Shown in pieces: positions 1-38,848 of a stretch of DNA of 38,848 nucleotides; the first letter of the stretch is position 1, and every line of letters starts with the position of its first letter. The notes under the pieces were generated by a model, which worked only from the letters and a program-made list of their open reading frames with translations, was not told the origin of the DNA and searched no databases. The translations under genes and the position numbers were made by a program. Where the stretch lies: the NCBI GenBank assembly GCA_030607735.1, contig JAUWJK010000003.1, forward strand, positions 1-38,848. The letters run 5' to 3'. Source of the stretch: Candidatus Bathyarchaeota archaeon. Its GTDB lineage: Archaea > Thermoproteota > Bathyarchaeia > Bathyarchaeales > Bathycorpusculaceae.

Positions 1-1218
1 TCTTGGGAGATAGATTCAGTTCTTTTAGGTCCTCAAGCTGATTTGAGTTTTCTTTTATCTCAAGAAGAATCAACTGTAGTGGTTGAGTGGCTGCAAAATG
101 GTACATTGCGATGGCTTGGAGAAAATTTTGATTTAACCACAGATGCCAAAGCAATCCCGCCTATTCCCATTAGATCAATGCGCTTGAATCAAACTATTGA
201 TGGTATAAACCAGGAAGTTCCTTTCCAAATAGAAGATTGGGGATCAGAATATACAGTACCTTTGGGATTATCAAGTAATGCTTCAGTGTTTGGTAATAGA
301 CAAATGATAGTGTTTCTTTTGGATAATCATGTAACCGATTTTACACTTTGGTGGGATGGAAGTGATAAATCAGTTCAAACATCATTGGCTTATAATAACA
401 TCTATTTCAACGATGATCCATTAAACAGCGAAATAAATAATGGAATACTATCATTGGACTTTGGAAGCAATTCACTTGTTTCAACAGCAGTTGGAACAAG
501 TACTTCAAGTACAGCAACCTTTATGCGAGTAAACTCTGAAAACAGAGCTGATGCTTCAGATACAACAGCCTACGTTATTTACAATGGCGTAGTTAGAGAC
601 ATAGTTAGACAAGAGTCTGAATGGGGTGGAGGCGCTCAAGATTGTCCTAACATGTATGCAAATGTCGTGATAACTTTACCTGCAAATGCTTCATACTACA
701 CCTACAAACTTCGGTACATGTTTATTGATTCTGTTCAACAAAGAACAATTACAGATTTTTGTCCAATAAGTTTGACAACCTCCATTAGTTCTGTTCAATC
801 ACAAACTGAAAATGGAACAACCAGCGGAGTTCCTGTTGTTACAGATGGTTCTGGTACATTTTATAAATATTCAGAAGATTTATGGGAACATCATTGGAGT
901 CAACTTATTTCAGGAGATAAAGGTGTAGGAATAATGTTCTCTGATTCAGCTACTTTAAAACTCTACATCTTTGATACAACCTCTCCAGGAACACCTACAG
1001 GAGCAATAGAAGTTGACCAAATCAATCGAAGAATAGAATTACTACCCGTAACACTCAGACAAGTACAATTCACAGAAGCGTTAGACATAACCTTTGAAGG
1101 AGCCGTCGTCACTTTTGATGACACCACTCCAATATACACCTCAGATGGAAGCTCAGCTAATGGCTTGTGGATACTTGTTGAACATACCCCGTCAATAACA
1201 GTGATAGCAGGAAATTAA
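1..1218 (+). CDS. Large secreted/cell-surface protein, C-terminal part (5' truncated by window edge)
   Basis: The reading frame is open from the first base of the window, so this is the C-terminal 405 residues of a longer protein. The TTG at 43 is only the first start-like codon and has no SD. The visible part is rich in Ser, Thr, Asn and beta-type segments, has no membrane helix and ends in a soluble tail. It holds at least five N-glycosylation sequons (NGT, NQT, NAS), which fits an extracellular protein. A pilin and a prepilin peptidase follow on the same strand, so a role in a surface filament or adhesin is possible from context only. I do not recognise a family. Confidence 0.75.
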   Translation, partial: SWEIDSVLLGPQADLSFLLSQEESTVVVEWLQNGTLRWLGENFDLTTDAKAIPPIPIRSMRLNQTIDGINQEVPFQIEDWGSEYTVPLGLSSNASVFGNRQMIVFLLDNHVTDFTLWWDGSDKSVQTSLAYNNIYFNDDPLNSEINNGILSLDFGSNSLVSTAVGTSTSSTATFMRVNSENRADASDTTAYVIYNGVVRDIVRQESEWGGGAQDCPNMYANVVITLPANASYYTYKLRYMFIDSVQQRTITDFCPISLTTSISSVQSQTENGTTSGVPVVTDGSGTFYKYSEDLWEHHWSQLISGDKGVGIMFSDSATLKLYIFDTTSPGTPTGAIEVDQINRRIELLPVTLRQVQFTEALDITFEGAVVTFDDTTPIYTSDGSSANGLWILVEHTPSITVIAGN

Positions 1219-1309
1219 TAAGAGTAAATATTCTAAGAAATTTTGAATCTGTATCTAAACTTCATATGTATTAAATACAAAATCTATGTTTCACCTATTA
1301 ATAACAGGT

Positions 1310-1765
1310 ATGAAAAAAATGTCTTTAAAAAAGATCTTCAAATCAAAAAAAGCAATTTCACCAATATTAGCAACTTTATTACTAATTGTTATTGCGGTTG
1401 CAGCTATAGTTGTAACTTATGCTTGGCTAACAACATATATGGATTCAACAACTCAACAGGCAGGAGTTTTACCCTACAAAGCGAATGTTAACTTCATTGA
1501 AGAGGGTGGAGTAAAAAAGATAGCTATTGACATAGGAAATTCTGGAATATCCAACACTCGAATTGTAGGAACTTATGTTGGAGCGTCATCATCAACCACT
1601 CAAAGTCTATCAACCACACCAACTTCACCAATATCTCTAATCGCCGGATCTATTGTTAGTTTCAATGTCACATATACCTGGACAGCTGGAGAAACATACT
1701 ACTTTAGAGTAGTGCCTGAAGTTGGTCAACTAACCTTGGCATTCCAAGAGCAAGCGCCACAATAA
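1310..1765 (+). CDS. Archaeal type IV pilin-like protein with class III signal peptide
   Basis: Small exported pilin-like protein of about 151 aa. The N-terminus is basic (MKKMSLKKIFKSKKA) and is followed by ISPILATLLLIVIAVAAIVV, the classic archaeal pilin motif. The prepilin peptidase would cut between A15 and I16, leaving the hydrophobic helix as the filament core. The rest is a short beta-rich Ser/Thr/Gly head. ATG 1310 was chosen because it places the charged leader directly before the helix; ATG 1319 is also possible, and the upstream ATG 1286 adds an unlikely extension. There is only a weak SD (acagg). An oligo-T tract follows the stop. The peptidase that should process it is the next gene. 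Confidence 0.85.
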   Translation: MKKMSLKKIFKSKKAISPILATLLLIVIAVAAIVVTYAWLTTYMDSTTQQAGVLPYKANVNFIEEGGVKKIAIDIGNSGISNTRIVGTYVGASSSTTQSLSTTPTSPISLIAGSIVSFNVTYTWTAGETYYFRVVPEVGQLTLAFQEQAPQ

Positions 1766-1786
1766 TCTTTTTTTTCTTTTTTTTAA
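1766..1786 (+). terminator. Oligo-T terminator after the pilin gene
   Basis: Directly after the pilin stop, positions 1768-1784 are all T except one C. Archaeal RNA polymerase terminates at such T tracts without needing a hairpin. Placement before the separately SD-led peptidase gene supports a transcript end or an attenuation point. Confidence 0.6.
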
Positions 1787-1861
1787 ATTCAAAGACAAAA
1801 CAATAATACTCAAAACCAGGAACATTGTAGTTACTCTATAACTATTGGAGACAATTCCTAA

Positions 1862-2674
1862 ATGCAAACAATATTTATAGCATCAAAGGTCGTAATATCA
1901 CTAATTTTTCTACTTTTTGCATCATGGAGCGACTATAAAACAAGAGAAGTTACTAATAAAGTGTGGATTTTCTACGCCCCAATAGCTCTAGCATTATCAC
2001 TTACTGAATTCCTGCTCTATGATCCATCAAAACTAGCATATTTTGGATTAAGCGTTGGATTAACTTTTCTAATAGCTTTCTTATTATTCTACTCAGGCGG
2101 ATTTGGTGGAGCCGATTCAAAAGCATTTATGTGCATAGCCCTCGCTCTACCATTCTCAACTGAAATGCTCTTTAATCCAATATTGCCTCAAGGACTATCA
2201 CCTCTTGCACAAATTCTTTTCCCAATAGTAATCTTTAGCAATTCAGTGCTAATCGCTGCAGCAAGTGTAGGATACATCCTTCTAAGAAACATTATTCATC
2301 GCTTAAAAGAAGGAAAAGAATTCTTTGAAGGCAGTTTAAAAACAGAATCAATTGGAAAAAAGATAATCGTTCTAATTACAGGATATCGATTACCAATATC
2401 AAAATTGAAAGAAAAATGGCACATTTACCCTATGGAAGACATAGAAATAAAAAACAATGACAATCCTAAAAGAAAACTCGTTATTGTTCCCAGAGAAGAA
2501 GGAAGAAAAGAAATAATTGATCGACTCAGCGAAGGAATTGAAACAAAAAAAATCACTAACCACATTTGGGCTACTCCAGGATTACCAATGCTAATATTTG
2601 TTACAATCGGTCTAATCATAGCCATACTATTTGGAGATATTATATGGACATTGCTTAGTTATTTCCTAAGTTAA
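1862..2674 (+). CDS. Prepilin/preflagellin peptidase, family A24 (archaeal type)
   Basis: Membrane aspartic peptidase that removes class III signal peptides from pilins or archaellins. D24 in SDYKTREV and D85 in the GxGD-type motif GFGGADSK are the two expected catalytic aspartates. Hydrophobic helices run through about residue 140, then comes a charged cytosolic insert of about 90 residues, then a C-terminal helix after ATPGLP, the layout of FlaK-like archaeal enzymes. At 270 aa it is of normal length. A good SD (ttggaga, about 1845-1851) precedes ATG 1862. The neighbouring pilin is its likely substrate; others elsewhere are possible. Its last 4 nt overlap the convergent gene downstream. Confidence 0.92.
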   Translation: MQTIFIASKVVISLIFLLFASWSDYKTREVTNKVWIFYAPIALALSLTEFLLYDPSKLAYFGLSVGLTFLIAFLLFYSGGFGGADSKAFMCIALALPFSTEMLFNPILPQGLSPLAQILFPIVIFSNSVLIAAASVGYILLRNIIHRLKEGKEFFEGSLKTESIGKKIIVLITGYRLPISKLKEKWHIYPMEDIEIKNNDNPKRKLVIVPREEGRKEIIDRLSEGIETKKITNHIWATPGLPMLIFVTIGLIIAILFGDIIWTLLSYFLS

Positions 2675-2913
2675 ATTTGATAACTTTTGCTTCTCAAATT
2701 CTTGATATGCCTAGAAAAAGACACAGATGCCGTCAACATTAGAACTGAACCAATACCAACTAGAGTTAACGCATAAACTCTATACGGATAACTATTCAAA
2801 CCTAACCCTAAGGAAACATCCGATTCTATTAGTCTATAAGAGTAGAAAAAAGCACTTAAACCAAACAGAGTAATCGCTGCCAAAAGTAAACATATTTCTA
2901 TTTTATACTTCAT
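2671..2913 (-). CDS. Small two-helix membrane protein, unknown function
   Basis: 80-residue protein with two predicted membrane helices, about residues 5-27 and 46-66, a short loop between them and a basic tail. No family recognised. It looks real because a strong SD (cttaaggagt, complement of about 2923-2932) stands at the right distance from ATG 2913, and the hydrophobic pattern is not a shadow of another gene. It converges on the prepilin peptidase gene with a 4-nt overlap. A link to the pilus apparatus is only a guess from position. Confidence 0.6.
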   Translation of the reverse strand: MKYKIEICLLLAAITLFGLSAFFYSYRLIESDVSLGLGLNSYPYRVYALTLVGIGSVLMLTASVSFSRHIKNLRSKSYQI

Positions 2914-3022
2914 TTTTTTTTAACTCCTTAAGGATACCCTGCAAAGTTCATCTTAGTGTCCACTGTAACTTAGAAAAGGTTATTTTAGCTTTTTGTAAGA
3001 TAATACTAAAAGGGGTTTTTAA

Positions 3023-4099
3023 TTGTCGATAGAAGAAAACAAATTTGAATTGATAAATTTTTTAAAAAAAGAGTATAAAAAACCCAAAGTAGTTGTTATG
3101 CCAGACTTCTTCTTTGATCGAATCGTCAATTTAAAAGATAATCCTGAGAATGTTTCGTTAAAAATAAATAAAATAATTAAGCAAAGTGGAGGAAGTCTTG
3201 ATGGAATTTCACAAATGGATCTTAAAGGAGGAAACGCCATTAATACAGCCTCGGCTCTTATTGCCCTGGGAGCTAAGGTTACACCTATAGTTTGTACAAA
3301 CGAGCATGGATTTAATAAAATCAGATCTCACCTAAAAAATGCGCCAATTGATTTCTCACATATTAAAATAGGTAAGAAAGCGTCGTTAACAACAGCTTTA
3401 GAATTTAATGTTGAAAATAAAAAAATAAATATTATGTTAAGAGATCTTGGAGATTTGGAAAATTTTCAAGCTTCAGATCTAATTGAAGAAGATAACTTGC
3501 TCATTAAAGATGCTGATTATGTGTGTCTATTTAACTGGGCTGGGACAAAAAAACATGGAACAGAACTTGCTAAAGAAGTGTTTTCTATGGTAAAGAAAAA
3601 TGGAAAAGGAAAAACCTACTATGATACTGCAGATCCTAACTCAAATGTTAAAGAAATTCCAAAACTAATGGAGATTGTTTTAAAATCTAATTTTGTAGAT
3701 ATTTTAAGTCTCAATGAGAATGAAGCAATAAGCTACGCCTCTTTAATGGATAAACAAGTACTAAAGAAGGGTAGAGAAAGAAACACGAAATTAGCGTTAT
3801 ATGCTGCTAAAGTTTTAGCTGAAAAATTAACTGCTAGAATTGATCTTCACACATCTTCGTTCTCAGCGTCAATAACTAAGAAAAAAGAAACAAACATTTC
3901 AACTTTTAACATTAAACCTCTCAGAGCTACAGGCGCTGGAGATGCATGGAATGCAGGAAATATTCTTGCTGACATGAACTTACTATCTGATGGAAGGAGA
4001 TTAATGTTAGCCAATGCAATATCAGCATGTTACCTTACTGACCCAAATGGCAACTATCCAAATCAAGATAGACTTATTGAATTTCTTGAAAAAAATTAA
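3023..4099 (+). CDS. PfkB-family carbohydrate kinase
   Basis: Ribokinase-like sugar or nucleoside kinase of 358 aa. The N-terminal GGNAINTASALIALG stretch is the PfkB substrate-side Gly-rich motif. ATGAGDAWNAGN near the C-terminus is the PfkB signature, with D307 as the catalytic base. The substrate cannot be read from sequence. The TTG start at 3023 is supported by aaaagggg at 3008-3014, and the only other starts are well inside the fold. A TATA-like TATTTTA lies near 2981. It sits upstream of GlmM and GlmU but has its own promoter region and is followed by a T7 run near 4135, so co-transcription is not implied. Confidence 0.85.
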   Translation: MSIEENKFELINFLKKEYKKPKVVVMPDFFFDRIVNLKDNPENVSLKINKIIKQSGGSLDGISQMDLKGGNAINTASALIALGAKVTPIVCTNEHGFNKIRSHLKNAPIDFSHIKIGKKASLTTALEFNVENKKINIMLRDLGDLENFQASDLIEEDNLLIKDADYVCLFNWAGTKKHGTELAKEVFSMVKKNGKGKTYYDTADPNSNVKEIPKLMEIVLKSNFVDILSLNENEAISYASLMDKQVLKKGRERNTKLALYAAKVLAEKLTARIDLHTSSFSASITKKKETNISTFNIKPLRATGAGDAWNAGNILADMNLLSDGRRLMLANAISACYLTDPNGNYPNQDRLIEFLEKN

Positions 4100-4102
4100 C
4101 AA

Positions 4103-4118
4103 ATAACAGGTTATATAA
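4103..4118 (+). promoter_or_regulatory. TATA box with overlapping inverted repeat upstream of glmM
   Basis: ATAAC-AG-GTTAT (4103-4114) is a perfect 5-bp inverted repeat, and its right arm runs into the TATA-like TTATATAATT at 4111-4120. The glmM SD lies at about 4182-4186. This is a reasonable archaeal promoter; the inverted repeat may be an operator or an AT-rich coincidence. Confidence 0.4.
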
Positions 4119-4199
4119 TTACTGCAAATACATCATTTTTTTAAGCTAAACAAATAATTAATGATAAACATAGCAGCTATTGGGAGACGTTAAAAACAA

Positions 4200-5555
4200 T
4201 TGGGTAAACTATTTGGTAGTTCAGGAGTACGAGGTATAGTTAACAGTTTTTTAACACCAGAAAAAGCATGCAGTGTTAGTTTAGCTGTAGCCTCTTATTC
4301 TCAAGCAAAGAAAGCCATTATTGGTAGAGATACAAGATTTTCAGGTTTAATGTTGCAAGAAGCTCTGATTTCAGGCTTATTATCTTGTGGAGTCGATGTT
4401 AAAGTATTGGATATTGTTCCGACACCTGTTGTAGCATATCTTACAAAGGAATTGGGGGCCAACATAGGATTTATGTTAACTGCATCACATAATCCATCTC
4501 AATATAATGGAATAAAAATTTTTGATAAAAACGGTATTTCTTATTCAGATGAACAACAACAAAGTATTGAAAAAAGAATTCAAGAAAAAAATTATCGTTT
4601 AGCAGATTGGAAAAATGTGGGAAAATGCACAAAAACAGATGCTACACATCTTTATTTCGAAAAGCTAAAAAAAATTGTAAATCTTCAAAAAAAATGGAAG
4701 ATTATCGTGGATCCGGGGTGTGGAGCTACTTTTAGTGTTGGTCCAAAATTGCTAAAAGCTAGTGGATGTAAAGTGACCGTTCTAAACGCTCAACCAGATG
4801 GAAATTTTCCAGCAAGGGCATCTGAACCTACAAAAAAATCCCTTAGAGATTTAGCACTAATTGTTAAAGCTCTAAGTTCGGATATTGGAATAGCTTTTGA
4901 TGGAGATGGAGATAGAGTAGCTTTTATTGATAACGATGGAAAATTTGCAGATTTTGATAGAGTATTAGCTGCTTTTGCGGGTTATGTTTTACAAAAAAAT
5001 GGTGGAGGGACAGTCGTCACCAATGTTGAGACTTCAATGTGTTTTGAGAAAATAGCTAAAGGACATAATGGAAAAGTTATCAGAACAAAAGTTGGAGATG
5101 TTTATCTTTCTGAAGCAATAAAAAAGAATAACGCTATTTTTGGTGGAGAACCATGTGGTGCTTGGATACATCCCCAAGTTCATTATTGTCCCGATGGTCC
5201 TCTCTCAGCAAAATTATTGTTAAAAGCTCTAGAAGAGAAAAAAGTCACCTTAAATGAGTTCATTTCTGAAGTTCCCAAATTTATAACTTTAAGAGAAAAC
5301 ATTCAGTGCAATAACAAGAATAAAACCAAAATAGTAAAGAGTATAGAACAAAAAATGAAAAAAGTTTTTCCTAACCTCATAGAAACCTCAATGGTTGATG
5401 GAATCAGAATATCATTAGAAAATGGTTGGCTTCTAATTCGAGCATCAGGAACTGAACCTATCATTCGGTTAACAGTTGAAGGTGAATCATTAAAAATAGC
5501 AACTAGCATAGTTGAAAGAGGAAATAAGTTAATAAAAGAAAACAGTGAGGTTTGA
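4200..5555 (+). CDS. glmM: Phosphoglucosamine mutase (alpha-D-phosphohexomutase family)
   Basis: Interconverts glucosamine-6-phosphate and glucosamine-1-phosphate for UDP-GlcNAc synthesis; archaeal members may also act on other hexose phosphates. All four family motifs are present: phosphoserine S96 in TASHNPSQYNG, the metal loop D234-G-D-G-D-R, the sugar loop GGEPCGAW, and the phosphate loop RASGTEPIIR near the C-terminus. Length 451 aa is normal. TTG 4200 is supported by gggag at 4182-4186 and by the family-typical beginning GKLFGSSGVRG. The GlmU-like gene follows 4 nt after the stop, so the two form an operon for sugar nucleotide synthesis. Confidence 0.92.
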   Translation: MGKLFGSSGVRGIVNSFLTPEKACSVSLAVASYSQAKKAIIGRDTRFSGLMLQEALISGLLSCGVDVKVLDIVPTPVVAYLTKELGANIGFMLTASHNPSQYNGIKIFDKNGISYSDEQQQSIEKRIQEKNYRLADWKNVGKCTKTDATHLYFEKLKKIVNLQKKWKIIVDPGCGATFSVGPKLLKASGCKVTVLNAQPDGNFPARASEPTKKSLRDLALIVKALSSDIGIAFDGDGDRVAFIDNDGKFADFDRVLAAFAGYVLQKNGGGTVVTNVETSMCFEKIAKGHNGKVIRTKVGDVYLSEAIKKNNAIFGGEPCGAWIHPQVHYCPDGPLSAKLLLKALEEKKVTLNEFISEVPKFITLRENIQCNNKNKTKIVKSIEQKMKKVFPNLIETSMVDGIRISLENGWLLIRASGTEPIIRLTVEGESLKIATSIVERGNKLIKENSEV

Positions 5556-5559
5556 ATCA

Positions 5560-6837
5560 ATGAAAGCGGTAATCTTAGCTGCAGGAGAAGGAAAAAGACT
5601 TGGACCTATCACATCCTCTAGACCTAAACCCATGATAAAAATTAGTGGAAAACCAATTCTTGACCATATTATTGAAGCACTAAGTTATTCTGAAGTTACA
5701 GAGGTAATAATTGTAACTAATTATAGAGGAGAGGCCATTCGAGAATATTTTAAAAGCTTAAAAAAATCTAATTTAAAAATTAGTTTTAAAAAGCAAGAAA
5801 AAATGATTGGAACTGGAAATGCATTAAGTATAACTGAATCAATGATAAATGACGATTTTATCGTAGTTTATGGTGATCAACTTTTCAGTTCAGATGCATT
5901 AAAAAAAATTATACAAACTTTTAAAACAGAAAAAGTGGATGGAGCGATGGCAGTAATTCCAGTAAAAAATCCTGAAAATTATGGGATTGTAGAAGTGGAT
6001 AGAGAACAAAAAGTAAAAAGAATAATTGAAAAGCCTGATCTTAAAAGTGCTCCTTCAAATTTAGCAAATGCAGGATTGTATGTATTCTCCAAAGAAATTT
6101 TTAGACAAATTAAACAAGTAAAACCATCAATTAGAGGGGAATACGAACTAACAGAAGCAATATCTCTTTTCATTAAAGATGGAAAACAAATTGAAGCAGT
6201 AAAAATCTCTAATAATGACTGGTTGGATATTGGCAGACCTTGGGATTTATTGGAAGCTAACAAATGGATCTTAGAGAGAATAAAGCATGAAGTTTGTGGA
6301 ATTGTTGAAGAAGGCGCTCGATTAATAGGTCAAGTAACATTAGCTAAAAACGCGAGAATACGTTCAGGGGCTTATATTGAAGGTCCAGCTTTTATTGACG
6401 AAGGTAGTGATATTGGACCTAATTGCTATATAAGACCACATACAAGTATTGGAAAAAATGTTCGAATTGGAAACGCTTGTGAAATAAAAAATTCGATTGT
6501 TATGGATAAAACGCATGTAGGTCATTTATCTTATGTTGGCGATAGTATTCTTTGTGAAAGCTGTAACTTAGGAGCGGGAACAATTATCGCTAATTATCGT
6601 TTTGATGCCAAATCAGTAAAAATGAAAGTACTAAATAAAATAATTAACAGCGGAAGAAGGAAACTCGGGGCTATCTTAGGAGATAATGTGAAAACTGGTA
6701 TTCACTCAATTCTTATGCCGGGAGTCAAAGTAGGAAAGAATAGTTGGATAGGCGTAAACTACGTTGTAGAAAGAGACATTCCGGCTAACACGTATGCTGT
6801 TCAAAAACAAAGGGTAAAAAAAAGTAACAAACCTTAA
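5560..6837 (+). CDS. glmU: Bifunctional sugar-1-phosphate nucleotidyltransferase / acetyltransferase (GlmU-like)
   Basis: Predicted to acetylate GlcN-1-P and couple it to UTP (or dTTP), completing UDP-GlcNAc. The N-terminal domain (about 1-225) has LAAGEGKRLGPITSSRPKPM, the nucleotidyltransferase signature. The C-terminal half is a left-handed beta-helix of hexapeptide repeats. H322 in VGHLSYVGDS matches the catalytic His of GlmU acetyltransferases, and GAGTIIANY follows as expected. ATG 5560 is preferred over the GTG at 5545, because GTGAGG at 5545-5550 is itself a good SD with correct spacing and the protein then begins MKAVILAAG. Directly downstream of glmM in one operon. Confidence 0.9.
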   Translation: MKAVILAAGEGKRLGPITSSRPKPMIKISGKPILDHIIEALSYSEVTEVIIVTNYRGEAIREYFKSLKKSNLKISFKKQEKMIGTGNALSITESMINDDFIVVYGDQLFSSDALKKIIQTFKTEKVDGAMAVIPVKNPENYGIVEVDREQKVKRIIEKPDLKSAPSNLANAGLYVFSKEIFRQIKQVKPSIRGEYELTEAISLFIKDGKQIEAVKISNNDWLDIGRPWDLLEANKWILERIKHEVCGIVEEGARLIGQVTLAKNARIRSGAYIEGPAFIDEGSDIGPNCYIRPHTSIGKNVRIGNACEIKNSIVMDKTHVGHLSYVGDSILCESCNLGAGTIIANYRFDAKSVKMKVLNKIINSGRRKLGAILGDNVKTGIHSILMPGVKVGKNSWIGVNYVVERDIPANTYAVQKQRVKKSNKP

Positions 6838-6873
6838 ACAGGATCTTAATTTTCACATTTTAACTAAATCAAA

Positions 6874-6882
6874 GATATATAG
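6874..6882 (+). promoter_or_regulatory. TATA box for the Lsm gene
   Basis: gatatatag at 6874-6882 lies about 30 nt before the SD (acggag, about 6907-6912), which suggests a very short leader. Confidence 0.5.
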
Positions 6883-6920
6883 TGGTACTGTAATTTTGTT
6901 ATTGTAACGGAGATTTGAAG

Positions 6921-7337
6921 TTGTCTGTAGCACAAAGAAAATTTTTTAGTGAAGTCGCAGCATTGATAGAAAAACCCGTGATCGTGGAAGCGACTAATGG
7001 AAAGAAATTTACTGGAACCCTTATTGGAATAAATCCTGAAAGTCTAAATCTTTGTATTGCTGAAGCAAAAGATGAAACAGGTCAAATGGCTCACAGGGTT
7101 TTCTTAAGTGGAAATGTTGTTGCACAAATTTCAAGCACTGAAAAACCCTTTGATTTAAAAGCCCTAGCTAATCGTCTCGAAAAAGTATTTCCAACCATGG
7201 TTAAACTCTATGACGATAAAGGATTCATTTGGATAATGAATAAAATAAAACTAACTGAAAAAGGTGTAGTTGAAGGTTCAGGTCCAGCTGCTGAAAGAGT
7301 ACAAAGAGTATATGATCAGTTTGCAAGTGAAGAATAA
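6921..7337 (+). CDS. Lsm (Sm-like archaeal) RNA-binding protein with extra C-terminal domain
   Basis: Sm-fold RNA-binding protein. Residues about 1-75 carry the Sm1-type pattern (PVIVEATNGKKFTGTLIGINPESLNLCI) and Sm2-type pattern (HRVFLSGNVVAQI). An added C-terminal domain of about 60 residues resembles the two-domain SmAP3-type proteins of crenarchaea. Such proteins form rings that bind U-rich or small RNAs. TTG 6921 is chosen because the SD ggag (6909-6912) is then 8 nt away; TTG 6915 would leave only 2 nt. It converges with the PAC2 gene with a 3-nt gap. Confidence 0.85.
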   Translation: MSVAQRKFFSEVAALIEKPVIVEATNGKKFTGTLIGINPESLNLCIAEAKDETGQMAHRVFLSGNVVAQISSTEKPFDLKALANRLEKVFPTMVKLYDDKGFIWIMNKIKLTEKGVVEGSGPAAERVQRVYDQFASEE

Positions 7338-7340
7338 AAT

Positions 7341-8093
7341 TTAGATAAACCAACGCATCTGTTGTTTCTCATTTTTCTTTTCTTCCGATATTTTTCGGAT
7401 AATTCCAAAATCTTCAAGAAGTTTTTTAGTCATATCTGCTGTTTGTTCTATATCTTCAAATCCAATGGTCAAATTCAAATATTTGTTTAATACTGTCAAA
7501 GCATATCTTGCAGCTTTTGGATCAGGATACATACCTTGCGTTTCAATCAGAATAGAAAATCCCTTCACATCACTAAGTCTTCCCATTCCAATTAAGAGTC
7601 CAGCAAGACCAAATATGTGACCATCCATGGTTTTTGTTCCTAAATTCAAAACAGTTTTCATAGTTTCTTTATCAGTTGCTGCACAATAGACAGTTGGAAC
7701 TTGTTTTACTTCATTTTTCTTGAAACCACCAATGGAAATAACAAAATGACATCCCAATTCTTTGGCAATACCCAATACTTTCCCGCATAGCTCATATTGA
7801 CCAAATGTAGTTAACGCTTGAGTATTACCATACCAAATTATGAGATCATGATCACAGTTTTCCCTTTTGACATAATAAAGTTCATTTACAGGTGATCTAA
7901 CTGCTCCAGTTTCAGCTGTTATTGAAATATCTTGAAAAGATGCTGAAACAATTTTAGCAAAAAGTGTTGCATTTAACTCTTTTATTAAGTGCAGAGCAGA
8001 AATATTTGCCACAAATCCAATTCCGGGTAATCCTTCAATCAAAATTGGATCTTTAAGTTGTGGTTTATTAAATATCTCAATTGCACAGACCAT
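7341..8093 (-). CDS. PAC2-family protein (proteasome assembly chaperone-like)
   Basis: 250-aa member of the PAC2 (PF09754) family, related to eukaryotic proteasome assembly chaperone 2 and archaeal PbaA/PbaB-like proteins. Typical parts are the start PILIEGLPGIGFVANISALHLI, the middle VISIGGFKKNEVKQVPTVYCAATD, and GLLIGMGRL with the region after it. No catalytic residues are expected. The exact partner in archaea is not settled, so a role in proteasome assembly is inference. An SD (agaggagcc, complement of 8099-8107) precedes ATG 8093. A charged helical tail ends the protein. Confidence 0.85.
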   Translation of the reverse strand: MVCAIEIFNKPQLKDPILIEGLPGIGFVANISALHLIKELNATLFAKIVSASFQDISITAETGAVRSPVNELYYVKRENCDHDLIIWYGNTQALTTFGQYELCGKVLGIAKELGCHFVISIGGFKKNEVKQVPTVYCAATDKETMKTVLNLGTKTMDGHIFGLAGLLIGMGRLSDVKGFSILIETQGMYPDPKAARYALTVLNKYLNLTIGFEDIEQTADMTKKLLEDFGIIRKISEEKKNEKQQMRWFI

Positions 8094-8144
8094 AATCTGG
8101 CTCCTCTATGATGAATGGAGTAAAATAAAACAAATGATATAAGG

Positions 8145-8321
8145 ATGTCTAATCAAAGTCTATTCTCTAATTCAATGTCAACATCTAATTATTCAAATTC
8201 TATTCTTCACAAATATGATGACAAGTATCAAACAATAATTAAAATTAAAAAAAATGAGTTCATAAAAAAGATTAAATATTTGATAAAAAAAATAGCCAAC
8301 ATTTTTTTATTAGTTCTCTAG
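8145..8321 (+). CDS. Possible small ORF, 58 codons, in the tgtA leader
   Basis: Open frame ATG 8145 to TAG 8319-8321 in the space between the PAC2 and tgtA genes. The product would be Ser/Asn-rich at the N-terminus, then strongly basic (KIKKNEFIKKIKYLIKK), then a short hydrophobic tail (IANIFLLVL). A 58-codon frame is longer than expected by chance in DNA this AT-rich, but aagg touches the ATG and so is not a usable SD. The composition could equally be spurious. It may be coding, a leader peptide or nothing. Confidence 0.2.
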   Translation: MSNQSLFSNSMSTSNYSNSILHKYDDKYQTIIKIKKNEFIKKIKYLIKKIANIFLLVL

Positions 8322-8341
8322 CTGTTTGATAAGATTGATAA

Positions 8342-9967
8342 ATGAGCTTTGAAATAAAACATAAAGATCTGCTGGCTAGAATTGGAAAATTAAAAACAAA
8401 GAGTGGCACATTAGAGACTCCTCTATTATTTCCAGTTATAAATCCTAGCATTCAACTTATTAGCCCAACAAGACTTAAAAACGAGTTTGGTTTTGAAGCA
8501 GTTATTACAAATGCGTATATTCTTAAAAAACGTTTTAAAAAAGAACCAATAATTGAAGGATTACATAAATTCTTAAATTTTAACGGATCGATTATGACAG
8601 ATTCTGGAGCCTATCAAATATTAGTGTATGGTGGGGTTGAAGTAAATCAGGAGGAAATAGTAGAATATCAAAAAAGAATTGGTAGTGATATAGCTACTAT
8701 ACTTGATATTCCCACCAGTTGGAAAGTCTCAAAAGAACATGCAAAAGAAACTGTAGCAGAAACATTGCGAAGAGCAAGAGATTTTTTTAAGACAAAAACT
8801 GAAGATAACATACTATGGGTTGGTCCTGTTCAAGGAGGCAGACATTTAGATTTAGTAGCAGAATCTGCAAAAACTATAGGAAAAATGCCCTTTCAAATAC
8901 ATGCTTTAGGAAGCCCAACTGAGGTTATGGAAAATTATCGGTTTGACGTACTTGTAGATATGATTCTCACAGCAAAAAAACATTTGCCACTTAACAGACC
9001 TCTTCACTTATTTGGCGCAGGACATCCTTTCATGTTTTCCCTAGCTGTTGCAATGGGTTGCGACCTCTTTGATTCAGCTGCATATGCTTTGTATGCCAGA
9101 CAAAACAGATACATGACAGAAAATGGCACTTGGCAACTATCTAATCTAGATTATTTTCCTTGTTCATGCCCCAATTGCATAAAAGAAACACCAAAAAACG
9201 TCCAAAATAGATCTAAAAAAGAAATTGAAACATTTCTTGCAGAACATAACTTATTTGTATGTGTAGCTGAAATTAAACGCATAAAACAAGCAATACGTGA
9301 AGGTCGATTATGGGAACTTGTTGAAATGAGGACACATGCACACCCAGCTTTATTTAGTGCAGTGAAAAAAATAAAGGAGCATGCTGGATTTATAGAAAAA
9401 TTTAGTCCAGCAGTAAAAAAAAGAGGCTTTTTCTTTTTTAGTTCAGTTGGATTAGCAAGACCAGAAGTTTTACATTATAGAAATCAACTGTTAAAAAATT
9501 ATCAACCACCAATTAATTCAAAAATTCTCCTTTTACTCTCTCAAACTCATAAAAAACCATATCACAATACACAGGGATATAAAAAAGTAAAAAGAATAAT
9601 CAAAAAAACAACAGGAAATCTATCAGAAATTGTTCATGTTTGTTTTTATGCAGCACCTTTTGGCATAATTCCAATAGAACTTGATGAAGTTTATCCACTT
9701 TCGCAAAATGAGGTTGCTACTCCTTTTGATTCTGAAACTAAAGAGTATATTGCCACCTCAGCTTCTGAATATATCAAGAATTTTCAGTATAAAACCGTAA
9801 TATTGTTTAATGATAGTTCTCGATGGGATAACAAAATTGTGGATTCTTGCAAAAAAACGTGTTTAATTAAAAAAATACAATTTAAAGAATTAGAAGTAAA
9901 TACAGGAATAAACAAAGACAATTTAGCTTGTTTAGAGAATATTTTGAAAAAACAATTGAGCGATTAA
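8342..9967 (+). CDS. tgtA: Archaeosine tRNA-guanine transglycosylase with ArcS-like C-terminal domain
   Basis: Exchanges guanine-15 of tRNA for preQ0, the first tRNA-bound step of archaeosine synthesis. The catalytic domain (about 1-350) is complete: D87 in TDSGAYQ (general base), D244 in LFDSAAYA (nucleophile), and the zinc site C274-x-C276-x2-C279 plus H302, the same spacing as Pyrococcus ArcTGT. The C-terminal about 170 residues look like the DUF5591 domain of ArcS, but only KPY (405-407) of the ArcS motif PC-x3-KPY-x2-S-x2-H remains; PC, S and H are S400-Q401, T410 and Y413. No clear PUA domain follows. No SD before ATG 8342, so possibly leaderless. The next gene starts 2 nt after the stop. 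Confidence 0.92.
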   Translation: MSFEIKHKDLLARIGKLKTKSGTLETPLLFPVINPSIQLISPTRLKNEFGFEAVITNAYILKKRFKKEPIIEGLHKFLNFNGSIMTDSGAYQILVYGGVEVNQEEIVEYQKRIGSDIATILDIPTSWKVSKEHAKETVAETLRRARDFFKTKTEDNILWVGPVQGGRHLDLVAESAKTIGKMPFQIHALGSPTEVMENYRFDVLVDMILTAKKHLPLNRPLHLFGAGHPFMFSLAVAMGCDLFDSAAYALYARQNRYMTENGTWQLSNLDYFPCSCPNCIKETPKNVQNRSKKEIETFLAEHNLFVCVAEIKRIKQAIREGRLWELVEMRTHAHPALFSAVKKIKEHAGFIEKFSPAVKKRGFFFFSSVGLARPEVLHYRNQLLKNYQPPINSKILLLLSQTHKKPYHNTQGYKKVKRIIKKTTGNLSEIVHVCFYAAPFGIIPIELDEVYPLSQNEVATPFDSETKEYIATSASEYIKNFQYKTVILFNDSSRWDNKIVDSCKKTCLIKKIQFKELEVNTGINKDNLACLENILKKQLSD

Positions 9968-9969
9968 TA

Positions 9970-10584
9970 TTGATTTATGCCGATTTTCATATTCACACAA
10001 TATATTCTAATGATTCAACTATTACTCCCAAAAATCTTGTAAATCAATTGGTAATCCATAACTTCGTTAAAGCAGTTGCGATTACTGACCACAATACAAT
10101 CAAAGGATTAAAGAAAACCATAAAACTAGCTTCTCCTTATCCGGATATCCTAATAATACCTGGAGTAGAAATTAGCACAAATCAAGGAGATATTCTAATT
10201 TTAGGTACTACAGAAATTCCCAAGAAACCCTGGACGATTGAAGCGATAATTGATTTTACCCATTCAGTTGGTGGAGTATCAATTGTTGCTCACCCATATA
10301 GAGAATACGGAATGGGAGATATAGCAAAAGATCACAAATTTGATGCTGTGGAAGTAGTAAACGGGGAATCTAGTCTTGATGCAAATAGGCAAGCTCAAAA
10401 ATTAGCAAAAACAATGAAAGTACCTGGAATAGCGGGCAGCGACGCACATAGTCCAACAGAAATATGCAGTGTCTATACAGAAGTTAGGGCTTCATTAGAT
10501 ATTGAAGAAATTCTAAAGTCAATTAAGAAAGGATTTGTTTCAATACCTCCAAAAGCAAATTCAAATAAAAACATTAACTTCTAG
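9970..10584 (+). CDS. PHP-domain phosphoesterase
   Basis: 204-aa metal-dependent phosphoesterase of the PHP family. The metal ligands are present in order: H7 and H9 (DFHIHT), D40-H41 (TDHN), E67 (PGVEIS), H108 (AHPY) and D158/H160 (GSDAH). Family members hydrolyse histidinol phosphate, nucleotides or other phosphoesters; the substrate here is unknown. TTG 9970 is chosen because the first ligand then lies near residue 7 as in relatives; the TTG at 9928 would add 14 residues inside tgtA and has no SD. It lies 2 nt after tgtA, probably co-transcribed. Confidence 0.85.
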   Translation: MIYADFHIHTIYSNDSTITPKNLVNQLVIHNFVKAVAITDHNTIKGLKKTIKLASPYPDILIIPGVEISTNQGDILILGTTEIPKKPWTIEAIIDFTHSVGGVSIVAHPYREYGMGDIAKDHKFDAVEVVNGESSLDANRQAQKLAKTMKVPGIAGSDAHSPTEICSVYTEVRASLDIEEILKSIKKGFVSIPPKANSNKNINF

Positions 10585-10671
10585 ATCGAAGAAAAATAGT
10601 AGAAAATACCAATACTTCTAAAAAGAAATAAGAAGTTTCATCAAGAACAAAGTGTTCTAATTTAGAAATAA

Positions 10672-11250
10672 TTATCCAAAGTGTTTCTTGAATAACTTTC
10701 GAATTTCTTGCGGACCTTCCAGTATATACATGTCGTCCATTTGGCTTAATTGTTTAACCTGATTTACTTCTTCCTTTCTAACGCGTAATTTCATCTCTTT
10801 TCCATTTGGTAATTTTGTGGAAACAGTTCCTTCTTTGTAATCAGTTGGTACAACATGAACAGGAACAAAGGCTTTAAGACTCATAATAGCAGCGTTAGTG
10901 ATCATTGTATCACCTATACCGTTTGCAATTTTAGCAACAGTATTTGAAGTAGCAGGCGCAATAAGCAATAATTCATATTTACGAATTTGCACCCAAGCAG
11001 CAAGGAAAGGGGCATTCGAATTTATTTCTGTTCGAACTTTCCGAAAACTTTCTTTCAAATCTTTTTCAAGCCGATAATACTTTAAAACTTGTTCTGCAGC
11101 TTTAGATAAAAAAACATGAATATCAATAACATCAAGATATTCATTTTGAAGTTCTTTCATAACCTCTATAAATTCAGCAATCTTGTCACCAGCACCTGTT
11201 ATTCCCCAAGCAATTTTTCTTTTCTTTTTCTTGATTTGAGTATCAATCAT
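10672..11250 (-). CDS. afpA: Archaeoflavoprotein AfpA-like FMN protein
   Basis: Flavoprotein-fold (PF02441) protein of 192 aa. The start KIAWGITGAGD, the LLIAPATSNTVAKIANGIGDTMITNAA flavin-binding stretch and VHVVPTD match the family of Archaeoglobus AF1518, an FMN tetramer that accepts electrons from ferredoxin and passes them to reductases. ATG 11250 is preceded by agtggtt, which can pair with the anti-SD 3'-CACUA with one wobble; GTG 11259 would add three residues. Ten or so nt upstream ends the Fe-S flavoprotein gene, the same pairing as AF1518/AF1519. So the two probably form one electron-transfer unit. A dihydromethanopterin-reductase-like role is an alternative. Confidence 0.8.
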   Translation of the reverse strand: MIDTQIKKKKRKIAWGITGAGDKIAEFIEVMKELQNEYLDVIDIHVFLSKAAEQVLKYYRLEKDLKESFRKVRTEINSNAPFLAAWVQIRKYELLLIAPATSNTVAKIANGIGDTMITNAAIMSLKAFVPVHVVPTDYKEGTVSTKLPNGKEMKLRVRKEEVNQVKQLSQMDDMYILEGPQEIRKLFKKHFG

Positions 11251-11268
11251 TTTAACCACTTTATTAAC

Positions 11269-11856
11269 TTAAGCTTGTAGATTTTTTAATTGATTAGTGA
11301 ATTTTTTCAAGGTTTTTTTTAGACTTCTAAATCCTTCTGTATCCTGTTTTACACCTTCTAAAGTGTCTTTTGTCCAGAAGGTGGCACCCAAATTAGAACC
11401 AAAATAACCTCCACTAATGGGTCGAATAGCGTTTAATATATAAAAAGTTATAATTTGAGTTAATGCTGCTTCTTGACCTCCAACACGGTCTCCTCCAAGA
11501 GCTAAACCAATGCCGATTTTATTTTTAAAAAAGTTTTTTTCACCAGCCACAGCTGCTCGACAACGATCCATAATAGCCTTAGTCTGAGCACTTACACCTC
11601 CGTTGTATACTGGAGTAGCGAAAATTATTCCGTCAGCTTTTTTCAATAATGAATAAACTTCTTGCATATCATCTTTAAAAACGCATACTTTATTCTTAAG
11701 GCAGTAATCACAATGAATACAAAAGTTAATGTTTTTTCCTTTTACAGTGAAAAAAATTGTTTCAAATCCCTGTTTTCGCATTTCTTCTAAAGCCATCTTT
11801 AGAACGTAGTCGGTGGCTTTTTCTCTTGGACTCCCACAAAATCCAACAACCAACAT
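11269..11856 (-). CDS. Iron-sulfur flavoprotein (Isf family)
   Basis: 195-aa flavodoxin-like NAD(P)H/ferredoxin-type reductase. GFCGSPREKAT is the FMN-phosphate loop and TPVYNGGVSAQTKAIMDRC the second FMN loop. C46-x2-C49-x2-C52-x5-C58 is the compact cysteine motif that binds a 4Fe-4S cluster in methanogen Isf. Isf takes electrons from ferredoxin and reduces acceptors, with proposed roles in oxygen and peroxide defence. No SD before ATG 11856, while a TATA-like taattgctaattag lies about 25 nt upstream on this strand, so a leaderless transcript is likely. It heads the operon with the AfpA-like gene. Confidence 0.88.
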   Translation of the reverse strand: MLVVGFCGSPREKATDYVLKMALEEMRKQGFETIFFTVKGKNINFCIHCDYCLKNKVCVFKDDMQEVYSLLKKADGIIFATPVYNGGVSAQTKAIMDRCRAAVAGEKNFFKNKIGIGLALGGDRVGGQEAALTQIITFYILNAIRPISGGYFGSNLGATFWTKDTLEGVKQDTEGFRSLKKTLKKFTNQLKNLQA

Positions 11857-11937
11857 AGCAATTCAACAACTTCTAATTAGCAATTACCAATAAGGTTTTC
11901 CATAGAATAGAAGAAATAAAAAAAGAGTAGAATTTAA

Positions 11938-14154
11938 CTACTCGGACTCATAGAAATCATTAGCTTTTGGTATTTCAGGCGATAATCCTCTTCGTTCACG
12001 GATTTTTTGAATAATTTCAGGTTGCAGCTGTTCAGGGACAAGAGCCCAACGACTAAATTGAGTCGCCCAAAATGCCCGACCTTGAGTTGAAGATCGCAGT
12101 ATATCAGCAATTCCAAAACTTTCAGAAACTGGAAGTTCAGCCTTAACTGTAATCATGTCTTCATCAGTTGGCATTTCTAATATTTTTCCACGTCTTTTCT
12201 GAACAAGAGCAATTACTGAACTAACAAAATGGGCTGGTACTTTGCACTCAAAACTCAAAAGAGGCTCCAACAGTTTTGGTTTGCTTAATAAAATAATACA
12301 CCAAATTGGACGCCAAGTCATTGGAAGTATTTGAGCAGGTCCTCTGTGAACAGGATCCTCATGAACAGTGATATCTTCAATATTGATTTTTATCCCATAA
12401 GCTGGTTCTTTAGTTAATGGTGAAGTGTGAAGGGCTTCTCTGAATCCAGTTTTCACATGATCTAAGACTTCATCAACGTATTGTCTTCCTTTAATTCTGT
12501 TTACTAACATATTGTTCTCTTCGATTACCAAAACGTTTTTAGAATCATGTGTGGACCAACCTAAAGATTTTAGAAGTTTTTGACGGTCAAGGCGAGTTTG
12601 CATTTCAGTAATTTTCTTTTCCTTAAGAGCTACAATAACATCTTCGGATAGTTTTTCGATTGTAATCCAAAGTTTGCTATGTTTATTAGGACTTTTCCCC
12701 ATTACAGAACGCCCTTCATAGGGTTTACTAATTGTTTCACGATAGATAACTATGGGTTTACTAAGTTTTACTTTCAAGCCCTCTTCTTGCATTCGATAAG
12801 CAGTAATTTCAAGGTGTAGTTCACCCATACCGCTAAGCAGAAATTCGCCACTTTCTTTGTCCATTTTAAAGTGCAAGTTTGGATCTTCTGTAGTTAATTT
12901 ATGCATTACTTTGTCAAAAAGTGGTAAATCTTTAACGTCTTCAGGTTCAACCGCAACCGTTACAACGGGATCTGTAACATATTTCAATCCTTCAAATGGG
13001 CTAACCTCAATACCTTCATCAGCAATTGTCTCCCCAACACGAATTGAAGGCAACCCAGAAATTGCAGCAATATTTCCAGCAGGAATAGTATCCACAATAA
13101 CACGATCAGTAACCATGCTCATAAAAACTTGTTGAATAGTACCGTTCTGATGATTACTTACAAGCTGAACTTTTTTACCTCTTCGAACAGACCCGCTGTA
13201 TATTCGACCTATTGCAACAGTTCCACTGTGCGAATCAACCTCTATTGTCGAAATGCACATTAGCAATGGAGCCTTGGGATCAACAGCAGCCATTCCTTTA
13301 CCTACCGCACTATCAGCATCACCTGGCCAAATTTTACTTTGTCGATATTTTTGAGCCTGTAAAGGATTAGGCAAATGTTCAATGAACATATCCAATATTG
13401 GTTCAGGTAGAGGAGCTTTCTTGCTTAGGGTATCAACTTTTGCTCCAATATCATCTGGGTCACCAGTATATGCATCAATAATATCCTTAAAATTCAGACC
13501 TTTCTTTTTCATGTGTGTAAGATTCAAACCCCATTTATGGAGAGCAGAACCAAACGCTACTTTTCCAGATGCAATATTAACTAGCCAATCTTTTTTGTGT
13601 TCAACTGGCGCATATTTTTGTATTAATCTATTAACTCTCATAATAATTTTTGCAAATTTAGCTTGTATCTCTACGGGAGTTAATTTGATTTCTTTTATTA
13701 ATCTATCTACTTTGTTAATGAATAATATCGGTTTAACTCGTTCACGAAGGGCTTGCATCAAAACGGTTTCTGTTTGAGTCATAGGACCTTCAACTGCGTC
13801 AACAACAACCAATGCGCCATCAACAGCTCTTAGACTTCTTGTTACAGCACCGCTAAAATCAATGTGGCCTGGAGTGTCAATAAGATTGATCAAATGATCT
13901 TCCCCATTATATGTATGAGCTAAACTAACATTTGACGCAAAAACTGTCATTTGTCGTTTCTGTTCAAGATCCCATGAATCTAAAAATAGTTTTTGACCAG
14001 CAGTTTTCTTACTAATTATTCCAGCAGCTGCCAAAAGACTATCTGCAAGAGTTGTTTTTCCATGATCAACATGAGCAATAATACTTGTGTTTCTTATTAT
14101 TTTAGGACTGTTCATTAATTTTACAATTTCATCAGCTTGTTTATAACGAACCAT
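11938..14154 (-). CDS. fusA: Translation elongation factor 2 (aEF-2)
   Basis: 738-aa GTPase that drives ribosomal translocation. G motifs: AHVDHGKTT (P-loop), DTPGH (G3), NKVD (G4). Domains II to V follow in normal order. H603 in EDPVHRGPAQILP is the residue converted to diphthamide in archaea and eukaryotes, so the modification pathway is expected in this organism. The SD ggagaa (complement of about 14164-14170) is 10 nt from ATG 14154. About 80 nt separate it from the downstream isf gene, which seems to have its own promoter. Confidence 0.97.
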   Translation of the reverse strand: MVRYKQADEIVKLMNSPKIIRNTSIIAHVDHGKTTLADSLLAAAGIISKKTAGQKLFLDSWDLEQKRQMTVFASNVSLAHTYNGEDHLINLIDTPGHIDFSGAVTRSLRAVDGALVVVDAVEGPMTQTETVLMQALRERVKPILFINKVDRLIKEIKLTPVEIQAKFAKIIMRVNRLIQKYAPVEHKKDWLVNIASGKVAFGSALHKWGLNLTHMKKKGLNFKDIIDAYTGDPDDIGAKVDTLSKKAPLPEPILDMFIEHLPNPLQAQKYRQSKIWPGDADSAVGKGMAAVDPKAPLLMCISTIEVDSHSGTVAIGRIYSGSVRRGKKVQLVSNHQNGTIQQVFMSMVTDRVIVDTIPAGNIAAISGLPSIRVGETIADEGIEVSPFEGLKYVTDPVVTVAVEPEDVKDLPLFDKVMHKLTTEDPNLHFKMDKESGEFLLSGMGELHLEITAYRMQEEGLKVKLSKPIVIYRETISKPYEGRSVMGKSPNKHSKLWITIEKLSEDVIVALKEKKITEMQTRLDRQKLLKSLGWSTHDSKNVLVIEENNMLVNRIKGRQYVDEVLDHVKTGFREALHTSPLTKEPAYGIKINIEDITVHEDPVHRGPAQILPMTWRPIWCIILLSKPKLLEPLLSFECKVPAHFVSSVIALVQKRRGKILEMPTDEDMITVKAELPVSESFGIADILRSSTQGRAFWATQFSRWALVPEQLQPEIIQKIRERRGLSPEIPKANDFYESE

Positions 14155-14420
14155 AATTACACATTCTCCAATCGTGATTAATTTTTATTAGTAATCTCTC
14201 GTTTTTAATGGATTTAACCATTCTAAGTCTCTTCTCCAGAGACAAGCTATCTGAAAATTAAGAGGGTAACCTATTAACTTTATGGCATGGTTTTTGAATC
14301 TTTAACAAAAAATAATAAATCATTTTTATCGCTAAAATGATTAAAATTGAAATAGTTCTCGGATTTTGGCTTTATAATTTACAAAAGATTTTTTTGTTAA
14401 ACATTCATTAGATATAATTA

Positions 14421-15302
14421 ATGTCTAAAAGAGATTTTTTTATTAATAGATATAAGCATCTGGGTTGGAATTTTGTTAATGTTCGACCTAATCAAGCGTT
14501 CAGGATAAATAGAAATAATATTGAACCAGAAGAATTGTTAAGAAGATTAAGAAAATCTGGAGTTAAATTAGAACAAATCCCATTTCTAAAAAATGGTTAT
14601 TGGATAGTTCAATCTAAAACTTCTGTAGGCGCTACTGTTGAATATTTATTAGGATTTTATTCAATACAGGGAGCTGCATCACAAATTCCTGTTTCTCTAT
14701 TTACAAAAATGAAAGGAAAAAAAGTTTTAGACGCTTGTGCTGCTCCTGGTGGAAAAACTGTTCAACTAGCAGATTTAATGGGTAATACTGGCTTAATTGT
14801 TGCATTAGACATAAATAAAAGACGTTTAAGAGCTTTGGCAAATCATCTAGAAAGGTGTCATATATCTAACTCGATTGTTTACTTATTTGATGCTAGACAA
14901 AGTTCACTTTTGAATCTAAAATTTGACCGAATTCTTATCGATGCTCCATGTTCAGGAAATTTTACTATGGACAAAAATTGGTTTAACCGAAGAACGATTA
15001 AAGATATAAAACAAAATGCAAGGTTACAAAGGGAATTATTGATAAAATGCACCGATTGTTTAGAGGATCATGGTGAAATTGTTTATTCAACATGTTCTTT
15101 GGAACCGGAAGAAAACGAGTTAAATATGGATTGGGCTATAGCAAACCTAAATTTAAGGATAGATAAAATTGAGTGCTATGGAGAAAAAGGCGCAATTAGC
15201 GTATTTGGAAAAAAACTAAATAATACGGTAGCTCGATCGCGAAGAATATGGCCGGGTAAAACTCAAGGATTTTTTGTATGCAAACTTAGAAGAAAGTGGT
15301 AA
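14421..15302 (+). CDS. RsmB/NOP-family m5C RNA methyltransferase
   Basis: SAM-dependent RNA cytosine-C5 methyltransferase of 293 aa acting on tRNA or rRNA. The Rossmann motif I is DACAAPGGK (about 104-112). C177 in DAPCSG is the motif IV cysteine needed for product release and C225 in STCSLEPEENE the motif VI nucleophile. The N-terminal 90 residues form the NOL1/NSUN1-type preamble. It lacks a C-terminal PUA; a PUA-like protein is encoded 4 nt downstream, suggesting a split version of the fused methyltransferase-PUA proteins. No SD before ATG 14421. The exact target base is unknown. Confidence 0.9.
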   Translation: MSKRDFFINRYKHLGWNFVNVRPNQAFRINRNNIEPEELLRRLRKSGVKLEQIPFLKNGYWIVQSKTSVGATVEYLLGFYSIQGAASQIPVSLFTKMKGKKVLDACAAPGGKTVQLADLMGNTGLIVALDINKRRLRALANHLERCHISNSIVYLFDARQSSLLNLKFDRILIDAPCSGNFTMDKNWFNRRTIKDIKQNARLQRELLIKCTDCLEDHGEIVYSTCSLEPEENELNMDWAIANLNLRIDKIECYGEKGAISVFGKKLNNTVARSRRIWPGKTQGFFVCKLRRKW

Positions 15303-15306
15303 ACTA

Positions 15307-15774
15307 ATGAATTTAATTAAGGATTTTATGCAAAAGCTTGGAAGCAAAATTTCATTTGGTTCTGAAAATGTATTAAATAAAAAAGGTAAATTGTTCTTAA
15401 TTAATAAAAAGTTACATGAAAACTCGCAATCTAATTTTTTTTATGCGGGAATATATCTTGGAGAAAATAAACAAGGAAAATTCATTCCAAGTTTTAATTT
15501 GTTATTTATTCTCTCAAAACAGAAAACGAACAAAGTGATTATAGATAAAAAAGCAGCATGGCTGTTTATTTACGGCAAGGATATTTTCAGAGAAAGAATA
15601 CTAAAGGTTGAGGGAGATACTAAAAAAGGAGCCATAACACTAGTACTAAACAATTTTGAGGATTGTCTAGGATTTGGAGAAATAATTTTTGATTTAGACA
15701 AGAAACCAAACAAAGGTGAAGCCGTTGTTAATAATATTTTAGATCTTGGCGATTTTTTAAGGAGAGAAAAATAA
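15307..15774 (+). CDS. PUA-like (NIP7/RsmF C-terminal-type) RNA-binding protein
   Basis: 155-aa protein predicted to bind RNA. The C-terminal part, AAWLFIYGKDIF through FGEI, has the look of a PUA domain such as that at the C-terminus of RsmF-type methyltransferases and NIP7. Lys-rich, no catalytic motif seen. ATG 15307 is chosen over TTG 15274 because agtggt precedes it at SD distance and the TTG lies inside the methyltransferase gene. Four nt after that gene, so the pair is an operon and probably a functional methyltransferase-RNA-binding couple. The family call is from pattern memory. Confidence 0.6.
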   Translation: MNLIKDFMQKLGSKISFGSENVLNKKGKLFLINKKLHENSQSNFFYAGIYLGENKQGKFIPSFNLLFILSKQKTNKVIIDKKAAWLFIYGKDIFRERILKVEGDTKKGAITLVLNNFEDCLGFGEIIFDLDKKPNKGEAVVNNILDLGDFLRREK

Positions 15775-15880
15775 ACAGATAACAAAATGGATCAAAAATT
15801 GTATAATCGACAATAAAAAGACTAAAAGATAAGCTTAAAATTTTATCAAAGTATTGAACATTCATACAATAAAAATATAG

Positions 15881-15897
15881 ATATACTTATATACGTT
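15881..15897 (+). promoter_or_regulatory. glnA promoter (TATA region)
   Basis: ACTTATATACG (TATA at about 15886-15893) lies 55-60 nt before the glnA start, with ttaggaag as SD at about 15935-15942. The surrounding ATATA-ga-TATA-ct-TATAT (15876-15893) is an imperfect dyad over the TATA box that could be an operator, though AT-rich DNA makes such dyads easily. Confidence 0.5.
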
Positions 15898-15947
15898 CAT
15901 TATATTTACTTTTTCCATAACATATGATAATTATTTAGGAAGTCAAT

Positions 15948-17324
15948 TTGGAGTCGCAAAAAATGAAGAATTTTAAAGATTCAGTTTGGGAAGAGAACGT
16001 TGTAAAAACGTGTAAACAAATAAAGAAATACGAAATAAAATTCGTTAGATTACAATTTACTGATATAAATGGCATAATAAAAAATCTAGCTGTTTCTGCA
16101 AAAAACATCGCCAGCATCTTTGAAAACGGTCAGTCATTTGATGGTTCTTCAATAACAGGTTATCGACCAATCGAAGAATCAGACATGGTACTTTACCCTG
16201 ACCCAACAACATTTGCAGCACTTCCATGGAGAAGTAAGGAAAGGTCCTCTTGCAGGCTTATCTGCGATGTATACACTCCTGAAAATGAAAGGTTTGAAGG
16301 GGATCCGAGGTTTATACTTGAAAGAGCCATAACAAAAGCTAAAGAAGTCGGATTAACATATTTCTGTGCTCCGGAACAAGAATTTTTCTTAGTCAAAAAA
16401 AACGATAAATCAGCACCTACTCCAATTGATATGGCAGGATATTTTGACTTTAATCCCGGAGATTTAACTGATGGAATTAGACGAGATATCGCTGATACAG
16501 CTACACAATTTGGTATAGAAATAGAAATTTCCCATCACGAAGTAGCTTTGGGACAAAACGAAATCGATTTCAAATACGATGAAGCGCTAATAACCGCAGA
16601 TAGAGCATTAACCATGAGGATGATCACAAAAGTCGTTGCAGCCCAAAATGGTTACATAGCAACTTACATGCCCAAACCATTTACAGGAATCAACGGATCA
16701 GGAATGCACATACATCAGAGTCTCTGGAATTTAGACCTAACTGAAAATAAGTTTTATGCTGATACTCCTGAAACAGGTTACATTTCAAAGACTGGATTAA
16801 ACTTCATCGGAGGACAACTTGCACATGGACGAGAAATGTGCGCAGTTTTAGATTCATGGCCTAATTCATTCAAACGTTTGGTGCCAGGATATGAAGCTCC
16901 AGTTTATCTTGCTTGGGCTCACAGAAACCGATCACCCCTCATTAGAGTTCCCAATTTTGGGGGAAGAAAAGGTGCAGCTAGATGCGAAATACGATGTCCA
17001 GATCCTTCAGGAAATCCATATCTTCAATTTGCAGTACTATTAGCCACAGGCTTAGAAGGCATAAAAAACAAAACTGATCCAGGTGAACCAGTAGAATTAA
17101 ACGTCTATAAAATGAGTCACGAAGAACGTAAAAAAGCTGGAATTATTTCACTACCAGAATCACTCGGAGAAGCATTAGATGAAATGGAAAAAAGTGAAAT
17201 GGTACACCAAATACTTGGAGATGTTTCATTTAAAAACTTCTTAACTGAGAAAAGAAAAGAATGGGACCTATACCGCACACAGGTAACAGAATGGGAAGTA
17301 AATAGATACATTCAAAGACTATAG
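15948..17324 (+). CDS. glnA: Glutamine synthetase type I
   Basis: Makes glutamine from glutamate, ammonia and ATP. FDGSSITGY, the NGSGMHIHQS ATP/glutamate region and the RNRSPLIRVP to RCPDPSGNPYL block are all present, so the dodecameric GSI core is complete in 458 aa. The adenylylation-site region reads NVYKM rather than the classical NLYDLP, so E. coli-type adenylylation is unlikely. The start is ambiguous: TTG 15948 has ttaggaag in place, but ttggag at 15948-15953 could itself be the SD for ATG 15963 (453 aa). Single-gene unit, with its own promoter and terminator. Confidence 0.96.
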   Translation: MESQKMKNFKDSVWEENVVKTCKQIKKYEIKFVRLQFTDINGIIKNLAVSAKNIASIFENGQSFDGSSITGYRPIEESDMVLYPDPTTFAALPWRSKERSSCRLICDVYTPENERFEGDPRFILERAITKAKEVGLTYFCAPEQEFFLVKKNDKSAPTPIDMAGYFDFNPGDLTDGIRRDIADTATQFGIEIEISHHEVALGQNEIDFKYDEALITADRALTMRMITKVVAAQNGYIATYMPKPFTGINGSGMHIHQSLWNLDLTENKFYADTPETGYISKTGLNFIGGQLAHGREMCAVLDSWPNSFKRLVPGYEAPVYLAWAHRNRSPLIRVPNFGGRKGAARCEIRCPDPSGNPYLQFAVLLATGLEGIKNKTDPGEPVELNVYKMSHEERKKAGIISLPESLGEALDEMEKSEMVHQILGDVSFKNFLTEKRKEWDLYRTQVTEWEVNRYIQRL

Positions 17325-17334
17325 ATAGAAAGAA

Positions 17335-17364
17335 AAGCCCAATAAGGGCTTAACCAATTTTTTT
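17335..17364. terminator. Bidirectional hairpin terminator between glnA and hisS
   Basis: aagccc (17335-17340) and gggctt (17346-17351) form a perfect 6-bp stem with loop aataa. On the + strand it is followed within 6 nt by a run of eight T; on the - strand the stem is followed by ttttcttt. So it can end both converging transcripts. Confidence 0.75.
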
Positions 17365-18638
17365 TATTCTTGGATTTTCTTTAACAAGTTTTCAAGTTTA
17401 ACAGTAGTTTGTTCATGTTTAATCAAATTCCTCAAAACCACTGAGCCTTCTTTTAATTCTGATTTTCCAGCAATTATAGCATAATCCATTTTGAGTTTAT
17501 TGGCATACTCTAGAGCTTTACCCACTTTCCTACCCATAACTTCCAACTCAACAAATAGTCCAGAATTTCTTAATTCTTCAGCTATATTTAGTGCTTTGAT
17601 TCTTAGATCTTCAGATATAGGTATTACAAATATTTTTTTTATTTTTTTATCTCCGGATTCAAAACCTTGTATTTGCAAAGCAAGATTTATTCGATCTAAA
17701 CCATGAGCTACACCAACAGCAGGGGTTGAAATCCCTCCAAAGAGTTCAATTAATCGATCATACCTTCCTCCACCACCTAAAGAAATCTCCAATTCTGGAA
17801 CTTGAACTTCAAAAATTAATCCTGTATAATATTCTAAACCTCGAGAAAAAGTTGGTTGTATTGAATCGATAGAACAACCACTACTGGTTACAAGCTTTAA
17901 AATTTCAATTAAATTGATAGCAGCATCTTTTGCTTTACTATAATCTTTAACTTGAAGTCTCATTTCTTCAGTGATCTTGAATATGTCATCACCTTTTACT
18001 TCAACCAAACTTTGAAGAACAGATTTAACATTATCTTTTTTTAATTGACTAAAGGCTTCTGCGTATTCTTTTTTATCCATTAGATGCAAAACTTCTTTTT
18101 GAGTTTTCTCATCAACTTGTTCTTGATCAAGAATACCTTTCACTATGCCAATATGACCCACTTTAAAAAAATAATTCTTTAAACCTAGAGATTTGAGAAG
18201 ATAACTAGTGAGCAAGATCATTTCAGCATCAGCTTCAGGTCTGTTTGAACCCATTAATTCATAGTTTGATTGCCAAAATTCTCTATAACGACCACGTTGA
18301 GGTTCATCATAACGATAAACACTACCTACACTAAAAAGTCGCATAGGTCTTGGAGCTTTTTTTAATACAGTCGTAACTAGTCGAACTATTGAAGCAGTAA
18401 ACTCTGGTCTGAGGGCAACTGTGCGATCGCCAAGATCCTGAAAGGTAAACATTCTGTTTCGGATTTCATCACTTGATTTAGCACTAACCAATTCATGAGA
18501 TTCAACGATCGGGGTGGTCACTTCTCCATAGTTATAGTATTTTGCTACTTTCCTAGCATTGCTAATAATCAAGTTTAATTGCTTTGTTTCTTCAATTAAG
18601 AGATCTCTCATTCCTCGTACAGGTTTAAAATCAGGCAT
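17364..18638 (-). CDS. hisS: Histidyl-tRNA synthetase
   Basis: Class II aminoacyl-tRNA synthetase charging tRNA-His. Motif 1 region near GEVTTPIVE, motif 2 RGRYREFWQ, the His-specific GLEYYTGLIFEV and GGGGRYD, and motif 3 AVGVAHGLDRI are all seen, followed by the C-terminal anticodon-binding domain (FVIPIS... region). 424 aa is a normal length. Its ATG overlaps the TAA of the upstream EndA-type gene by 1 nt (TAATG at 18640-18636), so the two are translationally coupled. Confidence 0.96.
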   Translation of the reverse strand: MPDFKPVRGMRDLLIEETKQLNLIISNARKVAKYYNYGEVTTPIVESHELVSAKSSDEIRNRMFTFQDLGDRTVALRPEFTASIVRLVTTVLKKAPRPMRLFSVGSVYRYDEPQRGRYREFWQSNYELMGSNRPEADAEMILLTSYLLKSLGLKNYFFKVGHIGIVKGILDQEQVDEKTQKEVLHLMDKKEYAEAFSQLKKDNVKSVLQSLVEVKGDDIFKITEEMRLQVKDYSKAKDAAINLIEILKLVTSSGCSIDSIQPTFSRGLEYYTGLIFEVQVPELEISLGGGGRYDRLIELFGGISTPAVGVAHGLDRINLALQIQGFESGDKKIKKIFVIPISEDLRIKALNIAEELRNSGLFVELEVMGRKVGKALEYANKLKMDYAIIAGKSELKEGSVVLRNLIKHEQTTVKLENLLKKIQE

Positions 18639-19207
18639 TACACATTACCTTGTTTAGCAAATGTTAACTTAGAAACTGAATAATAGACTATTTCGCCTCG
18701 TCGATTCATCACAGCTAAGGCTAACTCTTTTTTTTGACTCTGACATCTCTTCATTATGTTAATCAAATAATCTACAGTTATTGGCTTACCTTCCTGGGTA
18801 CTTAAAATAAGTGTAGAAGCAACAGTATTCCCATAAGAACCCCTTTCATAAATTCTAAAATCAATTCCAGTTCCAAAACCTCCTCTGACCACATAACCTC
18901 TACTTCTCAAGTCTCGATAAACTAGATAATTTATCCAAGCATTCTCATTGATTTTCTCATAACAACGCAAAATTGTCTGAAAATCTAGTATATCACCTTT
19001 TTTGGATTTAATTTCCAGGATACGTTTATCTAAAAGATATAATGCTTCATAAAATGCTAGAATTAGGGAATTATTTTCAATTGTCCCGTATCCTCTCGAA
19101 GAAAGGGAATCAACACTACTTTTTTCCGTTACCTCAACACCTTTTTCCAGAGCTACACCTTTACTCATAAGTTCTGATTTAGCCAGATTATTTGTTTCTT
19201 CGGTCAT
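18638..19207 (-). CDS. tRNA-splicing endonuclease subunit (EndA family), catalytic His absent
   Basis: EndA-type protein that helps cut introns from pre-tRNA. 189 aa from ATG 19207; TTG 19216 would add three residues. The C-terminal nuclease fold is recognisable: GFGTGIDFRIY, then RCQSQKKELALAVMNRRGEIVYYSVSKL. In the family the triad is Tyr-x9-His-x30-Lys (Y115/H125/K156 in Methanocaldococcus). Here Y120 and K160 are present but the His position is A130 in GNTVAST. The likely reading is that this is the structural subunit of a heteromeric enzyme with the catalytic subunit encoded elsewhere. Coupled to hisS by a 1-nt overlap. Confidence 0.82.
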   Translation of the reverse strand: MTEETNNLAKSELMSKGVALEKGVEVTEKSSVDSLSSRGYGTIENNSLILAFYEALYLLDKRILEIKSKKGDILDFQTILRCYEKINENAWINYLVYRDLRSRGYVVRGGFGTGIDFRIYERGSYGNTVASTLILSTQEGKPITVDYLINIMKRCQSQKKELALAVMNRRGEIVYYSVSKLTFAKQGNV

Positions 19208-19517
19208 TTGGATCAACTTATATTAACACATCATGAAGTAGTTAACTTTTTACAGGTATACTTTTCGTTTTCGATAAAAAATTACCAATTAATAAAAACA
19301 CTTTGATTTCAATTAATTTCTAATAATTCTTTAATATAAATTGGGTAATTTTAATGAAAAAACCATACAAACCCACAACAATTAACATTAATATTAATCA
19401 GAAATTTGAATATTATTGAGCCGAAAAAAATAATTTGGTATTATTAAAAAAAACATTAGTATAATGAAATTGGTTTTTGATAAAAATTTAGTTAATAGTT
19501 TGTAAAATAATTTTTTT
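19208..19517. other. AT-rich intergenic region between mtnA end and endA start
   Basis: About 310 nt without a supportable gene. It should hold the endA promoter (ttaatataag on the - strand at about 19218-19228) and the mtnA 3' end. A 22-codon frame begins at ATG 19354 and a 12-bp palindrome attaatattaat lies near 19385, but neither is convincing in this composition. Confidence 0.5.
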
Positions 19518-20525
19518 CTAAAAAATATTAAAGTCTTTTTTATAGAAAATCCCATCTTCATGAACTATTGCTGACACATATTTATATGGAGTAATGTCAA
19601 ATGCTGGATTGAAAACTTTCACACCAGAAGGTGCAATGAGTTTTGAATCAAAATGTGTCACTTCTTCTTGTTTTCTTTCTTCAATTATGATTTCTTGGGA
19701 TTTTTTATTTAAATCAAACGTTGACTTAGGAGCGACTACATAAAAGGGTACTTTATATTCATGTGCAATTACAGCAATACCAAATGTACCAATTTTATTA
19801 ATAATAGCATCTTTAACAATACGATCTGCACCGACCACGACTTTGTTTACCATTTTTTTTTGAATAACAAAACCAACCATACTATCCGTTATTAGTTTAA
19901 CAGGAATACCATCCCTTTTTAACTCATAAACGGTAAGTCTTGCTCCTTGTAATAACGGACGTGTTTCAGTCGCTATTACCTTTATTTTTTTTCCTTGTTC
20001 CCAAGCAGCTCTTACTACACCTAAAGCGGTTCCGTATTCAACCGTAGCCAAAGCACCAGCATTACAATGAGTCAATATAACATCACCATCGTTTATCAAT
20101 TCAGCACCATGCTTCCCGATAGATCTATTTGCTTTCGCGTCTTCATCTGATATTGTTTGGGCTTCTTGAATTACTAGATCTTTTGTCTCTTTGAGAGATT
20201 TATTCAAATCATTGACTTTCTTTAAGATTCGATCTAATGCCCAAAAAAGGTTTACAGCAGTGGGTCTAGTAGCTTTTAGAGTTTTTGCTGACAAGTCTAA
20301 TTCATTTAATAAATCTTTTTTGCTGTTAGCTGTCGAATTAAAAGCAGTTAAAGCCAATCCATAAGCAGCAGAAGCACCAAGCAAAGGAGCACCTCTTACT
20401 CTCATATTCTTAATAGCTTCAACCATTTCATCTAGATTTTTAATTTCCAAAATCTTTTCTTCATGAGGCAACTTTGTTTGATCAAGGGTAGTTACAATTC
20501 CATTATCCCATTTTATTGTTCGCAT
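19518..20525 (-). CDS. mtnA: S-methyl-5-thioribose-1-phosphate isomerase (MtnA / aIF-2B-like)
   Basis: Converts methylthioribose-1-phosphate to the ribulose form in methylthioadenosine salvage. RGAPLLGASAAYG, the THCNAGALAT block with catalytic C154 and VVGADRI with D234 (C160 and D240 in Bacillus MtnA) are present, and the ETRPLLQGARLT and NKIGTFG stretches match too. ATG 20525 is preferred because cttgga (complement of 20535-20540) is then at SD distance; ATG 20534 would touch it. A ribose-1,5-bisphosphate isomerase role, known for relatives, is the alternative. It lies about 30 nt downstream of the HTH-phosphoribosyltransferase gene on the same strand. Confidence 0.88.
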   Translation of the reverse strand: MRTIKWDNGIVTTLDQTKLPHEEKILEIKNLDEMVEAIKNMRVRGAPLLGASAAYGLALTAFNSTANSKKDLLNELDLSAKTLKATRPTAVNLFWALDRILKKVNDLNKSLKETKDLVIQEAQTISDEDAKANRSIGKHGAELINDGDVILTHCNAGALATVEYGTALGVVRAAWEQGKKIKVIATETRPLLQGARLTVYELKRDGIPVKLITDSMVGFVIQKKMVNKVVVGADRIVKDAIINKIGTFGIAVIAHEYKVPFYVVAPKSTFDLNKKSQEIIIEERKQEEVTHFDSKLIAPSGVKVFNPAFDITPYKYVSAIVHEDGIFYKKDFNIF

Positions 20526-20555
20526 AATATTCATTCCAAGAACATTTAAAAAAAA

Positions 20556-21299
20556 TCATTCAAAAGGAGATTTTAAATAGGTTACAACTTCAACGGGAGC
20601 ATTATTACTAAACTTTAATCTTTTCTTCCATTCATCTCCAACAGCTATTAATGAAAAAACACCTGAGATTTCAGCTCTTGCTTTTTTAACAAGATGTACA
20701 AGTGCTTCTTGTGTATCACCACTTTTTATCATATCATCCACAACCAGTACACTATCGCGTTTTTTGATGGAATTTTTTGGTATAAATAATGTAACAGTAA
20801 CACCGGAATACTTACCTAGAATATACGTTTCTTCAAGAAACGCTTTAACTCCAACTTCCTTATTTTTTTTCGCTAAAATTAAATTTACACCTAATGCGTT
20901 GGCCACCATGGTTGCTAGTGGTATACCATCAACTGCAGCGGTAAGTATTTTTGTAACTCGTTTTCCCGCAAAATTAGCTAAAGCATAATTTGCAGCTTGT
21001 TGAAGGATATTATAATCTCCCACAATATCTGTATTATCAAAATAGCCTGTTTCATCAAATCTAATTCTGCTTCGCAGTTCTGTTTCCAGACCTACAAGTT
21101 TAGTTAAAATTTTCCATAAATCTTTAGCTCTACTTGTATTTGGAAGAACATGTCCCTTTGCGTATCTACTCAAAACAGTAACAGGTAATCCTGTTTTTGC
21201 AGATAAAACACGATAGGTAATATTCCGCTTATATTTAGCCGTTCTAAGAAGCTCAATTGTCATTAAGCGTAGCTTCAAATCTTCTGCATGAGTGCTCAT
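20556..21299 (-). CDS. Helix-turn-helix / phosphoribosyltransferase fusion (GfcR/PurR-like regulator or PRTase)
   Basis: 247 aa. Residues about 28-60 form an HTH (TYRVLSAKTGLPVTVLSRYAKG). Residues about 95-235 form a type I PRTase with the PRPP loop VLVVDDMIKSGDTQEAL (D188, D189). Such fusions are transcription regulators that sense PRPP or nucleotides, for example GfcR of haloarchaea, though some PRTases keep activity. ATG 21299 is selected by the SD aaagggg (about 21306-21312); the longer frame to 21329 includes it. It heads an operon with mtnA. MTA salvage yields adenine, so adenine phosphoribosyltransferase activity or purine sensing would fit. A 17-bp inverted repeat flanks its TATA box. 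Confidence 0.8.
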   Translation of the reverse strand: MSTHAEDLKLRLMTIELLRTAKYKRNITYRVLSAKTGLPVTVLSRYAKGHVLPNTSRAKDLWKILTKLVGLETELRSRIRFDETGYFDNTDIVGDYNILQQAANYALANFAGKRVTKILTAAVDGIPLATMVANALGVNLILAKKNKEVGVKAFLEETYILGKYSGVTVTLFIPKNSIKKRDSVLVVDDMIKSGDTQEALVHLVKKARAEISGVFSLIAVGDEWKKRLKFSNNAPVEVVTYLKSPFE

Positions 21300-21363
21300 C
21301 CGATTCCCCTTTAAGCACCTATCAGTCAAATATTAGAACTTTTAGGTATGACAGTAGATAATC

Positions 21364-21388
21364 ATTTTATAGTTTTTTGTTAAAAAAC
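21364..21388 (-). promoter_or_regulatory. TATA box and inverted repeat (candidate operator) of the HTH-PRTase gene
   Basis: On the - strand ctataaaat (complement of about 21363-21371) is a good TATA box. Directly upstream of it GTTTTTT-GTT-AAAAAAC (21372-21388) is a perfect 7-bp inverted repeat lying over the BRE position. That is where an autoregulator could block or recruit TFB. A hairpin or AT-rich chance are alternatives. Confidence 0.45.
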
Positions 21389-21491
21389 ATGGCCATTAAT
21401 TTAAGCATTAAAATTAAGATAAATTTAAAGAAGTTGAATGGTACATTTAGATTAAAATGAAAAGATCCGAAGTATAATAAGGTGGTATCTG

Positions 21492-22007
21492 TTGCATAAA
21501 GCTGAGCAAATAATAATTACTTCACTTTTTGGGTCAGTAATTTTCATTACTAGAGTCTTTGTACCTCCTCCAGTTGACAAACTACTGATAGTAGTAGATG
21601 CCATATTCCTTGTGTTAGGCGCATTTTTTTTAAAAAAATGGGGAGCAACAAGCGTTGGAGCAGTTGGAGGCGTATTAACAGGTCTTTGGCGACCAGCAGT
21701 CCCATTCTCTTTTGCGTTTATTTTCTTATATGGTATTTTGGTTGATATTTCGCTTTACGGATTAAAAGTGAATGCTACGAGCAAAGGTGTTAATCAAAAT
21801 CGACTCATTATTTCTTTGTCTCTAAGTACATCATTAATAGCAATAATAAGTTATTACTCTACATCAATCGGACTTAACATAATTAGTAATAATCAAATTC
21901 TGGAAATAATGGTTCTAGTAATGGGCCCAATAAGTGGAGCTGTAGCGGGATATGCATCGTCCTATTTGTGGAATAAATATCTTAGAAACATCAAAATTGA
22001 CAATTAA
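21492..22007 (+). CDS. Multi-helix membrane protein, ECF transporter S-component-like
   Basis: 171-aa hydrophobic protein with about five or six membrane helices. The central GGVLTGLWRPAVPFSFAF region and GPISGAVAGYASSYLW resemble S components of energy-coupling-factor vitamin transporters, but no substrate motif is recognised and no EcfA or EcfT gene is nearby. TTG 21492 is supported by aggtggt (21479-21485), which can pair over seven bases with the 16S 3' end including one wobble. It ends before a strong bidirectional terminator. Divergent from the HTH-PRTase operon. Confidence 0.55.
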   Translation: MHKAEQIIITSLFGSVIFITRVFVPPPVDKLLIVVDAIFLVLGAFFLKKWGATSVGAVGGVLTGLWRPAVPFSFAFIFLYGILVDISLYGLKVNATSKGVNQNRLIISLSLSTSLIAIISYYSTSIGLNIISNNQILEIMVLVMGPISGAVAGYASSYLWNKYLRNIKIDN

Positions 22008-22069
22008 CTAAGTCTGATTTTTTGAACCAAAGATCGGGAGAGACCTAGTTAAAAATAAAAAAAAATGAA

Positions 22070-22097
22070 ACTAATTTGAGTTAACAAGTTAGTTTTT
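22070..22097. terminator. Bidirectional hairpin terminator
   Basis: actaatttg (22070-22078) pairs with caagttagt (22085-22093) around loop agttaa, 9 bp with one T-G wobble. Four more T follow on the + strand, and on the - strand the stem is followed by tttca and nine T. It separates the ECF-S-like gene from the convergent DUF5615 gene, whose stop lies in the stem. Confidence 0.7.
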
Positions 22098-22373
22098 AAA
22101 ATATTTTTCTTTTAAATGTTCATCTGCAATCTTGGCAATCATCAAATTAGATATAAGCAGATATTTTGTCCCCGTTAATTCAGCGAGTTCCGCAGGTTTT
22201 TGATCTCTAGTAATTAAAATCAAGTCATGGGTTAAGGCATATTCAACAACATCTTTGTCTTTTAAACCTCTTAAACCAACTTCTTGAGCAGTTAATACAG
22301 AATAACCCAAAGTCTCAAAATATTCCTTTAGACCTGCATACATTTCGTCAAGTAATAATTTAAATTTAAACAC
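22089..22373 (-). CDS. DUF5615-family PIN-like protein
   Basis: 94-aa PIN-like domain. LLDEMY with D9/E10, D41 (KDVVEYA) and D57 (LITRDQ) are the acidic positions typical of DUF5615 and Mut7-C type putative RNases. Members sit in toxin-antitoxin-like pairs with DUF433 proteins, but no such partner is next to this one. GTG 22373 directly follows gaggg, so the SD overlaps the start codon; no other start exists before D9. Function as RNase is inference. Confidence 0.75.
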   Translation of the reverse strand: MFKFKLLLDEMYAGLKEYFETLGYSVLTAQEVGLRGLKDKDVVEYALTHDLILITRDQKPAELAELTGTKYLLISNLMIAKIADEHLKEKYFKN

Positions 22374-22461
22374 CCCTCTTGATTAAAAAATATTGAAATA
22401 TAACATAATCCTTTCTATGATAGAAAACAAGTTCTATGTAATAAAAATGAGAAAAAACAGT

Positions 22462-23099
22462 TTAGGTAATCAAGATTAGGGCAAAGGATTCAGGATTTAA
22501 TTTAAACGGAAAAGTAAAAACTATTCCAGCATTTTTTGCTGTTGCCTGTACATTTACACCAACCGCTTCCTCTGAAAATCTTGACCTTGTTGGATGAGGA
22601 CATGTTACTCGATCTAGAGTACATTTTTCACACAACTGACAATAACCTGAAACTAGTCCTGTTGCTAGCGGATATCCTTTTCGCATAGCGACTTTTTCAA
22701 TCTCTAACACAACTGATAAATGTTGTAATTTATCCTCATTCCATAAATCCCAGAATTTTTTCACTTTTTTACTCAATTCTTTTGAAATAGATAAATCATT
22801 ACTAGGTTTTGATAGATTTTTTGCTAACTCTGAATCGGCTTGAGCTTTTGACCCAAATTTCATGAAAAGAGCATAACTGTATTCACTTACAATTTTCTTG
22901 AATTCCTCAGAGCGGTGGGGGTATAAGGAGGACAAGACAGAGTTATTCCATAATTAACACATCCAACTCTGCACTTAAACACAATTCTGTCTTCCACAAC
23001 TATTTTGTCAGTTCCAATAATAGCTACATCGATAGCACCTTGATCTAACGCCATTTTTCTTAAGGAGTCTAAGTCTTTTTGCAATATTTCTGACAACAT
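22462..23099 (-). pseudogene. DUF2284 predicted metal-binding protein, broken by one frameshift
   Basis: Two overlapping frames make one DUF2284-type protein of about 210 aa. The first (ATG 23099, SD ggag at 23113-23110) carries CRVGCVNYGITLSCPPYTPT and then runs into a TAA at 22889. The second resumes in the -1 frame as SEEFKKIVSEYSYALFMKF and carries GYCQLCEKCTLDRVTCPHP and RFSEEAVGVNV. Both halves have the Cys motifs of the family, likely Fe-S ligands. The shift point is at the C5 run (complement of 22917-22921): one extra C restores a full protein. It may be a sequencing or assembly error, a fresh mutation or, less likely, programmed frameshifting. TATA-like ctttatatta lies near 23136-23146. 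Confidence 0.8.
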
Positions 23100-23257
23100 A
23101 TGCTTCAATCTCCATTATTGCCTGTTAAAATCAGTTAATATAAAGCGTTTGTCAAATTAAAAACCTTTATCGAAGTAGTAGCTCTTTTTTTTCTTGAAAA
23201 CGCAATTATTTATTGCATAACAATAATAGTTTAGATGACTTAAAATAAAAAGTGATA

Positions 23258-23270
23258 GAATAATATAGTA
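23258..23270 (+). promoter_or_regulatory. TATA box of the tandem-SIS gene
   Basis: agaataatatagt lies about 28-35 nt before GTG 23295. With no SD upstream of the GTG, this spacing suggests a leaderless or nearly leaderless mRNA. Confidence 0.4.
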
Positions 23271-23294
23271 TGTAGAATTCAGAAAATTGTTGAA

Positions 23295-24464
23295 GTGAGG
23301 GATATTACTATTAAAAAGAAAATCAGCACTATTGGTTATGTTAACAAAATTAGGGACAATATTCTCAGTGTTAGACGAAAAAGTCTAGCACCATTATATA
23401 CAGCATTGAAAGCGGCTGATTGTGTGGTTTGTGGGGGATCAGGCAGATCGCTACATTCTCTTAATGCAGCTATGAGTCAAATCGCGCTTAGTCAACTAGG
23501 ATGGAGAAATAAGGTGGTAATAACTCCAGATGATCCAGGTTTTCCAGGAAAAAACATGTATGATGCTGCGGCTGATTTACAAAGACGTTACAAAAAAATA
23601 TTATTATTAATGAATTCTGGTAGTGGTTATTCAGATGATCCCTTGGTAATGGCTCAAGATCTCGCAAGATATATTGAGGATAATAATACTTCAAAATTTA
23701 CTATGGGTTTAATGACATCTGGTTTAGAGTCCCCCTTGGCTCAAATAACTCGTCAGTATGGTCATGTAGTCCACATTAAAGGCCGAGGAAAATCTAAACC
23801 ATCATTTGGATACAGTGAAACTGGAATGATGGGAGATGTTTTTGAATTAGGTACACTTCAACTACTTTGTATGATGATTGAAGCCATTTTTAGAAATCTT
23901 GAAATAAATGATGTATTCAAACTCTGCAGGGAAGAATTTGACAAAATAGGAGCTATAATTGACACTAATATAAAATCAGAAACATACACAAAATTGGTTG
24001 ATCTTCTTGAAAAAAGAACTGATGTTTTCATTGGAGGAAAAGGTACAGCTGGCGAAATTGCTAAAATGACAGGAATAAGATTGTTTCACATCAAGAGTTT
24101 CTTAGGCGATAACGTTTATGTTACTAGAGGAGTAAATACACCACGCCCTAGAGCTGGGGATCTTGAAATTCTTATGTCATTTACTGGTGAGACAAAACCA
24201 GTTAACATATGGTGTGATGTAATGAAGAAATTCAATGGAAAGGTATTATCAATAACAACAAATAAAGAATCAAGTCTAGCAAAAAAATCAGATTTTAACA
24301 TAGTTTTGGATGAAGAAATAATAAAAGGAACTCCAAGAAGATTTTACACACGAGCAGCTTATGTGTTAAGTCCTTTACCTGTGAAACTAGCAGAGAGATT
24401 AGCTCTTAGAGGATTGAACCTCCCAGAATACATTATCAGCTGGTATCATTCCGTTACTCAATAA
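23295..24464 (+). CDS. Tandem SIS-domain protein (sugar isomerase-like)
   Basis: 389 aa with two SIS folds. The first (about 40-185) has CVVCGGSGRS and LLLMNSGSGYSDD; the second (about 230-370) has VFIGGKGTAGEIAKM, NVYVTRG, LMSFTGETK and VLSITTNKESSLAKKSDF, like 6-phospho-3-hexuloisomerase. Two SIS units in one chain also make up the isomerase half of GlmS and phosphoglucose isomerases, so a phosphosugar isomerase or a sugar-phosphate sensor is likely, with unknown substrate. GTG 23295 is the only usable start, since no ATG, GTG or TTG follows before the conserved part. uppP starts 21 nt downstream, an operon hint toward envelope glycan metabolism. Confidence 0.75.
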   Translation: MRDITIKKKISTIGYVNKIRDNILSVRRKSLAPLYTALKAADCVVCGGSGRSLHSLNAAMSQIALSQLGWRNKVVITPDDPGFPGKNMYDAAADLQRRYKKILLLMNSGSGYSDDPLVMAQDLARYIEDNNTSKFTMGLMTSGLESPLAQITRQYGHVVHIKGRGKSKPSFGYSETGMMGDVFELGTLQLLCMMIEAIFRNLEINDVFKLCREEFDKIGAIIDTNIKSETYTKLVDLLEKRTDVFIGGKGTAGEIAKMTGIRLFHIKSFLGDNVYVTRGVNTPRPRAGDLEILMSFTGETKPVNIWCDVMKKFNGKVLSITTNKESSLAKKSDFNIVLDEEIIKGTPRRFYTRAAYVLSPLPVKLAERLALRGLNLPEYIISWYHSVTQ

Positions 24465-24485
24465 CTAAAGAAGAATAGAGAATAA

Positions 24486-25277
24486 ATGATTCCTATAGAA
24501 ACTATAGTACTTGGATTTGTTCAAGGAGTTACAGAATGGATACCAGTATCAAGCACAGGTCATTTAAGAATAGCAGAGTATTTCTTGGGCTTAGAGTTAC
24601 CATTATTTTTTGATTTAATCCTCCATATCGGCACCCTTATAGTAACTCTTTTTTTCTTCCGAGTAGATATTAAAAAGATTATTTATTCAGTTTATAAATG
24701 GGAATTTAAAACAGAAAATGGAAAAATGGTTCCATTAATCATTATCGGAACTATTCCAATTGCCTTAATAGGTTTATTATTTAACAATTTAATTGATTTA
24801 TATTTTCACGATATTTCAACCATTGCAATAGCGTATATCTTCTGTGGAATAATGTTATTTTTTTCAAAATATGGCAATGGGAAAAAAAATAAACTGGGTT
24901 ACTATGAAGCATTGCAAATAGGTATTGCTCAAGGGGTTGCAATAATCCCAGGAATATCAAGAAGCGGCTTAACAATTGCAGTGGCATTATTACTAGGATT
25001 AAAACAAGAAATTTCTTTCAAGTTTTCTTTTTTACTCTCAATTCCTGCAATAATAGGCGCTTTTAGTTACACGTTTTTTAACCAAAGAGAAGCTCTAAAT
25101 CTTGCCGGTTTAGACATAATTGAAATCTCCGCAGGAATAATTGTCTCGATAATAGTAGGGTATTTTTCATTAATAATTCTAAAGAAAAGTTTAATTATTA
25201 AAAAATTTTATTTATTTGCGTTTTATTGTTGGTTTTTGAGCATTATTTTAATTCTTTTAACAATAATAGGATTTTAA
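24486..25277 (+). CDS. uppP: Undecaprenyl-diphosphatase family protein (UppP/BacA-like)
   Basis: 263-aa integral membrane phosphatase that recycles polyprenyl diphosphate carriers; in archaea the lipid is probably dolichyl-type. QGVTEWIPVSSTGHL (Q13, E17, S22-H26) and PGISRSG (155-161, R159) are the two catalytic motifs of PF02673. About eight membrane helices. It supports N-glycan or surface polysaccharide synthesis. It follows the tandem-SIS gene by 21 nt and its last 21 nt overlap the convergent cca gene. Confidence 0.92.
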   Translation: MIPIETIVLGFVQGVTEWIPVSSTGHLRIAEYFLGLELPLFFDLILHIGTLIVTLFFFRVDIKKIIYSVYKWEFKTENGKMVPLIIIGTIPIALIGLLFNNLIDLYFHDISTIAIAYIFCGIMLFFSKYGNGKKNKLGYYEALQIGIAQGVAIIPGISRSGLTIAVALLLGLKQEISFKFSFLLSIPAIIGAFSYTFFNQREALNLAGLDIIEISAGIIVSIIVGYFSLIILKKSLIIKKFYLFAFYCWFLSIILILLTIIGF

Positions 25278-26684
25278 CCAAGAAGGTTTGCCAATAAGAA
25301 AGCTAGTAATAAAAGCAGCAAAATCAGGATTATCATGATATAAAGCAACAATTTCATTATTAATAAAAATTCTAAGGTTTTCTTTGATTGCTTTTAAAAT
25401 CAAATTTGGAAATCCAATATTTTTATTATCCGTTAATAATTTTTCCTCTAAAAGACTAACTGCATTCGAATAAATTCGATTAAGAAGTATGGTCCATCTG
25501 TTGTTTTGTATGAAAGGTCCGGATATTACTGAGGTATTGTTTACATATTTTAACAAGAAAGTAATACTTTGTTCATTGAATTCTAGAGGAGGCCCAAAAT
25601 GCTGTTTTATTTTTGGTAAAATATGTGTTTCAACCTCAATAATAAATACAATGAGAGATTTTTCATCAGACCAAATAGCATTTTGTAAGATAGTAAAGTC
25701 ATTATTTGTTAATAATTTTATTAACGATTTTTGAGTTTTAAAAAGTTGGCCCCATAATACATCTGGAACCGCATGTATATTATTTAGCTGAATAAACAGA
25801 ATCGAAGATCCTCGATTTTCAAACTTAGATAACAAAGTATCCTTCGAAAAGATTTTTATCTTTTTAGGAAAGAAGAAATCTTTATTTGGTTTCCTAAGAA
25901 ATGCTCTTGTAGCACCAACTAACTCATAGAGTGTTTCTGAAGTAAGTGCGGAGGCAACATTTCGATTTTTATCTACAGGATCGATCACTATTAAAGGATC
26001 AGAAAAAAGCAAAACTAAGTCTACTTTTTTTTCTTTATAAAAATTTTTCAGGTCTATAATGATAGGTTTTTTATAGTTTGAAAAAGCTTCAAGAGTTTTG
26101 ATAAAAGAGCGATAATGTAATATTAATAATTCACAAAGATAACCACTAAAACCACCAGTCTTTATTTCAGCACCATAAACATTTATTCCTTTAAAGAATT
26201 TCTTTAGTAGTCGAACTTGGTTTTTTAATTCTTGATTTAAGTGTTTTCTAACATATTTTGAATGATATGGTGTTCTATCGGTTGCACTTTTCCAGTTACC
26301 AATATCTACCTGATAACAGGGAACTATATTCACGCGAACATCGTTTATAAAAGCTTCAAGGTACGGATGTTCTGCATATCTCTGAACCTGTTTAGAGCCT
26401 TTTGTAGCTTTTTTTGCTATTTTTAAGATATCTTCACCAAAATTTTCTTTAGGTATTGTTATGGGTAAACGAATAAAAACATCAATATCTGGATCGTCTA
26501 GTAGCCAAGTATCTTTAGCTATTGAACCTTCAATACCTATTGTAGCTTCAATACCAGCTTTTTCACATTCTATTGCAAGTTTTTTTTCAAGTTCTTGAGA
26601 TAAAGTTTCGATTTTTTTTCTATCCGATTCCCGAGGTACAATATCAGCTAGAACTTGATTTATTATTGGAATTAATTTTTCCAT
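25257..26684 (-). CDS. cca: Archaeal class I CCA-adding tRNA nucleotidyltransferase, variant active site
   Basis: Adds or repairs the 3' CCA of tRNA. 475 aa with GSIAKDTWLLDDPDIDVF (G53-F70), the nucleotidyltransferase core, then RYAEHPYLEAF, VPCYQV, and GGFSGYLCELLIL. The first two carboxylates are D66 and D68 (E59 and D61 in Archaeoglobus). The third, D110 there (EVDVVPCY), is N119 here (RVNIVPCY; codon AAT at 26330-26328). That residue normally binds catalytic metal. The gene is otherwise intact. SD gaggt (about 26695-26699) sits in the end of thpR, 5 nt upstream, so the two are an operon. Confidence 0.93.
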   Translation of the reverse strand: MEKLIPIINQVLADIVPRESDRKKIETLSQELEKKLAIECEKAGIEATIGIEGSIAKDTWLLDDPDIDVFIRLPITIPKENFGEDILKIAKKATKGSKQVQRYAEHPYLEAFINDVRVNIVPCYQVDIGNWKSATDRTPYHSKYVRKHLNQELKNQVRLLKKFFKGINVYGAEIKTGGFSGYLCELLILHYRSFIKTLEAFSNYKKPIIIDLKNFYKEKKVDLVLLFSDPLIVIDPVDKNRNVASALTSETLYELVGATRAFLRKPNKDFFFPKKIKIFSKDTLLSKFENRGSSILFIQLNNIHAVPDVLWGQLFKTQKSLIKLLTNNDFTILQNAIWSDEKSLIVFIIEVETHILPKIKQHFGPPLEFNEQSITFLLKYVNNTSVISGPFIQNNRWTILLNRIYSNAVSLLEEKLLTDNKNIGFPNLILKAIKENLRIFINNEIVALYHDNPDFAAFITSFLIGKPSWLKSYYC

Positions 26685-26689
26685 ATTGT

Positions 26690-27262
26690 TTAAACCTCAA
26701 CTTTTGAATAGAATTTTTTAATAGTTGTATAGAATGGTCCAGTTGGCATTAATTCACTTTTTTTCAATTGGATGCAATTTAGGTTTACGGTACCAATTCT
26801 GTATTCAACATAATTTTTTAAAAAAGTTGTTAATTGATCGTTATTCTTACCATATTTGACTCTAGCAAGGGTAAGATGGGGTGAAAAACCTTTATAATCC
26901 GGATTAAAACCCAGTTGTCTTAATTGAATCTCAATTTGATCGAATATATTGTTCATTTTTTTTGTTCCTTCAGCAATTCCAGCCCAAATAATTCGTGGAG
27001 AATATAAATTCGGGAAAACGCCTATTCCTTTGAGTTCTATAGAAAAGGAAGTAAATATGATTTTTTGCATCTTTACTGAAACTTTTTCAATTAAATCAGT
27101 ATTGATATTTCCTAAAAATCTGAGTGTAAAATGTAGGTTCTGCTGGTTTATAATTTTAAGATTAGTACCTGTCTTGGAAATAAGTTTTTGAACATTTACT
27201 AATTTCCTTAATATTTCATTATTTTCTAGATCAAAAGCTAAAAAACAACGAGTTGTCTTCAA
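26690..27262 (-). CDS. thpR: RNA 2',3'-cyclic phosphodiesterase (LigT/ThpR)
   Basis: 190-aa 2H phosphoesterase that opens 2',3'-cyclic phosphates; bacterial and archaeal members can also join tRNA halves in vitro. Both HxTx motifs are present: HFTLRFLG near residue 46 and HLTLARVK near residue 128. TTG 27262 is the start, with aaggga (complement of about 27270-27276) as SD. It is upstream of cca on the same strand, fitting a tRNA 3'-end processing pair: cyclic ends are opened, then CCA is added. Confidence 0.9.
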   Translation of the reverse strand: MKTTRCFLAFDLENNEILRKLVNVQKLISKTGTNLKIINQQNLHFTLRFLGNINTDLIEKVSVKMQKIIFTSFSIELKGIGVFPNLYSPRIIWAGIAEGTKKMNNIFDQIEIQLRQLGFNPDYKGFSPHLTLARVKYGKNNDQLTTFLKNYVEYRIGTVNLNCIQLKKSELMPTGPFYTTIKKFYSKVEV

Positions 27263-27353
27263 TATTTTTATCCCTTCAGATTAATCTTATTTTTGCCATC
27301 CATAAATGCTTTTTAATTCTAATGAAAGTTAATAGCAAGTAAAAGTGGATAAC

Positions 27354-27920
27354 ATGAGTGCTGATAAACTTATTGTGGGCTTAGTAGGTATGCCTGGTTC
27401 AGGCAAATCAATATTTGTTGATGTTTCTCAGAAAAGAGGATTTGGAATTATTATAATGGGGGATATAATTAGAGAAGAAACTAAAAAAAGGGGATTAGAA
27501 CTAAACCCAAAAAATGTTGGAGAAGTAATGCTTGATTTAAGACTTCAAGGGGGAAATAGTATCATTGCCGAAAAATGCATACCAAAAATTAAAGAATTAC
27601 CTTTTAAAAAGATAATTATTGATGGATTGCGAAGTTTAAATGAATTAAATTATTTTAAAAAAAATTTTTCTAATTTTAATCTTATTGCCATTCATTCTTC
27701 ACCAGAAACCCGATACAAACGCTTAAATCAAAGAGGTCGTAGTGATGATCCAAAAGATCCAAAAATATTTCAAGAAAGAGATATTCGTGAATTAAATATT
27801 GGTCTTGGACATGTTATCGCGTTGGCTGAGTATATAGTAATCAACGATCATGACATTGAAGAGACAAAAAATAAATGTAATAAAATGTTACAGAGAATTG
27901 AAAAAAAATGGACATTGTAA
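27354..27920 (+). CDS. UPF0200-family P-loop nucleoside kinase-like protein
   Basis: 188-aa ATP-binding protein of the UPF0200 family, related to dephospho-CoA and adenylate kinases. VGMPGSGKS is the Walker A loop near the N-terminus; IMGDIIREETKKRG and IIDGLRS are the substrate-side loops; RLNQRGRSDDP is the lid-like region. Substrate unknown. ATG 27354 is preferred over GTG 27345. It overlaps the UPF0201 gene by 13 nt. In Archaeoglobus the two families are fused in one protein (UPF0200/UPF0201), so they probably act together. Confidence 0.85.
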   Translation: MSADKLIVGLVGMPGSGKSIFVDVSQKRGFGIIIMGDIIREETKKRGLELNPKNVGEVMLDLRLQGGNSIIAEKCIPKIKELPFKKIIIDGLRSLNELNYFKKNFSNFNLIAIHSSPETRYKRLNQRGRSDDPKDPKIFQERDIRELNIGLGHVIALAEYIVINDHDIEETKNKCNKMLQRIEKKWTL

Positions 27921-28309
27921 CTGTTTCAATCCAAACAGAAATAAAACTTACAGAGAACGAGGAAAAAGTAGAAAAAGCAGTTTCAAATATTTTCGGAAAT
28001 ATCAAATCAAATATCAAAACAGGGTATAATTCAAAAATATTGCAAGTAGAAATGAATGGGAAAGAATCTTTATTCAGGTTTCGAGATATACTTCGGTTAG
28101 ACCAAATTCGCAACGCTGCAAAAAGAGCTTTATTTAAGGGAATATCAGGAACAAACATCGTTTTCTTTTTAAATAAACAAGTAGCGTTTGCTAATCACGT
28201 TTCTTTCTCCGAAGAAAAAAGTGAATCGCCTTTAGGACCTATTCGAATAAAAATAAACTGTGATGAACCAGAATCACTAATAATGTGGCTTACCCCTAAA
28301 ACCGAATAA
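27908..28309 (+). CDS. UPF0201 family protein (COG1325, predicted RNA-binding/exosome-associated)
   Basis: 133-aa protein with the UPF0201 pattern: VSIQTEIKLTENEEKVEKAVSNIF, then LRLDQIRNAAKRAL, then FFLNKQVAF and SPLGPIRI. The family is called a putative exosome subunit or RNA-binding protein from gene neighbourhood studies, without firm function. It overlaps the UPF0200 gene by 13 nt and is followed 15 nt later by the beta-CASP nuclease gene, which supports an RNA-metabolism operon. Confidence 0.85.
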   Translation: MDIVTVSIQTEIKLTENEEKVEKAVSNIFGNIKSNIKTGYNSKILQVEMNGKESLFRFRDILRLDQIRNAAKRALFKGISGTNIVFFLNKQVAFANHVSFSEEKSESPLGPIRIKINCDEPESLIMWLTPKTE

Positions 28310-28324
28310 TTTGGAGAACAAATT

Positions 28325-29356
28325 TTGACTTTAAGATCCAGTATATCAGATCGGGGAGCAATTTTATTAGGAAATTCAGTAGCGTGTGATGCCTTTGATG
28401 AGACCAGTCCTCTACGAGTTGTAACTCATGCACATGCTGACCATTTAGTTGGGTTAAGAAGGAGTCTAAAAAATTGCGAAAAAGTATTGATGACAAAAGC
28501 TACAAAAGACATGATTGAAGTTTTAAAGGGACCTGGCACTTTTAAGTTAGGCATTACTGAGCAACTTGAATATGGGAAATCCATTGAATATAATAATGAA
28601 AAAATTACACTCAATAAAGCAAATCACATTTTAGGGGCAGCTCAAGTATTAGTTGAAAATGAGAAAGGCAATCGAGTTGCTTATACGGGTGACTTCAAAA
28701 GTAAGGGAACAAAACCAATAGAAAATTGTGATACTTTAGTGGTTGAAGCAACTTACGGAAGTCCTTCATTTACGCGTTCATTTAATTTGGATGTAAGTGA
28801 GCTTCTTATTTCTATGATTGAAAGACGTCTCCGAAAAGGAAATGTCTATGTTTTTGGCTATTATGGAAAATTACAGGAAGTTATGCAAATACTACGATGT
28901 GCTCATGTATATGTTCCTTTTGTTATGCCCGAACAAATTTTGCGAGTTTCAGAAGTATATAAGCGGCATGGTATGAATCTTGGAGATTTAACACCCTCAA
29001 ATAATGAGAATGGAAAAGAATTATTAGAGAAAAATTTGCCGTGTGTTGCTTTTTACCATATGAATAAAAGAAAAAGTATAGGAATAAATAGCTCTCGAAT
29101 ATGTGTAAGTGGTTGGGAATTCCGTTTACCTTGTAAGCAAATTGGTAGAAATGAACATTTAATTGCATTAAGTGATCATTCTGATTTTGAAGAATTAATT
29201 GAATATATCAGACTTTCTAAACCTAAAAAAGTCATTACAGACAATTATCGAGTAAAACATGGTGAAATATTAGCTAAAGAAATAAACAAAAGACTAGGTA
29301 TACCTGCCATGGCAATGCCAAATAGAAACTGTAAACAATTAACAAATTTTTTTTAA
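28325..29356 (+). CDS. Metallo-beta-lactamase fold nuclease, beta-CASP-like
   Basis: 343-aa metal-dependent nuclease. HAHADHLVG (motif 2), a single His in KANHILGAAQ (motif 3), YTGDFKSKGT (motif 4), VVEATYG (A), LSDHSDFEEL (B) and VKHGEILAKEI (C) complete the zinc site and beta-CASP pattern. Related to CPSF73, SNM1 and ligase-associated exonucleases; whether it cuts RNA or DNA cannot be told. TTG 28325 has the SD ggaga (28313-28317). Last gene of the UPF0200-UPF0201 operon, which favours RNA. Confidence 0.87.
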   Translation: MTLRSSISDRGAILLGNSVACDAFDETSPLRVVTHAHADHLVGLRRSLKNCEKVLMTKATKDMIEVLKGPGTFKLGITEQLEYGKSIEYNNEKITLNKANHILGAAQVLVENEKGNRVAYTGDFKSKGTKPIENCDTLVVEATYGSPSFTRSFNLDVSELLISMIERRLRKGNVYVFGYYGKLQEVMQILRCAHVYVPFVMPEQILRVSEVYKRHGMNLGDLTPSNNENGKELLEKNLPCVAFYHMNKRKSIGINSSRICVSGWEFRLPCKQIGRNEHLIALSDHSDFEELIEYIRLSKPKKVITDNYRVKHGEILAKEINKRLGIPAMAMPNRNCKQLTNFF

Positions 29357-29381
29357 GTAAAAAGTACAGTAGAAATCTGTA

Positions 29382-29394
29382 ATAAGCAGCTTAT
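29382..29394. repeat. 13-bp palindrome in the HMG-CoA reductase upstream region
   Basis: ataagc-a-gcttat is a perfect 6-bp inverted repeat 26 nt after the beta-CASP stop. It could be part of a terminator for that operon or an operator for the reductase gene; no T tract follows at once. Confidence 0.35.
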
Positions 29395-29526
29395 ATTCAA
29401 ATCTTTACATCGACTTGTCTTTTTGCTTATTTACTAAAATAAAAAAAGTAAAAAATGGATAAAGTTAAAAAGGAAAGGAACAGAACTGATCTTAGTTCAT
29501 ATTGAAAAGGAGTAAAACTGGCTACA

Positions 29527-30789
29527 ATGAAAATGTCATCTAAAATATCTGGTTTTTACAAACTTTCACCTGAAAAAAGATTATCTATTGTTAGAAAGTT
29601 TGCTAATTTATCAGAAGAAGAGTGTGAATTGCTTTTGAACACAGGATCTTTACCGTTGGTCATAGCTGATCGTATGATAGAAAATACTATAGGTGCCATA
29701 GCAATTCCCATAGGTATAGGTACTAATTTTTTAATAAATGGAAAAGATTATTTAATTCCTATGGCAACCGAAGAACCTTCGGTTGTAGCTGCAGCTAGCT
29801 ATTCTGCAAAAATGGTTCGTGAAGGGGGAGGTTTTCACACGAGCAGTACTCGCTCTATTATGATGGGTCAAATTCAGACAGTTGGAATAAAGAATCCTAA
29901 AATAGCAAAAATAAGAATATTAAAAGCAGAAATGGAAATTCTGAATAAAGCAAACGCCCAAGATCCAATTCTTTGCTCTTTGGGAGGAGGGGCAAAAAAA
30001 GTAACTGCAAAAGTAATCGAGACAACACTTGGTTCAATGTTAATTGTTGAATTACATGTCGATTGTCTTGATGCAATGGGCGCAAATGCTGTAAATACTA
30101 TGTGTGAGGCCGTAGCACCTATTATAGAGAAAATATCAGGTGGCCATGTTTATTTAAGAATAATATCCAATTTAGCCACAGAAAGATTGGTAAGAGCTAG
30201 ATGTGTTGTACCAAAAGAGGCAGTTGGTGGCTTAGAAGTCGTCGATGGCATAGTTAACGCATCAGCGTTTGCAACTGCTGATCCTTTTCGAGCTGCAACT
30301 CACAATAAAGGAATACTTAATGGGACTATTGCAGTCATTCTTGCTACAGGGAATGATCACAGAGCAATTGAAGCAGGAGCTCATGCTTATGCAGCAATAA
30401 AGGGTCAATATACTGCATTGTCTAAATGGTCTAAAAATAAAGAAAATGATCTTGTGGGAATAATTGAAATGCCCATGGCAGTGGGTCTTGTCGGAGGAGC
30501 TGTAAGGACGCATCCCATAGCTAAAATATCTTTGAAAATTTTAGGTGTAAAAACTTCTCGAGAATTTGGGGAAGTTTTAGCAGCTGTTGGTTTAGCACAG
30601 AATCTCGGTGCATTAAGAGCATTAGCCCATGAAGGTATTCAAAAGGGACATATGGCACTTCATGCAAGAAATGTAGCTATAGCTGCGGGAGCAAAAGAAG
30701 AAAATATCAATTTAATAGCTGAAAAAATGATCAGAGAGAATAAAATTAGAATAGATCGAGCCATGGAGTTAATTGAAGAGATAAAATAG
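29527..30789 (+). CDS. mvaA: Hydroxymethylglutaryl-CoA reductase, class II type
   Basis: Makes mevalonate from HMG-CoA for archaeal isoprenoid lipids. The sequence follows the class II (Pseudomonas mevalonii) type: E83 in ATEEPS, K261 in THNKGILNG, D277 in TGNDHR and H375 in QKGHM are the catalytic set; residue 83 has the same number as in P. mevalonii. 420 aa is normal and there is no membrane anchor. The SD aaggag (29507-29512) lies 14 nt from ATG 29527 but only 5 nt from an in-frame CTG at 29518, so a CTG start (MATMKMSS) is possible. Confidence 0.95.
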   Translation: MKMSSKISGFYKLSPEKRLSIVRKFANLSEEECELLLNTGSLPLVIADRMIENTIGAIAIPIGIGTNFLINGKDYLIPMATEEPSVVAAASYSAKMVREGGGFHTSSTRSIMMGQIQTVGIKNPKIAKIRILKAEMEILNKANAQDPILCSLGGGAKKVTAKVIETTLGSMLIVELHVDCLDAMGANAVNTMCEAVAPIIEKISGGHVYLRIISNLATERLVRARCVVPKEAVGGLEVVDGIVNASAFATADPFRAATHNKGILNGTIAVILATGNDHRAIEAGAHAYAAIKGQYTALSKWSKNKENDLVGIIEMPMAVGLVGGAVRTHPIAKISLKILGVKTSREFGEVLAAVGLAQNLGALRALAHEGIQKGHMALHARNVAIAAGAKEENINLIAEKMIRENKIRIDRAMELIEEIK

Positions 30790-30828
30790 TTTTAATCAGA
30801 AAGTTGTTATTAGTTGAATATTTTCAAT

Positions 30829-31152
30829 TTAAGAGAGAATATTTGAATTTTTCAGTTCTGTACAAAGATCGCAAAAAGAGACCCTGAATTCTTCAGTATT
30901 CATATTGGTAGTTGCTAGGAGTTTGGCTACATTTTCTGCGGCAGTCTTAACAATTTTAATAAACTCTTGTGAAGTAGACGCGTCTTTACGTCCTCTTTTA
31001 GAGTTTAAATATTGACTTATTGCGGCTTGTGTAGTTCCCAGTTTTTCTGCTGCTTTTACCTGAGTAAAATTATATTTTGATAATAGTTCTTTTGCAACCA
31101 AAGAGCGGTAAAGCGGTAAAACTAATCTGGTAACGGTTTCGCATTTATACAT
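30829..31152 (-). CDS. Small HTH transcription regulator (COG2522-like)
   Basis: 107-aa DNA-binding protein. The HTH is KYNFTQVKAAEKLGTTQAAISQYLNSKRG, after a leading VTRLVLPLYRSLVAKEL; the rest is helical, ending in a Cys pair (FCDLCTEL) that could bind a ligand or metal. ATG 31152 is selected by the SD gagg (complement of 31161-31164); the frame open to 31221 runs through its promoter. The space between TATA and SD is filled by a perfect 18-bp palindrome, so autoregulation is likely. Downstream of the HTH-CBS regulator on the same strand, and its operator element recurs at the metY promoter. Confidence 0.85.
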   Translation of the reverse strand: MYKCETVTRLVLPLYRSLVAKELLSKYNFTQVKAAEKLGTTQAAISQYLNSKRGRKDASTSQEFIKIVKTAAENVAKLLATTNMNTEEFRVSFCDLCTELKNSNILS

Positions 31153-31166
31153 TAGTTTGTCCTCGG

Positions 31167-31184
31167 GGTTGTTATATAACAACC
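31167..31184 (-). promoter_or_regulatory. Perfect 18-bp palindromic operator candidate
   Basis: GGTTGTTAT-ATAACAACC is a perfect inverted repeat with no spacer. It abuts the TATA box tttaaatataa (complement of 31185-31195) and ends 3 nt before the SD of the small HTH gene, so it covers the transcription start. The left arm with the TATA (- strand, 31190-31176) matches 14 of 15 bases of 31845-31859 in the metY promoter. Confidence 0.75.
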
Positions 31185-31232
31185 TTATATTTAAAGTGTT
31201 TGAACAGTAAAAGCCTAACAATCAGGTGGTAA

Positions 31233-31787
31233 TTAAAGAAGTTTTAGGAAATCTGCTTTGGTTATAATACCTACAACATCACCCTTAGTGGAGATTAATA
31301 CAGCTGGATAAACTTGCAATAAACTGGATATCAAAGACAATGGAGCATCTTCATTTACTTGGGGAAGAGAGTCTCCCATCACCTCTTTAATAGGTAGTTT
31401 AGAAATCTGATCTAAAACATTTCCAGCTAGAATTTGGTTTAGAATTGTTTTTTCAGAAATACTACCAACTACTTGTCTTTTATTAAAAACAGGGAGTTGA
31501 GAGTATCCGTGTTTTTTCATTAAACTTACAGCTTCAGAAACTAGTTCATATTCTTGAACACTAACTACTTTATTGTAATTAATTCTGTCAGCTTTTATTT
31601 TGCTTTTAACTTCTAATTTGCTAATTACATCAAAAATTGTTTTAACTTTGGTATAGGAAGGATCAATTTTTCCAGATTCTAATTTTGCGATTAATGATTG
31701 ACTTACTCCAGATAGTTTTGCGAGTTTATTCTGTGTTAATCCCAACATTTTTCTTTTTTTGCTAATTTCATCGAGTTTGGGAAACAT
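31233..31787 (-). CDS. XRE-type HTH / tandem CBS-domain regulator
   Basis: 184 aa. Residues about 8-60 are an XRE HTH (TQNKLAKLSGVSQSLIAKLESGKIDPSY). Residues about 70-184 hold two CBS motifs, which bind adenosyl ligands such as AMP, ATP or SAM in other proteins. Divergent from metY, so a SAM- or nucleotide-responsive regulator of methionine synthesis is a sound guess. No SD before ATG 31787, so leaderless; the TATA position then falls on the left arm of the inverted repeat at 31810-31831, which suggests autorepression. Confidence 0.87.
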   Translation of the reverse strand: MFPKLDEISKKRKMLGLTQNKLAKLSGVSQSLIAKLESGKIDPSYTKVKTIFDVISKLEVKSKIKADRINYNKVVSVQEYELVSEAVSLMKKHGYSQLPVFNKRQVVGSISEKTILNQILAGNVLDQISKLPIKEVMGDSLPQVNEDAPLSLISSLLQVYPAVLISTKGDVVGIITKADFLKLL

Positions 31788-31809
31788 AGTTTCTAATTAA
31801 ATCATAAGG

Positions 31810-31831
31810 TAATATTCTTTTTGGAATATTA
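31810..31831. promoter_or_regulatory. Inverted repeat in the regulator/metY divergent promoter
   Basis: TAATATTC (31810-31817) and GAATATTA (31824-31831) are perfect 8-bp arms with spacer tttttg. It lies 23-44 nt from the HTH-CBS ATG, where a leaderless TATA box would be, and upstream of the metY TATA. Candidate operator for the HTH-CBS protein. Confidence 0.6.
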
Positions 31832-31844
31832 TTCGCAAAAATAC

Positions 31845-31859
31845 ATATAACGTTGTTAT
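31845..31859 (+). promoter_or_regulatory. metY TATA box with adjoining GTTGTTAT half-site
   Basis: ATATAACGTTGTTAT differs at one base from the TATA plus left operator arm of the small HTH gene (ATATAAGGTTGTTAT, - strand 31190-31176). The TATA part lies about 55 nt before the metY ATG. The right palindrome arm is missing here; ATAAC-gtt-GTTAT is a weaker local dyad. Confidence 0.55.
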
Positions 31860-31903
31860 CAGATTGTTTTGTTTAATCAGAAAAAAATATAAGGCGTATT
31901 GAA

Positions 31904-33205
31904 ATGACAAAGAAAAAAATTGACACTATAGCTTTGCATGCTGGACAAGAAAAACCAGATTCGGCAACAAATGCTCGAGCTGTTCCTATTTATCAAACAA
32001 CATCTTTTGTTTTTGATAATACTGAACATGCAGCAAATCTTTTTGCCCTAAAAGAGCTGGGAAATATTTACACCAGAATAATGAATCCGACCACAGATGT
32101 TTTTGAAAAACGAATGGCTGCAATTGAAGGTGGTACAGGCGCTTTAGGGGTAGCTTCGGGAATGGCTGCAGAAACAATAGCATTACTTACAATTACGCAA
32201 GTAGGTGATGAAATAGTAGCTGCGAACAATCTTTACGGTGGAACTTATCAACTTCTTCATTATACATTTCCAAAATTAGGTCGAAAAGTTAAATTCGTTG
32301 AATCTACAGATCCTGAAGCATTCAGAAAAGCCATAAATGAAAAGACCAGAGCAATTTACGCTGAAACAATTGGCAATCCAAAATTGGATGTACCAGATTT
32401 TGAGGTCATATCGAAGATAGCCCACGATGCAGGCATTCCGTTTGTCGTGGATAACACTGTTGGCGTTGGTCTTGTTAAACCAATTGATTATGGAGTAGAT
32501 ATAATCGTGAATTCGGCTACTAAGTACATAGGTGGACACGGCACCAGCATAGGTGGGGTAATAGTGGATTCTGGAAAATTTGAATGGAATAACGGAAAGT
32601 TTCCAGAGTTTACAGAACCTGATAAAAGTTATCATGGAATTAAATATTGGAATACTTTTGGAAATTTTCAAAAGCTTGGGAATGTTGCATTTATTTTCAA
32701 GGCGAGAGTACAATTATTAAGAGATTTAGGTCCAGCTTTAAGTCCATTTAATGCTTTTATGTTTCTTCAAGGATTAGAAACTCTACCTTTAAGACAGCGA
32801 AAACATTCAGCAAATGCGCTAAAAGTTGCTAATTTCTTAAATAATCATTCAGATGTTAGCTGGGTCAATTATCCAGGTTTAGAAAATCATCAGAGTCATA
32901 AGTTAGCATCAAAATACCTCAAAGGTAATTATGGAGGCCTATTAGGATTTGGCATTAAAGGTGGATTAAAAGCAGGAAAGAAATTCATTAATTCAGTAAA
33001 GCTCCTTTCACATCTAGCAAACATTGGAGATGCTAAAACTCTTGTAATACATCCTGCCTCAACTACTCATCAACAACTTACCCCTGAAGAGCAAATAGCA
33101 ACAGGAGTTACTGAAGACTACATAAGACTCTCAATTGGAATAGAGGATCCTCAAGACATTATTGAAGATATAAATCAAGCCTTGCTAATTTCAAAACAAG
33201 ATTAA
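31904..33205 (+). CDS. metY: O-acetylhomoserine sulfhydrylase (aminocarboxypropyltransferase)
   Basis: PLP enzyme of the Cys/Met metabolism family that makes homocysteine from O-acetylhomoserine and sulfide. [22 protein letters not shown]-type region, SGMAAE, ETIGNP, DNTVGVG and [11 protein letters not shown] with the PLP lysine K207 are present. 433 aa is the usual size of MetY, longer than MetB or MetC, and the substrate is confirmed by metX next door. Direct sulfhydrylation suits a sulfidic anaerobe. Divergent from the HTH-CBS gene, and followed 10 nt later by metX. Confidence 0.94.
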
Positions 33206-33215
33206 TAATCAAAAC

Positions 33216-34415
33216 GTGCAAAAAAAATCAATTAGGAGGCAAATAGAAATAACCATATCTATTCATCAATCGCATAATATCAAAACAAAACAATTCACAT
33301 TTGCTTTTCCCCCAAATGAACTAATATTGGAGTCAGGAAAAAAATTAGGACCAATAACGATAACTTATGAAACATATGGGAAATTAAACAAAGAAAAAAC
33401 AAATGCCATTCTAGTAACTCATGCACTTTCTGGAGATGCACATGCTTCAGGAAATCATGAAGAGGAGGATATTGCTGGTTGGTGGGATAAACTAATTGGC
33501 CCTGGAAAATTCATTGATACTAACAAGTATTTTGTGATTTGTTCTAATATACTCGGCGGTTGTAGGGGCTCGACAGGACCAGCTTCAATAAATCCAAATA
33601 CAAAAAAAGAGTATGCTACTAACTTTCCATTAATTTCAATAGGAGATATTGTTAATGTCCAAAAAGAGCTAGTCGATCATCTAAATATTGACAAATTATT
33701 ATCAGTAATCGGAGGCTCCATGGGAGGCATGCAAGTTCTTCAATGGATGGTTGCTTATCCTGAAAGAATAAAATCAGCTATTCCAATTGCCACAACTATG
33801 AAACATACTCCACAACAAATTGCATTCAATGAGGTTGGAAGACAAGCAATAATTTCCGATCCAAATTGGAAAAATGGGCGATATTATGGATCCAAAATTC
33901 CAGCAAAAGGCTTGGCTTTAGCAAGAATGATTGGACACATCACATACATGAGTGATGATTCAATGAAAATAAAATTCGGAAGACGTTTCAAACTAAATAA
34001 AGAAAAATACAAATTTGGAGCAGAATTTGAAGTAGAAGGATACTTACATTATCGAGGTGACAGTTTTGTCAAGAGATTTGACCCTAACTCATATCTGTAC
34101 ATAACCAAAGCAATGGATTATTTTAATATTGAAAATGGAAAACGATTGGGAAGTATCTTTAAAGGATTAAAAACAAAAATATTAGTTATTTCATTCAAAT
34201 CAGATTGGCTATACCCATCTCAACAATCACAAAAAATCGTGAAAGCATGCAAATTAGCAAGGGTTAAAACTACTTACTGTGATATAAGTTCTAATTATGG
34301 TCACGATGCTTTTCTCTTAGAAGTCAAAGAGGAAGGACAAATTATCAAACACTTCCTAAATAGTGTATTAAGTAATGATTGGAAGGAATCACCATTAACA
34401 ATCCAGAAAATTTGA
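33216..34415 (+). CDS. metX: Homoserine O-acetyltransferase
   Basis: Alpha/beta-hydrolase that acetylates homoserine with acetyl-CoA. Signature parts: LESGKKLGPITITYETYGKLN, NILGGCRGSTGPAS, the nucleophile elbow GGSMGGMQ, the acid in SFKSDWLYP and the His in YGHDAFLLE. The start is odd: GTG 33216 has no SD, while a strong aggagg at 33234-33239 has no ATG, GTG or TTG at proper distance in frame; ATA 33243/33249 or ATT are the only codons there. I give the GTG frame. Followed by metW with an overlap, so metY-metX-metW is one operon. Confidence 0.92.
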   Translation: MQKKSIRRQIEITISIHQSHNIKTKQFTFAFPPNELILESGKKLGPITITYETYGKLNKEKTNAILVTHALSGDAHASGNHEEEDIAGWWDKLIGPGKFIDTNKYFVICSNILGGCRGSTGPASINPNTKKEYATNFPLISIGDIVNVQKELVDHLNIDKLLSVIGGSMGGMQVLQWMVAYPERIKSAIPIATTMKHTPQQIAFNEVGRQAIISDPNWKNGRYYGSKIPAKGLALARMIGHITYMSDDSMKIKFGRRFKLNKEKYKFGAEFEVEGYLHYRGDSFVKRFDPNSYLYITKAMDYFNIENGKRLGSIFKGLKTKILVISFKSDWLYPSQQSQKIVKACKLARVKTTYCDISSNYGHDAFLLEVKEEGQIIKHFLNSVLSNDWKESPLTIQKI

Positions 34416-34987
34416 TAGAGTGTAAAACAATTTTAGATTGGATTAGTGCAGAATCGTCTGTACTAGATCTAGGTTGTGGTGATGGTGAACTCTTATCACT
34501 GCTAATAAAGAAAAAACGAGTTCAAGCTCAAGGAATAGAAATAAATCAGCAAGCCATTCAAAATTGCATAATTAAAGGCCTAAACGTATTCCAAGAAGAT
34601 ATTGATTCAGGATTATCTGATTATCCCGAAAAATCGTTTGATTACGTAATTCTAAATCAAACATTTCAACAAGTAAAAAAACCTGCATTTGTTTTAGAAG
34701 AAGCATTAAGAGTAAGTAGTAAAACAATTGTAGGATTTCCCAATTTTTTACATCTTTCTTCAAGATTAAAAATGTGTTTTGGGGGAAAAGTTCCTGTGAC
34801 CAAATCACTACCCTATAAATGGTTTGATACACCTAATCTGCATTTTTTTAGTATTGCAGATTTTATAGAATACTGCAAAACAAAAGGGATTAAGATTGAA
34901 GAAACAGTTGTTATTTCAAAAAATAAAAAAGTTAGAGTCTTCCCAAATATTTTTGGAGAAATTGGGCTTTTTTTATTATCAAAATAA
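34379..34987 (+). CDS. metW: MetW-like SAM-dependent methyltransferase-fold protein
   Basis: About 200 aa. SSVLDLGCGDGELLSLL is the SAM loop and the region after it follows the MetW pattern, including GFPNFLHLSSRLKMCFGGKVPVT, LPYKWFDTPNLHF and IADF. MetW is paired with MetX in many proteobacteria, where it has been reported to activate MetX. The start is unclear: TTG 34379 lies 37 nt inside metX, whereas TTG 34412 overlaps its stop and gives an N-terminus nearer to known MetW. It is rare in archaea as far as I know. A terminator-like hairpin follows. Confidence 0.85.
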   Translation: MEGITINNPENLIECKTILDWISAESSVLDLGCGDGELLSLLIKKKRVQAQGIEINQQAIQNCIIKGLNVFQEDIDSGLSDYPEKSFDYVILNQTFQQVKKPAFVLEEALRVSSKTIVGFPNFLHLSSRLKMCFGGKVPVTKSLPYKWFDTPNLHFFSIADFIEYCKTKGIKIEETVVISKNKKVRVFPNIFGEIGLFLLSK

Positions 34988-35011
34988 GCCGAGTTGCCAA
35001 TTATCGTTTGA

Positions 35012-35042
35012 AGAAAAAAGAGTCTAATTGTTTCTTTTTTCT
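35012..35042 (+). terminator. Hairpin/oligo-T terminator after metW
   Basis: agaaaaaaga (35012-35021) and tcttttttct (35033-35042) form a perfect 10-bp stem with an 11-nt loop, and the right arm is itself the T tract. It lies 25 nt after the metW stop, ending the metYXW transcript. Confidence 0.6.
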
Positions 35043-35149
35043 AAAAAATCATAATAATTACATGATTCTATTTTATTATAAGTAAATAAGTCAGTAATAT
35101 CGTAAATTAATCTAGAATTCCATTTTAACATAGAAGAAGAGGGTAATAA

Positions 35150-36034
35150 ATGAAGATAATTATTGGACCAGCGTCTAAAGAGTTAGCCACTAAAATAGCA
35201 GATTTTACAGGCTATGAAAAAGTTAATGTTATTAGTAAAAAATTTCCAGATGGGGAGGTTTATGTACGTTTGGAAGACAATGTAAAAGATGCAAACGTTG
35301 CAATAGTACAAACAACAAGTCCACCACAAAATAGCAATTTCTTACAACTAGCTTTTATTGCCAGCGCAGCAAAACTTGCTGGTGCCAAAAAAATTATTGG
35401 AATAACACCGTATTTGGCATATGCTCGTCAAGACAAAATTTTCCTCCAAGGTGAAAATAGAAGTATCGAGACTATAGCCAACATGATAAAGGCGTCTGGA
35501 GTTGATGAAATAATAACTATTAACGTACATCAAGAAAACGTATTAAAGAGATTTTCTATTCCCACAAAAAATTTGTCAGCAATTCCATTATTAGCAAAAT
35601 ACTTTAAACAACGGGGATACAATGAAGTTTTTTCACTAGCTCCAGATAAAGGAGCCAGATATATTGCCGAACAAGCAAAAAAAGTCTTAGGAGGAGAATG
35701 TGGTCACCTAGAGAAAACTAGGGATCGTTATACAGGAAAATTAAGTGTTTCAAAGAAAAACTTCAATGTAAAAGGAAAAACAGCAATAATTTTTGATGAT
35801 ATTATTAGTACAGGAGGAACAATTGTAAATGCAGCAAAAATACTATTGGATCTTGGAGCTGTTAGGGTTTTTGCGGCTTGCGTCCACCCTCTCCTAATAG
35901 GAGATGCAGAAGATCGAATACTTAATGCAGGAGTAGAAGAAGTGATCGGCACAGATAGTGTTCCCAGTCATTTTAGTAAAGTTTCACTTTCCCCGTTAAT
36001 TAGCCAAGAAATAAGGGCGCAAGAAAGTGGCTAA
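35150..36034 (+). CDS. prs: Ribose-phosphate pyrophosphokinase (PRPP synthetase)
   Basis: Makes PRPP from ribose-5-phosphate and ATP for nucleotide, His and Trp synthesis. 294 aa. FPDGEVYVRLEDNV, ITPYLAYARQDK, the flexible loop EKTRDRYTG and the PRPP-binding IIFDDIISTGGTI are intact. ATG 35150 has gaggg (about 35138-35142) as SD; a TATA-like tttattataag lies near 35071-35081. The tRNA methyltransferase gene overlaps its end by 8 nt. PRPP is also the probable ligand or substrate of the HTH-PRTase at 20.6 kb. Confidence 0.95.
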   Translation: MKIIIGPASKELATKIADFTGYEKVNVISKKFPDGEVYVRLEDNVKDANVAIVQTTSPPQNSNFLQLAFIASAAKLAGAKKIIGITPYLAYARQDKIFLQGENRSIETIANMIKASGVDEIITINVHQENVLKRFSIPTKNLSAIPLLAKYFKQRGYNEVFSLAPDKGARYIAEQAKKVLGGECGHLEKTRDRYTGKLSVSKKNFNVKGKTAIIFDDIISTGGTIVNAAKILLDLGAVRVFAACVHPLLIGDAEDRILNAGVEEVIGTDSVPSHFSKVSLSPLISQEIRAQESG

Positions 36035-37064
36035 ACTTTTCTTTTTAATTTCAGGTGAAAATAAAACTTTACCCTTAGCAGAGTTATTAGCAATTCTTGA
36101 AGCAGAAAAATACGAATTTTGCATTACCGAAAAACTGGATCAAGTGATTAGACTAAAAGCGGAAAAAAAATCCATAAACTCAGTTTACTTACGATCTGCT
36201 TACACAAGAGTTTGTGCCCTTGAACTATTTACATGCGAACCAACTGAGGAAAAAATAATTAACAATTTAAATAAAATCAATCTAACAAGCGTCTTAAATG
36301 AGCAAGAGAGTTTTGCAGTTCGTATTAAACGAGTTAGAAATTATGCTAAAAAATCGGTTGTAATGGATCTAGAAAAAAAAATCGGCAAAAAAATTCTTCA
36401 AAATACAAAAAATACAAGAGTAAATCTTTCTATGCCTGATAAAATTTTCGTTGGAATTCTAACTTCTGGAAAATTGATTTTTGGGCTTAATATTGCTACC
36501 ATTTGCCCTAAACCTTTTGGAGAAAGACGACCAAGAAAAAAACCTTTTTTTCACCCATCAGCAATGCCGTCAAAATTAGCTCGATGTATGGTAAATCTTG
36601 CACATGCAAAAAGGAATGATCTAGTTTTGGATCCATTTTGCGGTACTGGAAATACTCTTATCGAAGCAACATTCATTGGTTGTCGCACTTTGGGTTTGGA
36701 TGCTCAACGTAAAATGTTAGAAGGATGTAAACAAAACTTGGAACATTACAATATAACTCCGGAAGGATTAATTCTATCAGATGCAAGAAAACATCCGATA
36801 AAAAAAACAAACTGTGTAATAACTGATCCACCTTACGGACGTTGCTGTTCCACCATGAACTCAACGACGAAGAAAATTGTTAAAAAGGTACTTTTTTCAG
36901 TTATGGCAATACTAAAAAAAGGTGACAGAATTTGTATTGCTTCACCAAAAAGTATACATTTACCTCAAGTAGGCAAAACAGTTGGATATAAGCATGTAGA
37001 ATCACATTTTGTGTATGTACACAGGAGTCTAACAAGAGAAATAGTTGTATTTGAAAAACAATAA
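36027..37064 (+). CDS. tRNA (guanine-10-N2)-methyltransferase, Trm11/Trm-G10 type
   Basis: 345-aa SAM-dependent methyltransferase that modifies G10 of tRNA to m2G or m2,2G. The N-terminal half (about 1-165) is the THUMP-type RNA-binding region. FHPSAMPSKLARCMVNLA, VLDPFCGTGNTLIEA (SAM loop), GLDAQ and TDPPYGRC (catalytic DPPY motif) are clear. GTG 36027 has aaggg at about 36013 as SD and overlaps prs by 8 nt. RNase Z follows, so two tRNA enzymes lie together. Confidence 0.9.
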   Translation: MAKLFFLISGENKTLPLAELLAILEAEKYEFCITEKLDQVIRLKAEKKSINSVYLRSAYTRVCALELFTCEPTEEKIINNLNKINLTSVLNEQESFAVRIKRVRNYAKKSVVMDLEKKIGKKILQNTKNTRVNLSMPDKIFVGILTSGKLIFGLNIATICPKPFGERRPRKKPFFHPSAMPSKLARCMVNLAHAKRNDLVLDPFCGTGNTLIEATFIGCRTLGLDAQRKMLEGCKQNLEHYNITPEGLILSDARKHPIKKTNCVITDPPYGRCCSTMNSTTKKIVKKVLFSVMAILKKGDRICIASPKSIHLPQVGKTVGYKHVESHFVYVHRSLTREIVVFEKQ

Positions 37065-37074
37065 AGTGAAAAAA

Positions 37075-37998
37075 ATGAGTATGAAAATTATCTTTTTAGG
37101 AACCGCTGGAAGCATTCCAACTCTCAGTAGAGGTTTATCTGCAATTGTCTTAAAGCGCAAAAACGAACAGATAATGTTTGATTGTGGAGAAGGAACACAA
37201 AGACAAATACTAAAAACTAAAACAGGTTTTCATAAAAAGATGAAAATTCTCATATCACATTTGCATGGTGATCACGTTTTAGGATTACCGGGATTATTGC
37301 AAACAATGGCATTGATGAATAGACAAAAAAAGATTGAAATTTATGGTCCAAGCGGAATTAAGCAGTTCATGGAATGTTCAAAAGAGATTCTAAAGTTCGG
37401 GTTGACTTTTCCGGTGGATTTAATTGAAATATTTGATTCAGGAATTGTTTGTGATGAAAAAGAATATTATATTGAAGCAATAAAATCAAGTCATTCAGAA
37501 ACAAGTTTATCTTATGGATTTGTTGAGAAACCTCGTCCCGGAAAATTTTTTCCAGAAAAAGCTAGAAAGATGGAAGTTCCTGAAGGAAAATTCTGGTCCA
37601 GACTTCAAAAAGGAAAAAACATCGAGTTGTCAGATGGACGAATTATTAAATCCGTAGATGTTACAGGGCCTTTAAGAAAGGGGAGAAAACTAATATATTC
37701 TGGAGATACCAGGCCTTTTAAAAATTTTAAGAAATTTGCCTGTGATGCAGATTTAATTATTCATGAATCAACTTTTGATGATACCCTTATTGAGAAAGCA
37801 CTTATTGATGGACACTCTACACCAAGTCAAGCTGCTGAAGAAGCTAAGAAAGCAAATGCAAAAAAATTAATCCTCACACACATTAGTGCAAGATATCCTG
37901 ATTCAAACATTTTATGTAAACAGGCGCAAAAAATTTTTGAAAATACAATAATTGCTGAAGATTTCATGGAGTTAGAATTGCCACTTATTGAGAACTAA
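37075..37998 (+). CDS. rnz: Ribonuclease Z (tRNA 3' endonuclease)
   Basis: Cuts the 3' trailer from pre-tRNA before CCA addition. 307 aa, the short RNase Z form. FLGTAGSIPTLSRGLSA, the zinc motif HLHGDHVLGLPGLL, the SHSETSLSYGF region, YSGDTRP, HESTF and LTHISARY are all present; the exosite insert is in the expected middle part. ATG 37075 or 37081 is the likely start; the frame open to 37045 lies inside the methyltransferase gene. Its last 4 nt overlap the convergent TIM-barrel gene. Confidence 0.94.
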   Translation: MSMKIIFLGTAGSIPTLSRGLSAIVLKRKNEQIMFDCGEGTQRQILKTKTGFHKKMKILISHLHGDHVLGLPGLLQTMALMNRQKKIEIYGPSGIKQFMECSKEILKFGLTFPVDLIEIFDSGIVCDEKEYYIEAIKSSHSETSLSYGFVEKPRPGKFFPEKARKMEVPEGKFWSRLQKGKNIELSDGRIIKSVDVTGPLRKGRKLIYSGDTRPFKNFKKFACDADLIIHESTFDDTLIEKALIDGHSTPSQAAEEAKKANAKKLILTHISARYPDSNILCKQAQKIFENTIIAEDFMELELPLIEN

Positions 37999-38783
37999 GA
38001 TAGCATTTCTTTCATTTTATCTAAGCTTTCCTGCAAATGTTCTACAGCTTCCACCATTATAGTCTTTTCATATTTTATTTCATGTATTGTTTGTGAAAAT
38101 TGGGTCCAATCTATCTGACCATAACCAATACCTAAATGTTGGTCATCCTCACCCATATTGTCACTTACGTGTATGTGCACGATTTTTTTGGACAATTTTC
38201 TTAAAAAAGATTCAGTCTGATTTTCAAGATTTGAGTGACCAGTGTCCAAAACTATTCCAACATCTTCCAATGATGAGTCTTCTTGATAGAGTCTAATGAA
38301 ATCTTCTGGATTTTTCATAATAAAACCGTATTTTCCTGGAAGGTTTTCTATAGCTATTTTTAATCCAAAATCGTTTGCGAGAGAGTTTAAAAACTGTATA
38401 CTATTCAAATTTTGTTTCCAATCTTCACCTGGATAAAACATACTAATTCCAGTCTTGTTTCCAGGATGAAGCACCCACAGTTTAGCATCTAAAACATTGG
38501 CGTAAACCATCGAATGTTTTAGCCGTTTAAGCATAAGAGCTCTAATCGCTTTGATTGGAGAAGCAATATTAACATCTGCAAATGGGGAATGAACTGTAAA
38601 CCTTAGATTATATGAAGCTGCAATTTCTTTAAGAATTGAAACTTTTTTTTTATTAAGTGCATGAAAACCATCGTCAACTATTTCAATAAGTTGTGCATCA
38701 ATGGATTCCAAGTAAGTTATCATTTTTTTGAAAGGTACACCCAAACAATGAAGCATAGAAATACCAAACTCAATTTGAGCCAT
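37995..38783 (-). CDS. TIM-barrel sugar phosphate isomerase/epimerase-like protein (AP endonuclease 2 family)
   Basis: 262-aa PF01261 TIM barrel. Metal ligands can be placed: E in AIENLPG, D and H in LDTGHSN, H in HIHVSDN and E in VEAVEH. The family includes xylose isomerase-like epimerases, endonuclease IV and inosose enzymes; the specific substrate is unknown. The size and the HPGNKTG and LGIGYGQIDW stretches favour a small-molecule isomerase over endonuclease IV. SD gaggga precedes ATG 38783. It converges with rnz with a 4-nt overlap. Confidence 0.8.
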   Translation of the reverse strand: MAQIEFGISMLHCLGVPFKKMITYLESIDAQLIEIVDDGFHALNKKKVSILKEIAASYNLRFTVHSPFADVNIASPIKAIRALMLKRLKHSMVYANVLDAKLWVLHPGNKTGISMFYPGEDWKQNLNSIQFLNSLANDFGLKIAIENLPGKYGFIMKNPEDFIRLYQEDSSLEDVGIVLDTGHSNLENQTESFLRKLSKKIVHIHVSDNMGEDDQHLGIGYGQIDWTQFSQTIHEIKYEKTIMVEAVEHLQESLDKMKEMLS

Positions 38784-38848
38784 TCTTATTAGTTCCCTCT
38801 TTAGTGGAAGTTAAATTTGAAATCGAACTTAATAACTTAATCTTGAAA

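Follow-up and report, generated by a model that had tools for sequence, protein, structure and literature searches.

The cca Locus and Its Product

The DNA considered here (the window) is a stretch of 38,848 nucleotides from a Candidatus Bathyarchaeota archaeon (GenBank assembly GCA_030607735.1, contig JAUWJK010000003.1), of which the assembly amounts to 1.6 Mb in 130 contigs and is 96.49% complete. Its minus strand carries a cca gene, directly preceded by a gene of the thpR/ligT family (Table 1). At positions 28325-29356, an ORF of metallo-beta-lactamase fold can also be found, which bears a weak likeness to ligase-associated exonuclease and beta-CASP proteins and scores under every curated NCBIfam cut-off listed.

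Table 1. Genes, codons and predicted structural elements at the cca locus, in coordinates of the window.
Feature	Positions	Strand	Basis
cca, encoding a 475-aa CCA-adding enzyme of class I (archaeal type)	25257..26684	minus	TIGR03671, PF09249, PF21133, PF01909, 1r89 alignment
Codon 131, Trp131, covarying residue	26292..26294	minus	W in 106/115 Asn119 sequences vs 14/121 others (A. fulgidus included); LR 20.0
Residues 108-124, predicted strand 4/strand 5 hairpin, turn 114-115	26313..26363	minus	Sequence reading; low-confidence domain model (pLDDT 48)
Codon 119 (AAT), Asn119 in the position of catalytic carboxylate 3 (D110 in A. fulgidus)	26328..26330	minus	Plus-strand bases ATT; alignments
Codon 117, Arg117, covarying basic residue, predicted on the same face (A. 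fulgidus E108)	26334..26336	minus	R in 90 and K in 10 of 115 Asn119 sequences; LR 19.6
Codon 110 (GAA), Glu110, candidate substitute for the lost carboxylate (H101 in A. fulgidus)	26355..26357	minus	Covariation with Asn119
Codon 68, Asp68, second catalytic carboxylate	26481..26483	minus	D in 235/235
Codon 66, Asp66, first catalytic carboxylate	26487..26489	minus	D or E in 235/235
RNA 2',3'-cyclic phosphodiesterase gene (thpR/ligT family), directly upstream of cca	26690..27262	minus	TIGR02258, 143.5 bits; PF02834

The cca product scores 426.6 bits against TIGR03671 (cca_archaeal), for which the curated cut-off is 281.3, and harbors the domains PF09249 (tRNA_NucTransf2, 138.4 bits), PF21133 (C-terminal, 85 bits) and PF01909, while the PF01743 head domain of class II enzymes is not among its Pfam families. 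According to a review, E59, D61, and D110 are the three catalytic carboxylates coordinating the Mg ion (PMC3925840). The alignment of the Archaeoglobus fulgidus enzyme (1r89) to the window protein (E 1.9e-57) brings these residues onto D66, D68, and N119, and a MAFFT alignment of 235 sequences together with A. fulgidus places the carboxylates in the same three columns. The GS motif (G53 S54) and carboxylates 1 and 2 are present, but the third carboxylate, on strand 5, is absent and N119 stands instead. The residues, the AAT codon and the coordinates 26328-26330 given for it in the original prediction are correct. By score and domains, the window protein is a class I CCA-adding enzyme, filed as a variant because the strand-5 third acid is missing, a trait shared with 114 further family members in the sample.

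The likeness to the A. fulgidus enzyme comprises the whole-length family match, the domains, the GS motif, carboxylates 1 and 2, and the residues of the hairpin region (HPY...VPCY), whereas Asn119 stands for Asp110, Glu110 for His101, and Arg117 for Glu108. In a sequence search among solved class I enzymes, seven distinct sequences match the A. fulgidus enzyme, and the five that were fully aligned here have Asp110.

Residue 119 in the Family

Homologues of cca were searched for in 60 genomes of relatives (53 with a match), 256 genomes of the class (221 with a match, 207 above the cut-off), and 398 genomes of the phylum, a set overlapping the two others (387 with a match). From 250 loci with a usable segment, 15 were removed as identical over residues 40-160 of the extracted protein, leaving 235 distinct sequences, the window included; its class (Bathyarchaeia) contributes 137 of them and the remainder of the phylum 98. 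This sample is spread across families and biased toward high scorers, fragments and unlisted matches being excluded; archaeal sampling covers the phylum of the window, with A. fulgidus as the sole outsider. A contig scan found one relative, a 90%-identical cca gene on a Candidatus Bathyarchaeota contig (L031), and no relative was found among plasmid and phage records.

Residue 119 is N, D, or E throughout the sample. Asn is found in 115 of the 235 distinct sequences: the class displays N in 99, D in 29, and E in 9 of its 137 sequences, and the rest of the phylum D in 74, N in 16, and E in 8 of 98. The 16 Asn119 sequences from outside the class span 12 family codes (f29, f33, f35, f38, f39, f43, f50, f51, f57, f58, f61, and f71). 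Glu at the place of the third carboxylate is found in 17 of the 235 sequences (e.g., L102, L103, L153, and L166). Archaeal amoA was detected in 5 of the 18 genomes tested for it (G257, G266, G422, G437, and G447), four of which are single contigs with 99% completeness. All five carry Asn119 (loci L227, L234, L231, L226, and L271), and ammonia-oxidising archaea therefore share the trait.

It had been proposed that Asn119 might come from a one-base error or a fresh mutation. That the sequence or its assembly is wrong at position 26330, or that a harmful mutation arose there recently, has a negligible probability, since Asn is common to three relatives from the same genus (L002-L004) and to 115 of the 235 sequences, which employ either of its codons (AAC in 71, AAT in 44).

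Copy Number and Probable Activity of the Asn119 Enzyme

At E<=10, only one cca homologue can be found in the source genome, and a search of this genome for a class II enzyme (PF01743) gave no match while being positive in 11 of 14 control genomes. PF01743 was likewise found in none of 37 other genomes, with 10 of 14 controls positive; Asn119 was read in 35 of these 37 genomes, and two (G102 and G104) were taken in by kinship. The source genome has five further PF01909-like nucleotidyltransferase places, the ORFs of which are without a hit to any CCA family of Pfam or NCBIfam, a helper role being conceivable for their products. On contig C17 of this genome (about 5000-7300; L083, L084, and L086), three ORFs resembling nucleotidyltransferases and 348-380 residues long are clustered, two matching PF01909 alone and the third matching nothing at 0.001.

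Regarding the substrates, CCA is encoded in 15 and not encoded in 20 of the 35 tRNA genes of the source genome (L236-L270, anchored on Infernal hits). The encoding state is thus mixed within one genome, and CCA is absent from both Lys and both Gln tRNA genes found. In one of the amoA-bearing genomes (G257), 30 of 42 tRNA hits were fetched, CCA being encoded in 5 and not in 25. The comparison of cca with its homologue in L002 (dN 0.049, dS 0.254) indicates purifying selection.

As judged from these genomic data, the Asn119 enzyme is very probably active, because it is the sole cca homologue found, no class II enzyme was found in the genome, and CCA is missing from 20 of the 35 tRNA genes. It had been expected that Asn should cripple catalysis; for this lineage, the purifying selection and the 20 tRNA genes lacking CCA are indirect evidence to the contrary. 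Nor, as far as the search extended, does the suggested second CCA enzyme appear, with one cca homologue, no PF01743 match and five other places matching no CCA family.

Alternatively, the Asn119 enzyme may be inactive or weak, the CCA ends being made by another enzyme or by split CC-adding and A-adding activities. The five additional putative nucleotidyltransferase-like places would leave room for this, as would the noncanonical PolX proteins, which have lost catalytic acids and seemingly have no polymerase activity (PMC9226535). This explanation is improbable given the single cca homologue, the absence of PF01743 matches here and in the 37 other genomes, the tRNA genes without CCA, the purifying selection and the intact state of the other catalytic residues. 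Moreover, the pattern recurs in single-contig genomes of 99% completeness such as G257, whereas the source assembly is 96.5% complete.

Covariation of Glu110 with Asn119

Glu110 is found in 114 of the 115 Asn119 sequences vs. 35 of the 120 sequences with an acid at 119, where position 110 is often R, T, Q, or K. The sole Asn119 sequence without Glu110 (L216) has Thr110; no other Asn119 sequence has Glu117, as this one does. Trees were built either without columns 117-120 or without columns 110-120, with 12 and 11 Asn/acid changes, respectively. The test of dependent evolution between Glu110 and Asn119 gives LR 48.8 on the IQ-TREE tree and 43.9 on the FastTree tree, values that, as in all such tree tests, can be inflated by changes clustered in few clades. 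Glu110 ranks first of 224 columns in the tree-based test, the runner-up being Arg102 (LR 21.1). The fitted rate of Glu110 loss is 0 in the presence of Asn119, and 1.3 and 0.98 in its absence. Among simulated histories of Glu110 alone in which the Glu count exceeds the observed one by no more than 10, 0 of 14442 and 0 of 14231 reach 114/115; once this condition is lifted, the observed value is reached in 103 and 195 of 20000 simulations.

Measures of other kinds can be set beside the tree tests. By mutual information, the pair 110:119 ranks 9th (20 letters) or 6th (residue classes) of 10731 pairs. A column scan over independent pairs has at its top positions 117 (Arg), 112 (aromatic), 143 (acid), and 110 (Glu), Glu110 agreeing in 4.3 and opposing in 0.0. 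In the strict test on 10 independent pairs, Glu110 goes with Asn119 in 2.9, against it in 0.0, and is the same on both sides in 7.1, the median p being 0.25; about three pairs are informative, all in the expected direction and too few for significance. A compensated active site was among the explanations originally offered for Asn119; the strong covariation with Glu110 speaks for it, short of proof of compensation.

Glu110 is not the only residue concerned. Arg102, Trp131, and Arg117 also covary with Asn119 (LR 21.1, 20.0, and 19.6, respectively), and the pair 110:117 covaries strongly as well. Since R102, W131, and R117 covary, and the scan over pairs adds positions 112 and 143, it is a network of residues, rather than a single pair, that changes together in the alignment. 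Arg102 and Trp131 covary with Glu110 as well as with Asn119. Position 143 is not the answer for the window enzyme, because this enzyme has Lys143.

Two further columns were considered and set aside. Column 408, at first the runner-up to Glu110 in the tree-based scan (LR 35.4), has counts without association and falls to LR 8.7 with more starts, i.e., an optimisation artefact; this refit covered columns 408, 110, 102, 131, and 117. Glu52, just before the GS motif, was suggested as the compensating acid by the first loci, being frequent in the family of the window, with a dependent-evolution test at LR 10.2 (p 0.04). It was dropped on the wider set and is a very unlikely candidate, as other Asn119 sequences have Q, G, N, or a gap at position 52, and as an acid at this position agrees in 0.7 and disagrees in 2.6 of the independent pairs (1.1 and 1.8 on the second tree).

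A Proposed Third Carboxylate from the Neighboring Strand

In the polymerase-beta-like nucleotidyltransferase fold, as described in a recent survey, the order of the strands is 3-4-5-2-1 and the third acid is on strand 5 (PMC11646218), strand 4 being thus the other neighbor of strand 5. The segment H106-Y124 can be read as a hairpin that turns over residues 114 and 115, with the pairs 113:116, 112:117, 111:118, and 110:119. A low-confidence AlphaFold model of the first 150 residues has strands at 109-113 and 116-127 with a pLDDT of 48, and the model of the window protein with L031, likewise unreliable, a pLDDT of 32. On this reading of the sequence, position 110 is the predicted cross-strand neighbor of 119, on the same face. 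With such a direct pairing in a sheet, the carboxylate of a Glu facing residue 119 could come to lie approximately where that of Asp119 would be.

Because Asn119 is nearly always joined by a Glu predicted to lie right beside it, the lost acid has probably been replaced from the neighboring strand, rather than the gene being dead or the sequence wrong. The reading favored here, to which a probability of roughly 0.6 can be given, is that of a working, single-copy class I CCA-adding enzyme with a relocated third catalytic carboxylate, Glu110 being the candidate catalytic group. Strands 4 (about Y108-I113) and 5 (about V116-Y124) would form the hairpin that puts residue 110 opposite residue 119, and the longer side chain of Glu110 would reach the place of the lost Asp carboxylate. 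There, Glu110 might either bind the catalytic metal or accept the proton of the tRNA 3'-OH, while Asn119 would remain as a neutral neighbor or ligand and Arg117 may anchor Glu110.

Regarding the history of the family, Glu110 probably arose alongside Asp119, freeing the latter to change to Asn, and where Asp came back, Glu110 could be lost again. That the third acid has moved from strand to strand repeatedly and reversibly, that many Bathyarchaeia and the sampled ammonia oxidisers rely on Asp-Asp-Glu while Asn occupies the former position, and that living intermediates hold both acids, appears slightly better than an even proposition.

The main competing hypothesis is that two carboxylates suffice, D66 and D68 alone ensuring catalysis, with Asn119 as a neutral ligand or spacer and Glu110 and Arg117 forming a structural salt bridge. 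The strong 110:117 covariation and the lack of Glu110 in L216 are in agreement with it, as are the RelA/SpoT synthetases, which share the fold while lacking one of the three acids (PMC11646218). Yet Glu110 is kept more strictly than Arg117 (114 vs. 90 of 115), and position 119 is restricted to N, D, and E in all 235 sequences, so that this hypothesis is a possible but distinctly less probable one, and the relocated carboxylate remains the preferred reading.

Comparison with Related Nucleotidyltransferases

Among enzymes of the same fold, the survey describes three acidic residues as universally conserved, yet with RelA/SpoT lacking one (PMC11646218). These synthetases resemble the window enzyme in this respect but catalyze another reaction, and the survey passages concerned make no mention of a covarying replacement. 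The class II (bacterial/eukaryotic) CCA-adding enzymes (PF01743) have the reaction and the nucleotidyltransferase fold in common with the window enzyme, as stated in the review (PMC3925840), whereas their sequence family differs and is without a match in the source genome. In the noncanonical PolX proteins, of the same superfamily, catalytic acids are also replaced; these proteins combine deletions with a seeming lack of polymerase activity (PMC9226535), whereas in the family of the window acids 1 and 2 are intact in 235/235 sequences and a neighboring residue covaries. Utp22, a class I relative with degenerate catalytic residues, is thought to be inactive, according to a passage of another report (PMC3794860). 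In the open-access literature, among the papers listed, no report was found of Asn at the third-carboxylate place of class I CCA enzymes.

A large archaeal group appears to dispense with the third acid in an essential, single-copy enzyme, and the covarying neighbor provides a precise prediction. If the relocation is true, the natural series formed by Asp only, Asp with Glu, and Asn with Glu would illustrate how a catalytic residue can change place while function is kept, and the lack of a third acid would not by itself suffice to call a nucleotidyltransferase dead. A putative viral contig (IMG/VR, 37.7 kb; L321, positions 1899-3182) also encodes a CCA-adding enzyme of class I, which shares 34% identity with that of the window; by eye, it has His at position 110 and Asp at position 119, as in A. 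fulgidus.
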